A stretch of 64,000 bases of DNA, from positions 1 to 64,000 of the forward strand of contig NZ_CP112876.1 in the NCBI RefSeq assembly GCF_029910235.1. The letters are read 5' to 3'. This stretch comes from Pseudanabaena galeata CCNP1313. GTDB taxonomy: Bacteria > Cyanobacteriota > Cyanobacteriia > Pseudanabaenales > Pseudanabaenaceae. Each line of letters opens with the position of its first letter. Positions within the stretch are counted from its first letter, which is position 1. This document shows positions 1 through 64,000 of the stretch, in pieces. A program made the position numbers and the translations under genes. A model generated the notes under the pieces. It was not told where the DNA came from. It made no database searches and saw only the letters and a list, made by a program, of their open reading frames with translations.

Positions 1-3000
1 ATGTCAGATTTAATTACTGAACTATGTCAGCTAACGGCGGAAATCCTGCAAGAGCATCCTCATGCAGATGCCGCTCGGTTGGTGGGACTGGTGAAGCAGG
101 GTATTGTTGCTAATTCTCAGTTAGGTCAGGCAATTCAAGGCGATCGCCAATTAATTCAAATCAATGAAGGTAATGCGAAAGGTTTTCAAACTTTGGTTAC
201 GGGTGGGATTGCCAATATTGGTATTCACCTAAATGATGTGAATCGGGAAACGTTACAGGAGGTTTTGCAGGAGGCTTTAGGAGACTTACTGAAGTCTTTG
301 CAAAAGCAGATTCCTAGCAATGTGCGGCAGGGTTCCAAAAACTTTGTCGGGCGAGAGGAAGAACTTGTGGATATTCATGCAAAGTTGCAAGAGGGACAGG
401 GTGTAATCGTCTGTGCGGTGGAGGGGATGGGCGGTGTTGGTAAGACTGAGCTTGCGCTGCAATATGCGACTCGCTATCAACAGGAATATGTGGCGCGGTA
501 TTGGTTGTCTTTGCGGGAGATGGGATTGGCTCAGGCAGTGGTGACGATGGCTAGTCCTTATCTGGACTTACCCGAAGCGATGCAGTCGGCTAGTCTGGAT
601 GAACAAGCGGCATGGTGTTGGCAAAACTGGTTGCCTGAGTCTGGCAAGTTATTGGTAATTCTCGATGATGTGCCGAAGGCGGAGAGCATTCCCGATCTGG
701 CGATGCCCATCGATCCGCGTGTGCGGGTATTGGTAACGACGAGAGAACGGGAATTGAATGTGGGTTTTGAGTCTGTGCCTCTGGATGTGTTGTCAGAGGA
801 GAAGGCACTGGAACTGTTAAGAAAAATAGTTGGTGCGGCAAAGGTAGATAAAGAACTGGTCACGGTCAAGGAGATTTGCAAAACTCTGGGTTATTTGCCC
901 TTGGGCATAGAGTTAGTCGGTGAATATCTGAGCAAAAATCGCTTTTTGACGTTTGCTAAGTTACAGGAAAGGTTAACTCTTGCCGATGACTCGATTGCAA
1001 GGGAACGCAAGAATAAGTTATATGGCTATCGTGGTGTAGAAGCAGCAATCCAACTGAGTTGGGATGACATCAGTACTGGATCTAAGAGAGTGGCGATGCT
1101 GTTAGGGCTGTTTGCACCTGTTGTGGTTTTTTGGGAGTTGGTGGCTGGGATTGGAGTAAGTGCCGAAATTACGGAAGATGAACTGAATGAGGCAAGGGGG
1201 CAGTTAGACAGTTTGCATTTAATTCAACCAATAGATGAAGAATGCAACTTTTATAAGATTCATACTCTAGTCCGCGAGTTCTTTCGGGCAAAGCTCTTAA
1301 AAGCGGAAGAGAATCATCAGTTTCGGCAAGCATTTGTAAATAGGTTGCTTGCCCTAGCTAAAGAGATTCCCGAAACGCCAACGATAGATCTGATTGCAAT
1401 AGTAGCTCTTGTTATTCCCCATTTGGATATACTGAGCCGCGAAATGCTGGGTGATATTCTCAATCCTGAAGAAGATTTGATTTGGGCATTTACAGGAATT
1501 GCGTGTTTCTATAAAGCGCAGGGATTCTACGCACTTGCCGAAGAGCCATATCAAAGATGTTTGAAAGCAACGCAAGAACTTTTAGGAGAGCGCCACCCCG
1601 ATGTCGCCACCAGTATCAACAACCTTGCAGATCTGTATAGTTCGCAAGGAAGATATGCAGAAGCGGAGAAATTAACTCAAGAATCACTTCAAATGCGTCA
1701 AGAGATATTTGGGGGAAATCATCCTGATACTGTCAACAGTTTTCACTTGCTCGCTTATTTATACAAAGCTCAAGGAAAATATGGAGAAGCAGAATCTATT
1801 TATCTACAAGTAATTAAGAAATACAAAGAACTGTTAGGTGATCGCCATCCCTCTGTCGCCACCAGTATCAACAACCTTGCAGATCTGTATAGTTCGCAAG
1901 GAAGATATGCAGAAGCGGAACCGCTCTGTCAAGAAGCGATGCAGTTGAGGCGAGAACTTTTAGGTAATCGCCATCCCGATATTGCAAACAGTTTCAACAA
2001 CCTCGCAGAGTTGTACAATTCGCAAGGGAGATATGCAGAAGCGGAACCGCTCTTTCAAGAGGCAATACAGTTGATGCGAGAACTTTTAGGCGATCGCCAT
2101 CCCGATATTGCATACAGTTTCAACAACCTCGCAGAGTTGTATCGTTCGCAAGGGAGATATGCAGAAGCGGAACCGCTTTATCAAGAGGCAATACAGTTGA
2201 TGCGAGAACTTTTAGGCGATCGCCATCCCGATATTGCATACAGTTTCAACAACCTCGCAGAGTTGTATCGTTCGCAAGGGAGATATGCAGAAGCAGAACC
2301 GCTTTATCAAGAGGCAATACAGTTGATGCGAGAACTTTTAGGCGATCGCCATCCCGATATTGCATACAGTTTCAACAACCTCGCAGAGTTGTATCGTTCG
2401 CAAGGGAGATATGCAGAAGCAGAACCGCTTTATCAAGAGGCAATACAGTTGATGCGAGAACTTTTAGGCGATCGCCATCCCGATATTGCATACAGTTTCA
2501 ACAACCTCGCAGAGTTGTATCGTTCGCAAGGGAGATATGCAGAAGCAGAACCGCTTTATCAAGAGGCAATACAGTTGATGCGAGAACTTTTAGGCGATCG
2601 CCATCCCTCTGTCGCTACCAGTTTCAACAACCTCGCAGAGTTGTATCGTTTGCAAGGAAGATATGAGGAAGCAGAACCACTGTTTATACAAGCCCTGTCA
2701 CTGAGTCAAGAACTATTAGGAGAACGCCATCCCTCTGTCGCCAGCAGTATCAACAACCTAGCAGGGCTGTACGATTCGCAAGGAAGACATGGAGAAGCAG
2801 AACCTCTCTATGTGAAAGCATTAGAAATTATGGAAGTTTCGCTAGGAGTGGAACATCCAAATACAAAAACTGTTCGCAATAATCTCCAGTCTCTACGCGA
2901 TCTACAAAACCAAATGAATATGACTCCTAAAGGTATTGTGACTATTTATGATAGACAAGGGCGTGATTGCCAAATTGAAGTTAATGAGCATGAGTCCATT

Positions 3001-3402
3001 CTTTCGCTTAAAGTTTATCGTTCGCTGGATTGTGTTGGACTAAGGGATATGGTCGGTCATATCGACTGTGTTTTTGAGTCTCCTAATGAAATGCTTCTAG
3101 CAGATATTCACTTTGCAGACAACATAGCCCGTAGCCCACTAGGACGTATTTATGCATTTTTTCACAAAGAACCAAAATGCTACCAAAGGCTGGGACTAGG
3201 AACTGCCACACTAGAATTTCTTATAAAATATGTTAAGGAGAAAGGAATCAAAAAGATTCATGGGTCAATAACTCAAGACGATCTTAATGCTAACCCGAAG
3301 CTAATCAAATGGTATCGAGATAATGGTTTTACAGTAGAAGCTCTAACGGCTGAAGAAATAGAGAAAGATAGGAAAGCCAGAATCTGTCTTTACTTGCCAT
3401 AG
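1..3402 (+). CDS. STAND ATPase: NB-ARC, TPR array and C-terminal GNAT-like domain
   Basis: A signal-transducing ATPase (STAND class), probably cytosolic. Residues 1-100 form a small helical domain also present in the gene at 4321, likely an effector or adaptor module. NB-ARC follows at about 113-400, with Walker A GMGGVGKT at 142-149 and Walker B LLVILDDV at about 217. About eleven 42-residue TPR units of the kinesin-light-chain type (NNLAxLYxSQGRYxEAE) fill roughly 500-970. The last ~110 residues look like a GNAT acetyltransferase fold (GLGTATLEFL, then WYRDNGF). The ATG lies at base 1 and matches the start of the paralogue (MSDLIT), so the gene seems complete. STAND proteins of this build sense a ligand through repeats and switch an effector; bacterial relatives include antiphage proteins. 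A GNAT at the far end of the TPRs is unusual. What it senses is unknown. Confidence 0.85.
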   Translation: MSDLITELCQLTAEILQEHPHADAARLVGLVKQGIVANSQLGQAIQGDRQLIQINEGNAKGFQTLVTGGIANIGIHLNDVNRETLQEVLQEALGDLLKSLQKQIPSNVRQGSKNFVGREEELVDIHAKLQEGQGVIVCAVEGMGGVGKTELALQYATRYQQEYVARYWLSLREMGLAQAVVTMASPYLDLPEAMQSASLDEQAAWCWQNWLPESGKLLVILDDVPKAESIPDLAMPIDPRVRVLVTTRERELNVGFESVPLDVLSEEKALELLRKIVGAAKVDKELVTVKEICKTLGYLPLGIELVGEYLSKNRFLTFAKLQERLTLADDSIARERKNKLYGYRGVEAAIQLSWDDISTGSKRVAMLLGLFAPVVVFWELVAGIGVSAEITEDELNEARGQLDSLHLIQPIDEECNFYKIHTLVREFFRAKLLKAEENHQFRQAFVNRLLALAKEIPETPTIDLIAIVALVIPHLDILSREMLGDILNPEEDLIWAFTGIACFYKAQGFYALAEEPYQRCLKATQELLGERHPDVATSINNLADLYSSQGRYAEAEKLTQESLQMRQEIFGGNHPDTVNSFHLLAYLYKAQGKYGEAESIYLQVIKKYKELLGDRHPSVATSINNLADLYSSQGRYAEAEPLCQEAMQLRRELLGNRHPDIANSFNNLAELYNSQGRYAEAEPLFQEAIQLMRELLGDRHPDIAYSFNNLAELYRSQGRYAEAEPLYQEAIQLMRELLGDRHPDIAYSFNNLAELYRSQGRYAEAEPLYQEAIQLMRELLGDRHPDIAYSFNNLAELYRSQGRYAEAEPLYQEAIQLMRELLGDRHPDIAYSFNNLAELYRSQGRYAEAEPLYQEAIQLMRELLGDRHPSVATSFNNLAELYRLQGRYEEAEPLFIQALSLSQELLGERHPSVASSINNLAGLYDSQGRHGEAEPLYVKALEIMEVSLGVEHPNTKTVRNNLQSLRDLQNQMNMTPKGIVTIYDRQGRDCQIEVNEHESILSLKVYRSLDCVGLRDMVGHIDCVFESPNEMLLADIHFADNIARSPLGRIYAFFHKEPKCYQRLGLGTATLEFLIKYVKEKGIKKIHGSITQDDLNANPKLIKWYRDNGFTVEALTAEEIEKDRKARICLYLP
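2119..2622 (+). repeat. Four near-identical 126-bp tandem units encoding TPRs
   Basis: Units start at 2119, 2245, 2371 and 2497. Each encodes the same 42-residue TPR up to the final unit, which diverges at HPSVATS. The DNA is nearly identical between units, while the outer TPRs are diverged. This is the signature of recent in-frame expansion by slippage or unequal recombination, so copy number may vary between strains. Confidence 0.9.
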
Positions 3403-3488
3403 CGCCAAAAAAACACTTGACGATAAAGGCGATCGCAAGCGTATTTGGGATTTGATTTAGGCGATCGCTAAAATATGCCTTGACCACA

Positions 3489-3506
3489 AGTAACATATAA
3501 GTTACT
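3489..3506. promoter_or_regulatory. Inverted repeat, likely TA operator
   Basis: AGTAAC, six bases, then GTTACT, a perfect 6-bp inverted repeat just upstream of the toxin ATG at 3519. Its position suits autorepression by the toxin-antitoxin complex. This is an inference from symmetry and location only. Confidence 0.45.
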
Positions 3507-3518
3507 CTAGTGCCTAGT

Positions 3519-3890
3519 ATGAAAGTTCAAGAATATATCCAAGAAGATGGCTCAAACCCTTATCAGAAATGGTTCGATGCTCTAGATGCGATCGCTGCGG
3601 CAAAAGTGACAGTTGCCAAATCGCGGCTAGAGCTAGGCAACACATCAAACATCAAATGGTTTGATGGAATTGGCGAATATCGAATTGATTGGGGTGCAGG
3701 ATACCGAATTTATCTAGCCCAAGATGGAAATCAACTCATAGTTCTATTTGGTGGAGGCACGAAAAAAGGTCAACAATCCGATATTGAACGAGCTAAAGAA
3801 CTGTATCAAGAGTATAAAAGGCGCAAAAAAGAGGCTAGACAAGCAGCTATCAAAGAAGAAATCGACAAAAAGAAGAAAAAGAAAAAATGA
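3519..3890 (+). CDS. RelE/HigB-family toxin (phage Gp49-like)
   Basis: A small basic protein of about 123 residues resembling the Gp49-like/HigB branch of RelE toxins, which cleave mRNA on the ribosome. Recognisable segments are NPYQKWFDALD near the start, then IGEYRIDWGAGYRIYLAQDG and LIVLFGGGTKKGQQSDI. These are typical of the 'addiction module killer' family. A GTG at 3510 is in frame, but ATG 3519 is preferred because family members begin near MKVQEY and 3510 would crowd the inverted repeat. The tail is very lysine-rich and ends in a run of K. The stop overlaps the antitoxin ATG by 4 bp (ATGA), implying translational coupling. Toxin-first order is normal for HigBA-type pairs. Confidence 0.8.
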   Translation: MKVQEYIQEDGSNPYQKWFDALDAIAAAKVTVAKSRLELGNTSNIKWFDGIGEYRIDWGAGYRIYLAQDGNQLIVLFGGGTKKGQQSDIERAKELYQEYKRRKKEARQAAIKEEIDKKKKKKK

Positions 3891-4219
3891 CAACTACACC
3901 CCTAAGACGCGACTTTAAAGAAACAGTTAATGCAAGAGTCCAAAGAGATTCCGCATTTGCCGCCGCTTTACTTGACGAAGCTATTTCTCTTTTCCTCAAT
4001 GGCGAACCAGAAACCGCGAGACTCATATTGAGAGATCTCGTCAATGCAACCATCGGATTTGAAGAACTAGCGATCGCCACATCTAAACCTAGTAAAAGCC
4101 TTCATAGAATGCTCTCTGCAAAAGGAAATCCCACAATGGATAATCTCACCGCTATTCTCAAAGTTTTGCGTAAAACCCTTCAAGTCGATATCAAAGTACA
4201 GACGGTTACTTGTGCTTAA
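3887..4219 (+). CDS. HTH antitoxin of HigA/addiction-module antidote type
   Basis: A 110-residue partner of the upstream toxin. The C-terminal half carries a helix-turn-helix (FEELAIATSKPSKSLHRMLSAKGNPTMDNL), matching the 'probable addiction module antidote' family in which the HTH binds the operon promoter. The N-terminal half (DFKETVNARVQRDSAFAAALLDEA) is the toxin-facing segment common in this family. The start overlaps the toxin stop by 4 bp. A candidate operator lies at 3489-3506. Confidence 0.8.
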   Translation: MTTTPLRRDFKETVNARVQRDSAFAAALLDEAISLFLNGEPETARLILRDLVNATIGFEELAIATSKPSKSLHRMLSAKGNPTMDNLTAILKVLRKTLQVDIKVQTVTCA

Positions 4220-4320
4220 AATATCTCTGCTCATCTCGTAAGAGTGGGTTTCAAGTAACGAGTAATCGCTTATTCTTGAGAAAGATTTTAGTTGTGAAAA
4301 GCAGTTAACGGCGATCGCTC

Positions 4321-5456
4321 ATGTCAGATTTAATTACGCAACTATGTCAGCTAACGGTGGAGATACTGAAAGCTAATCCTCAAGAGGATTTGGCTGAGTT
4401 TGTGGAATTGGTCAAGAAAAGCATCGATGCTGATTCACAGTTAGGTGAGGCAATACAAAGCGATCGCCTGTTAACGCAGGTCAATCGAGATGGGAGCAAG
4501 GGTTATCAAACCTTGGTTGCGGGTGGTGTTGCGAATATTGGCAATACTTACCTCAATGATGTGCAGCCAGAGATGTTGCAGGAAATCTTGCAACGAGTTT
4601 TAGAAAACATCCTGAAGTCACAGCCACATTTCAAGCAAACAGCACCAAAAGATCATAACAAGAGCTTTTATAACAATCTAGGCGATCGCGAAATTGACCG
4701 AGATGGAAACTTTGTTGGAAGGGAGCAGGATTTAGAGGAATTGCACGATTTATTGCAGGCGCAAAGCGAAAGCTCGCCTTTGCCAATGGTGTTAATTTCT
4801 GGGATGGCAGGGATGGGGAAAAGCGAACTAGCGCGGCAGTATGGCAAATTGCATTTAGATGATTATGCGGGTGGGGTGGGAATATTCGAGGCAGCGCAGT
4901 TTGGTGAATCCCTTAGAGACTTTATGCAGTTGAGATTTTGTGAAGATGGGGATTTACGGCACTTCACCAAATTAGAAACACAGGTAGAGGAAGGCTGGCA
5001 GCAGTGGCAAAAGTTTTGCGGTGAGGAGAAAATAGCGCTGATCTTGATTGATGACGTGACCGAATATCAAACACAGGTTTTGCCATACTTGCCGAAGAGT
5101 TTAGGAGATGTCCATCCGTTTCGATTTGTGCTGACCTCGCGATCGCTATTGCAGGGTAAATTAGCGTTGCTGGAAATTCAGGAATTGAAGACCGAGGCAG
5201 CGTTACAGTTATTGACCAAATGGGCAGAACCAAATCAGCAAACCTTGCTAGACAATCCTGAGATCGCCGCAAGCCTTTGCAATCGTTTAGGCTGTTTGCC
5301 ATTAGCCCTAACTTTGGTCGGTAGTTGGCTCAAGAATTCCCAAGCAACTTTACCGATCGTGATCGCGGAATTGGAACAAAACGGGCTAGGAAGCGAAGTA
5401 TTGGAACCCTATGAAGTAGCGCCCGAAAATATCGATTCTGGAAAGAACATTAAGCA
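4321..5456 (+). pseudogene. NB-ARC STAND gene truncated by Tn3-family transposon
   Basis: A paralogue of the gene at 1-3402. It shares the N-terminal domain (MSDLIT, QTLVAGGVANIG) and an NB-ARC with Walker A SGMAGMGKSE and Walker B ALILIDDV. The reading frame is native to about residue 379 (KNIKQG). It then enters the transposon's left inverted repeat and stops at 5541 after about 28 foreign residues. Everything downstream of NB-ARC (the winged-helix part and repeats) is missing. The lost 3' part is not found on the far side of the transposon, where cydA lies instead. This looks like a deletion or inversion end point rather than a simple insertion. It probably has no STAND signalling function. 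Confidence 0.85.
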
Positions 5457-5502
5457 GGGGTATAGTCAGGATACGTGTAAAACAGTGCCACGAAGCGCTG
5501 AA
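5457..5502 (+). repeat. Left terminal inverted repeat of the Tn3-family element
   Basis: Starts with GGGGT, as Tn3-family ends usually do. Bases 5466-5494 are identical to the reverse complement of 10121-10149 (29 bp); after one mismatch, seven more bases match. Counting from GGGG, the 38-bp length typical of the family ends exactly at 5494. Confidence 0.85.
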
Positions 5503-5529
5503 ATCTTTACTGTGAAATGCTTTCAGCTA

Positions 5530-6000
5530 TCAAACTTTTAAAGATGAAGAAGATTGATAAGATGTCCCACAAAAAGGGCAGAAACGATGCTTCAGGGAAG
5601 TAATCGGCTCCTGACAGCCAACACAGCGATGACGTAACTCCATCCCGCAGAGAAAACAAAACTTCGCTCTTAAATCCAGCCACATCGACTCAGGAGCCAT
5701 TCCTACAGTCCAGCAACTCGGACAAAACTTGAGCGCAGATGGGACATCCACGGCAACACCTCTGCCAACCGATTCGAGATACTCTTTCGGAACATTAAGA
5801 GCATAAGCCAACCCACTACAAGTTTTGTGATTGAGTTTAAGCGTTCTCCCTCGTTCGATTTTACCCAAGCTTTGCAAATGAATACCCGCAAGTTCGACCA
5901 CATCGGCTTGACTCAAACCTCTGTGTAGTCTGAGCCGTCGAAGATATTGACCGAGTGATTCATCAGCTTTAGGCGCAAGTAAAGAATCAAGAAGCTGCAT
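5530..6000 (-). CDS. XRE-type HTH protein with double zinc ribbon
   Basis: A 156-residue protein. Residues ~16-70 form an XRE/Cro helix-turn-helix (LRLHRGLSQADVVELAGI). Residues ~93-150 carry four CxxC knuckles (CPSC, CFLC, CVGC, CPFC), which suggests a double zinc ribbon. It lies inside the transposon and is divergent from the recombinase, with an 82-bp shared upstream region holding inverted repeats, so a regulator of the transposition genes is the simplest role. A passenger function cannot be excluded. Its ATG at 6000 abuts the inverted-repeat region. Confidence 0.75.
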   Translation of the reverse strand: MQLLDSLLAPKADESLGQYLRRLRLHRGLSQADVVELAGIHLQSLGKIERGRTLKLNHKTCSGLAYALNVPKEYLESVGRGVAVDVPSALKFCPSCWTVGMAPESMWLDLRAKFCFLCGMELRHRCVGCQEPITSLKHRFCPFCGTSYQSSSSLKV

Positions 6001-6082
6001 ATAAGTCTAGATTAAAGTATCAATAAAGAAATATACTTTTAAAATAATCTTATCCTTAAGTTTAGACTGATGGAGGTAGTAT
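6001..6082. promoter_or_regulatory. Divergent promoter region with nested inverted repeats (candidate recombination site)
   Basis: Inner arms TTAAAGTAT (6012-6020) and ATACTTTTAA (6033-6042) are separated by 12 bp. Outer arms AGTCTA (6004-6009) and TAGACT (6063-6068) enclose them. In TnpI-type Tn3 elements, the resolution core site lies just upstream of the recombinase gene, so these arms could bind the recombinase or the HTH protein. The recombinase has a good ribosome binding site, GGAGG at about 6072. Confidence 0.5.
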
Positions 6083-6994
6083 ATGTCGCTGACTTTAGCA
6101 ACAGTTACTACTCAATTTTTAGAGCGTCCTGGACTGAGTATCGCCACCCAAAAGTCTTACGAACTGACACTGATTCCGCTACTACAAAAGTATGGACGAT
6201 ATCCAATTGAGATTCTGGGTCGTGCAGTAATAGAAGAGTATCTCAACGGCTTGAACCATCTAGCCTATACAACTCACCACCGACATCAATCCATCGTTCA
6301 AGCCCTCCTAAACTTTGCTGTCGAACAAGGATATATCAGAGTCAATCCAATTGCTCATTTACGACGGCGTAAGCCAGATTTTAGTAAAGGCGAACATGCC
6401 TCAGATTGCGTCATCCGCTATCTGAGTACCACCCAACTCCAGCAAATGTATGAGGCGATTACACCCGATTGTCGCCTGAATGCTGTAGTTCGACTTTTAC
6501 ACCGCAGTGGAGCAAGAATTGCCGAACTCTTAGCTTTAAATCTAGAAGATCTAGATCTGCAAGGGCAGAGGTTTCAGGTCGTTGGGAAAGGCAATAAGAC
6601 CCGCTGGTGCTTCTACAGTGAGGATGCAGCACTATTGCTAGAGAAATACCTCAAATACTACCGACACCAAGGGCATCCAGCTCTGTGGACAGCTCAACAC
6701 CGACTCAGTAAGAAAGTGGTGCGATTGAGTTATCCAAATATTCATCAGCGATGGCGAGACTTGACAGATCCTTTCCCCTTAATAGCAGGTATTCGCCTTC
6801 ACGATCTGCGGCATACTTTTGCGACAGAAAGAGTCGGATTAATCGGGATTGAAGAACTAAGAGCATTGATGGGACACCAAAATATTCAGACCACTTTGCG
6901 ATATCAAAAAGTTACTTCCGAGCAGGCTGAACTTGCTGCTCAAACAGCTTTAAATAAGTTACTAAAATTTGATGATGAATTTCGAGCGTTCTGA
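6083..6994 (+). CDS. Tyrosine recombinase of the transposon (TnpI-like)
   Basis: A 303-residue phage-integrase-family recombinase. The N-terminal SAM-like core-binding domain covers about 5-95 and the catalytic domain about 110-295. Visible catalytic residues are Arg145 (SGARIAELL), a lysine in VVGKGNKTRW, His240 and Arg243 in HDLRHTF, a histidine in LMGHQNIQTT and the nucleophile Tyr274 (LRYQKV). All the expected residues are present. In the transposon it most likely resolves the cointegrates made by replicative transposition, as TnpI does in Tn4430. It lies upstream of and in the same direction as tnpA, with a 132-bp gap. The start follows a strong Shine-Dalgarno sequence. Confidence 0.85.
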   Translation: MSLTLATVTTQFLERPGLSIATQKSYELTLIPLLQKYGRYPIEILGRAVIEEYLNGLNHLAYTTHHRHQSIVQALLNFAVEQGYIRVNPIAHLRRRKPDFSKGEHASDCVIRYLSTTQLQQMYEAITPDCRLNAVVRLLHRSGARIAELLALNLEDLDLQGQRFQVVGKGNKTRWCFYSEDAALLLEKYLKYYRHQGHPALWTAQHRLSKKVVRLSYPNIHQRWRDLTDPFPLIAGIRLHDLRHTFATERVGLIGIEELRALMGHQNIQTTLRYQKVTSEQAELAAQTALNKLLKFDDEFRAF

Positions 6995-7037
6995 GAATTG
7001 TTAAGCACCTTATTAATCTACAAGTGGTTTGAGCTAG

Positions 7038-7054
7038 GAGTATAATTAATACTC
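7038..7054. promoter_or_regulatory. Palindrome between recombinase and transposase genes
   Basis: GAGTAT, AATTA, ATACTC: a 6-bp perfect inverted repeat about 70 bp before the TnpA start. It could be an operator for the HTH protein, an accessory recombinase site or a weak transcriptional signal. There is no direct evidence for any of these. Confidence 0.35.
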
Positions 7055-7126
7055 TCAAATAGGAAAGTGAGCCTAACGCTAATTAACGTTTGTGTTACCG
7101 AAAATCGGCGGTAATCGCCTAATTTA

Positions 7127-10108
7127 ATGACCGCAATCGAACGCACCGCCTATCCTCGTTTTAAATCTCTCCCGAATCTCAAAGAATTAGCCGAACTCTA
7201 TACCCCAACTGAATCCGAGCTAGCTTTTGCTCGTGTCCAAACTGCCAGTAAAGAAGGTCGATTTCGCTTGTTGATATCTCTGAAAGCTTTTCAGCGACTA
7301 GGGTACTTTCCAGATGCGGCATCAATTCCAACCGCACTCATTGAGCATTTACGGAAGCTATTGAATTTAAACAGTTCAGTTGATGCCATTGCCCCCCTGC
7401 GGTCACAACGTCGCTATGAAACAGCGATTCGGACTTTTCTAAAAGTTAAAATCTTTGATGCTGGCGCACGTCAACATATCGCTATTGCTATCGCAACGGC
7501 GGCGACAACTATGGATCGTAACGCCGATTTAATTAATGTGGCGATTGAGGAATTGGTCAAAGAAAGCTATGAGTTACCAGCGTTTAGTACCTTAGATCGA
7601 CTAGCTGGCAATGTACGTTCGATTACCAATCACAGATTATTTCAACAGGTGGCATCAAAGTTAACTCCTGCGGAGCAGACCTTTTTAGACGAGCTACTCT
7701 TATCTCAATCCGTCGAAGGTCAGGTCACGCTCAATTTACTCAAATCTCCGCCCAAGAGTGTTAGACTTTCCCACATCATTCAGTTGCAATCTAAATTTGA
7801 CAAGTTAATGTCTTTTGGCAATGCCCAACGGTTGTTAGCGGGGATTGCTAAGGGTAAGATTCAATCTTTTGCAGCCCAAGCTAAAGCGCTGGACATTTCG
7901 GATTTTCGAGATATCAAAACTAATAAACGACACGCTTTACTGGTGTGTTTACTCTATCGGGCGCAAGTTAAAACCAGAGATTATTTGGTCGATCTGTTTC
8001 TCAAACGGATGCGGAAAATTCACTACCTTGCCCGCCAACGGTTGGTAGAACTCAGAGAACAACATCTCAAGCAAACTGAAGTGATGCTAGGGGTGTTAGC
8101 GGAGATTTTAGAGGTATCTGTCGATCATCCTGACGAACAAACATTCGGAAATCAAGTGCAAGCCCTACTACAGTCTCATGGTGGTTCCGCCGAGCTACTC
8201 GAACGCTGTCAGGCGATTACGACTTACAACAGCGATAATTATTTACCATTAATTCGGCATTTCTTCGGTCGTTATCGTCCGTTGCTATTTGAATTGGTCA
8301 GATCTTTGGAGCTTCAATCGACCTCTCAAGATCAATCGTTACCTGTAGCTTTGGCGTTTGTGTTGAAGCACGAACAGCGGCGCAGTAAATATTTACCCAG
8401 CGACGATCTCGATTTGAGTTTCATCAGTGAGCGGTGGCGACGATTGGTGGTAGAACAGCGTGGGGAAGAGCAAGTACTGTCGAGAGTTCATCTGGAAGTA
8501 TGTATCTTCACCTATTTAGCGGCTGAGTTGAAGACAGGAGATATCTCTGTCGCTGGTTCCGAGCAATACGCCGACTTTCGCGAACAGTTACTTTCATGGG
8601 AAGAATGTGAACACGACTTGGCAAGTTATGGAATACAAAGCGGTTTACCAGTAACCGCTGAGTCCTTTGTGGCTGCTTTAAAACAGCAATTAACAGAGGT
8701 GGCACAGACAGTTGACCAGATCTGTCAAGATGGTAGTCAAATTACCATTAACGAAGTTGGAGCACCCGTCCTCAAACGTTTGGTAGCAGAAGTGAAACCG
8801 TCTGGTGCCGATGAACTCGAAGCTAAGATTTGGGAACGTTTGCCAGAGCGGAGCGTATTGGACATCCTGTGCAATGTGGAATATTGGCTCAACTGGACGC
8901 GGCATTTTGGATTAGCTTCAGGCTCTGAGGCTAAAATAGACCAACCCACTGAGCGGTATATTCTGGCTGTGTTTGGTTATGGGTGTAACCTAGGTCCCTA
9001 TCAAACAGCACGTCATACACGCGGACTGATCAATGGACAGATGTTGTCGCGCATCAATCGGCTACATATTCAAACCAGCCAAATCGAAGCAGCAATACGG
9101 GAGCTGATTAATGCTTACAATTTACTCCCATTGCCCAAGTGTTGGGGAACGGGGAAACGCGCAGCCGCTGATGGAAGCAAGTTTCAGATTCATGAAAACA
9201 GTTTGATGTCAGAGTACCATATCCGCTATGGCGGTTATGGTGGGATTGCTTACCATCATGTCTCAGATACTTACATTGCGCTGTTCACCCACTTTATTAC
9301 CTGTGGAGTATGGGAGGCAGTGTATATCTTGGATGGGTTACTGAAGAACAGTTCGGATATTCAACCAGATACCTTACATGCGGATACTCAAGGTCAATCA
9401 TTGACTGTCTTTGCTTTGTCCTATCTATTGGGAATCAAGCTGATGCCTCGGATTCGGAACTGGCAGGATTATACGTTCTTTCGTCCGAGTCCAGAGGCTG
9501 TGTATAAATACATCGATCCGTTATTTACGGATGTGGTGGATTGGAAGTTGATTCAAACTCATTGGCAGGATTTAATTCGTGTAACTTTGTCTATTCAGGC
9601 GGGTAAGTTGATGCCTTCAACGATCTTGCGAAGATTAGGGAGTAATAGTCGCAAGAATCGCCTGTACCAGACTTTTCAAGCCTTGGGACAGGTTGTTAGA
9701 ACGTTGTTTTTGCTGCAATATATTTCCGACCGCGCTTTACGTCAGGAGATTACAGCTTGCACCAATATTGTTGAAGGCTATCACAATTTTCTGGACTGGT
9801 TATTTTTTGGTAAGCAGGGGGTACTTACAGACCACGATCCTGAAGAACAAGAGAAGCGGCTCAAGTATCTCGACTTAGTTGCCAGTGCGGTGATTTTTCA
9901 GAATACTGTGGATATTTCTGCTGCGGTACGGAGTTTGGTTGAGGAGGGGCATAAGGTTGACCGCGAGTTACTCTCTACTTTGAGTCCTTATCTGACTAGA
10001 CATTTAAAGCGTTATGGCGACTATGTTGTCGATCTGACGACTATTCCCGAACCGTTGGATCTGGCAGTTAGCTTGCCAATTGAGATCGCTCAAGAGCTTT
10101 CTCAGTAA
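7127..10108 (+). CDS. tnpA: Tn3-family transposase TnpA
   Basis: At 993 residues it has the normal length for this family. The N-terminal region (AYPRFKSLPNLKELAELYTP, then LLISLKAFQRLGYFP) is the typical DUF4158-like part that binds the inverted repeats. The RNase-H-fold catalytic domain is near the C-terminus, with a probable DDE triad: Asp682 (AAADGSKF), Asp753 (HADTQGQS) and Glu883 (NIVEGYHN). The neighbouring MPRIRNW segment is family-typical. It catalyses replicative transposition, joining element ends to target DNA to form a cointegrate. The reading frame is intact and ends only 5 bp before the matched part of the right inverted repeat. No ribosome binding site is obvious. Confidence 0.95.
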   Translation: MTAIERTAYPRFKSLPNLKELAELYTPTESELAFARVQTASKEGRFRLLISLKAFQRLGYFPDAASIPTALIEHLRKLLNLNSSVDAIAPLRSQRRYETAIRTFLKVKIFDAGARQHIAIAIATAATTMDRNADLINVAIEELVKESYELPAFSTLDRLAGNVRSITNHRLFQQVASKLTPAEQTFLDELLLSQSVEGQVTLNLLKSPPKSVRLSHIIQLQSKFDKLMSFGNAQRLLAGIAKGKIQSFAAQAKALDISDFRDIKTNKRHALLVCLLYRAQVKTRDYLVDLFLKRMRKIHYLARQRLVELREQHLKQTEVMLGVLAEILEVSVDHPDEQTFGNQVQALLQSHGGSAELLERCQAITTYNSDNYLPLIRHFFGRYRPLLFELVRSLELQSTSQDQSLPVALAFVLKHEQRRSKYLPSDDLDLSFISERWRRLVVEQRGEEQVLSRVHLEVCIFTYLAAELKTGDISVAGSEQYADFREQLLSWEECEHDLASYGIQSGLPVTAESFVAALKQQLTEVAQTVDQICQDGSQITINEVGAPVLKRLVAEVKPSGADELEAKIWERLPERSVLDILCNVEYWLNWTRHFGLASGSEAKIDQPTERYILAVFGYGCNLGPYQTARHTRGLINGQMLSRINRLHIQTSQIEAAIRELINAYNLLPLPKCWGTGKRAAADGSKFQIHENSLMSEYHIRYGGYGGIAYHHVSDTYIALFTHFITCGVWEAVYILDGLLKNSSDIQPDTLHADTQGQSLTVFALSYLLGIKLMPRIRNWQDYTFFRPSPEAVYKYIDPLFTDVVDWKLIQTHWQDLIRVTLSIQAGKLMPSTILRRLGSNSRKNRLYQTFQALGQVVRTLFLLQYISDRALRQEITACTNIVEGYHNFLDWLFFGKQGVLTDHDPEEQEKRLKYLDLVASAVIFQNTVDISAAVRSLVEEGHKVDRELLSTLSPYLTRHLKRYGDYVVDLTTIPEPLDLAVSLPIEIAQELSQ

Positions 10109-10112
10109 ACGC

Positions 10113-10158
10113 TTCAGCGTTTCGTGGCACTGTTTTACACGTATCCTGAATACATGCC
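10113..10158 (-). repeat. Right terminal inverted repeat of the Tn3-family element
   Basis: Matches the left end at 36 of 37 positions over 10113-10149. The outermost nine bases (10150-10158) do not match the left GGGGTATAG. Either the right tip has been lost and replaced by cydA sequence, or it has diverged. Confidence 0.8.
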
Positions 10159-10500
10159 TAAGAATCCTGCTTCGAGCATGAAAGCCATTGCGCCTTCAAA
10201 TCCGAGAATGCTGCCAAAGAAATCACCTACTGCTTCCGAAAATGGAGCCCAGTTTGTCCCAAATTGAAATTCCATCGGTAGCCCTGAGGCAACGCCAATC
10301 CCGAAGTTAAGAACGTATAACTTTGACCAGAAGCGAGCGTGGCGGTAGTAATCAGGATTACGGGTCTTCAGCCATAGTCCTTCGACAATGACGAGATAGA
10401 TTGCCATGCCTGTAGTCAGAACTGGCCAGAGCATATGAAAAATGGCGGTTAATGCAAATTGCATTCGTGACAGTGCGACGGTATTTGATAGGATATCCAT
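10150..10500 (-). pseudogene. cydA: cydA 5' fragment (cytochrome bd oxidase subunit I)
   Basis: The first ~117 residues of a cytochrome bd quinol oxidase subunit I: MDILSNTVALSRMQFALTAIFHMLWP, with the His ligand region and early transmembrane helices, through FGSILGFEGAMAFMLEAGFLGM. The frame then runs into the transposon end and stops at 10135. A normal subunit I has about 450-520 residues, so three quarters are gone, including the rest of the haem-binding core. The start at 10500 is typical of the family. The remainder and cydB are not in the window. Confidence 0.88.
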
Positions 10501-10540
10501 GATTTATCTTGAAGTGGTTCAGAAACTAAGCACTGCCTTG

Positions 10541-10572
10541 ATTAACAATATACTTGGTTGGTAATATAGTTT
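10541..10572. promoter_or_regulatory. Imperfect AT-rich inverted repeat upstream of cydA remnant
   Basis: ACAATATAC and GTAATATAGT flank a short spacer in the gap between the cydA remnant and the SulP gene. The right half, read on the minus strand, is ACTATATTAC. It differs at one base from the AATATATTAC arm of the inverted repeat before the persulfide dioxygenase gene at 14042. This may be a shared regulator half-site. The evidence is weak. Confidence 0.3.
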
Positions 10573-10623
10573 GCAAAGGCTCTAAATAATCGGTTTATTA
10601 GGGAAGTTTTAAGGTTTAGCTGG

Positions 10624-12348
10624 TTAAATGCCTGCTAAATCGTGCATGGCGATATCGGTGGACAGAAAGAAGTGATCGCGTCCGACATAATCTACAAAAC
10701 CGATGTTGAGCAATTTATCCATTACTGGCCCCTTCACTTCCGAGAAATAGAAGTTAATGCCTATGGTTTTTAAATCGGCAATCAGGCTTTCTAAAACTTC
10801 TAAGGCGCTGGCATCAATAAGATTAACGGCACTGCAAACTAGTACAATGCTAGTCACATCAAGGCGATCGCTAATTTCGCGGCTTAAAAAATTCTCCATA
10901 TACTTAGCATTAGCAAAGTAGAGGCTGGCATCAACGCGAATTGCTAAAACTTGGGGACTGGTTTTGACATCGTAACGGAGGACATTGCGGAAATGTTCAG
11001 ATTCGCCTAAGCGCCCGACGATCGCAATGTGGGGGCGGCTGGTATGCCATAGATGCAAAGATAAAGCGACGATCGCGCCAAAAATAATTCCCTTTTCGAC
11101 ACCTAAAACTAATACAGCGCTAAAGGTGACTAGCCAAGCGATCGCATCGGCTTTGTCATAGTTCCACATCCGTTTCAGGGTGGAAAAATCAATCAATTTA
11201 TAAACGGCGGTAATGATAGTCGCGGCGAGACAGGTCTGCGGCAGGAAATAGAACCAAGATGTAAAGAACATCACCGTGATTGCGACTAATATTCCCGTAA
11301 TCATTGAGGCTAAGCCCGTATTTGCCCCTGCGGCGAAATTCACCACCGAGCGACTGACTCCACCTGTCACAGGATATCCACCCGTAAAAGCGGCGCTTAG
11401 ATTCGCTGCACCAAAGGCAATCAATTCCTGATTCGGATCAATCTTTTCACGCCGCTTGCTGGCGAGGGCTTGCGCTCCTGAGAAGCCCTCCATGTAACCA
11501 ACTAAAGCGATCGCCAAAGCCGCAGGTAAAAGCGATCGCCAAGTTTGCAAATCAAAGCTAGGTATGGTCAAGGGCGGCAAGCCCAATGGAACCATACCTA
11601 CAATTTTAACTCCCGCCCCTTGATCCCATCGGAAAATCGAGACTAGCAGAGTTCCCAAAATCACTACTAGCAGAGGCGCACTTTTGGAAATAGGTAAAAT
11701 CCTCTGTTCGTTCCAGCCTTGTTGCTTCAATAATTTGACTAGGGGCTGATTGCAATAAAGTAGAATCGCAATGCTAACTAGTCCCAAACTCAGCGTAACC
11801 CAATTCACTTCGGTGATTTTACCCAAAATCAAAGTGAGAAGTTCGATAAATGATTCCGTAGAAGGAATCTTTAAACCCAGTAAATGTTTGACCTGACTAA
11901 AGCCAATGATGATTGCTGCGCCACTGATAAATCCTGAAATTACAGAACGGCTTAAGAAATTTACTAAAAATCCCATCCGTAAAATGCCCATGCCAATTTC
12001 GACGATTCCCACTAAAAAGGCTAGGGCGATCGCTAGGGCTAGATATTCGGAACTGCCTTGAGGGGAAAGTTTGGCGATCGCCGCCGCCACCATTAGAGAA
12101 TCAACAGCAACGGGACCCACCGCCAAAACCTTACTTGTCCCTAATAATGGATAGATAATCGCAGGTAAAATACTGGCATAGAGTCCAATTTGAGGCGGCA
12201 GTCCCGCAAGCAGGGCATAAGCCATACCCTGCGGAATCAAGAGACTGGTGACAATAATCCCTGCGGTAATATCACCAAATAGATGTTTAGACTGATAATT
12301 TTTGAGCCAATTGAGCGCAGGAATATATTGCTGTAATTGATTAATCAT
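10624..12348 (-). CDS. SulP-family anion permease with STAS domain
   Basis: A 574-residue inner-membrane transporter. The N-terminal ~400 residues hold the many transmembrane helices and the SulP signature (LIPQGMAYALLAGLPPQIGLY at about 37-57). The C-terminal ~110 residues form a cytoplasmic STAS domain (VLAIRVDASLYFANA). Family members move sulfate, bicarbonate or other anions, often with sodium. The substrate cannot be read from sequence, but the rhodanese and persulfide-dioxygenase neighbours favour sulfate, sulfite or thiosulfate. The ATG follows directly after the stop of the upstream rhodanese gene (zero spacing), so the two are translated as one operon. Confidence 0.88.
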   Translation of the reverse strand: MINQLQQYIPALNWLKNYQSKHLFGDITAGIIVTSLLIPQGMAYALLAGLPPQIGLYASILPAIIYPLLGTSKVLAVGPVAVDSLMVAAAIAKLSPQGSSEYLALAIALAFLVGIVEIGMGILRMGFLVNFLSRSVISGFISGAAIIIGFSQVKHLLGLKIPSTESFIELLTLILGKITEVNWVTLSLGLVSIAILLYCNQPLVKLLKQQGWNEQRILPISKSAPLLVVILGTLLVSIFRWDQGAGVKIVGMVPLGLPPLTIPSFDLQTWRSLLPAALAIALVGYMEGFSGAQALASKRREKIDPNQELIAFGAANLSAAFTGGYPVTGGVSRSVVNFAAGANTGLASMITGILVAITVMFFTSWFYFLPQTCLAATIITAVYKLIDFSTLKRMWNYDKADAIAWLVTFSAVLVLGVEKGIIFGAIVALSLHLWHTSRPHIAIVGRLGESEHFRNVLRYDVKTSPQVLAIRVDASLYFANAKYMENFLSREISDRLDVTSIVLVCSAVNLIDASALEVLESLIADLKTIGINFYFSEVKGPVMDKLLNIGFVDYVGRDHFFLSTDIAMHDLAGI

Positions 12349-12906
12349 CTATCTTTGCTTGTTGTAGGGCAGCATTGACAATAACCTTGCCATCGCACAG
12401 GTGTTAGAGATTCCTGCGAACATCAGACCCGCACCGACAAATCCTGTTAAGAGCATGAACCAAGGAGAAACCGTCGCACTTAAAATTGTGCCTAAGAAAA
12501 CAAGGGAACCTGCCGTGATTTGGACTTGGCGCATGATGCTGATGGGGGCATTCTTATTTGCCTTGATCGGCATACCCTGCGATCGCCATGCCATGATCCC
12601 ACCCTTGAGGTGTGTCACTTCTGCATATCCTGCATCTAGCAATTTTTCGGCGGCACGATGGGAACGATTGCCAGAACGACAATAGAGAACTACTTGCTTA
12701 TCTGGACTATTGGAGATTTGCTGAATATCAAACTTGGATAATGGAACCAACATTGCGCCATCAATTCTCTCGCTAGCGAACTCATCCGCCTCGCGCACAT
12801 CCACCAATTCTACGGCTTGGCGATCGATTAATTCTTTAAGATCTTGGACATCAATTAATTTGATTTGCGATTCAGATACAGAGGTGAGATTTTGTGAGGT
12901 TGTCAT
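12349..12906 (-). CDS. Membrane-anchored rhodanese (YgaP-like)
   Basis: A single rhodanese domain at residues ~15-105, with active-site Cys76 in the loop YCRSGNRS, followed by a two-helix membrane hairpin (DUF2892-like, about 118-165). This is the YgaP layout. Such proteins transfer sulfane sulfur to cyanide or other thiophilic acceptors at the membrane. ATG 12906 (MTTSQN) is preferred; a GTG at 12957 would add 17 residues lying partly in a repeat element. The gene is directly joined to the SulP gene, suggesting that sulfur uptake and sulfur transfer are coupled. Confidence 0.85.
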   Translation of the reverse strand: MTTSQNLTSVSESQIKLIDVQDLKELIDRQAVELVDVREADEFASERIDGAMLVPLSKFDIQQISNSPDKQVVLYCRSGNRSHRAAEKLLDAGYAEVTHLKGGIMAWRSQGMPIKANKNAPISIMRQVQITAGSLVFLGTILSATVSPWFMLLTGFVGAGLMFAGISNTCAMARLLSMLPYNKQR

Positions 12907-12950
12907 AGATTTAAGGAAGTTGTAGATAATTGTAAAAGAATCGGGTAGAG

Positions 12951-13303
12951 ATCCCACACAATCCCCCTTATGAAGGGGGAAGAAGATAATTTAATTTATT
13001 CTCCCCCCTTTTGTAAGGGGGGCTGGGGGGGATCTAAGAAAGCATTTAAGAATTAGTTTCTAAGGTCAAAAACTCTAAGAGATCCCCCTCAATCCCCCTT
13101 GTGAAGGGGGAAGAAGATAATTTAATTTATTCTCCCCCCTTTTGTAAGGGGGGCTGGGGGGGATCTAAGAAAGCATTTAAGAATTAGTTTCTAAGGTCAA
13201 AAACTCTAAGAGATCCCCCTCAATCCCCCTTGTAAAGGGGGAAGAAGATAATTTAATTTATTCTCCCCCCTTTTGTAAGGGGGGCTGGGGGGGATCTAAA
13301 CCT
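12951..13303. repeat. Tandem 131-bp repeat made of GATCCCCC-type element (family A)
   Basis: Units start at 12959, 13090 and 13221, with the third partial. Each holds two C/G-rich inverted arms (CAATCCCCCTT and AAGGGGGG), a central TAATTTAATTTATTC and a tail matching the end of the full-length copy at 32174-32333. It lies between the rhodanese and persulfide-dioxygenase genes, both on the minus strand, so it separates or terminates their transcripts. Confidence 0.88.
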
Positions 13304-13309
13304 TATTAA

Positions 13310-14008
13310 TTAAACCGCAAGCGCAACCTTACCACAACGCTCATTGGCGGGTACTGCCTCAGCGATCTTTTTGGGATTTGGCAAATTGAGACTGCCCATA
13401 AATTCAATAAATTGAGCGCGATCGCGTCCTACAAAACGAGGATTCCATTGTTTCTCTTCGCCGATGGTGGATACCAAATTGCCGCGATAGTCATGTCCAG
13501 GGTAAACGAAGGTAGTATCGGGCAGCGTAAACAACCTTTGGGTGACATGATCGTACAAAGTACCCGCATCGCCACTTTGGAAGTCGGTGCGTCCGCAACC
13601 GCGAATTAGAAGGGCATCACCTGTTAATAAATGTGTGCCATCAATCAAGAAAGACATGTGGCTGTCGGTATGCCCAGATGTGGCGATCGCCTGAATTTTA
13701 ATTTCGCCCACATTCAAAACTTCTTCGTGTTTTACAAAGCGATTAGCACAGGCCGCATGGGCATTTTCAGGGACAATACCTTCACAGCCTGTTAGTTCGC
13801 GTAATTTGCCCGTACCTGTGATGTGGTCAGCATGAATATGGGTTTCCAAACAAAATTTGAGGGTCAAGCCCAACTCTCGCAAGAGTTTAAGATCGCGCTC
13901 AACCTGTTCTAAAACTGGATCGACTAGGACTGCTTCCTTTGTAGCTGAATCGGCAATCAGATAAGTATAGGTTCCTGTCTCTTGATCGAATAACTGGCGA
14001 AATAGCAT
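13310..14008 (-). CDS. ETHE1-type persulfide dioxygenase (MBL fold)
   Basis: A 232-residue metallo-beta-lactamase-fold protein. The motif THIHADH covers residues 57-63, and further metal ligands lie in SGHTDSH, TGDALLI and YPGHDY. These fit the one-iron ETHE1-like sulfur dioxygenases, which oxidise glutathione persulfide to sulfite. The TYLI and VLVDPV segments are typical of that clade rather than of glyoxalase II. Rhodaneses and a SulP permease downstream support a sulfide/persulfide role. A strong inverted repeat upstream at 14042-14067 suggests control by a dimeric repressor, perhaps of the ArsR type (BigR/SqrR) known to regulate such genes; no such regulator is seen in the window. Confidence 0.87.
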   Translation of the reverse strand: MLFRQLFDQETGTYTYLIADSATKEAVLVDPVLEQVERDLKLLRELGLTLKFCLETHIHADHITGTGKLRELTGCEGIVPENAHAACANRFVKHEEVLNVGEIKIQAIATSGHTDSHMSFLIDGTHLLTGDALLIRGCGRTDFQSGDAGTLYDHVTQRLFTLPDTTFVYPGHDYRGNLVSTIGEEKQWNPRFVGRDRAQFIEFMGSLNLPNPKKIAEAVPANERCGKVALAV

Positions 14009-14041
14009 GGCAGTAAATTCTCGAATTTTTAAAACTTTCCT

Positions 14042-14067
14042 AATATATTACTATATGGTGATATATT
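14042..14067. promoter_or_regulatory. Inverted repeat operator candidate before persulfide dioxygenase
   Basis: Arms AATATATTAC (14042-14051) and GTGATATATT (14058-14067) match at nine of ten positions, with a 6-bp spacer. The repeat lies 34 bp upstream of the start codon on the minus strand. The size and AT-rich arms suit an ArsR-family dimer. Confidence 0.55.
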
Positions 14068-14137
14068 GTGTCAAGCTCTAAACAAGCTATTGCAAACTAT
14101 TGCTATAGGGTTCATCCCTGCAAGTAGAGGCGATCAT

Positions 14138-14421
14138 TTAACACCAAGACTGCTCATCTTCAGGATTATTCAATAACTCACGAATATTTGCCTCGATTAC
14201 CCGATAGCCGACATTCCCATTTAAGCGCTGTCTTCCTTCATTAAAAATTAATGTCGGACTTACCGATATTGTATGTTCGCGAATCAACTCAAAATCTCGC
14301 GATAGCAACGCATAGGCTTCGCCACTGTCGATTTGGGCTTGTAGTTCAGTAATTGAGATGCCAAGTTTATGAGCAATTTGGAACTGCACTTGGCGATCGC
14401 TGACATCGGCAACATCTTCAA
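14138..14421 (-). pseudogene. C-terminal fragment of a DsbA/FrnE-like oxidoreductase
   Basis: About 94 residues starting near DVADVSDRQVQFQIAHKLGIS and ending in NPEDEQSWC. This corresponds to the C-terminal thioredoxin-fold part of FrnE-like DsbA proteins (VSPTLIFNEGRQRLNGNVGYR). The catalytic CxxC region is missing. Upstream, the sequence switches to an IS transposase fragment, so an insertion or recombination removed the 5' part. Confidence 0.65.
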
Positions 14422-14423
14422 AG

Positions 14424-14562
14424 CTTTAGCGCCATGTTGGGCAATCTCGTCATAACAATGACGATGGTCATAGGCTCCATCTGCGGAAACTTGAGCGATG
14501 TCAGCTTCAATCCCTTCGAGAATATCGGCAATCCATAAGTCATGAGTAGTTAATCGTTCCAT
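14424..14562 (-). pseudogene. IS5-like transposase fragment
   Basis: The reading VSADGAYDHRHCYDEIAQHGAKA, split in the middle of a normal DDE transposase catalytic segment, resembles IS5-group transposases, where VSADGAYD is a typical motif around a catalytic Asp. Only about 46 residues remain, joined directly to the DsbA fragment. Confidence 0.6.
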
Positions 14563-14772
14563 CGTAAAGAACTATATGATTTCAGTACAAATTCCTGTAA
14601 CTTATACAGGATGTTATACGTCAGGATGTCACGCTTATTTTTGTTCCCATCTACTTTTGCACACGTTGGACTTAAGTATAGATTTTTACTGATTTTCTAA
14701 CTTTGTTTTATGGATAGGAAGTAGAAAAGATATTCACTCATTTTATATGCGATCGCCTTGGAGATACTCGTC

Positions 14773-15258
14773 ATGAATTCAGAAACCTTATCGGTACTTA
14801 AACCCTATCTCAGCTTTTTCCATCCCATTATGATGTGGGTATTGCTAGGTATTACTATCTATGCGATGTATCTGGGAGTGCAAGTTCGTCGCACCAGACT
14901 AGTAGAAGGCGATGTTAAGAAAGAAATGATCAAAGGTAAATTCGCAATTCGTCATCACCAAATTGGTTCTATCGTGCTAGCCATAATGGTATTGGGAGCA
15001 ATCGGTGGAATTGTAGCGACATATATAAGTAGTGGCAAGATTTTCATTAACGCCCATTTGTTTGCTGGTTTAGGAATGGTAGGCGCGATCGCGGTTTCAG
15101 CATCGTTAGTTCCCTTTATGCAGAAGCATAACTGGGTTCGTAGCGTTCATGTGGCGATTAATATGGTAGTGATGGGTCTATTTGGTTGGCAAGCCCTGAC
15201 TGGTATCCAAATTGTCCAGAAGATTTTGGCTTCCATGAATGCACCTGTTGCTGGTTAA
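14773..15258 (+). CDS. DUF4079 cyanobacterial membrane protein
   Basis: A 161-residue membrane protein of the DUF4079 family, found in cyanobacteria and chloroplasts. About four transmembrane helices are visible (MMWVLLGITIYAMYLGV, IVLAIMVLGAIGGIVATYI, AGLGMVGAIAVSASLV, VAINMVVMGLFGWQAL). Conserved histidines lie near the helix ends (FHP, RHHQIG, NAHLF), reminiscent of b-type haem proteins, but the function is unproven. ATG 14773 with GGAG at 14760-14763 is preferred over the in-frame TTG at 14758. It starts a same-strand run through the hydrolase, Tll0287-like protein and exported rhodanese. Confidence 0.82.
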   Translation: MNSETLSVLKPYLSFFHPIMMWVLLGITIYAMYLGVQVRRTRLVEGDVKKEMIKGKFAIRHHQIGSIVLAIMVLGAIGGIVATYISSGKIFINAHLFAGLGMVGAIAVSASLVPFMQKHNWVRSVHVAINMVVMGLFGWQALTGIQIVQKILASMNAPVAG

Positions 15259-15304
15259 TCGGTTTCTAAAGCAATCTATTCAAAGCAATACCAATAAGAA
15301 ATCA

Positions 15305-16198
15305 ATGTTTATACCTCGTGGTTTTAACAAACGTTCTGTCTTAACCAAACTTGGCAAGATGGTTTATTACACGGCTCAAGGAGAACCATGGAATGAACAT
15401 AATCCTACAGAAGCATTAGTCTTTCTGCACGGTTTTGGCGGTGGTTCCTCCGCCTACGAATGGTCAAAAGTATATCCAGCTTTTGCCGCAGACTATCAAG
15501 TCTTGGCTCCCGATTTGATTGGTTGGGGGCGATCGGATCATCCCGATCGCAGCTACAAAGCCGAAGATTACATCGACACGATCATCGAATTTATGGAGCA
15601 GACCTGTTCCGTTCCCACAACTGTAATCGCCTCGTCATTGACAGCAGCGTTCACAATTCGTGCAGCGATTGATCGTCCAGAGTTATTTAAGTCATTAATT
15701 GTTACAACAGCCTCTGGTTTAGGTGAGTTTGGGCAAGACTATCGCCGTAGTGGTTTTGCTCAGTTCGCTCAGGCAGTGAATGCTCCTTTTCTCAATCAAC
15801 TGCTCTACGGTACGGGTGTGGCAAACAGTTTTGGCATCCGTAGCTTTTTGGAACAGCGCCAGTTTGCCAATGCCGCGCTAGTTTACCCTGAAATTGTTGA
15901 AGCTTATCTGGAATCGGCTCAGCGTGAGAATGCAGAATACGCAGCACTCTCATTTGTTCGCGGTGATTTGTGCTTTGATTTGTCTCAGTACATCACAAAA
16001 TTGACGGTTCCTACCGCCATGATTTGGGGCAGGGGTTCTCAGTTCACCAACCCTAATGTCGGTCGTCAGCTTGCAGCGATGAATCCTGAAGTCATTCGGC
16101 GTTTTTATTATTTGGATGATGTGGGATTTACCCCACAGCTAGAGCAACCTGCGGTGATGACTGGACTAATTCGCCAGATTTTGCCATTGCTTGAGTAG
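15305..16198 (+). CDS. Alpha/beta hydrolase
   Basis: A 297-residue alpha/beta-hydrolase-fold enzyme. Visible are the oxyanion segment FLHGFGGG, the DLIGWGRSDHP loop, a nucleophile elbow IASSLTAAF and the late acid/histidine region (MIWGRGSQF, FTPQLEQP). The usual GxSxG is changed to AxSxT, and the expected C-terminal catalytic His is replaced near GFTPQLEQP, so catalysis may be altered or lost. The start at ATG 15305 (MFIPRGF) is chosen because the longer frame overlaps the DUF4079 gene. Substrate unknown. Confidence 0.78.
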   Translation: MFIPRGFNKRSVLTKLGKMVYYTAQGEPWNEHNPTEALVFLHGFGGGSSAYEWSKVYPAFAADYQVLAPDLIGWGRSDHPDRSYKAEDYIDTIIEFMEQTCSVPTTVIASSLTAAFTIRAAIDRPELFKSLIVTTASGLGEFGQDYRRSGFAQFAQAVNAPFLNQLLYGTGVANSFGIRSFLEQRQFANAALVYPEIVEAYLESAQRENAEYAALSFVRGDLCFDLSQYITKLTVPTAMIWGRGSQFTNPNVGRQLAAMNPEVIRRFYYLDDVGFTPQLEQPAVMTGLIRQILPLLE

Positions 16199-16239
16199 AT
16201 TTTTAAGTAGATTTTTATAAAGAGATTCAGGAGTAGATC

Positions 16240-16866
16240 ATGCAAAAATCATATCAGTTCATTCTCAATCTCTTTCTAGTAGTTGGGATCAGTTTGTTTG
16301 CGTTCGCATGGAGTCCTGCGATCGCCATAGCTGTTCCAATTATTCCCCATCCTGAAGAATTAGTTCATGCTGTTCAGGAAATTGAATCTCTAGACGCAAT
16401 GCGGACAGGCTTGGCTTCGAGTCTAGAAGGAAGCACTGAAGAACCAACCCAACAAACGATGAAAGAAGTCTGTCGTCCTGTGGGAATGCAAGCCATGCAA
16501 CTCAGCAAAGAAAATGGTTGGCAGGTGAAGCAAATCGCAACTAAGTATCGCAATCCTGCCCATGCTCCTGAAAATCTCCATGACAAGATGGCATTGGCAA
16601 AGTTTGAGCAAGACCATGAGTTAGTGGGAATTTGGGATCGGGAAACCATTAATCAGCAGGCAGGAACGCGCTACTATCGCCGTATCGATGTGGAAGCAAG
16701 TTGTTTAGTCTGTCATGGCGCAAAGGATCAGCGTCCGCAGTTTGTGCAGAAAGGCTATCCTCAAGACTTGGCGTATAACTTCAAAGTTGGCGACTTGCGC
16801 GGTATGTATGCCGTATTCATTCCCGATGAAATGAAAAAAGCAATTCAAGATTCTGTTACTCCTTAG
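16240..16866 (+). CDS. Tll0287-like haem-binding protein (DUF3365)
   Basis: A 208-residue exported protein. Residues 1-32 form a signal peptide (hydrophobic FILNLFLVVGISLFAFAW). The mature part is a DUF3365/Tll0287-like domain with one c-type haem site, CLVCH at 155-159. In cyanobacteria Tll0287 is a PAS-like periplasmic or lumenal haem protein thought to have a redox or gas-sensing role. The ribosome binding site AGGAG lies just before ATG 16240. A hairpin terminator follows. Confidence 0.85.
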   Translation: MQKSYQFILNLFLVVGISLFAFAWSPAIAIAVPIIPHPEELVHAVQEIESLDAMRTGLASSLEGSTEEPTQQTMKEVCRPVGMQAMQLSKENGWQVKQIATKYRNPAHAPENLHDKMALAKFEQDHELVGIWDRETINQQAGTRYYRRIDVEASCLVCHGAKDQRPQFVQKGYPQDLAYNFKVGDLRGMYAVFIPDEMKKAIQDSVTP

Positions 16867-16873
16867 TTTTTGA

Positions 16874-16910
16874 GAAAGGAAAGGCGGTGCATTGCGCCGC
16901 TTTTCCTTTT
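16874..16910 (+). terminator. Rho-independent terminator
   Basis: The stem pairs AGGAAAGGCGG with CGCCGCTTTTCCT around a short loop, followed by a T-rich stretch. It lies directly after the Tll0287-like gene and before the exported rhodanese. Confidence 0.8.
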
Positions 16911-16939
16911 TATTTATTCCTACTGTTAGAAAAAATCCT

Positions 16940-17434
16940 ATGAAGTCAATTCCATCTCTACTACTCGGCATCATTTTATCATTCTGTCTTTTGTTGAGCC
17001 TTCAACCCAACGCGATCGCCTCAGAACCAATCGATATACCTAATCTGCTGTCGAGTATCGAAGGATATCCGCGACTGGAAATATCTTTGGATAAATATCT
17101 CATGGCAATTCCATCGGGATACTACACGATCGCTGATGTCGAAGAGTTGAAAAGTTTGATGGCAGATCGTCAAGCCCTATTAGTGGATGTCCGCGAACCA
17201 TCAGAATATCAATTGGGACATATCCCGAATGCCATTAACATTCCACTGCGGACAATATCGCGCAATTTAAGCAAAATTCCTAGCGATCGCCCTGTGATTT
17301 TATACTGTTCTACGGGTTATCGCTCTTCGATGGGTGTGATGACCTTACATTTGCTCAATTATGACAATGTGAAGGGCTTTCCGCCGAGTCTTTCAGGTTG
17401 GAAACAAGCTGGTGGGGCGATCGCTAAGACTTAA
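16940..17434 (+). CDS. Exported rhodanese-domain protein
   Basis: A 164-residue protein with a signal peptide at 1-28 (LLLGIILSFCLLLS, cleavage after AIAS) and a single rhodanese domain at ~62-160. Active-site Cys123 lies in YCSTGYRS; the DVRE motif is at about 83. It should act in the periplasm or thylakoid lumen as a sulfurtransferase or sulfane-sulfur carrier. ATG 16940 is chosen because the longer frame begins inside the terminator hairpin. The nearby membrane rhodanese and CoA-disulfide-reductase/rhodanese fusion give the region three separate rhodaneses in three compartments or contexts. Confidence 0.85.
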   Translation: MKSIPSLLLGIILSFCLLLSLQPNAIASEPIDIPNLLSSIEGYPRLEISLDKYLMAIPSGYYTIADVEELKSLMADRQALLVDVREPSEYQLGHIPNAINIPLRTISRNLSKIPSDRPVILYCSTGYRSSMGVMTLHLLNYDNVKGFPPSLSGWKQAGGAIAKT

Positions 17435-17739
17435 TTATTCTAGTAACGATAGTATCATCGGCACGATCGCATCGTTCATATGGAAGACGGACATTTGAGT
17501 AACTAGCTCATATTTTGAAGGAACAAGAAGATAGAATTCTTTCAAAGTCAATCATAATTTCAGGGTTTAGGGAGATTAGATCATGATTCATTATGATCGT
17601 GATCGCTAAGATAAATAATAATTAAACGATGAGGGGATAACCCATCATTGGGGCGGACAAAGGTATGGTATTTTGGTTGAGACCAAGAGTTCTCTTGATC
17701 TTCAATTAAGCCATTAGACTGACGCAATTAGGAAGAATT
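17435..17739. other. Intergenic, no gene seen
   Basis: AT-rich spacer with a short near-palindrome around 17581-17605 (ATCATGATTCATTATGATCGTGAT). No coding signal or recognised RNA. Confidence 0.5.
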
Positions 17740-18357
17740 ATGCATAGCAAAGAACATTGGGAAACGGTTTACTCTACAAAAGCCTCGGATTCTGTTAGTT
17801 GGTTTCAGGAACATGCTGAAACCTCTTTAAAATTTATAAAAAATTTAAATTTAGAGAAAAGCGCTCCAATTATTGATGTGGGTGGTGGAGCTTCAACCCT
17901 TGTAGATGACCTTCTCCTAAATTGCTATTCACATCTATCTGTTCTTGATCTTTCGGGCGCAGCTCTTGAAATCGCTAAAAAAAGAATTGGCTCAAATTCA
18001 GTAAATGTCCAATGGCATGAGGGTGATGTAACGGAAGTAAAATTTTCTAAGCATCAATTTGAAGTGTGGCATGACCGTGCAGTCTTTCATTTTTTAACAA
18101 ATCTGGAAGATCGTGAAGCTTACATTAAAAATGTATTACATTCTGTCAAGCCAAATGGTCATATTATTATTTCTACATTTTCAGAAGATGGTCCAACTCA
18201 ATGTAGTGGCTTACCTGTGATGCGCTATTCCGCAGAAAATATGCAAGCTGAGTTCGGTGAGAATTTCTTTCTTAAAGAGCAATTAAAAGAAAATCACAAT
18301 ACGCCTTTTGGCACAACGCAAAAATTTGTGTTTTGTCACTTTGTAAAAAAAATTTAA
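17740..18357 (+). CDS. Class I SAM-dependent methyltransferase
   Basis: A 205-residue protein with a Rossmann-type methyltransferase fold. Motif I is IIDVGGGAST (about residues 44-53), motif II LSVLDLSGAALEIAKKRI, and an acidic GDV loop follows; the late GHIIISTFSEDGP strand completes the core. The closest pattern is the family with N-terminal HWExVYSTKxxDSVSWFQ, often annotated as thiopurine- or trans-aconitate-like small-molecule methyltransferases. Substrate unknown. Nothing specifically links it to sulfur metabolism beyond position. Confidence 0.8.
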   Translation: MHSKEHWETVYSTKASDSVSWFQEHAETSLKFIKNLNLEKSAPIIDVGGGASTLVDDLLLNCYSHLSVLDLSGAALEIAKKRIGSNSVNVQWHEGDVTEVKFSKHQFEVWHDRAVFHFLTNLEDREAYIKNVLHSVKPNGHIIISTFSEDGPTQCSGLPVMRYSAENMQAEFGENFFLKEQLKENHNTPFGTTQKFVFCHFVKKI

Positions 18358-18512
18358 CAGAGCATTACAGCATTGTTCTTTTCGCTCCCAGCTTTACAGT
18401 ACTTTGCGCTGTAATGTTTACCTAACTCCTCAAATCGCCAATATAACACCCAATTTGTTTAAGTCCCTGTAAAACTTGGACATGTTCTACTGTATTTTCA
18501 CGTAAGCGATAA
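18358..18512. other. Intergenic with hairpin-forming repeat
   Basis: CATTACAGC (about 18364) pairs with GCTGTAATG (about 18410) across a 40-bp loop. The GCGCTGTAATG end resembles the flanks of the family-B hairpins (AAGCGCTGTAA at 32699). No gene is seen. Confidence 0.4.
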
Positions 18513-18752
18513 GTAGGAAGATCGCCTAGAAATCACGACTCACGGTAATAGCGATTGCCTTCAGGAGATAGATTGTTGGGGCGATCGCCTAGAAATCATG
18601 ACTCATGGTAGTAGCGATCGCCTTTAGTAGATAGATTGTTGAGGCGATCGGCTAGATGTTGCGAATTATGGTAATAGCGATCGCTTTTGTGAAGATAGAT
18701 TGTTGGGGCGATCGGCTAGATATTATGAATTATGGTGATGGCGATCGGCTTT
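18513..18752. repeat. Tandem 60-65 bp HIP1-bounded repeat, four units (family F)
   Basis: Units begin near 18521, 18581, 18643 and 18709. Each has a HIP1 or near-HIP1 octamer, CTAGAAATCACGACTCA or a decayed form, GGTAATAGCGATCGC and an AGATAGATTGTTGGGG spacer. Singletons of the core recur at 19480, 21971, 23582 and 25071. The units are unequal in length and diverged, unlike a CRISPR. Confidence 0.8.
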
Positions 18753-18785
18753 TCGTGATTTTTAGCATTAAATTCAACAATGTGT

Positions 18786-19181
18786 TTAGTGGAAACGAGT
18801 AATTTCAATTATTTGTCGCGATCGCTGAAAACAGACATCAAATTCTCGAAAAAAGTTTGTTTGCCCAAGGATTAGTGGCACATGAGCAGCTTGCGCCCAA
18901 GCAAATGCTAGGCGAACTGGTTCCAGACTCCCAATTTGAACATCTACAAATAAACCCCTTGCTTCAACCTTTGCAAGATTTCCAGCTAATGGTAAGCGCA
19001 CAGTCTGTTCCTCCCAAATCGCCCCCAATCGTAGCCCAATGTCATAAGGTAACAGATTAACGGTAGAGCCACTATCTAACAATGCATTTGCGGAGACAGA
19101 AAAGTTTACAGAACTCAAAGTGATCGGAATCGTGGGTAATGCTTCATCGTCAGAAAAGGGAAACTCGAACGTACTACGCAT
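18786..19181 (-). CDS. Retropepsin-like aspartic protease domain protein
   Basis: About 131 residues with a single retroviral-type aspartyl protease half: the catalytic motif ALLDSGST with Asp36, and the flap/second strand LILGQTNFFREFDVCF. These act as homodimers. ATG 19181 (MRSTFEF) overlaps the stop of the upstream small gene by 8 bp, which fits a two-gene unit common in cyanobacteria; an ATG at 19202 is also possible. The physiological substrate is unknown. Confidence 0.8.
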   Translation of the reverse strand: MRSTFEFPFSDDEALPTIPITLSSVNFSVSANALLDSGSTVNLLPYDIGLRLGAIWEEQTVRLPLAGNLAKVEARGLFVDVQIGSLEPVRLAFAWAQAAHVPLILGQTNFFREFDVCFQRSRQIIEITRFH

Positions 19182-19392
19182 GAGTAGATACCTGTTGGTC
19201 ATCTCGAATCATCTGCATTAGAATATTTGCAGCTTCTATTGAGTCATATGGCGAGGAAACTGGATACTCTGATGCAGAAAAGATAACTTGTAACTCAGCA
19301 TCTGGGACTTGTGTGGCTAGAATTTTGAAGAGTGACAATTTATCTAGCTGGCTCAAATTGTTCACCAATGGAAGTAATTCAGCGAGAGACAT
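19174..19392 (-). CDS. Small hypothetical protein paired with aspartic protease
   Basis: A 72-residue acidic protein (MSLAELLPLVNNLSQLDKLSLFKILA) with a helical N-terminal part. Its 3' end overlaps the protease gene. Similar short proteins often accompany retropepsin-like genes in cyanobacteria, suggesting a partner or inhibitor. No domain of known function is recognised. Confidence 0.65.
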   Translation of the reverse strand: MSLAELLPLVNNLSQLDKLSLFKILATQVPDAELQVIFSASEYPVSSPYDSIEAANILMQMIRDDQQVSTHA

Positions 19393-19479
19393 ATTTTAAA
19401 CTCCAAAACCTATACTTACAATAATGTATTTATCATAAGCGATCGCCTACAGTAAACCTATAGAGAATATATCGTTAAT

Positions 19480-19556
19480 GCGATCACCCCATAAATCACG
19501 GCTCACAGTAAAAGCGATCGCCTAGAAATTACGACTCATGGTAATGGCGATCGCCA
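19480..19556. repeat. HIP1-bounded repeat, double copy (family F)
   Basis: Two head-to-tail copies of the core AAATCACGGCTCACAGTAA and AAATTACGACTCATGGTAA, separated and bounded by GCGATCGC-type octamers. Same family as 18513-18752. Confidence 0.75.
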
Positions 19557-19563
19557 CGGGTAT

Positions 19564-19905
19564 TTACTTAGTATTCTCTTTCTGTTCTGAAAGAGTTAGC
19601 AAAAATGTAAGTTCGGTTGACGATTGAATGGCATGGGGAGTATTAGCAGGAATAAAAATAAATACTCCAGACTCCATAACAATCTCCTTACCTACTAGGT
19701 TAAATATTCCTTGCCCTTCGATGACGTTCACTGTGGCATTGCGAGGGTTGGTATGTTCAGCGATCGCTTTTCCCAAAGATAGCGACATCAAAGTATATCG
19801 ACAGTTTCCATCTTCTAATAAAATCTTACTCTTAATTCCTGTTGAAGCATACTCAATTACTTCTTTCCAATGAATAGCTGTATTCTCTGGGTTCATTATG
19901 GTCAT
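19564..19905 (-). CDS. Cupin-domain protein
   Basis: About 113 residues forming a single cupin barrel: GKAIAEHTNPRNATVNVIEG (motif 1, with only one metal-type His), then GVFIFIPANTPHAIQSS (motif 2, with a conserved His). The start at 19905 (MTIMNPE) is chosen because the longer frame to 20034 has no family resemblance. The function of such small cupins is broad (metal-dependent dioxygenase, isomerase or sensor), and the substrate cannot be inferred. Confidence 0.75.
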   Translation of the reverse strand: MTIMNPENTAIHWKEVIEYASTGIKSKILLEDGNCRYTLMSLSLGKAIAEHTNPRNATVNVIEGQGIFNLVGKEIVMESGVFIFIPANTPHAIQSSTELTFLLTLSEQKENTK

Positions 19906-20023
19906 GGGATTATTTCTCTGTGTGGGTAAATTATGGAAAGGCAATTTTGGAGATCGGTGGATGTCTAATGTAAACTTAAGCAGCAGGTCTGAGCACGTTT
20001 TCAGATGACACTTTGAACCATGA

Positions 20024-20069
20024 CAGGCGATCACTTGATTTAATCAGTGAAATGGTTGAGTAAGATATA
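20024..20069 (-). repeat. Dispersed repeat family G, reverse copy
   Basis: On the minus strand it reads ATCTTACTCAACCATTTCAC, then TGATTAAATCAAGTGATCGC and CTGTCATGG. Related copies are at 25369 and 33823, and a decayed copy lies near 27736. Confidence 0.6.
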
Positions 20070-20161
20070 AAACTTAATTGAAAGATTAGTTGCCAGTGCT
20101 TATAACCTCAACTATCTCTTTAAATAATGGAAGTATTTCAATTTATATCTAAAAGTATAGT

Positions 20162-20181
20162 ATCTCGCTATATAACGATAT
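20162..20181. promoter_or_regulatory. Imperfect palindrome upstream of CoA-disulfide reductase
   Basis: ATCTCGCTATATAACGATAT is symmetric at 16 of 20 positions and lies ~100 bp upstream of the reductase ATG. The core CTATAT..GATATA also occurs in the operator candidate before the persulfide dioxygenase, hinting at one regulator. Confidence 0.4.
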
Positions 20182-20280
20182 AATTATCTAAATGCAACAA
20201 ATAGATTGCAAAAGAATATTTACTTTTGTTCACCGTAAAGCCTGTCTCCAAGGCTTCCGCAAAATCAAAGGAATTGAACC

Positions 20281-21942
20281 ATGAGCGTAGACCAAAAACG
20301 TATTCTAATTATCGGTGGTAACGCGGGAGGAGCATCCTGTGCAGCGCGATCGCGGCGGCTATCAGAGACTGCCGAAATCATTGTTTTTGAGCAAGGTTCG
20401 TTTGTATCCTTTGCCAACTGTGGATTGCCCTACTACATTGGTGATGTGATTACCGATGAGAAAAAGTTGCTGGTTGCCAATGTTGCCCTATTTCGCGATC
20501 GCTTTAAGATTGATGTGCGCTTAGAAAATGAAGTAATGGCGATCAATCGCGAAGCGATGCAGATTACTGTTAAAAATCGTCAAACAGGTGCTATCTATCA
20601 GGAATCCTATGATGCGCTGGTCTTAGCCACTGGTGCAGCTCCGATCATTCCCCCTTTAGCAGGAATAGATTTAACAGGAATCTTTGTGGTGCGAACGATT
20701 CCCGATAGTCGCCAGATTCGGGCATGGATTGACGAGCATCAAGCAAAACGAGCGGTGGTCGTCGGTGGCGGATTTATTGGCTTAGAAATGGCTGAGAATC
20801 TAGTTAATCGCGGGATTGAGGTAACTCTGATTGAATCGCAATCACAGGTAATGTCACCCCTCGATCCTGAGATGGTGGTTTCGGTACAGGAAACAATGCG
20901 ATCGCACCATGTCAATTTGGTGTTAGGCGATAGCGTTAGCAAATTTGAACGCAATGATCATGGCATCGCTGTCACCACAAAATCGGGGGCAACGCATACC
21001 GCCGAAATCGTTATTCTGGGCATCGGTGTACGTCCAGAGACAGCATTGGCAAAAGCCGCAGGGTTAGAAATTGGCGATCGCGGCGGTATTCGTGTCAATG
21101 AGTGTATGCAGACTAGCGATCCGAAAATTTGGGCGGTGGGAGATGCAGTCGAAGTTAAAGACTTTGTTACGGGTGAGTGGACATTAATTCCCTTAGCGGG
21201 TCCTGCGAATCGTCAAGGACGAATTGCGGCGGATGTGATTTGCGAAGCTTGTCCTAGTACCTTTCGCGGCGTACAGGGAACTTCAGTTTGTGGTGCATTC
21301 GGCTTGACGATCGCATCTACAGGAGTCAATGAGAAGACTCTGAAACGATTAGACTGGGAATACGAGAAGGTCTATCTCCATCCAATTCACCATGCTGGAT
21401 ATTATCCCGACGCGAAACCGATTGATTTAAAACTTCTATTCTCAAAGGAGGATGGGCGAATTTTGGGAGCGCAGGCGGTGGGAGAAGAGGGTGTGGAAAA
21501 ACGCATTGATGCGATCGCGATCGCTATGCAGATGGGCGCGACCGTATTCGATCTCGAAGAAGCGGAGTTATGCTATGCACCCCAATTTGGCTCGGCGAAA
21601 GATCCTGTAAATATGGCAGGAATGATCGCGGCGAATGTTCTTAGAGGTGATGCGACTTTGGTACATTGGGAGCAACTCTCAAATCTTGATGGTAGATTGC
21701 TGCTTGATGTTCGCAATGTTGATGAGTTTGAGGCAGGGAATGTGCAAGGAGCGGTAAATATACCGTTACCGCAGTTACGCGATCGCTTAAATGAGCTAAA
21801 TCCAGAGCAGGAGATTTGGGTTTATTGTCAGGTCGGACAGCGAGGTTATTACGCCACGAGGATTCTGAGTTTAAATGGATTTAAGGCTTATAACTTGAGT
21901 GGTGGTTTTAAAACGTTCCAAGCAGTTAAGCAAGCTTTTTGA
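20281..21942 (+). CDS. CoA-disulfide reductase/rhodanese fusion
   Basis: A 553-residue flavoprotein of the CoADR-Rhd type. The N-terminal FAD-binding Rossmann motif is IIGGNAGGASCAA, the redox-active Cys47 lies in SFANCGLPYYIG, the NAD(P)H motif is VVGGGFIGLEMAE and the FAD-binding motif is WAVGDAVEV. The C-terminal rhodanese (about 455-553) has active-site Cys516 in YCQVGQRGYY. Family enzymes reduce CoA disulfide, CoA persulfide or polysulfide using NAD(P)H, with the rhodanese handling sulfane sulfur. This fits the persulfide dioxygenase and other rhodaneses nearby. Confidence 0.88.
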   Translation: MSVDQKRILIIGGNAGGASCAARSRRLSETAEIIVFEQGSFVSFANCGLPYYIGDVITDEKKLLVANVALFRDRFKIDVRLENEVMAINREAMQITVKNRQTGAIYQESYDALVLATGAAPIIPPLAGIDLTGIFVVRTIPDSRQIRAWIDEHQAKRAVVVGGGFIGLEMAENLVNRGIEVTLIESQSQVMSPLDPEMVVSVQETMRSHHVNLVLGDSVSKFERNDHGIAVTTKSGATHTAEIVILGIGVRPETALAKAAGLEIGDRGGIRVNECMQTSDPKIWAVGDAVEVKDFVTGEWTLIPLAGPANRQGRIAADVICEACPSTFRGVQGTSVCGAFGLTIASTGVNEKTLKRLDWEYEKVYLHPIHHAGYYPDAKPIDLKLLFSKEDGRILGAQAVGEEGVEKRIDAIAIAMQMGATVFDLEEAELCYAPQFGSAKDPVNMAGMIAANVLRGDATLVHWEQLSNLDGRLLLDVRNVDEFEAGNVQGAVNIPLPQLRDRLNELNPEQEIWVYCQVGQRGYYATRILSLNGFKAYNLSGGFKTFQAVKQAF

Positions 21943-21970
21943 GAGTGTTGGAAGACTTTGCGAGTGTATA

Positions 21971-22010
21971 GGCGATCGCCTAAAAATCACGACTCACAGG
22001 AATATTAGTT
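21971..22010. repeat. HIP1-bounded repeat (family F)
   Basis: GGCGATCGCCTAAAAATCAC followed by GACTCACAGGAATA. The right HIP1 boundary is missing in this copy. Confidence 0.7.
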
Positions 22011-22164
22011 CCTTGAAATACCTCATTTAATGGCATAAACCCATCAAAAGTAAAGTTTTTCTGGGTTTTCCTTTTATATATTTACAAAATAAAGTTTAAT
22101 AACTCATTTGTTTTTGGTTACGCGAGAATTATTAAACTAAGAGACTTGTGAGTGTGGTAACTTA

Positions 22165-23565
22165 ATGTCTAAATTATCTCGACTTTTTCCATTTCTAGAA
22201 AACTTTAATTTGAAGACATCTACACCCAAAGAGCCTCCGTCTAAGCAAAGACTTTGGTTAGGTAAATTCGTCTGGATTGTTATTATCATTGCTATTGTTG
22301 GTATTGGTGGACGATTTCTTTTTTTTAAGGTTGAAAGCAACCCTTTTCAGCTACCAATGACTGCGTATGACTGGACTGGTTTTGGCGAAAGCTACGATCA
22401 AGATGTTTTGACGGTAACAGAAACAGCTAAAGAAACCCCAAGTAATAAGCAAACGATAAAGACAACAAAAACCACAAATCGTCTACAACCAGCAAAGACT
22501 TTGTGGGATTTGATGAGTTTGTTATTGGCTCCTGCTACGTTAGCGGGTCTAGGTTTTTGGTTTCAATCCTCGCAGGAGAAAGCTAAACGAGATAAAGAGG
22601 ATGCTGATAAAAAACGCGAGCTAGCTAGGCAACAGGAACAAGCAAAGCGAGATGCTGAACAACAAAGGGAACAAGCGCTACAATCTTACTACGATCAATT
22701 ATCAGTATTGTTGGTTGACAAAAAATTAGGTGCAGTTTTACTCTATCAACTCAATACGTCAACTGATGATATTGATAACGTAAGTGAACTAGAAGTAGGC
22801 GACACAAAACAAGCAGAGATAGATGCTGATGCTGCATTGAATGTTGTGAAAGCTAAAACGTTGTCGCTATTTAGAGCTTTTGAGCAAGATATGCCCCGTA
22901 AATCCAGTGTTCTATCTTTTTTAGGTGATTCTGGGCTTTTAATTCATCTAAAATTAGACCTCTCATCTTCTAATTGGAAAGAAGCCAACCTCAGCAATGC
23001 CCAACTTAGCGGAGTTAACTTCAGCGGAGCCAACTTCAGCAAAGCTCAACTCTTTGGAGCTAACCTCAGAGGAGCCAACCTCAGTATGACTAACTTCAAG
23101 AAAGCTAAGCTTAGCTTAGCTAACCTCAGCAAAACTGACCTCAGCGATGCCAATCTCAACAAAGCCCAACTAGACGTAGCCAACCTCAGCGATGCTCAAC
23201 TCATCGGAACCCAACTCATTGGAGCCGAACTCATTGGATGCGATCTTATGAGAGCCAATCTCAGCGATGCCAATCTCAGCGATGCCTATCTTAGCGGAGC
23301 TTTTCTTAAAGGAGCCAACTTCAGCAAAGCCAATCTCAGCGGAGCCAATCTTAGCAGAGCCTTTCTTAACGGAGCCAAATTTAGCAAAGCCAATCTCAGC
23401 GGAGCCGATCTTAGTTATGCCGATCTCAGTGATGTCGATCTGATCGGAGCCATTATAGATATTCAACAAATTAAATCAGCGAAGGGTTGGGAATCCGCCT
23501 TATTTTCTGATACAGTCCGAGCCGAACTTGATAAATCTATCTCGCAAAAGCAAATAAACCAGTAG
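22165..23565 (+). CDS. Membrane protein with pentapeptide-repeat C-terminus
   Basis: 466 residues. One or two transmembrane helices lie near the N-terminus (FVWIVIIIAIVGIGGRFLFF at ~33-52 and LLLAPATLAGLGFWF at ~118-132). A charged coiled-coil-like segment follows (about 137-175, rich in K/E/Q/R), then a linker and about 165 residues of pentapeptide repeats (ANLS, AQLS, ADLS units) at ~266-432, which should fold as a right-handed beta-helix. Such proteins are very common in cyanobacteria and of unknown function. The repeat DNA is highly regular. No partner gene is evident. Confidence 0.8.
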   Translation: MSKLSRLFPFLENFNLKTSTPKEPPSKQRLWLGKFVWIVIIIAIVGIGGRFLFFKVESNPFQLPMTAYDWTGFGESYDQDVLTVTETAKETPSNKQTIKTTKTTNRLQPAKTLWDLMSLLLAPATLAGLGFWFQSSQEKAKRDKEDADKKRELARQQEQAKRDAEQQREQALQSYYDQLSVLLVDKKLGAVLLYQLNTSTDDIDNVSELEVGDTKQAEIDADAALNVVKAKTLSLFRAFEQDMPRKSSVLSFLGDSGLLIHLKLDLSSSNWKEANLSNAQLSGVNFSGANFSKAQLFGANLRGANLSMTNFKKAKLSLANLSKTDLSDANLNKAQLDVANLSDAQLIGTQLIGAELIGCDLMRANLSDANLSDAYLSGAFLKGANFSKANLSGANLSRAFLNGAKFSKANLSGADLSYADLSDVDLIGAIIDIQQIKSAKGWESALFSDTVRAELDKSISQKQINQ

Positions 23566-23581
23566 CTAGTTTTGTCTCTTT

Positions 23582-23622
23582 TGATCGCCTAATAATCACG
23601 ACTCACAGTAATAGCGATCGCC
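23582..23622. repeat. HIP1-bounded repeat (family F)
   Basis: TGATCGCCTAATAATCACGA, CTCACAGTAATAGCGATCGC. This is among the best-preserved copies, with a near-HIP1 at the left and a perfect HIP1 at the right. Confidence 0.75.
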
Positions 23623-23747
23623 GATCTTGTCGCGTGTGTTAATAAAGTGCAACGCACCTTATTTTTGTTCGTATTGACACTGACTTAAACACAGTTACAA
23701 TTTTTTAGCTAGACTACTGAGTAACAACTTTCAATCTAGGAGCAGCC

Positions 23748-23960
23748 ATGCTAGACACAGCAACACTTGAGCAACGCTTGATAACCCTTGAACAAGTAGT
23801 TTTCGATCTTCAACATAAATTTGAAAGTCAGCCTAGCTCCGACAACTGGCTCGAAAACCTCATAGGTTCAATCTCTGACGACTCAGCTTTTCTTGAAGCC
23901 CTAGAATATGGACGTGCATTTCGGCAGTCTGACAAACCTATTGATGACGCTGACAAATAA
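23748..23960 (+). CDS. Antitoxin-like small protein of PIN toxin pair
   Basis: 70 residues with an N-terminal coiled-coil-like helix (LEQRLITLEQVVFDLQHKFE) and an acidic C-terminus. It lies 2 bp before a PIN-domain gene, and this pairing is common in cyanobacteria. The N-terminal coil could dimerise and the tail could cover the toxin active site. A good ribosome binding site (AGGAG) precedes the ATG. Confidence 0.7.
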   Translation: MLDTATLEQRLITLEQVVFDLQHKFESQPSSDNWLENLIGSISDDSAFLEALEYGRAFRQSDKPIDDADK

Positions 23961-23962
23961 TC

Positions 23963-24391
23963 GTGAAATATTTGCTCGATACCGACCACATCAGCTTTCT
24001 ACAGCGCCGTTCCAGTTCAGAGTTTATTCGATTAACTTTGCGGATGTCACAACATTCGCTCTCCGACTTTGCCTTATCAGTTATTAGTTTTCATGAGCAA
24101 GTAATTGGCGCTCACAGCTTCATCAATCGCGCCCAAACAAATACAGATATAGCTCGTGGATATACGCTGTTGTTAGAAACTCTCAACAGTTTTGCAAAGG
24201 CTCCAGTTTTACCATTTGATGCTAAAGCGATCGCCATATTTGATGAGATGAGAAGTCAAAAAGTTCGCGTATCTACAATGGACTTGAGAATTGCAGCGAT
24301 CGCCATTTCTAACAACTTGGTATTACTTACCCGAAATACTGGGGACTTCAGTAAAGTTCCGAGTTTAATAACCGAAGATTGGACGGTGTAA
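23963..24391 (+). CDS. PIN-domain toxin (VapC-like)
   Basis: 142 residues. PIN-domain acidic residues are visible: Asp6 in YLLDTDH, Glu in SFHEQVIG, and Asp in STMDLRIAAIA and RNTGDFSKV. VapC toxins are Mg-dependent ribonucleases. It is co-transcribed with the upstream antitoxin-like gene. GTG at 23963 is the likely start, giving MKYLLDTDHISFL, which is typical of the family. Confidence 0.85.
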   Translation: MKYLLDTDHISFLQRRSSSEFIRLTLRMSQHSLSDFALSVISFHEQVIGAHSFINRAQTNTDIARGYTLLLETLNSFAKAPVLPFDAKAIAIFDEMRSQKVRVSTMDLRIAAIAISNNLVLLTRNTGDFSKVPSLITEDWTV

Positions 24392-24407
24392 CGCAGAAGA
24401 GACTCTG

Positions 24408-24442
24408 TTGCAATATGCAACAATTTGATGTATATTGCAACC
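24408..24442. promoter_or_regulatory. Repeated TTGCA half-sites before ParD-like gene
   Basis: TTGCAATATGCAA (24409-24421) is itself palindromic, and GTATATTGCAACCAA follows about 13 bp later. The arms suit binding by a ribbon-helix-helix antitoxin. Confidence 0.4.
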
Positions 24443-24462
24443 AACTTGATTGAGGTTTTACC

Positions 24463-24684
24463 ATGTCTATCGCAATCAGAATTTCTGAGCATTTAGCCCA
24501 AGAAGCAAAAAGTCGATCTAAAGCGATGCATCGCTCAGTTGCGGGTCAAATTGAATATTGGGCAGCAATGGGCAAAATCCTTGAAGACAATCCAGAGCTT
24601 TCGTTTAGCTTTGTTCAAGCAATATTGATTAGTCGTGAGCAAGCTAAGAATTCAGAATTAACACCCTATGAGTTTAGTGAATAA
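24463..24684 (+). CDS. ParD-like antitoxin
   Basis: 73 residues: IAIRISEHLAQEAKSRSKAMHRSVAGQIEYWAAMG is a ribbon-helix-helix-type DNA-binding motif matching the ParD-like family. The C-terminus (REQAKNSELTPYEFSE) is the likely toxin-binding tail. It is followed 5 bp later by a RelE-type toxin gene. Two near-identical TTGCAATAT/ATATTGCAA-like arms upstream (24408-24442) may be the operator. Confidence 0.78.
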   Translation: MSIAIRISEHLAQEAKSRSKAMHRSVAGQIEYWAAMGKILEDNPELSFSFVQAILISREQAKNSELTPYEFSE

Positions 24685-24689
24685 ATCCG

Positions 24690-24977
24690 ATGGGTGAGAT
24701 TCAAGTTTTTCAAACGCCCTTATTTTCAAAAATCAAGAAAAAGTTAAAGAAAAATCAAATCAAAGATCTTGATAATGCGGTAAGAGAAATTATCAAAAAC
24801 CCCGAAATTAGGGAACAAAAAAAGGGTGATTTAGCCGATGTCTGGGTTTATAAATTTAGAATGGTTGATCGAGAAAATCTCCTTGCGTATCAATGGGATG
24901 CAAAAACGAGAACTTTAATCTCCCTCGGAGTTCATGAAAACTTTTATCGTGACATCAAAAAATATAAAAATTTCTAA
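24690..24977 (+). CDS. RelE/ParE-family toxin
   Basis: 95 residues with a basic N-terminus (FSKIKKKLKKNQIKDLDNAV) and the RelE-fold strands (DLADVWVYKFRM, ENLLAYQWD, TLISLGVHENFYRDIKKY). It forms a bicistronic unit with the ParD-like antitoxin. The likely action is mRNA cleavage or another translation-directed activity. Confidence 0.82.
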   Translation: MGEIQVFQTPLFSKIKKKLKKNQIKDLDNAVREIIKNPEIREQKKGDLADVWVYKFRMVDRENLLAYQWDAKTRTLISLGVHENFYRDIKKYKNF

Positions 24978-25070
24978 ATTTATAAAAATTGCTATAACGT
25001 TTCTGCTGTCGCTTTAACTGTTTTTTCTAACTGAATTTACCTGCACTAGCTAAGACTAAAAGTGAGAGTT

Positions 25071-25112
25071 GCGATCGCCTAAAAATCACGACTCATAGTA
25101 ATAGCGATCGCT
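25071..25112. repeat. HIP1-bounded repeat (family F)
   Basis: GCGATCGCCTAAAAATCACG, ACTCATAGTAATAGCGATCGC. This is a complete copy bounded by two perfect HIP1 octamers. It abuts the 3' end of the gpmA-like remnant. Confidence 0.8.
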
Positions 25113-25263
25113 AGTCATTCAGGATTGTTTTGCTGATCACCTCTCCAGTAACATCAAGTTCATAGGCGATCGGTACACCTGTCGCTAATTCTAGCGCTGT
25201 CACTTCCGATGGACTGAGATGATCTAGCATCATGATGATCGATCGCAGAGAGTTCCCATATGA
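25111..25263 (-). pseudogene. 3' remnant of a phosphoglycerate-mutase-like gene
   Basis: On the minus strand the frame reads YGNSLRSIIMMLDHLSP, then VTALELATGVPIAYELD, ending at a stop at 25111. This resembles the C-terminus of dPGM (GpmA), where GNSLR, TGxPxxYELD are usual. The catalytic N-terminal part is absent and there is no start. Confidence 0.5.
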
Positions 25264-25555
25264 GTTGAGCCATGATGATTCTCTCTCTAGTGATGTTTTG
25301 ACTAGTAATTTATTAGAGTAACTATATAGCTATATATGACTTGATGAAGTTTAATATTATACTCAACCTATTCAACCAGTAAATCAAGCGATCGCCTGTC
25401 ACTATGGGTTTCAGAGGTCAGATTTTGTTAAGACTCTATTCTATAGATTCTTAAATTCAACAAAAATATTTGTTTTACCTTAGTGTAAAGCGTTGTAATT
25501 TATTGAATTAGCTCAAATATGGCCTTTTACATTTATTCTTTAGGAGACAAGCAAG
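25264..25555. other. Intergenic, upstream of CsbD-like gene
   Basis: AT-rich. It includes the family-G repeat copy at 25369-25402 and CTATATAGCTATATATG near 25322, a near-palindrome. No gene is seen. Confidence 0.4.
25369..25402 (+). repeat. Dispersed repeat family G
   Basis: CAACCAGTAAATCAAGCGAT, then CGCCTGTCA. It matches 33823-33862 and the reverse copy at 20024. Confidence 0.6.
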
Positions 25556-25960
25556 ATGGTTTCACTTCAACAGTTACGTCGCTTTTTTCTCAATATTAGC
25601 TTGTCAGTAATACTCGTAACTTTTATCTCCCTTGGTTTTGGCACGGCATCTAGTTGGGCAGCAATTTCATCCACAGATTCCATTAACCAGTTCCAAAGTC
25701 CAATTGCAACCATGAAGCAAGAAGATAAAATTAACGAGGTCAATGGCAAGATTAAAGAAAAAATCGGCAATATAACTGGCGATTCAAAAAAACAAGCTGA
25801 TGGCAAAGCCATGCAATTTAAGGCTAAAACCCTAGAAGGACTCAATAATAGTATTGAGAATCCTAACTACAAACCCAATAGTCAAAATTGTGAAATTGAA
25901 GATTGCGCTCGTGAATCAACGGAAGATGTAGAATCTCAAATTCGTGAAAATTGGCACTAA
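25556..25960 (+). CDS. Exported CsbD-like stress protein
   Basis: 134 residues. A signal peptide spans ~1-38 (FFLNISLSVILVTFISLGFG, cleavage after SWA). A CsbD-like domain follows: INEVNGKIKEKIGNITGDSKKQADGKAMQ. Typical CsbD proteins are small cytosolic sigma-B-type stress proteins of unknown function; an exported form is less common. AGGAG precedes the ATG. Confidence 0.8.
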   Translation: MVSLQQLRRFFLNISLSVILVTFISLGFGTASSWAAISSTDSINQFQSPIATMKQEDKINEVNGKIKEKIGNITGDSKKQADGKAMQFKAKTLEGLNNSIENPNYKPNSQNCEIEDCARESTEDVESQIRENWH

Positions 25961-26006
25961 AACTGCTATACCTTTCATGAATCCATTTTAGATTGCTAAC
26001 CACTCT

Positions 26007-26897
26007 ATGAAGACATCCTTAGACTGTATTCCCTGCCTTTTGCGTCAATCCTTAGAGGCCTCTAGGTTAGTTTCGCCCGATCCTTCTGTCCATGAGCAAA
26101 TTATCCGTGATGTTCTGCATTGGACAGGAGAAATGGATTTAAACCAATCGCCTCCTGAAATTGCCCAACTGATCCATCGACGGTTACGCGAACTAACAGG
26201 AGTGACTGATCCCTATCATGAGGCAAAAGACTGGCAAAATCGGATGGCGATGGAATTGATTCCTAAATTCAGGGCTGAGGTCAAGGCTGCTAAAAATCCG
26301 CTATTGATGGCAGCCCGTCTGGCGATCGCAGGCAATGTGATTGATATGGGCAGTAATGGCAATCTCACAGAAGCAGATGTACAAGAGTCTTTAAGTAAAG
26401 CTCTAACGGAACCATTTTTTGGAGAAGAAGATCGGTTTCAACAGGCGATCGCCAATGCGAAATCAGTTTTATATCTAGCGGATAATGCTGGAGAAATAGC
26501 TTTTGACCGACTTCTAGTGGAACAAATAATCAATCAAGTTCCGCCAGAACGAGTGACGTTGGTGGTGCGCGGTGCGCCTGTTCTCAATGATGCAACTCTG
26601 ATTGACGCGCATACAGTGGGGATTGATCAAATTGTGGAAGTAATTAATAATGGTTCCGATGCTCCTAGCACTCTCTTAAATGATTGCAGTAAAGAATTTC
26701 GCCGCCTCTTTGCTGAGGTTGACTTGATCATTGCTAAAGGTCAGGGAAATTTTGAGGCTCTCAATAATAATCCCAGCAATATCTTTTGTTTATTTAAGGT
26801 CAAATGTGGGGTAATTGCTAATCTTGTTAATCAACCAATTGGTATGCAGATGCTTATACATTCCCAACTTGATTTAGGGCAGAAATGTAGAAAGTAA
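26007..26897 (+). CDS. DUF89-family metal-dependent phosphatase
   Basis: 296 residues of the DUF89/ARMT1-like family, with the N-terminal CIPCLLRQ motif, the acidic LADNAGEIAFD loop (Asp and Glu metal ligands), VVRGAPVLNDA and AKGQGNFE. Related enzymes hydrolyse phosphorylated metabolites and act in metabolite-damage control, using Mn/Co/Ni. The N-terminal two-cysteine motif is characteristic of this subfamily. It appears intact. Confidence 0.82.
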   Translation: MKTSLDCIPCLLRQSLEASRLVSPDPSVHEQIIRDVLHWTGEMDLNQSPPEIAQLIHRRLRELTGVTDPYHEAKDWQNRMAMELIPKFRAEVKAAKNPLLMAARLAIAGNVIDMGSNGNLTEADVQESLSKALTEPFFGEEDRFQQAIANAKSVLYLADNAGEIAFDRLLVEQIINQVPPERVTLVVRGAPVLNDATLIDAHTVGIDQIVEVINNGSDAPSTLLNDCSKEFRRLFAEVDLIIAKGQGNFEALNNNPSNIFCLFKVKCGVIANLVNQPIGMQMLIHSQLDLGQKCRK

Positions 26898-26945
26898 AAT
26901 AAAACTAAAATGTAGTACCCTATAAACAAAAAACAATGACAAATG

Positions 26946-27654
26946 TTAGCCCCGTTCCAATAATTCCAGAATTCCTTCTCTTGTACCAACGCGCCCAAAC
27001 AATAAATCTGTATCTAATCTGCCATCAAGCGATCGCGGCAACTTGGCACAATCTAGCTCAACAAAGGGTTGAGCCGCTAAACCAGAGCGATCGTAAATTA
27101 ACCATGCCAGAAAAGTTTTGCCAGTTCCTGCTTGTCCTTGGAAAATGATGGGCTTCAGGGTGGCGGCAGCATAATCGATTTGTTCGCTTAACTTTTGAGT
27201 TGCCTTACTGTTACCAATAATTGTTTTATCTTTGGGAACATTCTGAATATAGGACTGCAACCCTTGAATACGTTGTTGTTCCTTGGCAATGCGGGTACTA
27301 AAAGCATTGAGGTCTTGGGCTAAGAGCGTATTGAAGAGATGTTCTAGTTCAGAATGTTACTGCTTAATGAAGTTCGGTAAATTTCGACGGCTCCCCATTT
27401 CATCAAATACAGTCCGATCGCAGGTTGATTAGCTTGATAGATAATCAACCTGCTTCCACTTTAAATAAATGCAGTGATCGGGCGATATCTTGCAAAGTGC
27501 GATCGGGCAGATGTCCCCACAGTCGATGAAACCTTAACCAGTCACAGCATTCTGCCTCCGCCTCTAGATCGGGTTGTGGCAAATCCTCTAATCCCGCACC
27601 TAGTGATGGATGTTCTGAAGCAGATAAGGAAAGCGAATTAATTGTAGAAACCAT
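26946..27654 (-). pseudogene. Broken cyclic-nucleotide-domain/AAA+ regulator
   Basis: Read on the minus strand: from 27654, MVSTINSL to KVEAG, then a frameshift into LIIYQANQPAIGLYLMKWG (a cyclic-nucleotide-binding-type domain). A second frameshift leads to LEHLFNTLLAQDL and an AAA+ domain of the sigma54-activator type with Walker A QGQAGTGKT. The frame ends within GILELLERG, where the active protein would continue. At least two frameshifts and a truncation make it non-functional. Cyanobacteria lack sigma54, but related sigma54-activator-like regulators are known in them. Confidence 0.7.
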
Positions 27655-27812
27655 AGTTTCACATTACCATCCAAAATACGAACTCAGGTATTATCTGAGT
27701 TATCCTAATTTATCGATTTCCGATTGCGTTATATATTATATTCAACCAAGTCATTCAGAAAACAATACAAGTGCCTGTCAAGGTAATGGCATAAGTTTGT
27801 TGGGTGCTTAGG

Positions 27813-29366
27813 ATGAAAACAGATTATTTGATCGTTGGCAGTGGTTTATCAGCATTGACCTTTGGTGCGCTGATGGCAAACTCTGGCAAAACTGTCCAAA
27901 TTCTGGAAGCTCACGAACATGCTGGTGGCTTTGGGCATACGTTTACGATGGCAAAAAAATATAAGTTTAACGCTCAATTTCACTATGTTTGGGATTGCGG
28001 CGAAGGGCAAACCGTCAATCGCGTACTTAAAAAACTCGGTTTAGAACATAAAGTAACCTTTGAACGTTATGACCCGCAAGGCTTTGATCATATGCGAAGC
28101 CCTGACTATGCGATCGATATTCCCTCAGATCCAGAAGAGCTAATCCAGCGACTATCTAGCCTCTTCCCCGAATCTAGCGATCGCCTCCTTGAGTTCATTA
28201 ATGAAGTCGAGAAAACTGGCGAGGGCTTAAAGAAATTATCGCCGCCAATTAATCCGATGGAACTAATCAAACATCCGCTTGAGGTGTTTTCTACGGTTCA
28301 GTATCTGAATAGTACACTTCAAGATGTATTTGATAAGTTTCAGTTACCTCAAGCTGCTCAAACTTTACTCGCTCTGCAATGGCTGGATTTTTTGCTGCCG
28401 CCCAATCAGCTGTCTTTCTATGCTTGGGTGGTATTGTTCCGAGGCTATCAATCGGGGGCTTTCTATCCAACACAGCATTTTGAACATGTGATTAATTCAT
28501 TGGTCAAAGTCATCGAATCTCACGGTGGGCAGGTATTGCTTAATCATGAAGTTATCAATTTTAGCGTTATTAATAGAACAGTTACAGGAGTTAAGGCGAT
28601 GAATCTCCTTAACCACCAAACCGAAGAATTTACGGGCGATACGGTGATTTGCAATATCGATCCCAAAAAAGCCGCCAAGATGATCGGTGAATCCCAATTC
28701 TCGAAAACTGTGCGCCGAAAACTCGATTATGAATATTCGGCTTCTAACTATATGGCTTATTGTGTGGTCAAAGATATCGACCTGAGAGAATATGGATTTG
28801 GAAAGTGGAATCTCTTCCATACGGGGCATCAAAATCTCAATGAAGCCTTCGCCCAGATGTACGATCGCCATGATTTTTCTAATCCCAGTTTTGCCATTAC
28901 TACGCCCACATTACTTACCGATGCAAGCCCAGACTGCCCAGAGGATTGCCAAATTGTGGAATTTTTGACCGTCGCCAATTATGCCTATTTTAAGCAATTA
29001 CAGGAAAGCGATCGCAAGGCTTATAACCACAAAAAACAGGAGATTTTTGATTCTATTTTAGATGTTGTGGAGGAAAAATATGTACCAAACTTTAGGAAGC
29101 ACATGGTCTTCCATATTACGGGTAGCCCGACCACAAACGAGCGTTTTTGTTGGTGTCCTAACGGTAATTCCTATGGCTCTAGCTTAACACCTCGTAATAT
29201 GGGACTGGGCAGATTAAATCACGAAACTTCCCTCCATCATTTCTATTTTTGTAATGCTTCATCTGGATATCCGGGGTTTGCGCCCACGATTTGGACAGGA
29301 GCATTGTTATATCAAAGACTTTCTGGTGATTTGATTTTAGGAGATCCCCCCCAGCCCCCCTTGTAA
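27813..29366 (+). CDS. FAD-dependent carotenoid/phytoene-type oxidoreductase
   Basis: 517 residues of the phytoene-desaturase-like/CrtISO-like superfamily. The FAD-binding motif GSGLSALTFGALMANSG lies near the N-terminus, and the C-terminal SSGYPGFAPTIWTGALL closes the flavin site. These enzymes desaturate, isomerise or saturate long polyenes or retinoids; the exact substrate is unknown. The likely start is ATG 27813 rather than GTG 27804. The final residues GDPPQPPL come from a family-A repeat element, whose sequence supplies the stop codon, so the native C-terminus has been replaced by a few residues. Confidence 0.8.
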   Translation: MKTDYLIVGSGLSALTFGALMANSGKTVQILEAHEHAGGFGHTFTMAKKYKFNAQFHYVWDCGEGQTVNRVLKKLGLEHKVTFERYDPQGFDHMRSPDYAIDIPSDPEELIQRLSSLFPESSDRLLEFINEVEKTGEGLKKLSPPINPMELIKHPLEVFSTVQYLNSTLQDVFDKFQLPQAAQTLLALQWLDFLLPPNQLSFYAWVVLFRGYQSGAFYPTQHFEHVINSLVKVIESHGGQVLLNHEVINFSVINRTVTGVKAMNLLNHQTEEFTGDTVICNIDPKKAAKMIGESQFSKTVRRKLDYEYSASNYMAYCVVKDIDLREYGFGKWNLFHTGHQNLNEAFAQMYDRHDFSNPSFAITTPTLLTDASPDCPEDCQIVEFLTVANYAYFKQLQESDRKAYNHKKQEIFDSILDVVEEKYVPNFRKHMVFHITGSPTTNERFCWCPNGNSYGSSLTPRNMGLGRLNHETSLHHFYFCNASSGYPGFAPTIWTGALLYQRLSGDLILGDPPQPPL

Positions 29367-29541
29367 AGGGGGGAGAATTTTCTTCTTCCCCCTTTACAAG
29401 GGGGATTGAGGGGGATCTTTCGTAACTCATGCTATAGCTGATAACTTGTGTGTACACGGTAGCTTGTAAAGGGGGGAGAATTCATTCATTCATTATCTTC
29501 TTCCCCCTTTACAAGGGGGATTGAGGGGAATCTCTTCAACA
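29340..29541. repeat. Family-A repeat, one full hairpin and one partial copy
   Basis: 29341-29420 is a large inverted repeat with arms GATCCCCCCCAGCCCCCC and its near complement, ending GAGGGGGATC. A second, partial copy (29463-29541) contains the inner arm TTGTAAAGGGGGGAG and CTCCCCCTTT. It overlaps the end of the preceding gene. Confidence 0.85.
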
Positions 29542-29568
29542 TCTATTTTATAAATTGAGAATTCTACT

Positions 29569-30810
29569 ATGAAAATCGCAATAATTGGCGGCGGCGCTAG
29601 TGGTATGGTCACAGCCTACCTCCTCGATAAACAGGGACATCAAGTCACTGTATTTGAACGACAGCCTAGTTTAGGCGGACATATTCAGACATTGAATAAA
29701 AATGTGCAGCCGAATCAATCCGATTGTCAGGAAGTTCTCGAATGTGGAGTAATCGAATTTCCATCGGTGTTTCATAACTTTATGCAACTGATGGAAGAAC
29801 TAGATGTAGAACTTGAACCAGTTGATATTGGCTCAGCCATGTTTTTTAAAAATGGCAGTCACTATCTATCGGGAGTCGCAATCCGTAAGAACTTTACGGG
29901 TATCCGTCGCCTGATCGAACATTTGCGCCTTGATCGCCTCTATGCTCGTTCCCTAGGATTATGGCTCAAAATCAAATTTGCTGACTTGAATGAGTTTGAC
30001 AATCATCCCTTGTCGCAATATCTGAAACTCTCATGCGATCGCAATACTTGGCTCAAGTTACTAGTCATGTATAGCTACTCAATGCCGATGGAAATGATTG
30101 ATGACTTTCCCGCAGAATTAGCGATGCCAGTTTTGCGAGACGATGTTGCCGTCAAATGGTTCAGGATCAAAGGTGGCGTGTATTCCTACATTGAAAAAAT
30201 CTTAGCAAGATTTAAAGGAGAAGTCGTTCTTAATGAAGAAATTGACCATATTTTCAGAAGCCCAAATTCTGTCAAAATAGTGCGATCGCAGGGCAAAGTT
30301 CAGGAATTCGATAAAGTCGTATTTGCGACACCACCTGACCAAGTGCTGTCACTCTTAGCCGATCCGACAGAATCGGAAGTGAAACGTTTTTCTGCATGGA
30401 GAGCCAATCATGTGAGTAGCATTGTCCATAAAGATAGTTCTATGTACGATCGCTATGGTATCAAACAGCCTTCAGAATTTGACTTTTTTCAAACTGATAC
30501 GGGTTGGGGCTATAACAGTTGCCTAAATCAGCTTTGTGATATTGCCTCATCACAAAAATATTTTCTATCCTACCAACTGGAAGAGATAATTGCTGGCGAT
30601 CGCCTTATTCACATCCAAAAGCATCACACGCCGTTATATACCACCGAATCTTTTAAGTATCGCGATGAAGTGATCGCTACTAATGGCGAGAATAATACCT
30701 ATCACGCAGGATCTTACCTTGGAGACGGATTACATGAAGGTGCGATTACTTCGGCTTTTCATGTCGCCCAATTAGTTGGTGTAGAGAATTTTGTTTTTTA
30801 TTGTGCGTAA
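29569..30810 (+). CDS. FAD-dependent amine-oxidase-family oxidoreductase
   Basis: 413 residues. A dinucleotide-binding motif GGGASGMVTAYLLDKQGH opens the protein, followed by VFERQPSLGGHIQT; the C-terminal GSYLGDGLHEGAITSAF fits the FAD-binding end of NAD(P)-binding/amine oxidase proteins. The family includes enzymes acting on fatty or cyclopropane lipids and other substrates (for example the flavoprotein next to Cfa-type enzymes); no substrate is evident. It lies 3' of another FAD oxidoreductase, separated by repeats, so they may act on related lipids. Confidence 0.78.
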   Translation: MKIAIIGGGASGMVTAYLLDKQGHQVTVFERQPSLGGHIQTLNKNVQPNQSDCQEVLECGVIEFPSVFHNFMQLMEELDVELEPVDIGSAMFFKNGSHYLSGVAIRKNFTGIRRLIEHLRLDRLYARSLGLWLKIKFADLNEFDNHPLSQYLKLSCDRNTWLKLLVMYSYSMPMEMIDDFPAELAMPVLRDDVAVKWFRIKGGVYSYIEKILARFKGEVVLNEEIDHIFRSPNSVKIVRSQGKVQEFDKVVFATPPDQVLSLLADPTESEVKRFSAWRANHVSSIVHKDSSMYDRYGIKQPSEFDFFQTDTGWGYNSCLNQLCDIASSQKYFLSYQLEEIIAGDRLIHIQKHHTPLYTTESFKYRDEVIATNGENNTYHAGSYLGDGLHEGAITSAFHVAQLVGVENFVFYCA

Positions 30811-30888
30811 AGAATTGAATTTATTTCATGCAATCACTTCAGTTTATACATTCCCTATACGCGATCTCAACCGACACGACTAGAAGCT

Positions 30889-31113
30889 AATGAATGTAGA
30901 CAGATTAAAACGTCACGAAAATAATATGCCCACGATTGGCATGAATAATGAGTCTAAAGCATATAGCAATCCTAAATGGTTTGAGAGTACGCCCCAAAGG
31001 GGCGCACTCTCACAACCCATTTAGGATTGCTATATGTTGGGTGGTGGAATTGGCTCTTTAGCTGCCGCCGCTTTTATGATTCGCGATGGTGGATTCTCTG
31101 GGTCAAATCATTA
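30889..31113 (+). pseudogene. ohyA: N-terminal oleate hydratase remnant split by a MITE
   Basis: Before the palindromic element the frame from 30889 reads MNVDRLKRHE to MNNESKAY. After it, LGGGIGSLAAAAFMIRDGG continues to a stop at 31113. This is the FAD-binding start of the MCRA/oleate hydratase family (usually AYLVGGGIGSLAAAAFLIRDGG). A 75-bp hairpin element lies inside the coding part, and the rest of the ~590-residue enzyme is absent. The neighbours are two FAD enzymes and two dehydrogenases, which suggests a lost fatty-acid-modifying locus. Confidence 0.75.
30961..31035. mobile_element. MITE-like perfect hairpin inside the oleate hydratase remnant
   Basis: Ends ATATAGCAATCCTAAATGG and CCATTTAGGATTGCTATAT are complementary, and the pairing continues inward (GAGAGT, GCGCCCC) to a central loop. 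The element is 75 bp with a stem of about 35 bp. It occurs once in this window. Confidence 0.85.
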
Positions 31114-31125
31114 AGAGATAAAACG

Positions 31126-32178
31126 ATGAAAACAAATGCCTACGCTGCCCAAAATGCCACAACTCCCCTTGCGCCCTTTAGCTTTGAACGTCGAAAAGTT
31201 GGCAAGCATGATGTGCAGATCGAAATTCTCTATTGCGGTGTGTGTCACTCCGATTTGCACACCGTCCGCAGCGAATGGAGCAGGGCAACCTACCCTTGCG
31301 TCCCTGGTCATGAAATCGTCGGTCGGGTCGTAAAAGTTGGCAAAGATGTCAATAGGTTTAAGGAAGGCGACAAAGTTGGGGTGGGTTGTATGGTCGATTC
31401 CTGCCTTGCCTGTGCCAACTGTAAGGAAAACTTGGAGCAGTTCTGCGAGAAAGGTGCAATTTTTACTTATAACTCTCCCGACAAATATACTGGCGGAATC
31501 ACCTATGGTGGATACTCCGAAAGCATTGTGGTGGACAAAGAATTTGTCCTGAAAATCCCCAAGAATTTGGATCTGGCGGCAACTGCTCCATTACTGTGCG
31601 CGGGGATTACCACTTATTCGCCCTTACGTTATCACAATGTAGCCAAGGGTCAGAAAGTAGGCGTTGTGGGACTCGGTGGGCTAGGACATGTAGGAGTGAA
31701 GTTAGCAAAAGCTCTCGGGGCGTATGTCGTGGTTTTCACTACCTCACCGAGCAAAGTTGAAGATGCGCTGCGGCTCGGAGCGGATGAAGTCGTCAATTCT
31801 AAAAATGAAGACGAGATGCAGAAACACCTAAATAGTTTCCACTTCATTCTTGATACTGTGTCTGCAAAGCATGATATCAACGCTTACCTCCTGATGTTGC
31901 GACGTGACGGAAACCTCACTCAAGTCGGAATTCCATCTGAGCCGCTTTTGCTTTCGGTGGGTAGCCTAATTTTCGGTCGGCGCAGTATGAGCGGCTCTCT
32001 GATTGGCGGCATTAAAGAAACCCAAGAGATGTTGGATTTCTGCGGTAAGCACAACGTTACTGCCGATATTGAACTTATCCCCATCCAAAACATCAATGAA
32101 GCCTACGATCGCCTCTTAAAGAGCGACGTGAAATATCGTTTCGTGATTGATATGGCTTCCTTAAAACAGACTGTGTAA
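31126..32178 (+). CDS. Zinc-dependent NADP alcohol dehydrogenase (YahK/cinnamyl type)
   Basis: 350 residues of the MDR superfamily. The catalytic zinc ligands are Cys40 (CGVCHSDLH) and His62 (GHEIVG). The structural zinc site is the CxxCxxC cluster CLACANCKENLEQFC, and the dinucleotide motif is GLGGLGHVG. This fits the YahK-like NADPH-dependent aldehyde reductases. ATG 31126 (MKTNAYA) is preferred over a longer frame starting in the MITE. Upstream lies the truncated oleate hydratase. The stop lies at the edge of a family-A element. Confidence 0.85.
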   Translation: MKTNAYAAQNATTPLAPFSFERRKVGKHDVQIEILYCGVCHSDLHTVRSEWSRATYPCVPGHEIVGRVVKVGKDVNRFKEGDKVGVGCMVDSCLACANCKENLEQFCEKGAIFTYNSPDKYTGGITYGGYSESIVVDKEFVLKIPKNLDLAATAPLLCAGITTYSPLRYHNVAKGQKVGVVGLGGLGHVGVKLAKALGAYVVVFTTSPSKVEDALRLGADEVVNSKNEDEMQKHLNSFHFILDTVSAKHDINAYLLMLRRDGNLTQVGIPSEPLLLSVGSLIFGRRSMSGSLIGGIKETQEMLDFCGKHNVTADIELIPIQNINEAYDRLLKSDVKYRFVIDMASLKQTV

Positions 32179-32333
32179 GAACCCATTTAAGAATTGTCTA
32201 GATCCCCCCCAGCCCCCCTTACGAAAGGGGGGAGAATCAATTAGACTCTCTTCTTCCCCCTTTCGTAAGGGAGATTGAGGGGGATCTCTTAGAGTCTTTG
32301 ACCGTAGAAAAGTATTTCTTAAATGGTTTCTAA
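32174..32333. repeat. Full-length family-A repeat
   Basis: About 160 bp with terminal inverted arms GAACCCATTTAAGAA and TTCTTAAATGGTTTC, inside which the GATCCCCCCCAGCC and GGCTGGGGG-type arms pair. This copy shows the true ends; the other copies are tandem or truncated. Its left end contains the TAA stop of the alcohol dehydrogenase gene. Confidence 0.82.
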
Positions 32334-32345
32334 AGGAGAAATTGT

Positions 32346-32633
32346 ATGACAAACCCACAATCGCATCCATTAACAGGTGCAGACTCAACCGATGACGCTG
32401 AGAATGATGCCTATCGAGCCGAAGTAAATGGTGATGAATCCGTTGGCGGTAGCACCGCAGTTCCCGATCGCAATGATATGGAAGAAATGGCGAAAGCAGT
32501 AGGGATTGAAATAGATGATGACACCCCCCTTGCTACTGAAGAAATGCTCCTAAAGCGCGATCGCGATCGATGGGAACTAGATCCCGCATCGGCTGATGAA
32601 CATTACAGCCACTTCCGATCAAAAGAACCATAA
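32346..32633 (+). CDS. DUF6335-family small acidic protein
   Basis: 95 residues, highly acidic. The conserved features are VGGSTAVPDRNDMEEMAKAVGIE, the DDDTPLAT segment and RDRWELDP, matching DUF6335, which is found mainly in cyanobacteria and is of unknown function. AGGAG precedes ATG 32346. The stop codon lies within the left arm of a family-B hairpin. Confidence 0.7.
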   Translation: MTNPQSHPLTGADSTDDAENDAYRAEVNGDESVGGSTAVPDRNDMEEMAKAVGIEIDDDTPLATEEMLLKRDRDRWELDPASADEHYSHFRSKEP

Positions 32634-32714
32634 GAATAAATTTGAAAGCGTTGCTTCGCAACGCTTTCAAATTTATTCTTGGTTCTGGTTTGAGCGTAAA
32701 GCGCTGTAAATCTT
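32624..32714. repeat. Family-B hairpin repeat
   Basis: The stem arms AAGAATAAATTTGAAAGCG and CGCTTTCAAATTTATTCTT are fully complementary, with tip GTTGC-TTC-GCAAC, and the outer part AGAACCA/TGGTTCT pairs too. The flank ends GAGCGTAAAGCGCTGTAA. It can act as a terminator for the DUF6335 gene. Confidence 0.82.
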
Positions 32715-32742
32715 ACTTAAATAAATCATTAGGAAAAAAATT

Positions 32743-33747
32743 ATGACAGATATCATGAGCCGCGAAATTCAATTAGTTTCTCGTCCCAACGGGATGCCAA
32801 CCGCAGCTAACTTTGCGATCGCGCAGACCAAACTAGAACCACTTCAAGATGGACAAGTGCTGGTTCGCAATCTCTATATGTCCGTCGATCCCTATATGCG
32901 TGGTCGCATGAGCGATCGTAAATCCTATGTTCCGCCATTCGCGTTAGGCAAACTCCTCGACGGCGGCGCAGTCGGCGAGGTGATCGAGTCTTGCGCCAAG
33001 GAATTTAAGCAGGGAGATGTCGTTGTTTCCAGCTTAGGCTGGCGAGAATACTTTATCGCTGCACCGAAAGCGTTGCATATGGTCAGTCCAAACATTCAAC
33101 CCCTTTCAGTTTATCTTGGCGCATTGGGTATGACGGGTATGACCGCTTGGGCTGGATTGAATTTAGTAGAAGTCAAAGCTGGCGACGTGATTTTTATTTC
33201 AGGTGCAGCAGGTGCAGTGGGCAGTGTTGCTGGACAAATCGCCAAATTGCGTGGATGTCGGGTGATTGGAGCCGCAGGCTCTGCGGAAAAGGTCAAATTT
33301 CTACAGGAAGAATGTGGCTACGATCTCGCATTGAATTATAAAACTTCTCCAATCCTCGAACAATTACACCAAGCTGTTCCCGATGGCATTGATGTCTATT
33401 TCGATAATGTCGGTGGAGAAACTCTAGAAGCTGCCCTCTCTGTATTACGTACCTATGGCAGGATCATCGCTTGTGGCGGCATCTCTGGCTACAACGAAGA
33501 AAGTCCACAGGCTGGACCTTCTAACCTTTTTAACATGATCACTAAGCGATTGACCATGAAAGGGCTGATCGTTAGTGACTTCCTTGATCTACAGAGCGAG
33601 TTTGAAAAGGAGGTGGGTAGTTATTTCCGAGATGGCAAACTGAAGAATAAAGAAACCGTAGTGGTAGGCATTGAGCAAGCTGTGGGCGCATTCATCGGGC
33701 TCTTTGCAGGCAAAAATATCGGCAAAATGGTGGTGAAGTTAGAGTAG
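32743..33747 (+). CDS. NADP-dependent MDR oxidoreductase (CurA/leukotriene-B4 dehydrogenase type)
   Basis: 334 residues of the zinc-independent MDR clade: YMSVDPYMRGRMSDRKSYVPPF near the start, GALGMTGMTAWAGL and the nucleotide motif ISGAAGAVGSVAGQIA. These NADPH-dependent alkenal or double-bond reductases reduce alpha,beta-unsaturated carbonyls. No zinc ligands are present, as expected. A strong hairpin follows the stop. Confidence 0.87.
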   Translation: MTDIMSREIQLVSRPNGMPTAANFAIAQTKLEPLQDGQVLVRNLYMSVDPYMRGRMSDRKSYVPPFALGKLLDGGAVGEVIESCAKEFKQGDVVVSSLGWREYFIAAPKALHMVSPNIQPLSVYLGALGMTGMTAWAGLNLVEVKAGDVIFISGAAGAVGSVAGQIAKLRGCRVIGAAGSAEKVKFLQEECGYDLALNYKTSPILEQLHQAVPDGIDVYFDNVGGETLEAALSVLRTYGRIIACGGISGYNEESPQAGPSNLFNMITKRLTMKGLIVSDFLDLQSEFEKEVGSYFRDGKLKNKETVVVGIEQAVGAFIGLFAGKNIGKMVVKLE

Positions 33748-33752
33748 GAGTC

Positions 33753-33783
33753 AAGATTGGCGGAGCGAAGCGCCGCCAATCTT
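33753..33783 (+). terminator. Hairpin after MDR oxidoreductase gene
   Basis: AAGATTGGCGG and CCGCCAATCTT enclose a 9-base loop. The stem is perfect, but the following T-run is weak (TAATGTCTTT). Confidence 0.7.
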
Positions 33784-33822
33784 AATGTCTTTAGGTGAAG
33801 GTTAGTATCTTATTCAGTCAAT

Positions 33823-33862
33823 TCAATCAATTCAATCAGGAAATCAAGCGATCGCCTGTCAA
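33823..33862 (+). repeat. Dispersed repeat family G
   Basis: TCAATTCAATCAGGAAATCA, AGCGATCGCCTGTCA. Same family as 25369. Confidence 0.6.
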
Positions 33863-33939
33863 AGTATTTCCATAAGCCAGAGTTGTTAATTCATCTCTAG
33901 TATATATTCTCAAATCATTCTCAAATTAAGGAGTACAGC

Positions 33940-34122
33940 ATGAGTTTAGAAAATAGAGCTAAAGCAGCTACTAAAAACGTCGAAGGCAAGGTTCAAGAAA
34001 CAGTCGGCGATATGACTGGGAACACGAAAGATCAGATGCAGGGCAATGCCAAACAAGCTGAAGCAAAAGTGCGTAATGCTGCTGAAGATGTCAAAGATGA
34101 AGTCAAAAAGGCTGATGACTAA
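33940..34122 (+). CDS. CsbD-family stress protein
   Basis: 60 residues, cytosolic: NVEGKVQETVGDMTGNTKDQMQGNAKQAEAK is the core CsbD motif. It is expressed under stress in many bacteria; the function is unknown. A strong ribosome binding site AAGGAG precedes the ATG. It begins a run of stress-type genes and gene fragments to 36.6 kb. Confidence 0.85.
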   Translation: MSLENRAKAATKNVEGKVQETVGDMTGNTKDQMQGNAKQAEAKVRNAAEDVKDEVKKADD

Positions 34123-34139
34123 TTAGCTGATGGCTAATT

Positions 34140-34254
34140 AGTTGGATCGTCATCCCGAACTGTTCAATGTATACAATCGCGTAGTAATCGGTCTAGCTAC
34201 CCATGATGTAGATGGAATTAGCAATCTGAATACTGAGCTAGCTAAAAAAGATTG
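34140..34254 (+). pseudogene. Possible short gene remnant
   Basis: The frame reads [37 protein letters not shown] to a stop at 34254, with no start codon. The regular, protein-like composition suggests the end of a degraded gene. The family is not identified. Confidence 0.3.
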
Positions 34255-34324
34255 ACGCGATAGCTTAAGAGCTATCTCTGTCCATTTGTAAATTACTTAA
34301 TCTTAAACATAAAAGGAGATCTTT

Positions 34325-34474
34325 ATGAATCTAATTTGGACTGGTATTGGTGTTCTTATTATTCTCTGGGTATTAGGATTCTCAATTAACATTGGAGGTG
34401 GGTTAATCCATATCCTCTTGGTTTTAGCCGTGCTTGGGATTGTCTACAATGTGTTTATAGGTCGAAGCACCTAA
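34325..34474 (+). CDS. Small two-helix membrane protein, lmo0937-type
   Basis: 49 residues with two hydrophobic segments (GIGVLIILWVLGFSI and IHILLVLAVLGIVYNVFI) and the sequence GGGLIHILLVLAVLG. This pattern is typical of the lmo0937 (DUF5670) family of small membrane proteins, often found near stress genes such as CsbD. AAGGAGAT precedes the ATG with good spacing. Confidence 0.75.
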   Translation: MNLIWTGIGVLIILWVLGFSINIGGGLIHILLVLAVLGIVYNVFIGRST

Positions 34475-34618
34475 ATTTTTATCTATAACTGATGTTATGT
34501 GGAACCCTCATCACCCCTTATCCCGCCTACCCTGTACACACAAGTCTCTCTGTCTTCGTTTCAGGGTGTAGATCCATCTGATTTATTAATTTTTTACTGC
34601 GAGAAATCCCATAGCGAA

Positions 34619-34763
34619 TACAATCGCTCTCAGCAAATCTATCCCTCAAGAACAATGGAGCAAATTTTTTGACCAGTTTTCATCTGATCATCTTGGACGA
34701 CATATTGAGATTGAGATCATTGACTCAAAACTTGGTGATGAATCACAGTTAAACCTAGATTGA
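34619..34763 (+). pseudogene. DUF5335-like fragment
   Basis: IPQEQWSKFFDQFSSDHLGR, then HIEIEIIDSKLGDESQLN to a stop at 34761-34763, with no start codon. It resembles the beginning of DUF5335 proteins found near stress genes. It is fused end to end with the BON fragment. Confidence 0.5.
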
Positions 34764-34975
34764 AAGCAGCCGACATTACCAGTGATATCAGAGATGCCTT
34801 CAAACGTAATGTGCTGTTAGATGCAAACAAGATCCATATTAAGCCCAATGGGAATAAGGTCATATTGCATGGGAAGGTTAGCAACTATGCCGAGATGGAA
34901 GAATCCGAACAAGTTGCTTGGGGCGCTCTAGGAGCAAATTCTGTGGACAATCAACATATTCGATGGAGAAACAAC
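34760..34975 (+). pseudogene. BON-domain remnant
   Basis: DITSDIRDAFKRNVLLDANK, then VILHGKVSNYAEMEESEQVAW is a single BON domain (OsmY-like, phospholipid/membrane binding). Only one BON copy remains, with a TTG as the sole possible start, and the frame runs on into the HdeD gene. Probably a decayed end of an OsmY-type gene. Confidence 0.6.
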
Positions 34976-35536
34976 ATGAGCATTACCGAATACGACAATA
35001 CTGATGAGCAAGTTATTGGCTCTGGATGGATAACCGCGATCGCTATTGTGATGATCGTGTTAGGTATTATTGCGATCGCATTTCCCTTCTTTGCTACCAT
35101 TGCCTCGACCGTCTTATTCGGTTGGGTATTTATCTTTGCTGGAATTGCCCAAATTGCTTATGCCTTTCAGTCGAGAGGCGCGGGTAAAATCGCTTGGAAA
35201 ATGATTCTCGGTCTTCTATATCTCTTTTCAGGAGTTTTCGTAATGGTAAATCCGATCAAAGGAGCATTTGCTTTCACGATCGTATTAGGCATTACCATTT
35301 TCTTGCAAGGAATGATTCAGGTATCACTCGCTTTTCAAATGCGCTGGATCTCTACCAACTGGGGATGGATGCTTGTGAGTGGACTCATGGGCATTATTTT
35401 CGGTATTTTCGTCTGGTCAAGCTCTCCGCTCAGCGCCGTTTGGCTAATTGGCACTTTAATTGGAATAAATCTCTTGTTTGATGGGATTTGGATGCTGACT
35501 CTACATTCAGGCGAGATACTGACTATTTCAAATTAG
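34976..35536 (+). CDS. HdeD-family membrane protein
   Basis: 187 residues with about six transmembrane helices (WITAIAIVMIVLGIIAIAF, TVLFGWVFIFAGIAQIAYAF, ILGLLYLFSGVFVM, FAFTIVLGITIFLQGMIQV, MLVSGLMGIIFGIFVW, IGTLIGINLLFDGIWML). This is the HdeD/DUF308 family linked to acid and stress resistance. ATG 34976 with GGAG upstream is preferred over the in-frame BON extension. Confidence 0.8.
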   Translation: MSITEYDNTDEQVIGSGWITAIAIVMIVLGIIAIAFPFFATIASTVLFGWVFIFAGIAQIAYAFQSRGAGKIAWKMILGLLYLFSGVFVMVNPIKGAFAFTIVLGITIFLQGMIQVSLAFQMRWISTNWGWMLVSGLMGIIFGIFVWSSSPLSAVWLIGTLIGINLLFDGIWMLTLHSGEILTISN

Positions 35537-35605
35537 AGTAGGAACTTGAATTGTAGCCAATCGCGATCGCCTAATCCATAAGTTTCTGTCACAAGGAGAA
35601 GAAAT

Positions 35606-36267
35606 ATGACCAATACATTCGACGGAATATCAGAAATCCCTCGAAGATTACTTACTTCTGGGACTTCACTGACTCTGATTTTGGGCGGCGGATTTACAGG
35701 CTTATTTACAGCATTTCATCCTTGAATTGGCACATTTAAGCCATCAGCATTATACAACTCCCACAATTCTCATCGATCACGAATGGAGTTTTATCTTTAA
35801 GCCACTCTTGTATGAAGTTCTCAGTGGTGAGATGAATATGCAGTTTATTTGTCATCGCTATGCCACTCTTTTGCATAAGAGTGGGATTACCTTTATTCGT
35901 GATGAAGTACAATCGATTGATTTACAGCAGCGACAGGTTCGGTTAACCTCTGGACTTCATTACATCAATAATAATCTAGTGCCATCGCATGGTGAGATTT
36001 CCGACATTCATGTGGTGATTATTCAACGAGGAGATTCTCAAAAGCGATCGCGATCGCTTACGGCAGACGGCTGAAGATGCATTACAAAAACGCTCAGTAT
36101 TTGTAGAAGTCATGATTGAAACCGCAGTAATTGAAATACGTCTGAATATTATTGTGATAAAACGAAGTGACCAAATAGAAGAGATTACTGCGGCAACAAT
36201 TATTTGGAAAACGGGAATCGCCACAACCCCTCTCATAGATACATTATCGATTCCCGATGGAGATTAA
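35606..36267 (+). pseudogene. ndh: Type II NADH dehydrogenase remnant (frameshifted)
   Basis: Begins at ATG 35606 with a strong ribosome binding site. It reads LILGGGFTGLFTAFH, then shifts frame near 35722 and continues as SHQHYTTPTILIDHEWSF and LYEVLSGEM. It shifts again near 36040 to LRQTAEDALQKRSVFVEVM and IWKTGIATTPLID, stopping at 36267. These are successive parts of the NDH-2 FAD domain. At least two frameshifts and loss of the C-terminal half make it inactive. Confidence 0.75.
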
Positions 36268-36374
36268 TTTTCACGGGAATTTCAATGTGTCGCACGATGC
36301 GGAGTACTCCTAGTAAAACAGCCATTTAGCGACTTACACCAATTATCGATCAGACGAACCAATGGAGTATAGAT

Positions 36375-36602
36375 GTGATTACGGATAAAGATAAATTTGA
36401 AGAGCATATTAACAATCTATCGAACGCATCACATCCATTAGCAGTAAATGGAGAAAAAGAACCAATAGTACTTTTAGTACTTTTGTCAGAGCAACCAGAA
36501 AAGCCAACACCAAAGCGGATTAAACCGATCGCCTTTGTGTTGGTAGGATTAGGGCTTAGCGCAGTCGTTGCAGGTATTTTTGGTTATCGCTATTGGCAAT
36601 AA
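36375..36602 (+). pseudogene. Truncated HlyD-type membrane fusion protein start
   Basis: 75 residues from GTG 36375, ending RIKPIAFVLVGLGLSAVVAG and GYRYWQ. This is the usual cytoplasmic tail and single helix of HlyD/EmrA-family periplasmic adaptor proteins, but the periplasmic part is missing. It could be a small membrane protein in its own right; fragment status is more likely given the decayed neighbours. Confidence 0.45.
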
Positions 36603-36654
36603 ATTTTGCAGATACAAGATCAAGAAATATCTGAAAACAGTCATCATTTAGTTG

Positions 36655-36683
36655 TAATTTAACACTAAGCTAATGTTAAATTA
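36655..36683. promoter_or_regulatory. Inverted repeat upstream of parA
   Basis: TAATTTAACA (36655-36664) and TGTTAAATTA (36674-36683) are a perfect 10-bp inverted repeat with a 9-base spacer, 40 bp before the parA start. Plasmid ParA-type genes are often autoregulated from such a site. Confidence 0.55.
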
Positions 36684-36722
36684 TTGACACACTTCCAATC
36701 AAAGCTGAGGTTAAAAGGATTT

Positions 36723-37478
36723 GTGACTAAAACTATAGCTATTTTTAATCAAGCTGGTGGCGTGGGTAAAACTACGCTTACCCATAACTTAGGCTACCAA
36801 ATAGCTAAACGCGATCGCCGAGTTTTGTTGGTGGATATGGACCCACAGTCGTCTCTCACTAAGTTTGTTGGGCTAGTACCTTCTGAGTTAACCAAGACAG
36901 TTGCTAATGCGATTATTGACGAAGAAGCACTACCAATTCACAAAAATTTATTAGGGATGAATTTTGTCCCTGCCAATCGTTTTTTAAGCGCTACGGAGAT
37001 GCAATTAGTCAGCGCTTCTCTACGCGATTTTCGCCTAAAAGATGCTTTGGAATTGGTGCAAGAGCAGTACGATTATATTCTGCTTGATTGTCCGCCAAGT
37101 TTAGGTCTGCTAAGTTATATTTCATTAGTTGCCGCGACCCATGTTCTCGTTCCTGTAGAAACTCACCTCAAAGCGTTTGAGGGAACCGATGAGTTATTGC
37201 AGACACTCACCTATGTAAAAAGCAAACCTAATAAACAATTGCAAGTAATTGGATTTGTACCCACACGATACGATGGTCGCAATTCCGCAGATATTCGCAC
37301 CCTTGAAGCAATGAATGAGCAACTCTCTGCATGGGGTAAAGTGTTTGAGGCAATTCCCCGTGCTACAGCATTCGTTGATGCTAGTGAAGAGAGATTGCCT
37401 CTAGCAGCTTTACAAGCTAAGCATCCTGCTGTAAAGATTATGAACAAAATTATCGATCATATTGAGAAACTAGCATGA
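36723..37478 (+). CDS. parA: ParA partition ATPase
   Basis: 251 residues from GTG 36723 ([12 protein letters not shown]). The deviant Walker A motif is [12 protein letters not shown], which is typical of Soj/ParA. Walker A' VDMDPQSSL and Walker [10 protein letters not shown] follow. It lacks an N-terminal HTH domain, so it fits ParA type Ib or the chromosomal Soj group. It drives partition of the replicon with ParB. AAGG precedes GTG. The next gene starts with a 4-bp overlap. Confidence 0.92.
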
Positions 37479-38536
37479 CCCGTAAAACAACAAAGCCTTT
37501 TAGCGGACGCATCACTGCACCTAGCGCTCCTTGGCTTGCACCTGAAGTTGATGAATCTCCTGAGCCTAGCGATCGCCCTAAGTCTGAGGTTGAAATTCAA
37601 ATTACTGATATTCATCTACCCCCGAAGCAACCTCGCCGCTATTTTGATGCAGAAGCATTGCAAACCTTAGCTACATCGATCGCACAGCATGGAGTTTTAC
37701 AACCTCTACTAGTGCGTCCTCGTTCGGCGGGTGGTTATGAACTGGTTGCGGGTGAACGTCGGTATCGGGCGGCTCAGTTATCAGGTTTAAATGCTGTTCC
37801 TGTAGTTGTGCGGGAGTTAGATAATAATGAGGCTTGGCAAATTGCGCTAGTCGAGAACCTACAGAGAGAAGATCTCAACCCCATCGAAGAAACAGAAGGA
37901 ATTCTCGATCTACTAGCCCTTGAACTTGCGCGTCCCTTGAATGAGATCCCTAATCTACTGCGTCAATTATTCAACCAAAACAACCGCAGTAAGGATGATT
38001 TTAGTGATTCTGATAATCATGGGGAGATTGATAATAACGTTATTATCAATGGCAAGGATGATCTAGCTAAAACTGATAATAACGTTATTATCAGTAATGA
38101 AGACAATAATAACGGGCTTAACAATGCAACTCTAATTCAGCAAATCGAACAAATTTTTGAGCAATTAGGGCGGATGAGTTGGCAGTCGTTTGTAACGAAT
38201 CGGTTGCCTTTGCTAAAGCTGTCGGAAATTGTAGTTCAGGCTTTGCGTGAGGGCAAGATTGAATATACTAAGGCGAAGCTGATTGCTGGTGTTAAGGACG
38301 CGGCGATTCAAAAGCAGTTACTAAATGAAGCGATCGCTGATGGTCTTTCTTTAAATGAAATCAAGAGTAGGATCAAGGAAAGCTCTCAAAAGTCTCTAGC
38401 TAATGAGCCAACGGATCTACGTTCTCAGTTTGAGTCTACCTTTAAGTCTGCAAAGTCATCGCCTGTTTGGAAAGATCCGAAAAAGCAAAAAAAGTTAGAA
38501 GCTTTATTGAAGCAGTTAGAGGCTTTGATTGGTTAA
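37475..38536 (+). CDS. parB: ParB partition protein with palindromes in its linker
   Basis: 353 residues. The N-terminal CTPase/ParB domain is clear: [31 protein letters not shown], and the [12 protein letters not shown] box. The middle (about 170-215) is a low-complexity Asn/Asp-rich linker with two repeated DNNVII units. A helical DNA-binding part follows ([20 protein letters not shown]). The protein binds parS and spreads. The linker codons also form two perfect palindromes (see 38027-38095). Overlap with parA by ATGA implies coupled translation. Confidence 0.92.
38027..38095. promoter_or_regulatory. Two 24-bp perfect palindromes inside parB (candidate parS)
   Basis: Copies at 38027-38050 and 38072-38095, each 24 bp and perfectly symmetric, share the core TGATAATAACGTTATTATCA. 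They start 45 bp apart (15 codons). Outside the core, the second base from each end differs as a matched pair: T...A in the first copy and C...G in the second, so symmetry is kept. Half-like sequences lie nearby (TGATAATCA at 38011). The coded peptides are IDNNVIIN and TDNNVIIS. Confidence 0.75.
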
Positions 38537-38763
38537 TGGGATGGCGATCACTTCAAACATCAACAGTTGATTAAGGTAGGAAGTGGCGATCGCCTTTTGT
38601 CATCATTAAGCGCGATCGCTAATAGAGCCTTGTAAACAAAAATAATCACCTCAAATATCAAAAATTGAGTAAGGTAGATAGGCGATCACATAACATATAA
38701 GTATTTACAAATAGTAAACATTAGCGTAATGAACTGACATTGATTTTAATTTTGGGCAAAAAT

Positions 38764-39870
38764 ATGGAAAACTTAGATGAATACAGAAAATGGGAATGGC
38801 TGTCAGAGACAACTAAAACCGATAATTCTTATAGTAAAGTTGGGGAATCAGTAGTTAGTTGGCTGGGACGTTCCACTATTAAACGAGCGCAGATATTCAG
38901 ACAGTTTTTGAGGAGAAACTTAGGGGAGATTCCATCAGAGTATCAAGAGCATTTCATAAAAGCATTGCAAACTAGATGGGATAGTGCCTTTCTTGAATTT
39001 ATACTAGCTAGAACTATTCAAGTTTTAGGCGGAAAGTTTTGTATAGAGTTAGAAAATTCAGACGGTAAGTGTCCAGATTTCCTTGTTAGCTTTGGTGGGC
39101 ATCAACTAATTATTGAAGTTGTTTCGCCCAGTTTCGATAGTGAAGGAGACGAAGAGAGAAAAAGAGACGAACTACTTATTGAATTTATAAATGCAAATAC
39201 GCCAACTGGTTGGAGTATTTGCGTGATTCAACTACCTAATATTGGCTATGCAGACTCTAAAAAAGAATTTAAGCGAACATTTTTACAAATGTGTGACGAA
39301 TTACCAGATAAGCCTCAAGAAGAATGGGATTATAAAAGTAAAAAGTTGGAATCGGGACTATTACATCTAGGTTTTTTTCCACAGGAACAGAGAAATTCAA
39401 GTCGTATGTACTCTATTGGGTGTGCAGAGAATAGAATAAAATATGCTGCCAAGAAAAAACGTAAACAGGTAAGAAGTGAATCTCTGCCTGTCTTATTGGC
39501 AATACACGGCTCAGGTTATGGGGTAAAATTTGATGATTTTGATCGTGCTTTGTTTGGCTACAAAACTATAATTGAACATACTAGCAATAATCTTCAGGAG
39601 GCTATAGTCAAACCAGATGGAATATTCCTAGAGTCTGGCAAAGAAGATAAAAGTCCCACATTTGCAGGCATTCTAGCTTTTAAGAGAGTAGATCTTTTTC
39701 GCCATCCTGATCCTGTTATCTACCATCACCCAAGATTCTTTGGGGAATTACCAGAAGAGATTATGATCTTTGAACAAAGAAGGTTGCGAGACTCGGCTAT
39801 AAACATTCAACCTCCAAAACGCAAAAATGTTTTAGCAGAACTTGGTTTTACAAGTAGTGATTGTCTGTAA
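38764..39870 (+). CDS. Hypothetical protein with possible PD-(D/E)XK nuclease core
   Basis: 368 residues, no clear family. The segment PDFLVSFGGHQLIIEVVSPS (residues ~103-122) resembles a PD-(D/E)XK nuclease core (Asp ... Glu-x-Val) in its second and third strands. Long basic and charged stretches follow, and HPDPVIYHHPRFF lies near the C-terminus. The ATG at 38764 is preferred over a TTG at 38740. It stands alone between parB and a small antitoxin/HNH pair. A restriction-like or mobile-element nuclease is possible but unproven. Confidence 0.5.
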   Translation: MENLDEYRKWEWLSETTKTDNSYSKVGESVVSWLGRSTIKRAQIFRQFLRRNLGEIPSEYQEHFIKALQTRWDSAFLEFILARTIQVLGGKFCIELENSDGKCPDFLVSFGGHQLIIEVVSPSFDSEGDEERKRDELLIEFINANTPTGWSICVIQLPNIGYADSKKEFKRTFLQMCDELPDKPQEEWDYKSKKLESGLLHLGFFPQEQRNSSRMYSIGCAENRIKYAAKKKRKQVRSESLPVLLAIHGSGYGVKFDDFDRALFGYKTIIEHTSNNLQEAIVKPDGIFLESGKEDKSPTFAGILAFKRVDLFRHPDPVIYHHPRFFGELPEEIMIFEQRRLRDSAINIQPPKRKNVLAELGFTSSDCL

Positions 39871-39982
39871 TACTTTCCTATACAAAGCAGCAATCATTCT
39901 CCTTAATACTCAATTTCAAAATCAAAGTTGTCAAAGATTATAGACTATAAAATAAAGATGATTAACCCATCGAGAAAAGAAT

Positions 39983-40390
39983 ATGGCTGAAACTGTTACT
40001 TTACAAATACCAGAAGCATTGTACCAACGCTTAGCGATCGCGGCAGGAGCAACACAGCGATCGCTAGAAGACATAATTTTACAAGCCTTACAAATTGGCA
40101 GCCCACCAACATGGAAAGACGTACCCGAAGAATTTCAAACCGACCTTGCCAGCTTAGATCGACTTGATGACGATTCACTATGGCAAATTGCCCGTAGCCA
40201 AAAAACACAGTTGGAAATGGAACGCTACGAATCCCTATTGTCAAAACAACAAGATACATCACTTACTGATTCTGAAAGATTGGAATTAGATACCCTCCGT
40301 AGAGATGGCGATCGCTTCATGTTACGCAAATCCCAAGCCGCCGCAATCCTAAAATGGCGTGGTCATAATATTCCCAGACTAGCAGGGTAG
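39983..40390 (+). CDS. Antitoxin-like protein paired with HNH nuclease
   Basis: 135 residues. The N-terminal MAETVTLQIPEALYQRLAIAA is a ribbon-helix-helix-like strand-helix, followed by a helical region (ERYESLLSKQQDTSLTDSERLELDTLR). It overlaps functionally with the HNH gene 5 bp downstream and resembles a frequent cyanobacterial two-gene unit. The first ~60 bases recur as isolated copies at 41659, 42353, 43163 and 44560. Confidence 0.65.
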   Translation: MAETVTLQIPEALYQRLAIAAGATQRSLEDIILQALQIGSPPTWKDVPEEFQTDLASLDRLDDDSLWQIARSQKTQLEMERYESLLSKQQDTSLTDSERLELDTLRRDGDRFMLRKSQAAAILKWRGHNIPRLAG

Positions 40391-40395
40391 ATTTT

Positions 40396-40821
40396 GTGTC
40401 AGGCTATATTTCTCAAAATCTGCGATCGCAAATAGAATCAATTGACCGTAAGCGTTGCTGCTATTGCCTCACGACTGAAGCAAATTGCGGTATGCCCATG
40501 ACAATCGATCATATTCAACCAGTTTCAAAAGGAGGACTGAATACCCTTGAAAACCTATGCCTTGCCTGTCGAACTTGCAACGAATATAAATCTGACACCA
40601 CAGAAGCGATCGATCCATTCACAGGCGAACTCGTAGCGTTGTTTAATCCCCGACAACAAAATTGGAAGGAGCATTTTCAATGGAATAATGATGCCTCTCA
40701 AGTTGAAGGTTTAACAGCGATCGGGCGTGCAACAGTTATCGCTTTACGGATGAATAATGCCGTCATTGTCGCTACTCGTAAACGTTGGTTTACAATTGGT
40801 TGGCATCCACCAGAAAGTTGA
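40396..40821 (+). CDS. HNH endonuclease
   Basis: 141 residues. The HNH motif is visible: CCYC and CLAC zinc knuckles around MTIDHIQPVSKGGLNTLENLCLACRTCNEYKSD. The His and Asn positions are intact. It follows the antitoxin-like gene in the same direction. The likely start is GTG 40396 (SGYISQN). It could be a toxin-like nuclease or part of a mobile unit. Confidence 0.8.
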   Translation: MSGYISQNLRSQIESIDRKRCCYCLTTEANCGMPMTIDHIQPVSKGGLNTLENLCLACRTCNEYKSDTTEAIDPFTGELVALFNPRQQNWKEHFQWNNDASQVEGLTAIGRATVIALRMNNAVIVATRKRWFTIGWHPPES

Positions 40822-40841
40822 AAAAAACTTACCGTATTACA

Positions 40842-41165
40842 TCACCTTACACTGATCGTCTCAAATTTGTGCAGAAACGCAAGTACAATATCCTGCTCAG
40901 GAATCACCCTTTGAATCAAATCTTGAGTAATTCCCCCCTCAATTCCATCATACTCAATTAGTACTTTCCCATCCTTAATACTCACATAAATCAAATTACC
41001 CCGCACCCGTCTCTCCCGATCCCAACCAAACTGCATCAGCGCATAGCGACTATTCACATCATCAAATATCGGCTCTAAGTGAATATTGCCATGAGAAGGA
41101 CGCAACTTAGCATACTCACTAATTACCTGCTTGATTACTGCTTGATAGGATTTGACGGTATCCAT
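40842..41165 (-). CDS. xisI: XisI-family protein
   Basis: 107 residues matching XisI, named for the fdxN-element excision control genes of Anabaena: YQAVIKQVISEYAKLRPSHG, RYALMQFGWDRERRVRGNLIYVSIK, DGKVLIEYDGIEGGI. In most cyanobacteria these are paired xisH-xisI genes, usually not linked to any excision element, and are suspected to be TA or defence-like. It overlaps the xisH gene by 31 bp. Confidence 0.85.
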   Translation of the reverse strand: MDTVKSYQAVIKQVISEYAKLRPSHGNIHLEPIFDDVNSRYALMQFGWDRERRVRGNLIYVSIKDGKVLIEYDGIEGGITQDLIQRVIPEQDIVLAFLHKFETISVR

Positions 41166-41569
41166 TGAGTTATCTCCTTAGTGCTTAGATTTACGATAAC
41201 AAGTTTTAACGGAATTTCAGCGATCGCTAGTTTACCAATTGGCTCATCAAATATATCGCCATAAGTCGCCTCAGAAATTGCCAGATATAGATCACGCTCT
41301 GGGTCAATCTGGTTAAGCAAGATGCGATACAAAGAATATTGCCCGATCGCTTGCTCTAAATCAACAACTTGAGACTGACCTCGAAACTGCTTAATTTCAA
41401 TCGCAATTTATTTATTTCCTTGCCGAACTCCAATAAAGCCACTTGCCGCAAGATCCACAAATAAAAAGCGATCGCCATAGGAAATAACATAGGGATCGTC
41501 AGTAACTTCCCATCCATCTTTAATAACTGCTTCTTTTACAGCATCATGGATGGAGTCTCTAGCTGGCAA
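41135..41569 (-). pseudogene. xisH: xisH with a premature stop codon
   Basis: XisH reads from a probable TTG at 41569 (PARDSIHDAVKEAVIKDGW) through DPYVISYGDRFLFVDLAASG and RQGNK. An in-frame TAA at 41408-41410 then interrupts it where homologues usually read KIAIEIK. The frame continues beyond it as IAIEIKQFRGQSQVVDLEQA and YRILLNQIDPERD, ending at 41135. One base change (AAA to TAA) explains it. XisI remains intact. Confidence 0.8.
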
Positions 41570-41658
41570 ATTATTTACTCCTCAAATTCTTATTTTCTTG
41601 AATATATTATAATAACCCTATTGATATTTTTGGACGATCTCAAATATTTGCAAAAAAC

Positions 41659-41721
41659 ATGTCTGAAACTGTTACTTTACAAATACCAGAAGCATTGTAC
41701 CAACGCTTAGCGATCGCAATA
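41659..41721 (+). repeat. Isolated copy of antitoxin-gene start
   Basis: Begins ATGTCTGAAACTGTTACTTT, very similar to the start of the gene at 39983; it diverges after GCGATCGC. It sits between the xisH gene and the DUF433/DUF5615 pair. Confidence 0.8.
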
Positions 41722-41769
41722 CTATACAACGCACTTAATACTAGAAAAAAGTGTTAAAGAACTACTCAA

Positions 41770-41994
41770 ATGCCAGAGCTACTTAAAAGAATCACAATCA
41801 ACCCCAGACAATGTGGCGGTCGTCCCTGCATTCGTGGTATGAGAATTCGCGTCTCAGACGTTCTTGACTTATTTGTAGCTGGACTCAGCGCCGAAGAGAT
41901 TTTAGAAGAAATGCCCGATCTAGAAAGAGATGACCTAAAAGCAGCACTAGCCTATGCATCTCGTAAACTCAACCATCCCGTATTAGTTGCATGA
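41770..41994 (+). CDS. DUF433 antitoxin
   Basis: 74 residues: RITINPRQCGGRPCIRGMRIRVSDVLDLFVAGLSAEEIL is the DUF433 signature, an HTH-type VapB-like antitoxin. It overlaps the DUF5615 toxin gene by 4 bp (ATGA), implying coupled translation. Confidence 0.85.
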   Translation: MPELLKRITINPRQCGGRPCIRGMRIRVSDVLDLFVAGLSAEEILEEMPDLERDDLKAALAYASRKLNHPVLVA

Positions 41995-42329
41995 CCATCT
42001 GGATTGATGCCCATTTATCACCAGCGATCGCCCCTTGGATCTATAGAACCTTTAATATAAGCGCCTTCGCTTTGCGAGATCTTGGATTAAGAGATGCAGA
42101 AGATCCTGAAATCTTTGAAGCAGGTAAAGCTCAAGAAATTATTTTTATGACCAAAGATAGTGATTTTGTCGATCTAGTTGAACGGCTCGGATCGCCACCG
42201 CAAATTATTTGGTTGACGTTTGGCAATACTTCCAATGCCCAATTGAAAGAAATTCTGACTGCTACTTTACCAAAAGCATTAGAAATTCTAGCTACAGGTG
42301 AATCATTAGTAGAAATTAGCGGAAATTAA
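41991..42329 (+). CDS. DUF5615 PIN-like toxin
   Basis: 112 residues. IWIDAHLSPAIAPWI has an early Asp, FALRDLGLRDAEDPEIFE follows, and IFMTKDSDFVDLVE has an Asp pair. These are the acidic residues of the PIN-like DUF5615 fold, a putative ribonuclease paired with DUF433. The frame is intact. Confidence 0.85.
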   Translation: MTIWIDAHLSPAIAPWIYRTFNISAFALRDLGLRDAEDPEIFEAGKAQEIIFMTKDSDFVDLVERLGSPPQIIWLTFGNTSNAQLKEILTATLPKALEILATGESLVEISGN

Positions 42330-42352
42330 ATTTAAGGTTATCGAGAAAAAAT

Positions 42353-42439
42353 ATGGCTGAAACAGTTACCTTACAAATACCAGAAGCATTGTACCAACGC
42401 CTTGCGATCGCGGCAGGAGCAACAAGAGCGATCGCTTAA
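42353..42439 (+). repeat. Isolated copy of antitoxin-gene start
   Basis: Reads MAETVTLQIPEALYQRLAIA followed by AGAT and soon a stop. The DNA is nearly identical to the head of the gene at 39983 over ~70 bp, with GCGATCGC-rich ends. Confidence 0.85.
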
Positions 42440-42507
42440 AAAACATAAAAAGTCTCCAGTTCCATGACAAAATTAAAAAGTTTCATTTTATAAGCAATAG
42501 CAGTTTC

Positions 42508-42848
42508 ATGGAAGCACGTCCGCAAGAGGTGATCTTTTACGCAACCGAAGACGACGAGCGTCCCTTTGAACTTTGGTTAGAATCACTACGCGATCGTCAA
42601 GCAAGAGCTTGAATTAAAGCACGACTCGATCGAGTTGAAAATGGAAACTTTGGAGACTACAAGCCTGTTGGATCAGGAGTCATAGAACTCAGAATTGACT
42701 ACGGACAAGGTTATCGAATATATTTTGCTCAAGCAGGAGAAACCATAGTTCTTTTGCTATGTGGCGGTGACAAAAGCACCCAAAATCAAGATATCATCAA
42801 AGCAAAGCATTACTGGGTAGATTTTCAGAGGAGAAAAAATGCCAACCT
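42508..42848 (+). pseudogene. Gp49/HigB-type toxin with in-frame TGA
   Basis: Reads MEARPQEVIFYATEDDERPF, then RQARA, then TGA at 42610-42612. It continues IKARLDRVENGNFGDYKPVG and LRIDYGQGYRIYFAQAGET to a stop at 42848. Compared with intact family members, the TGA likely replaces TGG. The toxin is therefore probably dead, while its overlapping partner gene is intact. Read-through or a sequencing error cannot be excluded from sequence alone. Confidence 0.75.
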
Positions 42849-43144
42849 ATAAAAGCTATCATTCCTATCTAATTGAATCCTTAAAAGATCCCTTAGAAGC
42901 TGCTGCTTACTTAGATGCAGTCCTAGAAGATGGTGACTTTGAACATATTTTATTGGCTTTGAAAAATGTTGCAGAAGCTCAACAAGATGTTACTAACAAT
43001 TCAAAAAACAAAAAGCTGAATTTAGATCTCAACTCTCAACTATTTCCAAACCAACAGCCCAGCGAGTTAATGACAATTGCTAAATTACTAAACCAATTAG
43101 GGCTAAAACTCTCTGTAACTGTTCAGGAAAGACAACCTGCCTGA
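42839..43144 (+). CDS. Antitoxin of the inactivated toxin
   Basis: 101 residues starting MPTYKSYHSYLIESLKDPLEAAAYLDAVLE, with the helical core typical of HigA-type 'probable addiction module antidote' proteins; the HTH segment lies in ELMTIAKLLNQLGLKLSVTV. It overlaps the toxin frame by 10 bp. Confidence 0.78.
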   Translation: MPTYKSYHSYLIESLKDPLEAAAYLDAVLEDGDFEHILLALKNVAEAQQDVTNNSKNKKLNLDLNSQLFPNQQPSELMTIAKLLNQLGLKLSVTVQERQPA

Positions 43145-43162
43145 AATTACTTTGTATGAATT

Positions 43163-43222
43163 ATAACTGAAACAGTTATTTTCAAAATCCAGAGCCATCG
43201 TAACAAAGCCTAGCGATTGTCG
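43163..43222 (+). repeat. Decayed copy of antitoxin-gene start
   Basis: ACTGAAACAGTTATTTTCAA followed by CCAGAGCCATCGTAACAAAG and CGCGATCGCC. It clearly resembles the head of the gene at 39983 with several changes. Confidence 0.6.
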
Positions 43223-43230
43223 CGATCGCC

Positions 43231-43428
43231 ATGATAATTTTAGAAGAACTCGAAGATGAAATTCAATGGAATATTTCAGTTGAACATTCTCAAGACGTAC
43301 TAGCAAAACTAGCTAAAGAAGCAATGTCTGAGTATCATTCAGGCAAGACTCAAGAAAATGAACGAAGCCGATCGCAATCCACCACAGATTACTCCAAATA
43401 TCCAAGTAACAGCGCAAACACTTTTTAG
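43231..43428 (+). CDS. Small antitoxin-like ORF overlapping the YhcG-type gene
   Basis: 65 residues. LEELEDEIQWNISVEHSQDV and KLAKEAMSEYHSGKT resemble small antitoxins found before RelE-type toxins in cyanobacteria. Its last ~24 codons overlap the next gene in another frame, suggesting it once ended earlier or is a remnant whose toxin was replaced. Confidence 0.4.
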   Translation: MIILEELEDEIQWNISVEHSQDVLAKLAKEAMSEYHSGKTQENERSRSQSTTDYSKYPSNSANTF

Positions 43429-44425
43429 CGAAATTCGTCAGCTTATTGATGCCGCCAAACAACGCGCCGCCGTTGCCATCAATGCCGAAATTACACTGCT
43501 CTATTGGCAAGTCGGCGATCGCATTCAAACCGAAATACTCCAACGTCAACGCGCCGAATATGGCAAACAGGTTATAACAGAACTTTCGCGACACCTTACC
43601 CAAACTTACGGTAAAGGCTGGAGCGAAAGGCAACTGCGCTATTGCATCCTGATCGCCGAAGTTTTTCCCGATCGAGAAATTTTGCATACACTGTGTGCAA
43701 AATTGAGTTGGTCACATCTCAAGCTAATAATGGGTATAGATGACCAACTAAAGCGCAATTTCTACATCGAGATTACACAACTCGAAAATTGGAGCGTTCG
43801 CCAACTACAAGAACGCATCAACTCCATGCTATTCGAGCGCACCGCCATCTCCCGCAAACCCGAAGAAACCATTCGCCATGATTTAGAACAATTACGCGAA
43901 AACAAGCAAATATCACCCGATTTACTGCTAAAAGATCCCTACATCCTAGACTTTTTAGATATAAGCGATCGCTACCTCGAAAAAGACCTCGAAGATGCCA
44001 TCCTGCGTGATATCGAGAAATTTTTATTAGAACTTGGCGCAGGATTCACCTTTATTGCAAGACAAAAACGTATCCAAATTGATAACGACGACTTTTATAT
44101 TGACCTGCTGTTCTATAACCGCAAACTCAAACGCCTTGTTGCGATCGACCTCAAACTCGGCAACTTTCGCCACGAATACAAAAGCCAAATGGAACTTTAT
44201 CTGCGTTGGCTTGCCAAATATGACCAAGAAAGCGATGAACAATCCCCATTGGGAATCATTTTATGTGCAGGTAAAAAACAAGAACAGATTGAACTACTCG
44301 AACTAGACAAAAGCGGTATCCATGTCGCCGAATACCTCACCGTATTACCTCCCAAAGAATTACTTCAAGCAAAACTACAACAAGCGATCGCATCGGCTCG
44401 TCGTCGATTACCTTCGTTAACGTGA
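43358..44425 (+). CDS. DUF1016/YhcG-type PDDEXK nuclease
   Basis: 355 residues. The N-terminal winged-helix part (SRHLTQTYGKGWSERQLRY) and the C-terminal PD-(D/E)XK nuclease domain (IDNDDFYIDLLFYNRKLKRLVAIDLKLGNF) fit the DUF1016/YhcG family. Its members are associated with restriction or mobile-element loci and with host takeover or TA-like functions. Asp, Asp and Lys catalytic residues are present. The gene's stop codon lies within a family-C hairpin element. Confidence 0.85.
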   Translation: MNEADRNPPQITPNIQVTAQTLFSEIRQLIDAAKQRAAVAINAEITLLYWQVGDRIQTEILQRQRAEYGKQVITELSRHLTQTYGKGWSERQLRYCILIAEVFPDREILHTLCAKLSWSHLKLIMGIDDQLKRNFYIEITQLENWSVRQLQERINSMLFERTAISRKPEETIRHDLEQLRENKQISPDLLLKDPYILDFLDISDRYLEKDLEDAILRDIEKFLLELGAGFTFIARQKRIQIDNDDFYIDLLFYNRKLKRLVAIDLKLGNFRHEYKSQMELYLRWLAKYDQESDEQSPLGIILCAGKKQEQIELLELDKSGIHVAEYLTVLPPKELLQAKLQQAIASARRRLPSLT

Positions 44426-44532
44426 GTTCGATATAGCCATTTGCGCCGCGCTTCGCGCGGCACAAATGGCGCAAAATGGTAAAAATTGCAAAGCAATTTT
44501 TACCATTTTGCGCTTTTGTCGAACTGACGTTT
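44417..44532. repeat. Family-C double-hairpin element
   Basis: Ends TTAACGTGAGTTCGATAT and GTCGAACTGACGTTT are near-complementary. Inside are two stem-loops: GCCATTTGCGCCGCG-type and GCAAAATGGTAAAAATTGC with its partner. It contains the TGA stop of the YhcG-type gene. Confidence 0.85.
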
Positions 44533-44559
44533 CGTTAGAACAAGATTGATACGTTTTTC

Positions 44560-44596
44560 AGCGATCGCGGCAGGAGCTACACAGCGATCGCTATCA
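44560..44596 (+). repeat. Partial copy of antitoxin-gene start region
   Basis: GCGATCGCGGCAGGAGCTAC ACAGCGATCGCTA matches bases 40034-40066 of the antitoxin-like gene, including its doubled HIP1. It abuts the 3' end of the PD-(D/E)XK-like gene. Confidence 0.65.
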
Positions 44597-45235
44597 AACT
44601 TCTATTTCTGCAATCTTGCATAAAACTTGCCATGCCACCTCTAATTCACCCCGATTAACCAAAGGAGCCAAAACCTGAGACATCCCATATTGTTTACCCT
44701 CTAACTTCACAAACACAATATCATCCCCATTCGTCAACATCGCAAAAGTCGGGCGAGTCCCTGCGGGATGCGTACCGCCGCCATTCGGACTAGCCATCAA
44801 ATAAGCCAAAGTTTGAGGCAAAGCAGACCAAACCGAAAGCATCGTTTTCTTTGATTCTAAAACGATTATCCACAAGCGATCGCGCAAAAACAACACATCA
44901 ATTCGCCCCTGTAGCGTTTCTTCACTATCAGAAACATCGATTGCAATCGACTCCTCCGCCTTAATCCGAAACGGAGGATCGTATAAACCAGCGATCGTGA
45001 GCAATGGCGAGACAAGTAATAGCATCACCGTACTTTCTAGCAAATGTCCCCCAGACCGATGATAAATATAACGCCGCCAGAGAATCTCTAAATTGCCGCG
45101 ATCGCTAGGATTGATCACTGGTAACTGGTCATACCATTCCGTAAAAAAGTCCCTCGATTCACTACGACTCAAGCCAAATTTTCTCTCTGCTTCAGCGATC
45201 GTCGTGATGGCTTCAGTAACAGCTAATGTTTGCAT
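44594..45235 (-). CDS. PD-(D/E)XK nuclease-family protein
   Basis: 213 residues. QGRIDVLFLRDRLWIIVLESKKT (residues ~113-135) has the Asp ... Glu-x-Lys core of the PD-(D/E)XK fold. N-terminal helices (EAERKFGLSRSESRDFFTEWYDQL) resemble small restriction-endonuclease-like proteins with type I R-like nuclease domain. It is divergent from hipB, with the HipB operators lying between. Confidence 0.75.
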   Translation of the reverse strand: MQTLAVTEAITTIAEAERKFGLSRSESRDFFTEWYDQLPVINPSDRGNLEILWRRYIYHRSGGHLLESTVMLLLVSPLLTIAGLYDPPFRIKAEESIAIDVSDSEETLQGRIDVLFLRDRLWIIVLESKKTMLSVWSALPQTLAYLMASPNGGGTHPAGTRPTFAMLTNGDDIVFVKLEGKQYGMSQVLAPLVNRGELEVAWQVLCKIAEIEV

Positions 45236-45358
45236 AGCGAATACTTTGAGTTGGTTTTCAATACCATAATTCTAATCTCTAGCTCTCAATTCGTAACAAG
45301 TCGCTATCCGAATATTATCAGAATGTCTTTTAAAAAGCGCGATCGCCTGTCTAAATAT

Positions 45359-45432
45359 TATCCCGTACAAAGGATAAACTTGATTTTATAATCTACAAGG
45401 GATAAACTAAATTTTATACCCTAAAAAGGATA
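45359..45432 (+). promoter_or_regulatory. Three HipB-type operators with 28-bp spacing
   Basis: O1 45359-45376 is TATCC, 8 bases, GGATA, a perfect match to the HipB consensus TATCC-N8-GGATA known from E. coli. O2 45387-45404 is TATAA-N8-GGATA. O3 45415-45432 is TATAC-N8-GGATA. Starts are exactly 28 bp apart. They precede hipB by 14 bp (O3) to 70 bp (O1), fitting cooperative autorepression of hipBA. Confidence 0.85.
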
Positions 45433-45445
45433 CAAGCATCAGACC

Positions 45446-45697
45446 ATGCTAATCCACTCCTCCAAAGAACTAGCTGAATATCTACGCGATCGCCGCAAAA
45501 GACAAAAATTAAGCCAAGCCGAAATAGGCGATCGGGTAGGTATCAAGCAAGCCACCATCTCCGCCTTTGAAAACAACCCCGAAGGCACAAAATTAGAAAC
45601 TCTATTTAAACTATTCTCTGCTCTAGATCTAGAAATACAGATTATTCCCAAAGAAGAAGCCCGTAAGCCTAAACAAGGATGGAAAGAAGAATGGTAA
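45446..45697 (+). CDS. hipB: HipB-type antitoxin/repressor
   Basis: 83 residues with an XRE helix-turn-helix (LAEYLRDRRKRQKLSQAEIGDRVGIKQATISAFE). A C-terminal tail (EEARKPKQGWKEEW) follows, in the position where HipB tails contact HipA. It should dimerise on the operators upstream. It overlaps the hipA start by 7 bp. Confidence 0.88.
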   Translation: MLIHSSKELAEYLRDRRKRQKLSQAEIGDRVGIKQATISAFENNPEGTKLETLFKLFSALDLEIQIIPKEEARKPKQGWKEEW

Positions 45698-47034
45698 GAA
45701 CAAGGCGTGTTAATAGCCTCAATATCCTCATGAATGGCTATCTAGTTGGGACTTGGCAAAACTTACCCAGTGGCGCAATGAACTTTCAGTATGCAGAAGA
45801 ATGGCTAGAAACTGACGGAGCGCGTCCCATCTCTTTATCAATGCCCTTACGCAGACAGCCCTATGAAGGAGATCTTGTCTATAACTTTTTCGATAACTTG
45901 CTACCAGATAGTCGCGAAATTCGAGCAAGAATTCAAAAACGCTTTAGTATCTCCACCTCACAGCCATTCGATTTATTAACAGCGATCGGAGCCGACTGCG
46001 TTGGAGCGATCCAAATTTGTCATGAAGGCATTTCCCAAACTATAGAGACAACCCAATCACAGCCACTGTCAACGGATGAAGTTGCCAGATATTTGAAAGA
46101 ATATAAAACAACTTCTATAGGAACAACCCAAAATAATAACGATTTCCGCATATCGATCGCAGGTGCTCAAGAGAAAACTGCCTTACTTTGGCATAAAGGA
46201 AAATGGTGTCGTCCTATCGGCACTACGCCCACCAGTCATATCTTCAAGTTTCCCATTGGCATAATTCCTAATGACAATTTAAACATGAGTGATAGCTGCG
46301 AAAATGAATGGCTATGTCTCCAAATCGCCAAAGCATTTGGATTACCCACAGCCGAGGCTCAAATTCAGCATTTCAATGATGTCAAAGTATTAGTTATAGA
46401 GCGCTTCGATCGCCGATGGTCTCAAGATCGACGGTGGTTGATCAGGCTTCCTCAAGAGGATATGTGCCAAGCATTAGGAATGTCGCCAAACTTGAAATAT
46501 CAAAATCAGGGCGGAGCAGGAATCAGTGAAATCATGAAAGTATTACTCGGTGCTGAAGATGCTAATGGCGATCGTGAGAAATTTTTTCGCAGTCAAATTC
46601 TATTTTGGCTATTAGCCGCCACAGATGGACATAGTAAGAACTTCAGTATTTACATTAATCAAGGCGGCAGCTACAGATTAACGCCTCTATATGATGTAAT
46701 TTCTGTATATCCATTCATCAAAAACAAGTCTCTATCCAAACGTAACGCCAAGATGTCCATGTCACTTAGAGGAGAGAAGACAAACTATTACAATTGGGAA
46801 TCAATTCAGCCAAGGCATTTTATCTCGACAGCCAAGGCAGTTAATTTTTCAGAAGCAAAGGCAAGCATAATTCTAGAGGAGATGCTGACAAACGTTGATG
46901 ATGTAGTCGCTCAAGTCAATACAGTCCTACCAGAAGACTTTCCTACTCATGTCAGTCAGCCAATTTTGGAGGGGATGCTATCTTTAGCCAAGCGATCGCT
47001 AAACAATCGCGCACAATGGATTTACCAACCTTAA
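45691..47034 (+). CDS. hipA: HipA-type serine/threonine kinase toxin
   Basis: 447 residues from ATG 45691 (VRTRRVNSLNIL). Kinase features are ISIAGAQEKTALLW (the ATP-loop), a conserved catalytic segment TDGHSKNFSIYI and LTPLYDVIS (metal-binding Asp). In E. coli HipA phosphorylates glutamyl-tRNA synthetase to cause persistence; here the target is unknown. It follows hipB in the same operon with overlapping reading frames. Confidence 0.88.
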   Translation: MVRTRRVNSLNILMNGYLVGTWQNLPSGAMNFQYAEEWLETDGARPISLSMPLRRQPYEGDLVYNFFDNLLPDSREIRARIQKRFSISTSQPFDLLTAIGADCVGAIQICHEGISQTIETTQSQPLSTDEVARYLKEYKTTSIGTTQNNNDFRISIAGAQEKTALLWHKGKWCRPIGTTPTSHIFKFPIGIIPNDNLNMSDSCENEWLCLQIAKAFGLPTAEAQIQHFNDVKVLVIERFDRRWSQDRRWLIRLPQEDMCQALGMSPNLKYQNQGGAGISEIMKVLLGAEDANGDREKFFRSQILFWLLAATDGHSKNFSIYINQGGSYRLTPLYDVISVYPFIKNKSLSKRNAKMSMSLRGEKTNYYNWESIQPRHFISTAKAVNFSEAKASIILEEMLTNVDDVVAQVNTVLPEDFPTHVSQPILEGMLSLAKRSLNNRAQWIYQP

Positions 47035-47041
47035 ATTATCC

Positions 47042-49231
47042 ATGAACCTATTCGATAACCATCGCCAACAAATCACCGCATCAGAAGCGCCCCTCGCCGA
47101 TCGCCTACGTCCGCGCCACCTCGATGAATTCATCGGACAAGAACATATCCTCGGACAAGGAAGACTACTCCGCCGCGCCATCCAAGCAGATCGCCTATCA
47201 TCCCTCATTTTTTATGGTCCCCCTGGCACAGGCAAAACCACTCTAGCAAGAATTATCGCCAACACCACCAACGCCCACTTCATCGCCATCAATGCTGTTC
47301 TTGCAGGCGTAAAAGAAATCAGAGAAGCGATCGAAACCGCCCAAACCCAACGCGGCTATCACAATCAACGCACAATCCTCTTTGTCGATGAAGTGCATCG
47401 CTTCAACAAATCCCAACAGGATGCATTACTGCCTTGGGTAGAAAATGGCACAATTATTCTCATCGGTGCAACTACTGAGAATCCCTTCTTTGAAGTGAAT
47501 AAAGCATTAGTCAGCCGATCGCGTTTATTTCAACTAAAGCCCTTAACCGAAGCGGATTTGCGGCGCGTATTAGAGCAAGCACTTAGCGATCGCCAAAGAG
47601 GTTACGGCAACCTCAATGTAAATGTTACTGAAGAAGCGATCGCCCATTTAGCCAATGTCGCCAATGGTGATGCAAGGTCACTGCTGAATGCATTGGAACT
47701 CGCAGTAGAGACAACAGAGCCATCTCAAGATGGCAATATCAACATTACTTTAGCTGTAGCCGAAGAATCGATTCAACAAAGAGCCGTTCTCTACGACAAA
47801 GAAGGCGATGCTCACTTTGATACGATTAGTGCATTTATCAAAAGTGTGCGCGGCTCCGATCCTGATGCGGCTCTCTATTGGTTAGCCAAAATGGTCTATG
47901 CAGGCGAAGATTCCCGTTTTATTTTGCGGCGATTACTGATTTTAGCGAGTGAAGATATAGGACTTGCCGACCCACAAGCAGTAGTAGTTGTGAATGCTTG
48001 TGCTGAAGCCTTAGACCGCATTGGCTTACCTGAAGGTCGCTATCACTTAGCCCAAGCCACCCTCTATCTTGCCAACACTCCCAAATCGAATAGTCTCATG
48101 GGATTCTTCGATGCGATCGCCGCCGTTGAGCAGGAACGTCAATCCGATGTTCCCAATCCCCTCAAAGATGGTAATCGCGATAAAAAAGGATTCGGTCATG
48201 GAGCAGGTTATCTCTATCCCCACGCCTATCGCGACCATTGGATCGAGCAGCAATATTTACCCAGCAGTTTGCAAGGACAGGTCTTCTATCAACCGTCGGA
48301 TCAAGGTGCAGAAGCCGCGATTAAGTTACAAGTGGAACGTCGTCGCGAGGCACAATTAGCGGCAATGGTAAGCGGTGTAGTCGTAGAATTGCCTGAAATC
48401 CTTACCTTTAGTCCAACAGATACTAAAAGCGATCGCTGGTTACAACGCACCATCGGACAGTCAGGAGAGAGATTAGCAAAAATACGCGATCGCCTATTCT
48501 CCAGATTATCGCTGCAACGTCATCATGTGGTTCTCAACCTAAATGCTGCCACAGGATTATTCACATGGGAAGCATTGCGCTCGGTTCCAGAAGGCGGAGT
48601 TTATGCAATTACTTATCAAGAATCGGAAGCGATCGCTTTGCAAGAACAAGCAGCAAGTTTGCTCGAACTTTTGCGCCCAATTGTTTTGCATGGTTCGTTA
48701 ATAGAGATTCCTAATGTAGTAGCCTCTATGCATTTTGAAGCGATTATTGGCTATAACACTCTGTTGCGGGAACCTGACAAATTAACTTGCATTCAGCAAT
48801 TAGCCAATCTCTTACAACCTGATGGCAAAATCGCTCTTTATGAATCAATTCCCAAACACACGCAAAGAATTTACCGATTAATCGATTTACCTGATGCATT
48901 TGGCGATCGCTGGATGCAAGCAGAAGAAGCAATCTATAGCAATCCTGATGACCCGATGACAAATTGGGATGTTGATAATTTGAGATCGGCTTTTGAGAAA
49001 GTAGATCTCAAGGTTGAAATAGAAGTAGAACGTATTACAACACCCATGCAGATTTCTACGGCTTTATTAAACCGTTGGTTTAGCAAGTCTCAGACAAAGC
49101 CATCCTATGCCAGCCATCTAGCCAAGTTTCTCACCGATGATGAAATTGCGATCGCTCAACAATTGCTAACCAATAAACTATTGAATAAAACAGTCGATTG
49201 GGCAAGTACAGCAGCAATGATTATTCATTAA
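47042..49231 (+). CDS. rarA: RarA/MgsA-type AAA+ ATPase with C-terminal extension
   Basis: 729 residues. The N-terminal ~430 match RarA (MgsA/WRNIP1): [15 protein letters not shown] (Walker A), FVDEVHRFN (Walker B), the sensor [10 protein letters not shown] and the SSB/tetramer region with SLLNALELA and [10 protein letters not shown]. It acts at stalled replication forks. The last ~290 residues hold a Rossmann-like part ([20 protein letters not shown] and [12 protein letters not shown]), resembling a methyltransferase without obvious SAM motif; this long form is known in cyanobacteria. It ends convergently with the CyRepA1-type gene, overlapping by 11 bp, and starts 7 bp after hipA. Confidence 0.85.
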
Positions 49232-52200
49232 CCGCCAAAACCGCCAAAGTAGAAAACAACTTATGTCGAGCCTGAGCCGAAAGCCTAGCCAACACATAAT
49301 CATGCAAATAACGCGGGATATGCTGAGCAAAGAACTCAAAAATCCCAGTCAAAGTCTCCTTTATCGGGATCTCTTCAGCCAAAAACAACTCAGTTGTACC
49401 AACCCAAAGATCAACGATCGCCAGATCAGCAGAATCAGTAAGCAAAACCAGATTTTCATTAAAACTATGGATCAATTGGTTATATAGAGTATCTAATAAC
49501 GGTTTGATCCAATCAAAATGGTAAAGCAACACTCCGCGAGGAATATCGAAATACTTGCATAGCTGGCGTTGAGAAGCATTCAGCAAATCAAAACCACCAT
49601 CGGCAACAGCATTAATCACCTGAGCCACCTTGAGTTGCAAAAGCTCCAAATTAGACATCGCATCGGCAGTGATATCACCAGATTTAATAAGCGTATGGGG
49701 CATATCACCCAGATTAAAATCCGACAAAAAGTAAATAACATCACCATCTTGAAAGCGATCGCCCGCCTTCCTGCCAAAACATTGCTGAACCGTCGCCAAA
49801 ATATGGCGATCAATAAACGCCGCAAAATTAGGATCTTTATCAATTGGATGTAACCCTGTCATTGCTACATAATCAGCACGCAGCATCGCAATATTGGCGC
49901 AAGGAGTACCCACAATCACAAAAGTTTTGGCAGATTTAAAATCATTAGAACCACGAGAATCGCGGAACCAGAAGCCATGAGCATCAGACTTAGCAAACTT
50001 TTTAAAATCAATCACCCTAGTAGTTGGATCAAGGTTAGTAAGATGAGCAATAATTGCTTCAACCTTTGCCGTCTTCTCCTCACGACGCTGCATTCCTAAA
50101 CGCCCCAGATTATGCACCTGAAAAATCTGAGGCATCACCAACACACCTGATTGCTTAATGGTATGGACAGGAGCATCAAGACGCATTTGCAGATCCGTCA
50201 CATCAACCGTAGCATCCAGATAAAGATTGGCTGCTGATTTGCGAGCGATATCCTGTAAGCGAGAGTCACCCAGAGAAACCGTTAACTTTTCATATTGAAT
50301 ATGCAAGTCACCGTGGGAAATAGCTTCAGAAAGAATATCTAAAAACTCCACCAGCCATTGCTTTAAAACCTCACGGTCAATCTTTTGCCTAATTTCATCA
50401 GCATGGAAAGTAGTTTCTCGTTTCAGCAAAGCGTGGAACTTAGCCAACTCCCGCTTATCCTTACCTGTAGCATTTTCAAACTCAGAATCAGCAATGCCAT
50501 CAACCGTATCGAGAATTGATAGATCTGGTTTCAGCAACTCCGCCAGCAAAGTTGTATCAATAACTTCAGGAATAGCCGATTTAATCCCATGAAAATCCAG
50601 CCCGTAGTAAGACTTATCACCCAACAACCCATGCAATTTATTCAGCACATCAATAATTTGCTGCTTATGGTCAAGATGAGAACGAGTTAGCAAAGCGATC
50701 GCCTGATCCACATCCTCACGACTAACCGAGATTTGACGCATCGTTGTCAAACTTTCCGAAACCTCCTCCCAGATAAGCAAAGTTTTTGAATAATCAAACT
50801 CAGTGGGACTAGGCAAACTCGCAGGATGCGATCGCAAGATTTTAGAATTAAAAGCGATCGCCCTTTGGTGACGAAAGCCAAACCCATCACCCGAACTACC
50901 ACGACAAGCATTAAGCAAAGGACAAGTCTCACAAATGACCTTCGTATCAGCAACTCCTTTATCCCGCAGAGATGAAATAGCCCCAGTCCGAGAGCAATTT
51001 GCCTGAGTATGCACAGACTCGCCCGACTTAGCGCGACGCAACTTACCAGATTTATTAGTCAAACCATTGTGACGCGCAGGCAAAATCTCCCAATCTTGTA
51101 AAGTGGGAGTCGTGACATTACGCGAATCATTAGATATATAGATAATCCGCTCAACATCATTAAATAACTCAGGACGCAAGCGCCCCGCATCATAACTTTT
51201 GCCCGTACCCGTCGCTGAAGCATCAAGGACATGTTTGTGAGTTAGTAATGAATCACGCCAAGTTTCCAGCCTTGCCCCAGCCTCATATACAAATTTAGGT
51301 AACGTGGGTTGAGGCGATCGCCTTGGTTTGTCAGATTTCTGAGCAAAACCATTAGCCGCCTTCTTGGGAAAAAGCTTATCTTTCAGCCATTGGAGCGGCG
51401 AAAACTTAGGCTTGGGCTGGTAATTAGCAATCTGAAAAAACTGCTCAACCGTCAAAAGCTGAATCGCTGCATCACCAGATAACTCATCAATATCATCATC
51501 AGTTTTAGCAACCTGACCCCACCAGAGAACATCAACCGCAAAATCTAGCTCACTTAAGAAATCCAGATTTTTCTCATGGCGGCGCATTACTGATGAATTA
51601 GTAATGTCACCCGCATCGATCGCATATTCCAACCTTGTCAACTCAGGTTTAGCCCAAATTGCATCAAAATAACTTTGTAAAGTTTTTTTACTAGCTACAA
51701 ACTGACCACCCGAAGCACCAATCGCTACACAACCACGTAACTTAGCAGCAAGATAGGGCTTAACTCCTGTCCCTTCAACCAAGACCACACGCTGACAATC
51801 AACCTGAATATCACCATGAAAAGCTAAAGGCAACTCACCATTTTGTTGTTGTGCTGAGATCCCAAAAGGCTTATGCCAGCGATAGCGTCCTGAATCAGCA
51901 TCACGTAAACGGATTTGAAAGCCGAGAATTTTGCCATCAGGATTCTTAATTGGCAGTATATAGCCAGAATTAGTTGATTTAGCATCTAAATATTGAATTT
52001 CTAGCTCAGATAAGCCACGACTTTCTAAATCAGCCTTATCTAAACTGTTTAAATCAAGTTTCTGCAAATAATTTTGATAGAGGCGATCGCGTTGGGCAGC
52101 ATCAGGCAACTTCGCCAAACCATCTTGCTTCGCCTTTTGTTGAGCCATCCGTAGTTTTAAATTTCGGTCACGACGCTCTAGGCGATCCGACTCAGACTCA

Positions 52201-52427
52201 GGACGTTTGCGGACATACTTACCCGCAAAGTAACTGCCATTTGTTTCGCCCAGATATTTCCAATCAGGCAGATCGGCATCACTGGGATGGGTCATGCACA
52301 GAACAAAATCTTGATTATCAGAGGCAGTTCGACATTTACCTGTGATGTCATCGCAGATCGGGCAAGGATTATTTGACTTAGTTGGTGAAAACTTTCGGGA
52401 AGAATACTGGTTATTTAGGGAGATCAT
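49221..52427 (-). CDS. CyRepA1-type plasmid replication protein
   Basis: 1068 residues. An N-terminal zinc-binding set (CPICDDITGKCRT, then FVLCM) begins it. A Toprim-like domain follows (VVLVEGTGVKPYLAAKL, with an AIDAGD acidic loop). A helicase-like part has Walker A SATGTGKSYDAG near residue 400 and DQxIYISND. The C-terminal half carries segments like VIDFKKFAKSDAHGFWFRD and VQQCFGRKAGDRF of the superfamily found in cyanobacterial plasmid replication proteins (CyRepA1, in small Synechocystis plasmids). Presence of this gene plus parAB indicates plasmid-type replication functions. Gene borders appear intact. Confidence 0.8.
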   Translation of the reverse strand: MISLNNQYSSRKFSPTKSNNPCPICDDITGKCRTASDNQDFVLCMTHPSDADLPDWKYLGETNGSYFAGKYVRKRPESESDRLERRDRNLKLRMAQQKAKQDGLAKLPDAAQRDRLYQNYLQKLDLNSLDKADLESRGLSELEIQYLDAKSTNSGYILPIKNPDGKILGFQIRLRDADSGRYRWHKPFGISAQQQNGELPLAFHGDIQVDCQRVVLVEGTGVKPYLAAKLRGCVAIGASGGQFVASKKTLQSYFDAIWAKPELTRLEYAIDAGDITNSSVMRRHEKNLDFLSELDFAVDVLWWGQVAKTDDDIDELSGDAAIQLLTVEQFFQIANYQPKPKFSPLQWLKDKLFPKKAANGFAQKSDKPRRSPQPTLPKFVYEAGARLETWRDSLLTHKHVLDASATGTGKSYDAGRLRPELFNDVERIIYISNDSRNVTTPTLQDWEILPARHNGLTNKSGKLRRAKSGESVHTQANCSRTGAISSLRDKGVADTKVICETCPLLNACRGSSGDGFGFRHQRAIAFNSKILRSHPASLPSPTEFDYSKTLLIWEEVSESLTTMRQISVSREDVDQAIALLTRSHLDHKQQIIDVLNKLHGLLGDKSYYGLDFHGIKSAIPEVIDTTLLAELLKPDLSILDTVDGIADSEFENATGKDKRELAKFHALLKRETTFHADEIRQKIDREVLKQWLVEFLDILSEAISHGDLHIQYEKLTVSLGDSRLQDIARKSAANLYLDATVDVTDLQMRLDAPVHTIKQSGVLVMPQIFQVHNLGRLGMQRREEKTAKVEAIIAHLTNLDPTTRVIDFKKFAKSDAHGFWFRDSRGSNDFKSAKTFVIVGTPCANIAMLRADYVAMTGLHPIDKDPNFAAFIDRHILATVQQCFGRKAGDRFQDGDVIYFLSDFNLGDMPHTLIKSGDITADAMSNLELLQLKVAQVINAVADGGFDLLNASQRQLCKYFDIPRGVLLYHFDWIKPLLDTLYNQLIHSFNENLVLLTDSADLAIVDLWVGTTELFLAEEIPIKETLTGIFEFFAQHIPRYLHDYVLARLSAQARHKLFSTLAVLAVNE

Positions 52428-53047
52428 TATTTTTGACCTCCAATGAGCTTGCTAAGGTCGATCTTAAAAAAGATTCGCACCTGCAAGAGTTGCAAAATTA
52501 AAAACATCTAGATTGTCCTGATTGTAAGGTTTGTAGCGATTTCAATCAGGAAATAAACAGACTTTTTGAATTCAGTTCGATAATCAATAATTGCTTTTTG
52601 CAAAATTATTAAAAATTTGCAGCAAAAACTGTTGCTAAACTTGTATCTTGCGTTAAGATATAAGAAAGCGCTGAACAAAATTGCCCGTCTAAAAGCAACA
52701 TCTGTCCATTCCTGGATATTAAATTTAAAAAACCTTCGGGTTTACAAGAAAGCTAGTGGTTTGCAGTCACTGGCTTTTTTGTGTTTGAAGGGGAAAACTA
52801 ACTAAGTAATCTCCTGTAGATAAAAAACTGCTATTCAAGCATACAGCGATCGCTCTAGATCTGATCTATAAAAGATCAAAAAAAGATCAAAATTTCATAG
52901 ATATCAGTCTGAATAGGTTTGTCACACTTATATACTGTCACCTAAGACACCATTTTTGAGCAATAGCTAGGCTTTAGAATGGTAGTACGCCAGATGTAAG
53001 CATAAAATCATAAAAGAACTTTTAGACACTTAATTATCAATGCCAAA
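52428..53047. other. AT-rich region upstream of the replication protein
   Basis: About 600 bp without a convincing gene. It holds AAAGCTAGTGGTTTGCAGTC ACTGGCTTT (about 52751-52778; a weak hairpin followed by TTTTGTG) and direct repeats of AAAAGATCAAA at 52869-52892. In plasmids the origin often lies next to the initiator gene, so this is the first place to look for it. Confidence 0.4.
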
Positions 53048-53097
53048 TTGACCACATCTTTTGAATCACCCAACTGTGAATCAAAAGATGTGGTCAA
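53048..53097. repeat. Perfect-arm hairpin
   Basis: The 22-bp arms TTGACCACATCTTTTGAATCAC and their complement (21 of 22) enclose six bases. No T-run follows on either strand, so it is more likely a repeat or structural site than a terminator. Confidence 0.7.
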
Positions 53098-53151
53098 AAA
53101 TGGTTTTATTTATAACGGGAATCAAAATCATAAATGTAAATCCTGTAACTG

Positions 53152-53269
53152 AATGTCAGTTCGACGCAAATGGTGAAAACTGGTAAGAATCGCTTAGCGA
53201 TTCTTACCAGTTTTCACCATTTGCGTCGTGCTTCGCACGACGCAAAGAGCCATATCGAACTCACGTTAA
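53152..53269 (-). repeat. Family-C double-hairpin element, reverse orientation
   Basis: AATGTCAGTTCGAC at the left and ATATCGAACTCACGTTAA at the right are the same ends as in 44417-44532, reversed. The inner arms (GGTAAGAATCGC and CGTCGTGCTTCGC) are different in sequence but still pair. Confidence 0.82.
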
Positions 53270-53407
53270 CTGATGTTACGTGAAAAGCTGAGATTGGGGC
53301 TTGGAGACCAAGCCCCTACCGTGCAAATATGTAGGGATTTGGTCTCCAAATCCTCTTTTAGGATGACATGGGAACATGATGACGCTCTTTGTTCTACGTA
53401 ACATCAG
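53270..53407. repeat. Family-D inverted-repeat element
   Basis: Ends CTGATGTTACGTGAAAAG and CTCTTTGTTCTACGTAACATCAG are near-complementary. Inside, GGGGCTTGGAGACCAAGCCCC and its partner form a stem. It directly abuts the family-C element and its right end encodes the stop of the diguanylate cyclase gene. Confidence 0.75.
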
Positions 53408-54308
53408 CATCTAAAATAGATTCATCAAACAGCATAATTCTTTGATCTGTCCCCTTCGATCTATACATAGCCCGATCTACTTGTCTAAATAGGATTTCAG
53501 CCGTCTCGCCATCCCTAGGACATATCGCGATCCCAATTGTGGCACTGATAGAAACTACTATTCCGTCCAAATCACATTTTTGAGAAATCTCCTCAACCAT
53601 CTTGTTGGCAAGGCTAATCGCATCAGATTCGTGTTTTATATTTAAAAGGAGGCATATAAATTCATCACCTCCCCATCGACTGACCATATCTTCACCCCGC
53701 ACAGCATCTTCTAAACGCCTTGCTATAGTGATCAGTAGCTTATCGCCAATATCATGACCATAGGAATCATTGATGTTCTTAAATTTGTCTAGGTCAATGA
53801 ACATAACCGCTAGTTTCCAGCCATATCTTCTTGATTGAGTCAATCCATGATCTAGACGCTGCTCTAATAGCAAACGATTTGGTAGCCCCGTTAATGAGTC
53901 ATGCAGTGCAATATATAGTGCATCTTTCTCTTTGATCTGGGATTTTGATAAATCAGCACGTATATCAAATAGCTCACTCTTTGCCTGCTTCAGTTCTGAT
54001 TCGATATCAATTCTTTCAGCAACCTGCTTGGCAAGTTCAGTGTTAACTTGATGTAAATCGCCTACAGCTTTATTCATCTTTCGTTCAGCTTCTTCATTCT
54101 GAGCGATCGCTTGTTCAATAGTTGGATATGGGAAATAAATTTTTTTATCTTGCTTGAAAACTGCATTTACTGAACTTATTTGATCGGCAACTTTTTTGAC
54201 ATTTTTTTTGATTTCCTCACTTTGATCAAGAACAAGTTTAAGAGGAATGTTTTCAGTACTTTCTGAATGCTCCAATGTATTCGCATCTACTGTAATTTTG
54301 GTATCCAT
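53394..54308 (-). CDS. Diguanylate cyclase (GGDEF) with helical N-terminus
   Basis: About 304 residues from ATG 54308 (MDTKITVD; the frame could start at 54320). The first ~125 residues are helical and probably coiled coil (EEIKKNVKKVADQISSVNAVF, QNEEAERKMNKAVGDLHQVNTEL). A GGDEF domain spans ~135-300 with the intact catalytic motif RWGGDEFI at about 209 and an N-terminal LHDSLTGLPNR. It should make cyclic di-GMP. The last residues, DADVT, and the stop come from a family-D repeat. A paralogue of the N-terminus alone lies at 59162. Confidence 0.88.
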   Translation of the reverse strand: MDTKITVDANTLEHSESTENIPLKLVLDQSEEIKKNVKKVADQISSVNAVFKQDKKIYFPYPTIEQAIAQNEEAERKMNKAVGDLHQVNTELAKQVAERIDIESELKQAKSELFDIRADLSKSQIKEKDALYIALHDSLTGLPNRLLLEQRLDHGLTQSRRYGWKLAVMFIDLDKFKNINDSYGHDIGDKLLITIARRLEDAVRGEDMVSRWGGDEFICLLLNIKHESDAISLANKMVEEISQKCDLDGIVVSISATIGIAICPRDGETAEILFRQVDRAMYRSKGTDQRIMLFDESILDADVT

Positions 54309-55125
54309 ATTGTTCTTCATACTGATGAAAGGCTATGGCTTTTGAGTGACATTCGGTGAGAGTGTCTTTAAGCAGTTAATCCTTGGGTGGGAAGGGAGGA
54401 GGATTTAGTTAGGAGCAAGGAGGTAAAACTTATCAAAATATGCTCGATTGTAGCTAGTTAGTATTTTTAGTATTTCAAGCTTTACATTTCATCATTAGAG
54501 ATAATGTATAAACAATTGATTGATTTGTATAAGATGTTTTAGAACGTTTTAATTCGTTACAATAAACTAGAGTAGTTAGTAAAAAACTGAAAAATAAATT
54601 TAGTGTTAAATGTAAAATCAAATCTAACTTGTATAAATTGACAGATATATAACCTACAATAAAAAAGTTGGAACTTAACACAAACCAACTAAACTTAGAG
54701 ATAGTCCACAAATTGTCCCTAAGTTTAAATGCAGGTTTTAAATCATTTTTGCTTAACTATCAAATACGAACTGATTTTCTATAATGTATTCTCTGTAAGT
54801 CTTTGAAGGCATCGAAGAATAAATTTGGGGTTGTTGCAATCCTCTAAAAAATCCCCCTCAATTAGCCATTAAAAATAATTCTTGAAATAAATTATGATTA
54901 ATAAAAAACTAGAAGATAATGTTTGCAATGAATTTGGGTCTGATTTTCTGAATTTATAGCAAAGTATAAATAAATTATTATATTAAAAAATGTTTGTGAT
55001 GTTAGTGTTATATTTTGATTGACTTAATTACAAATATTTATTTTTGAAGTCTTAGGCTTCTAATTCTTGTTTGAGTAATTGGGATATTCTTAAATATACA
55101 AAATATACAAGAGCTTATTACCCTT
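54309..55125. other. Long AT-rich intergenic region
   Basis: About 800 bp, with A+T clearly above the coding parts. A minus-strand ORF at 54475-54711 (78 residues, two hydrophobic stretches, TTG start) is possible but unsupported. A short remnant of the family-A repeat (AATCCCCCTCAATT) occurs near 54850. Nothing else is recognised. Confidence 0.4.
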
Positions 55126-57441
55126 ATGGCAAAGAGATCGCTACAAGCATCACCAGCAGGGGTAAAAAAGGCTAAACAGCAATTTGCTCTCAAAGGCTGG
55201 ACTCAAGAATATCTCGCTAATGAAGTTGGGATCAAAACTAGACAACCGATTTGGCGCTTTTTTGATGGTCAGGCGATCGAACGTTATACATTTTTTGAGA
55301 TTTGTACAAGATTAGATTTAGATTGGCGAGAGATTGCCCTAGATCCTCCCCTCGAATATATCGATCGCAATGAAGATGGAAGCATTGACTTAACTGAATT
55401 AGGGATAGATGCTCTTGTACAAACAGTGCGATCGCATCGGCGCGAAAAAATTAATCACCAATGCGGCATCTTGCAGCTATTGGATGTACCTCGTCCTATC
55501 AAAATCGAGCAGATTTATATCGATGTCAACATCCTAGAACAGATAGCCAGTCAACAATGGCTGGAAATTGCATCAATCAATAGTCTCGCCCCTGAAGATA
55601 TTGATCGCTTTGGTCTGGGCAAAATCGTCGAAAGCCAAATTCCGGGGATGCAGGCTGTTGCAAAGTATAACAAGCTCAGAGTATTAGGAAAACCGGGTTC
55701 TGGAAAATCGACATTTCTCAAGCATCTTGCCATCGAATGTAATCGTGAGCAATTTGTTGAAAGTCAAATTCCTATCTTTATTAAACTTCGAGATTTTGCG
55801 GAAAGCCGTAGAGAACAACAGCGTGTTGATTTCTTAGAATTTATCCATCAAGAATTTCTAACTACTGATATTTCGCAACTATCGGTGATTAAGAAGTTAC
55901 TACAAGCAGGAAGAATCCTACTTTTGATCGATGGAATGGATGAAGTAGCCCATGAAGAAGAAAGTGTTATCCTCAATGAAATTCGACGATTTTCCGAGAA
56001 ATACCACAAAAACCAATTTGTCGCAACCTGCCGCACAGCCTCCCAAAAGCTAGCTCTACAAGGTTTTACAGATGTGGAAATTGCCCCGTTCACCCAAAAG
56101 CAAATTACTGATTTTTCGCAAAAATGGTTTGTTGCTTTTACCCAAGATTATAGTGATGGAGTAGATAATTCACGCAAATTTATAGAGAAGCTGGAATTGC
56201 CTGAAAATTGGAGGTTTAGACGCATGATTACTACGCCTCTATTTTTACATCTTGCCTGTTCCATATTTCATCGTCAAGGCAAATTTCCCATTAAGCAAGC
56301 CGAGTTTTATAAGCAAGGAATGGATTTACTTCTCGGAAAATGGGATGAGGCGGAGGGCATTGAACGAGATCAAATATATCGTGGATTTTTGTTGCCGCAA
56401 AAACTTAAATTATTGAGCCAAATTGCCTCAGCTACCTTTGAGCAGGGTCAGTATTTCTTTGAACAAGGAGCTGTAGAGCAGTATATTGGTGACTATCTAG
56501 TAAGCCTTCCCGATGCTAGTACTGATCCCGAAGAAATCCAGCAGGCGAGTGAGGACGTATTAAGAGCGATTGAGTCGCAGCATGGATTGTTAGCAGAACG
56601 GGCGAGAGGTATCTTCTCATTCTCCTATCTGGCTTTACAAGAATATTTCACTGCTCGTAAGATTGTTGCTAATCATAACCTGCAAGCCCTAGGTCAGTCA
56701 TTACAGGGGCTTGTGAATCATATTACCGATCCCCATTGGCGAGAAATCTTTTTGCTAACGGCGAGTATGCTCCGCAGTGCCGATGGCTTAGTGGAATTAA
56801 TGAAGCAACAAATTGATGCGCTTGTTTCTGAAGACCCACATCTACAAGATTTTTTAGCTTGGGCGAGTCAAAAATCACAATCTAATCCATTAGAAACGAA
56901 ATCTGCAACAGGTCGTGCTTTTTATCTTGCCCTCACCCGTGCGCCCAATCTTGCCCCTGATTTAGCTTTAGCTTGTACATTAGATCAGGGTGAATTTTTA
57001 GATGCGGCTCTTGATGATCTATTACGCGAATCTGTGCTCGAAAATAGTAAGGATTTTGCCTATGTCCATGCCTGTGGCGACGCTCTAAGCAATATTTTAG
57101 GAATCGTTGTTGACATTGGATTTCATAAATCATTACAGCAACTCAGCGATCAATTGCCTAATAACAATCATACGAAGGCAAGTTTTGATAACTGGTGCAA
57201 CAAAAACTATGCGACTTGGGTAATCAAGTTACAGGAGGCGATCTCAGCCCATCGCAATATCGGTAACAAATGGGAATTTAGTCTTCCTCAAGAACAGGCT
57301 TTGCAGTATTATTACGATGCTAATCAACTACTGCTTGATTGTCTCAATAGCAATTGTGAAGTTACGGCTAGTATTCGTGAAGAGATAGAAGCAACTTTGT
57401 TACTACCACAACAAGAACTCGAAGAACGCGAATGGGAATAG
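55126..57441 (+). CDS. NACHT NTPase with N-terminal HTH-like domain
   Basis: 771 residues. An N-terminal HTH-like domain spans ~1-80 (GWTQEYLANEVGIKTRQPIWRFFDG), with an AP2/Cro-type look and LDLDWREIA near its end. A NACHT NTPase spans ~180-420 with Walker A GKPGSGKSTF at ~188 and Walker B ILLLIDGMDEVA at ~263. The C-terminal part is helical (FSYLALQEYFTARKIV, VELMKQQIDAL, ending EERE). This is a bacterial NACHT of the type common in cyanobacteria, some of which are antiphage proteins. No effector domain is recognised, so the HTH may be the effector or sensor. It stands alone in its own transcript. Confidence 0.82.
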   Translation: MAKRSLQASPAGVKKAKQQFALKGWTQEYLANEVGIKTRQPIWRFFDGQAIERYTFFEICTRLDLDWREIALDPPLEYIDRNEDGSIDLTELGIDALVQTVRSHRREKINHQCGILQLLDVPRPIKIEQIYIDVNILEQIASQQWLEIASINSLAPEDIDRFGLGKIVESQIPGMQAVAKYNKLRVLGKPGSGKSTFLKHLAIECNREQFVESQIPIFIKLRDFAESRREQQRVDFLEFIHQEFLTTDISQLSVIKKLLQAGRILLLIDGMDEVAHEEESVILNEIRRFSEKYHKNQFVATCRTASQKLALQGFTDVEIAPFTQKQITDFSQKWFVAFTQDYSDGVDNSRKFIEKLELPENWRFRRMITTPLFLHLACSIFHRQGKFPIKQAEFYKQGMDLLLGKWDEAEGIERDQIYRGFLLPQKLKLLSQIASATFEQGQYFFEQGAVEQYIGDYLVSLPDASTDPEEIQQASEDVLRAIESQHGLLAERARGIFSFSYLALQEYFTARKIVANHNLQALGQSLQGLVNHITDPHWREIFLLTASMLRSADGLVELMKQQIDALVSEDPHLQDFLAWASQKSQSNPLETKSATGRAFYLALTRAPNLAPDLALACTLDQGEFLDAALDDLLRESVLENSKDFAYVHACGDALSNILGIVVDIGFHKSLQQLSDQLPNNNHTKASFDNWCNKNYATWVIKLQEAISAHRNIGNKWEFSLPQEQALQYYYDANQLLLDCLNSNCEVTASIREEIEATLLLPQQELEEREWE

Positions 57442-57493
57442 TCTTGTGGACTTTAGGTTTGAGTACAAGGCGATGTAAGTAGCTGACCATTAC

Positions 57494-57569
57494 CTATCAA
57501 ACCAAAACCAAGAAAAAATCAGAAAAAGTTGCAAAGCAACTTTTTCTGATTTTTTCTTGGTTTGATAGC
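57494..57569. repeat. Family-B hairpin repeat
   Basis: AAAACCAAGAAAAAATCAG and its complement with tip GTTGC-AAA-GCAAC, and CTATCAAACC/GGTTTGATAG at the base. It follows the NACHT gene and can act as its terminator. Confidence 0.8.
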
Positions 57570-57678
57570 AAAGCACTGTATTACACTTTGCAACAAGATC
57601 AATCAATTTAGAGATCTCACTTATCAAGTCAATCATTGCTCTGACAAGGTAATTACAGAAACCTTCAGGAGATTATAA

Positions 57679-58167
57679 ATGACTATATTAGCTGAACAAA
57701 CCCCAATGCATCCTGACGAAATCAACAGGGCTCATGGGCATACAGTCGATGGTGAAGGATTGCTAAACAACTATGCAATTGTGCCAGAGATGATATACAT
57801 GGAGGGACAATCTTCTCTGTCTGAATTAACCAATAGAGTAACTGTTGTTGATATCTTTGACTCTGAAGAAGACGCGAAACAGGCTGTATTGGAGATGGAG
57901 CAGAAAGGTTTGCTTATTGCTCATATTTCTATTGTTGCTAAAGACTATAAAGAGCCTCAAAGTGTAATGAATTGGGAAAACATTACTGCAGAAGGTGGCT
58001 TGGAAGTCACTTTAACTAATTTGGGAATTAGTGCACATGCCATTGCATTATTTGTAGAAGCAATTGACAACGGCAAGTTCTTAATTATTGAAGTTGGTAG
58101 CGATCGCGAAGCTAGTCAGGTGCAGCATGTACTAGAGAAAGTTGGACATTCCCTGCAAGAAAACTAA
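57679..58167 (+). CDS. Stress-protein-like protein (general stress 17M/YflT type)
   Basis: 162 residues. The core VTVVDIFDSEEDAKQAVLEMEQKGL and VEAIDNGKFLIIEVGSDREA resembles YflT/GSP17M-type domains, seen in general stress proteins. The first ~55 residues are less regular. A strong ribosome binding site AGGAG precedes the ATG. Function unknown. Confidence 0.6.
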   Translation: MTILAEQTPMHPDEINRAHGHTVDGEGLLNNYAIVPEMIYMEGQSSLSELTNRVTVVDIFDSEEDAKQAVLEMEQKGLLIAHISIVAKDYKEPQSVMNWENITAEGGLEVTLTNLGISAHAIALFVEAIDNGKFLIIEVGSDREASQVQHVLEKVGHSLQEN

Positions 58168-58243
58168 TACCAAAGCCTAAAATGGTTATGCCATTTGGGG
58201 CTTTCAAAATTTTTTTGGCTTTGTGACTTAAAGCACCTTGCCG

Positions 58244-58310
58244 ATCAAAAGAGCCACAAGAAAAAAAGCGTTGCAAAGCAACGCTTTTTTTCTTGTGGCT
58301 CTTTTTTTGA
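58244..58310. repeat. Family-B hairpin repeat
   Basis: ATCAAAAGAGCCACAAGAAA with matching complement and tip GTTGC-AAA-GCAAC. It lies between two convergent genes and may serve as a bidirectional terminator. Confidence 0.82.
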
Positions 58311-58320
58311 TTCGCAAAAT

Positions 58321-59055
58321 TTAAAAGTTATAACCAATCCCTACCAATATTCCCAGATCGGTAGTACGCAAAAAAGCTAAATTTGCAGCTACATTGATTG
58401 TAAAGCTTGATGATAGAGGGATATCAAACCCTGCGGTAAGCATTGGACCAACACTACTATTAGAGCCAGTATTAATCGCAATTCCACCACCTAGATAGGG
58501 AGAAAACTGCAAATCTCCAAAAGACTGTTGAGGCGCAAGATCATAGGTTACAGGCAGTAAAATAGTAGCAAAGTCTCTGAGTATGAGAACACTAGGACGA
58601 ACTGATATAACTTCAGTCAAACCAAGTTTGCTAATAATCGCAAAGCTTGTCCCGCCTAAATCACTTCCACCAGTTACACCAAAGTTAGCTCCAACTCCTA
58701 AATAGCTTGGTCCCGATCGCGTGGATCTAAAGATAAGGTTACCGTTGCTATCAGTGGGAGGCACGATCTGAGAAATGGTGATTGCTGAGCCTTTGAGGCT
58801 AGTTGCCTTACTTTGGGAATTCTCAGTTAAAGTGGCGACTGTTGGTATTTTATCTTCTGATAATTGAATGAAATTTTCAACTTGCTCTAATTTTGTTGAG
58901 GGTGTTACAGGTTTAGCGACTTCGTTCTTCTTGACTGCGATCGCGCAGTCTTTTACCCATCCACAATTAGAAGAATTAATTGTCTCAGCTTCTACTCTAG
59001 TTACAAGGTTGCTAAATACCAATAGAGCTAGCCCAGCTAGAAAATTGAGTTTCAT
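58321..59055 (-). CDS. Exported beta-barrel-like outer-membrane protein
   Basis: 244 residues with a signal peptide at 1-23 (FLAGLALLVFSNLVTRVEA), a linker (~25-110) and a C-terminal set of amphipathic beta strands (SYLGVGANFG, TSFAIISKLGL, PYLGGGIAINTG, FTINVAANLAFL) ending in the aromatic YNF, typical of outer-membrane barrels. It looks like a small OmpA/porin-like barrel. No known family is recognised. Confidence 0.65.
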   Translation of the reverse strand: MKLNFLAGLALLVFSNLVTRVEAETINSSNCGWVKDCAIAVKKNEVAKPVTPSTKLEQVENFIQLSEDKIPTVATLTENSQSKATSLKGSAITISQIVPPTDSNGNLIFRSTRSGPSYLGVGANFGVTGGSDLGGTSFAIISKLGLTEVISVRPSVLILRDFATILLPVTYDLAPQQSFGDLQFSPYLGGGIAINTGSNSSVGPMLTAGFDIPLSSSFTINVAANLAFLRTTDLGILVGIGYNF

Positions 59056-59161
59056 TATCTATTCCTTTATGAATTATTTCAGTTGTATATTGTCTAATTT
59101 GTCATAGCCATGGTTGACTTCATGCATGAATTGATTGAGTCTAAATAAGCTTAATAACAGC

Positions 59162-59494
59162 TTAAGAATTTTCACTTAGTTCAGATTCGATGTTGTATTT
59201 ATCAGCAACTTGTTTGGTTAGTTCGGTATTAATCTGATGTAAATCTTCGGCAGCTTTATGTACTTTTTTCTCGGCTTCCTCATTCTGAGCGATCACTTCT
59301 TCAACGGTTGGAAATGGTGGCATGACTTTATGATCATTTTTAAGAACTGCATTTACTGAGCCGAGTTGATCCGCAGCATTTTCTAAATCTATTGTGATTT
59401 CTTTGCTTTGATCGAGTATATGTTTGAGAGAGATGTCTTTATCCAGTAGAGGCTCATTAGAAGTGCTTAAATCAGCTTTAATTTTATTATCCAT
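59162..59494 (-). CDS. Paralogue of the diguanylate cyclase N-terminus, no GGDEF
   Basis: About 110 residues from ATG 59494 (MDNKIKAD). It aligns along its length with the first ~110 residues of the diguanylate cyclase gene at 53394: LDQSKEITIDLENAADQLGSVNAV, FPTVEEVIAQNEEAEKKVHKAAEDLHQINTEL. It ends with a normal stop before any GGDEF sequence. It could form mixed coiled coils with the full enzyme or be a remnant. The longer frame starting at 59548 lies in a repeat and is not preferred. Confidence 0.72.
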   Translation of the reverse strand: MDNKIKADLSTSNEPLLDKDISLKHILDQSKEITIDLENAADQLGSVNAVLKNDHKVMPPFPTVEEVIAQNEEAEKKVHKAAEDLHQINTELTKQVADKYNIESELSENS

Positions 59495-59500
59495 ATAAAC

Positions 59501-59616
59501 TAACGTGAGTTCGATATCGCCATTTGCGGTGTGCAAAGCACGCCGCAAATGTCTAAAAATGGTAAGAATCGCTTAGCGATTCTTACCATTTTTAGCTTTC
59601 GTCGAACTGACGTTAA
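59501..59616. repeat. Family-C double-hairpin element
   Basis: TAACGTGAGTTCGATATCGC begins it, and GTCGAACTGACGTTA ends it; the inner arms (ATTTGCGGTGTGC, AAAATGGTAAGAATCGC) differ from other copies but pair. It abuts the 5' end of the DGC-paralogue gene. Confidence 0.82.
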
Positions 59617-59624
59617 ACTAGATA

Positions 59625-59663
59625 AAAGATTGTTCCGCCTGCTACGAGGGTGGAACAATCTTT
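59625..59663 (-). terminator. Terminator of the PRC-barrel gene
   Basis: AAAGATTGTTCC and GGAACAATCTTT enclose 15 bases. On the minus strand the stem is followed by TTTTATC. It lies 41 bp beyond the stop of the PRC-barrel gene. Confidence 0.72.
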
Positions 59664-59704
59664 GGTTGGAGGGGTTAATTATGCCTAGCTACTTAAATAA
59701 TGCA

Positions 59705-61111
59705 TTAATTTAAAGCGGCTTTGCCAGAATCTTGAGCGCGTAAATCTTCTAGAGATAGATTTGGAGTCTCCGTATACACTGAGTCAAGTAGGACTTCTAA
59801 GACATCAGCATTACGGGAAATAGCGATCGCCTGATGCGTGATCAATTCACCAATATTGAGAATCACCTCATCATTGCGATCGAGAATCACGCGAGTTACA
59901 GGACGACCTAAAGCACCTTTGATCCTTTTGTCTTCAATAGCTTGATTGCCATGCTCCTGCAAATTGCTAGCAGTTTCTTTCACTTGCTCCCATAGCCCCT
60001 TTGCTCCATCCTTAACCTGTTGTCCGACATTAGAGCCAGTAACTCTCAATGCGTCACCTGTAGTTAAACCCACCGCTTCTAATAGAGCTTGTTCTTGATG
60101 ATGAGCTTTTGCTCTTTCGATTACCTTTGGGGTCACAATTTGACCTTCTACGGCTACAACTGAGCCTTCAGGTGTGAAAATCATCTTGTTCACTCGCCGA
60201 CCTTGGGAATGCTCGATACCAATATTTGTACCCAGCCCTGTAACTGCATCTGATAATCTTTTGCTAAGTCTCTCTGTTACAAGTCCTCCCGTTGCATGAT
60301 AGAGATCATTGGTCATATTCAGATTCCGAGCAGCCAAGATATGAGATGAATTCACAACCTGCCCTTCATAAATTAAAGTTATGCTGTCGGTAGCTTCTAG
60401 AGTTTTTTGAGCAACTTTTCCTAATACAAAAATTTCTTGTTCTTCAGGATCAACAACAGCATTAGTAAAGCTAGTGCCTGCAAATGTCGTCGCTTCTTGA
60501 AACTTCTCACCTGTAAATTGCGCCGCTTCTTGAGCTTTTTCTTCTGTGAATTGCGCCATTTCCTGAACTTTACCACTTGCAGTTTGCATCGCTCCTCTAA
60601 TCCCACCGACTTTCTCTTGCATTAAGTCAGCAGTCTCTGAAGGTACAAAGGCGATATCTTCTCCAATCTTCAGGGTGTCAGGAGCAGGGACAAAGGAACG
60701 TCCAGAATAGGCATCAGCAAAGATGCCACCAGATACTTCATACCCTTCGATCGCTCCAGTATTGTCATCAAAGTAAAGGTCAACCATTGTTCCCAAATCA
60801 CGACCATCAAGGGTCATTATTCTCGTGCCTTTCAAGATGTTATCTTTTTCTAAAATACTTTGAATTTGAGGAAATTCGACAGCAGAATCGATCGCACTTC
60901 TAGATGAGACAATTACAGCATCAGTCCCGATTGCTTGAATATTTGCTAAGGGTAGCACCAATGCATTACTAAACCAACCACCTTCATCAACAAGAAATCC
61001 CAATAGTTGATTACTCTCTTGATCAAAAACCAAGTCCATAATCGTTCTAAATTCTTCCCCAGAGTCATAGGCAACTATAGGTTTCCCAATCATTCCTTTA
61101 CCGTTACGCAT
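59705..61111 (-). CDS. PRC-barrel domain protein
   Basis: 468 residues. An N-terminal PRC-barrel (GKPIVAYDSGEEFRTIMDLVFDQESNQLLGFLVDE) is followed by a second PRC-barrel-like unit (GTRIMTLDGRDLGTMVDLYFDDNTGAIEGYEV), a helical linker rich in A, E, Q, F (about 160-215, near-repeats QFTEEKAQEAAQFTGEKFQEA), then two more beta-rich units. PRC-barrel proteins occur in photosynthetic membranes and RNA processing. Cyanobacterial forms of this length are common and unassigned. Confidence 0.7.
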   Translation of the reverse strand: MRNGKGMIGKPIVAYDSGEEFRTIMDLVFDQESNQLLGFLVDEGGWFSNALVLPLANIQAIGTDAVIVSSRSAIDSAVEFPQIQSILEKDNILKGTRIMTLDGRDLGTMVDLYFDDNTGAIEGYEVSGGIFADAYSGRSFVPAPDTLKIGEDIAFVPSETADLMQEKVGGIRGAMQTASGKVQEMAQFTEEKAQEAAQFTGEKFQEATTFAGTSFTNAVVDPEEQEIFVLGKVAQKTLEATDSITLIYEGQVVNSSHILAARNLNMTNDLYHATGGLVTERLSKRLSDAVTGLGTNIGIEHSQGRRVNKMIFTPEGSVVAVEGQIVTPKVIERAKAHHQEQALLEAVGLTTGDALRVTGSNVGQQVKDGAKGLWEQVKETASNLQEHGNQAIEDKRIKGALGRPVTRVILDRNDEVILNIGELITHQAIAISRNADVLEVLLDSVYTETPNLSLEDLRAQDSGKAALN

Positions 61112-61154
61112 TCCATTCTCCTAAATTTGGTGAAAGTAAATCTTAATTTCTTAA

Positions 61155-61290
61155 TTGATGTTACGTAGAACAAAGATCGCCATACTGTTTTCATATCAAC
61201 TTAAAAGAGGTCTTGGAGACCAAGCCCCTACAACCAAGATGTAGGGGCTTGGTCTCCAAGCCCCATTCTCAGCGTTCCACGTACCATTAG
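61155..61290. repeat. Family-D inverted-repeat element
   Basis: TTGATGTTACGTAGAAC and GTTCCACGTACCATTAG are the ends, with GGAGACCAAGCCCCTAC inside pairing to its complement. It is the second full copy; 34491-34510 is a short remnant. Confidence 0.72.
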
Positions 61291-61293
61291 TTC

Positions 61294-61485
61294 TTAATTG
61301 ACAGATTTGTTCTTTTTTATAGGTTGGCTTGTAGAGCTACTTCTTACTTCCGTCTCCTTACCAAAATCAGGAACAAGGTCTATTACTCCGAAGTATTCCA
61401 AAGCGACGGCTCCAGCAGCAGCTATCAACATAGCTAAACCAGTATATAAAGCCGAATTATTTTTCTTTCCTACAAGTCTAGGCAT
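61294..61485 (-). CDS. Small membrane protein
   Basis: 63 residues with one clear helix (LYTGLAMLIAAAGAVALEYF), a basic N-terminus and a polar, lysine-rich C-terminus. No family is recognised. It precedes the PRC-barrel gene in the same orientation. Confidence 0.5.
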   Translation of the reverse strand: MPRLVGKKNNSALYTGLAMLIAAAGAVALEYFGVIDLVPDFGKETEVRSSSTSQPIKKNKSVN

Positions 61486-61644
61486 ATATTTCCTCGCAAG
61501 TTATAGTCACATAGAGAAATTCCTAACTTCTCTATATGCATACCATTGCAGAAGAGTGTTTAGTCTCTTGAGTGATTTGAGTGATTTGATTTACTACGCA
61601 ATAAAGCGTTACAACATTGCTTACAGTGCTTTACGTTCAAACCC

Positions 61645-61703
61645 AAACCAAGAAAATTTTTGAAAGAGTTGCTTTGCAACTCTTTCAAAAATTTTCTTGG
61701 TTT
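61645..61703. repeat. Family-B hairpin repeat
   Basis: AAACCAAGAAAATTTTTGAAAG with full complement and tip GTTGC-TTT-GCAAC. The left flank TTACAGTGCTTTACGTTCAA recalls the other family-B copies. It lies next to the 3' end of the GH65 gene. Confidence 0.82.
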
Positions 61704-61720
61704 GTTGATTTGTGCGGCTG

Positions 61721-64000
61721 TTATTCCTGCTTATTAGACTTGCCTAATTTAGCTTGTATATCGCTTAAGTGGAACCCTGTCAAATTCGGGAGAACAATAT
61801 GTGCATCCCCGTTAAAACGATCGCTATGTTCTTTAGGTGCAAGCCCGATCGCCCACATACCTGCGGCGATCGCTGCTTCGACTCCCGCAGGAGCATCTTC
61901 CACGACAACGCATTTAGCAGGGGCAATGCCGATCTGGGTAGCAGCATAGAGAAACAGGTCAGGGGCGGGTTTGGGATTTTCAACGCTGTAGCCATCGGCG
62001 ATCGCATCCACTAGATCGGCTATTCCTAACTTGGCAATTACGGGTCGGGCATTTTTACTTGCGGAGGCGATCGCAATTTTTATTCCCGATTGTCTGAGTT
62101 CTCCTAATAGCTCAATTACCCCTGACAGAACATCTTGGGGCGTAGTATCTTCGATTGATTCCACATAGTAGTGATTTTTGCGATCCATCATCTCTTGGAG
62201 AACTTCTTCGGAATAATCGCGATCGCCGACAATTAGCATCAGCGATTCTCTTCTTGCCACACCGCGCAGGGCTTCATTTGCTTGGCGATTAAAGGGGATT
62301 TTTTCTTCGTCAGCAAGCTTCTGCCAAGCCCGATAGTGGAATTCGGCAGTATCAGTCAAAACTCCATCGAGATCGAAGATGAAACCTTGAATGTCAGGTA
62401 CTTGAGCAAGTGTGGGTGCTAAATCGAAACTATACCAAGTATCATGCCATTGCAGTTTGAATTTGAGATAAGTCCAAGAGGTCGGAAGATGTGGATTAGC
62501 AACAGGTTGATCGTCCTTCAGTTGAATGCCGCCAAACCCAAACACCACAGCTTGCCAGATACCGCCTGCGGAAGCTGCATGAATCCCGTCTGGGGTGTTA
62601 CCGCGATTATCTTCGAGATCGACCATCGCGGCTCGCATAAAGTGATGATCTGCCTCGGATGCAGCGCCGACATTAGCGGCGACGATCGCATGAATGGCGG
62701 AGGTTAGGGATGAGCCGTAGGTGCTGTCGGTGCGGGGAGCGTAGTAGTTCCAATTCTTTTGCAGCCAGTCATGGCGATCGCTGAATTCTGGATGGTCACG
62801 CATCAGGTATAGGATCATCAACACATCAGGTTGCTTGAGGACTTGGCTCTCATTGGTTGCATCCATGCCAAGAACTGCTTGAATTGAGCGATCGCGGGGT
62901 TCGTAGGTGTTTAAGTCAATATCTTTAAGTTGAAAAAATCCATCACATTGTTCAATTACTTCTGTTTCTTGATTTTCTTGGTTGTAGGAAACATAGATTT
63001 TGGCGAGTTCTTCTTTCCATTTAAGCATTTGCTCTGGCGAAAGTTGTAGCTTTTGAGATAGGTCAGTAGCGCGATCGGGAAATTTCTGCTGTAGCCAATC
63101 ATAGACTGCTACCGCCTTTTCTAAATGCCACTGCGCCATGCGATTAGTGAAAGTATTGTTATTCACCTGCTCGTGGTATTCATCGGCTCCGATTACTCCA
63201 CAAAGCTCATAGCGTTCGAGGTTAGTATTCCATTCCAATCGACTGAACCAGAAGAGCGCCGTATCGAGAATGATTTCCGCTCCATAATCTCGTAGCCAGA
63301 GATCGTCACCCGTCGCTTGCCAATATTGCCAGACAGCATAGGCGATGTCAGCGCTAAGATGAATTTCGCGATCGCGACACCAGATTCTCACCGCTTTGGC
63401 ATAGGGATCGTTGGGCATAGACCAAAGAGGGGTCACTTCATCGCCCGTTGCTGCACTTTCCCAAGAAAACATCGCGCCTTTATAGCCGCTATCATTTGCC
63501 TTGCGTCTTGCACCATTGAGAGTGTGATAGCGATAGGTTAACAAATTGCGGGCGATCGCGGGTTGTGTAAAGGTAAAAAATGGCAGCATAAAAATCTCTG
63601 TATCCCAAAAAATGTGACCTCGATAGCCAAATCCTGATAGAGTTTTTGCGGGAATGCTGACGCGATCGTTATCGGGAGATGCGGCGATTAAAAGTTGGAA
63701 CAGATTATAGCGAACTGCCAACTGTGCTTGGACATTGCCACCAATCTCGATGTCACTACGTTCCCAAACTGATACCCACGCCTGTCGATGTGCTTCTAAT
63801 AATGTTGCATAGGATGGTAATTCTGCCAATTTGTCTTGAGCCGCTTGAAGGGGATTTTCTGTTTCCTGCGATGTAAACAGGGTCACGAGCTTCTCAATGT
63901 TGATTGTCTGTCCCTTGATGATGTTAAAAGTCGCGATCGCCGTGGGATATCCTGGGGTATTGGTCGTTTGTAAATTTGCCTCAACATCAATCACAGCAAG
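61721..64000 (-). CDS. GH65 glycoside phosphorylase fused to beta-phosphoglucomutase (partial)
   Basis: At least 760 residues, open at the window edge, so the N-terminus is missing; the visible start at 63994 is just an internal Met. The GH65 domain has the catalytic-site segment GADEYHEQVNNNTFTNRMAQWHLEKA and GFGYRGHIFWDTEIF. This is the maltose/trehalose/kojibiose phosphorylase family. From about residue 530 a HAD-type beta-phosphoglucomutase follows: FDLDGVLTDTAEFHYRAWQKLADEE, IAIASASKNARPVI and VVEDAPAGVEAAIAAGM. Phosphorolysis of a disaccharide gives beta-glucose-1-phosphate, which the second domain would convert to glucose-6-phosphate. The fusion makes this coupling direct. Confidence 0.85.
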   Translation of the reverse strand, partial: LAVIDVEANLQTTNTPGYPTAIATFNIIKGQTINIEKLVTLFTSQETENPLQAAQDKLAELPSYATLLEAHRQAWVSVWERSDIEIGGNVQAQLAVRYNLFQLLIAASPDNDRVSIPAKTLSGFGYRGHIFWDTEIFMLPFFTFTQPAIARNLLTYRYHTLNGARRKANDSGYKGAMFSWESAATGDEVTPLWSMPNDPYAKAVRIWCRDREIHLSADIAYAVWQYWQATGDDLWLRDYGAEIILDTALFWFSRLEWNTNLERYELCGVIGADEYHEQVNNNTFTNRMAQWHLEKAVAVYDWLQQKFPDRATDLSQKLQLSPEQMLKWKEELAKIYVSYNQENQETEVIEQCDGFFQLKDIDLNTYEPRDRSIQAVLGMDATNESQVLKQPDVLMILYLMRDHPEFSDRHDWLQKNWNYYAPRTDSTYGSSLTSAIHAIVAANVGAASEADHHFMRAAMVDLEDNRGNTPDGIHAASAGGIWQAVVFGFGGIQLKDDQPVANPHLPTSWTYLKFKLQWHDTWYSFDLAPTLAQVPDIQGFIFDLDGVLTDTAEFHYRAWQKLADEEKIPFNRQANEALRGVARRESLMLIVGDRDYSEEVLQEMMDRKNHYYVESIEDTTPQDVLSGVIELLGELRQSGIKIAIASASKNARPVIAKLGIADLVDAIADGYSVENPKPAPDLFLYAATQIGIAPAKCVVVEDAPAGVEAAIAAGMWAIGLAPKEHSDRFNGDAHIVLPNLTGFHLSDIQAKLGKSNKQE

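Follow-up and report, generated by a model that had tools for sequence, protein, structure and literature searches.

Genes and putative operators at the hipBA locus

The window, by which we mean the whole 64-kb stretch of Pseudanabaena galeata CCNP1313 DNA analysed here, contains a hipB gene directly upstream of a hipA gene, with overlapping ends, the arrangement of a type II toxin-antitoxin system of the E. coli type (Table 1). The recognition helix of the HipB protein is identical to that of E. coli HipB, the closest solved relatives of the protein are the E. coli HipB structures, and its C-terminus (...KEEW) carries the tryptophan described as universally conserved in HipB (PMC3376134). The best NCBIfam match was HipB (NF007271), with 70.7 bits, under the curated cut-off of 79, and the protein is consequently filed as a HipB-like antitoxin rather than an equivalog of the E. 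coli protein. The HipA protein matched PF13657 (N-terminal), PF07804 (C-terminal, kinase) and TIGR03071, all above cut-off, and was 45% identical to E. coli HipA (phmmer E 6e-115). As a HipA of the E. coli type, it would be toxic, phosphorylate GltX and be neutralised by HipB. All three kinase residues (S150, D309 and D332, E. coli numbering) are present, as are the residues altered in hip mutants (G22, P86, D88 and D291), and those associated with hipA7 and dimerisation (G22, D88 and D291) are also conserved in 81-85 of the aligned HipAs.

Table 1. Positions in the window of the hipBA genes, the putative HipB operators and the proposed promoter elements.
Feature	Position	Strand	Sequence	Remarks
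Putative operator O1	45359..45376	+	TATCCCGTACAAAGGATA	TATCC-N8-GGATA, 0 mismatches
Putative operator O2	45387..45404	+	TATAATCTACAAGGGATA	2 mismatches, both in left half
Putative operator O3	45415..45432	+	TATACCCTAAAAAGGATA	1 mismatch, in left half
Proposed -35	45380..45385	+	TTGATT	In O1-O2 spacer; placed from family pattern
Proposed -10	45403..45408	+	TAAACT	17 bp after -35; starts with the final TA of O2
hipB	45446..45697	+		XRE-type antitoxin/repressor, 83 aa; recognition helix IKQATIS, C-terminal Trp
hipA	45691..47034	+		Predicted Ser/Thr kinase toxin; start 45691 (or 45679), overlaps end of hipB

Other features were observed in the window. A gene for a DUF1016/YhcG-type PDDEXK nuclease, with a strong match to the PADLOC candidate PDC-S02, lies near hipBA (43358-44425), preceded by an HI1420-like addiction antidote gene (42839-43144). 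A perfect 21-bp inverted repeat with a 3-bp loop occupies an intergenic position (44469-44513), and a similar sequence is found at locus L104. What is probably a coding repeat spans 1575-2811, where 7.8 copies of a 126-bp unit stand in tandem and a 252-bp period is visible as well.

Three sites of the TATCC-N8-GGATA type, constituting a putative HipB operator array, precede hipB, the last ending 13 bp upstream of the operon. A renewed examination of the sequence agreed with the sequence-only reading: O1 is a perfect site, O2 and O3 follow at exact 28-bp steps, and all three right halves are GGATA. The mismatches are thus confined to the left halves, and O2 and O3 may be weak sites. The same three copies, at steps of 28 and 28, were returned by a repeat finder run without a pattern. 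An Rfam scan of the operator region gave no match. The step corresponds to 2.67 helical turns at 10.5 bp per turn, close to the 2.7 turns given originally. It is also the step between neighbouring operators in E. coli, which was correctly said to use several sites: in MG1655, four perfect sites precede hipB, at -134, -106, -67 and -39 (steps of 28, 39 and 28), and the published E. coli O1O2 oligonucleotide has a 28-bp step too (PMC3376134).

A chance likeness to the HipB site in AT-rich DNA would be in keeping with the frequency of single sites, as 30 sites with no more than two mismatches were found in the window, against 25.6 expected; this near-chance frequency means that single sites carry little information. 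The O1-O2-O3 set is, however, the only equal-step triple in the window (any step of 18-60), no such triple was found in 60 random windows (first-order Markov), the array adjoins hipB, and it has been kept among Pseudanabaena copies with differing surroundings. We give this explanation virtually no credence, and the random windows and Pseudanabaena copies refute it in practice. The 5.84-Mb genome has perfect TATCC-N8-GGATA sites at just two locations, O1 and C1:3687630. The latter was considered as a second HipB target and rejected, as it has no hipB downstream and lies in or beside a long, apparently repetitive coding stretch with long ORFs.

Placement of the proposed promoter

An inter-site spacer contains TTGA in 39 of 66 hipBA loci and its reverse complement in three of the 66. 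At most loci with TTGA, a TAnnnT often starts 16-17 bp past the hexamer and makes use of the last TA of the operator. One operator often sits between a -35 element (TTGA) and a -10 element across loci. In the window, O2 would lie between the proposed -35 and -10, and O3 over the expected transcription start. A strict sigma-70 consensus scan of the operator region detected no promoter, so the -35 and -10 elements of the window were placed on the basis of the family pattern, and the proposed -10 is a poor match.

Pseudanabaena copies and their origin

Seven hipBA copies in Pseudanabaena, that of the window included, share the array. O1 is present in five of the seven; L005 lacks its left half and L018 the whole of it, indicating that O1, and hence a set of three sites, is not indispensable. 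In four other Pseudanabaena settings, the shared DNA starts within or just before the array (45339-45380). Several copies have features of their own. The L105/L005 copy (G239:C13) has lost about 1 kb from within hipA (window 45909-46915), with hipB and two operators kept. In a plasmid hipBA copy (L103, positions 4095-4784; G290:C5), hipB and hipA are separated by an ORF similar to an IS1-type transposase, and some 16 bp matching window positions 45712-45727 occur on both sides of this insert. Genome G290 (L004, L016 and L018) has hipBA in triplicate: two of the copies share a contig, where their orientations are opposite, and the third is on a plasmid contig.

The operon and its operators could have been imported recently from an enterobacterium, given that the recognition helix and the O1 consensus are exactly those of E. 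coli, that the distribution is patchy (14 of the 390 genomes searched in the class carry hipBA) and that the L020 copy is located on a plasmid. In a quick tree, however, the cyanobacterial HipAs formed a single clade, with support 95 and at a large distance from the HipA of E. coli, to which the window protein is 45% identical. The nearest relatives among cyanobacteria also differ in helix and half-site, with the 28-bp pitch unchanged. Recent import was rejected on the basis of this quickly inferred HipA tree, and we regard it as highly improbable.

Spacing of operators across hipBA loci

We investigated the spacing in a set of 80 loci obtained by a HipA-alignment scan of 84,980 genomes, supplemented with the E. 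coli locus and with 17 found by searching 390 genomes of the class. The hipB gene of each locus was located by profile, and the 180 bp before it were scanned, with no motif supplied, for the repeat period from 15 to 60 that fitted best. Before the removal of near-copies, a period of 28 fitted best in 50 loci and one of 27 in another 20. For 88.6% of 69 non-redundant loci, the best period was 27, 28 or 54-56, versus 9.6% of 2083 control segments drawn from elsewhere in the surveyed loci. The steps reported by the family-model site caller, which permits only 27 and 28, were not counted as evidence of pitch. A held-out set of plasmid and viral-contig loci had the pitch in 24 of 28 cases, and the four exceptions (L114-L117) have the most distant HipAs (identity ≤33%). 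The absence of the pitch from distant HipA families indicates that the rule belongs to a HipA clade, not to HipA proteins generally. Within this clade, the spacing is kept almost throughout upstream of related hipB genes, the outcome of a check proposed in the sequence-only reading. As the intervals in Caulobacter have already been published (PMC7029023), this generalisation extends an existing remark.

A pitch of 27 bp was common as well as one of 28 bp, suggesting that the geometry tolerates one base. Arrays mixing the two steps were observed upstream of hipB at L041, L042, L043, L044, L050 and L053, and 11 changes between 27 and 28 were counted on the HipA tree.

The pitch might instead be set by the promoter, with one operator fitted between the -35 and -10 elements and the other copies arising by tandem duplication of the 28-bp unit. 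The TTGA in the spacer and the TAnnnT 16-17 bp downstream at many loci are consistent with such an origin, as are the identical copies in some arrays (e.g. L009, L011 and L047). Nevertheless, three or four successive sites keep the pitch when a promoter needs only one, and it is kept between copies that have diverged considerably (e.g. L012, L065 and L076). In E. coli, moreover, the step is 28 within pairs and 39 between them, and distant HipA families lack the pitch despite having a helix-turn-helix-type antitoxin. We therefore consider a promoter-set pitch unlikely, though less so than the other alternatives discussed here.

Correspondence between recognition helix and half-site

The letters of the half-site followed the residues of the HipB helix. 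In sites called with the family model, and with counts inflated by the relatedness of the loci, all 30 loci with K38 had C at half-site position 5, 17 of the 18 with R38 had G at position 6, 10 of the 13 with K40 had A at position 4 and all 15 with the KQA helix had TATCC, and D40 was accompanied by C at position 3 in 14 of 14 loci, versus one of 49 without D40 (p 4e-13). The held-out loci gave R38 with G6 in eight of eight cases, K38 with C5 in four of four and KQ[ASTN] with TATCC in four of four; one of these last four (L129, on a viral contig) has the helix and the sites of E. coli itself. In independent pairs on the HipA tree, helix and half-site changed together and almost never in opposite ways, with about 5/6 in the best case (p about 0.06), the pairs being too few to reach firm significance. 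Conservation of the half-sites upstream of related hipB genes, also proposed as a check, was consequently found to be partial: they are conserved where the recognition helix is kept, but otherwise change with it. At the level of sequence, the reading of the sites as HipB operators with E. coli-like recognition, as put forward for this locus, is supported. A table of helices and half-sites of this kind would predict which hipBA copies within one genome can cross-regulate.

Proposed model of repression

Taken together, the genes and their upstream sequence make it very probable that this array serves an E. coli-type hipBA operon as its autoregulatory operator, acting by cooperative repression in which adjacent HipB2-HipA2 complexes would touch through HipA. 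A HipB dimer would read each 18-bp site through Lys38, Gln39 and Ala40 of its recognition helix (E. coli numbering) and would carry two HipA kinases; the 28-bp spacing would let the HipAs on neighbouring sites touch, leading to cooperative repression with HipA held inactive. With O2 between the -35 and -10 elements and O3 over the start, filled sites would exclude RNA polymerase, and the loss of HipB would open the promoter. HipA is known to dimerise within E. coli HipA/HipB/operator complexes (PMC7029023, PMC7180214). For this organism, we infer binding, cooperativity and repression from sequence comparison. Contact between HipAs would be what dictates the pitch, as suggested by the retention of the pitch while all else varies and by its absence from distant HipA families.

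The sequence-only reading had left the choice between a cooperative and a looping mode. The conserved arrangement suits cooperative binding. Looping would require a tetramer bridging sites on different faces over bent DNA; at 2.67 turns, neighbouring sites are about 120 degrees apart, and HipB imposes a 70-degree bend on its operator (PMC3920265), both of which would be compatible with it. The sites are, however, adjacent, the spacers of 9-10 bp (10 bp in the window) are too short for a plausible loop, no distal site was found, and contact along a bent filament accounts for the same facts. We see little prospect of looping being the mode of action here.

HipBA operators may follow a rule for the entire clade, one that we hold to be slightly more probable than not: contact between HipAs would fix the 27/28-bp pitch, and the half-site would be free to vary, its letters being readable from HipB residues 38 and 40. 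The Pseudanabaena array would then represent the E. coli specificity in a separate HipA lineage. If this is true, promoter DNA is constrained by a quaternary contact of HipA even as specificity diversifies. The contact that HipAs make with each other on operator DNA has been proposed to be disturbed by the high-persister mutation G22S (PMC7029023, PMC7180214), and a pitch conserved across phyla would be an independent indication from evolution that such contact is both functional and widespread. The value of the locus lies in its having led to a testable general rule, with a fixed pitch and variable letters.

Comparison with known systems

The hipBA operon of E. coli K-12 has the same consensus, recognition helix, gene order and 28-bp step between neighbours, and likewise several sites upstream of hipB. 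It differs in having four perfect sites in two pairs, whereas the three sites of the window are evenly spaced and two are imperfect in their left halves, and the HipAs are 45% identical. The hipBA1 and hipBA2 promoters of Caulobacter crescentus, likened here by published description, have inverted repeats at intervals fitting the E. coli HipA/HipB/promoter complex (PMC7029023), in another species and with other sequences. In the HipBST system of Legionella pneumophila, a relative of HipB likewise reads three inverted-repeat sites at even spacing, but with 53-bp gaps, another half-site and a toxin split into HipS and HipT (PMC10653801). The hipBA loci of Halomonas (L041), Serratia (L035), Photobacterium (L026) and Brenneria (L042) have a KQA or KQS helix, TATCC half-sites and a 27/28-bp pitch, although they belong to another phylum and several mix steps of 27 and 28. 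The locus had been singled out as standing apart; this view was not upheld, as almost every close relative of this hipBA has the same pitch, which had already been remarked upon for Caulobacter (PMC7029023). It is a further hipBA locus with E. coli-like operators, in a cyanobacterial lineage.
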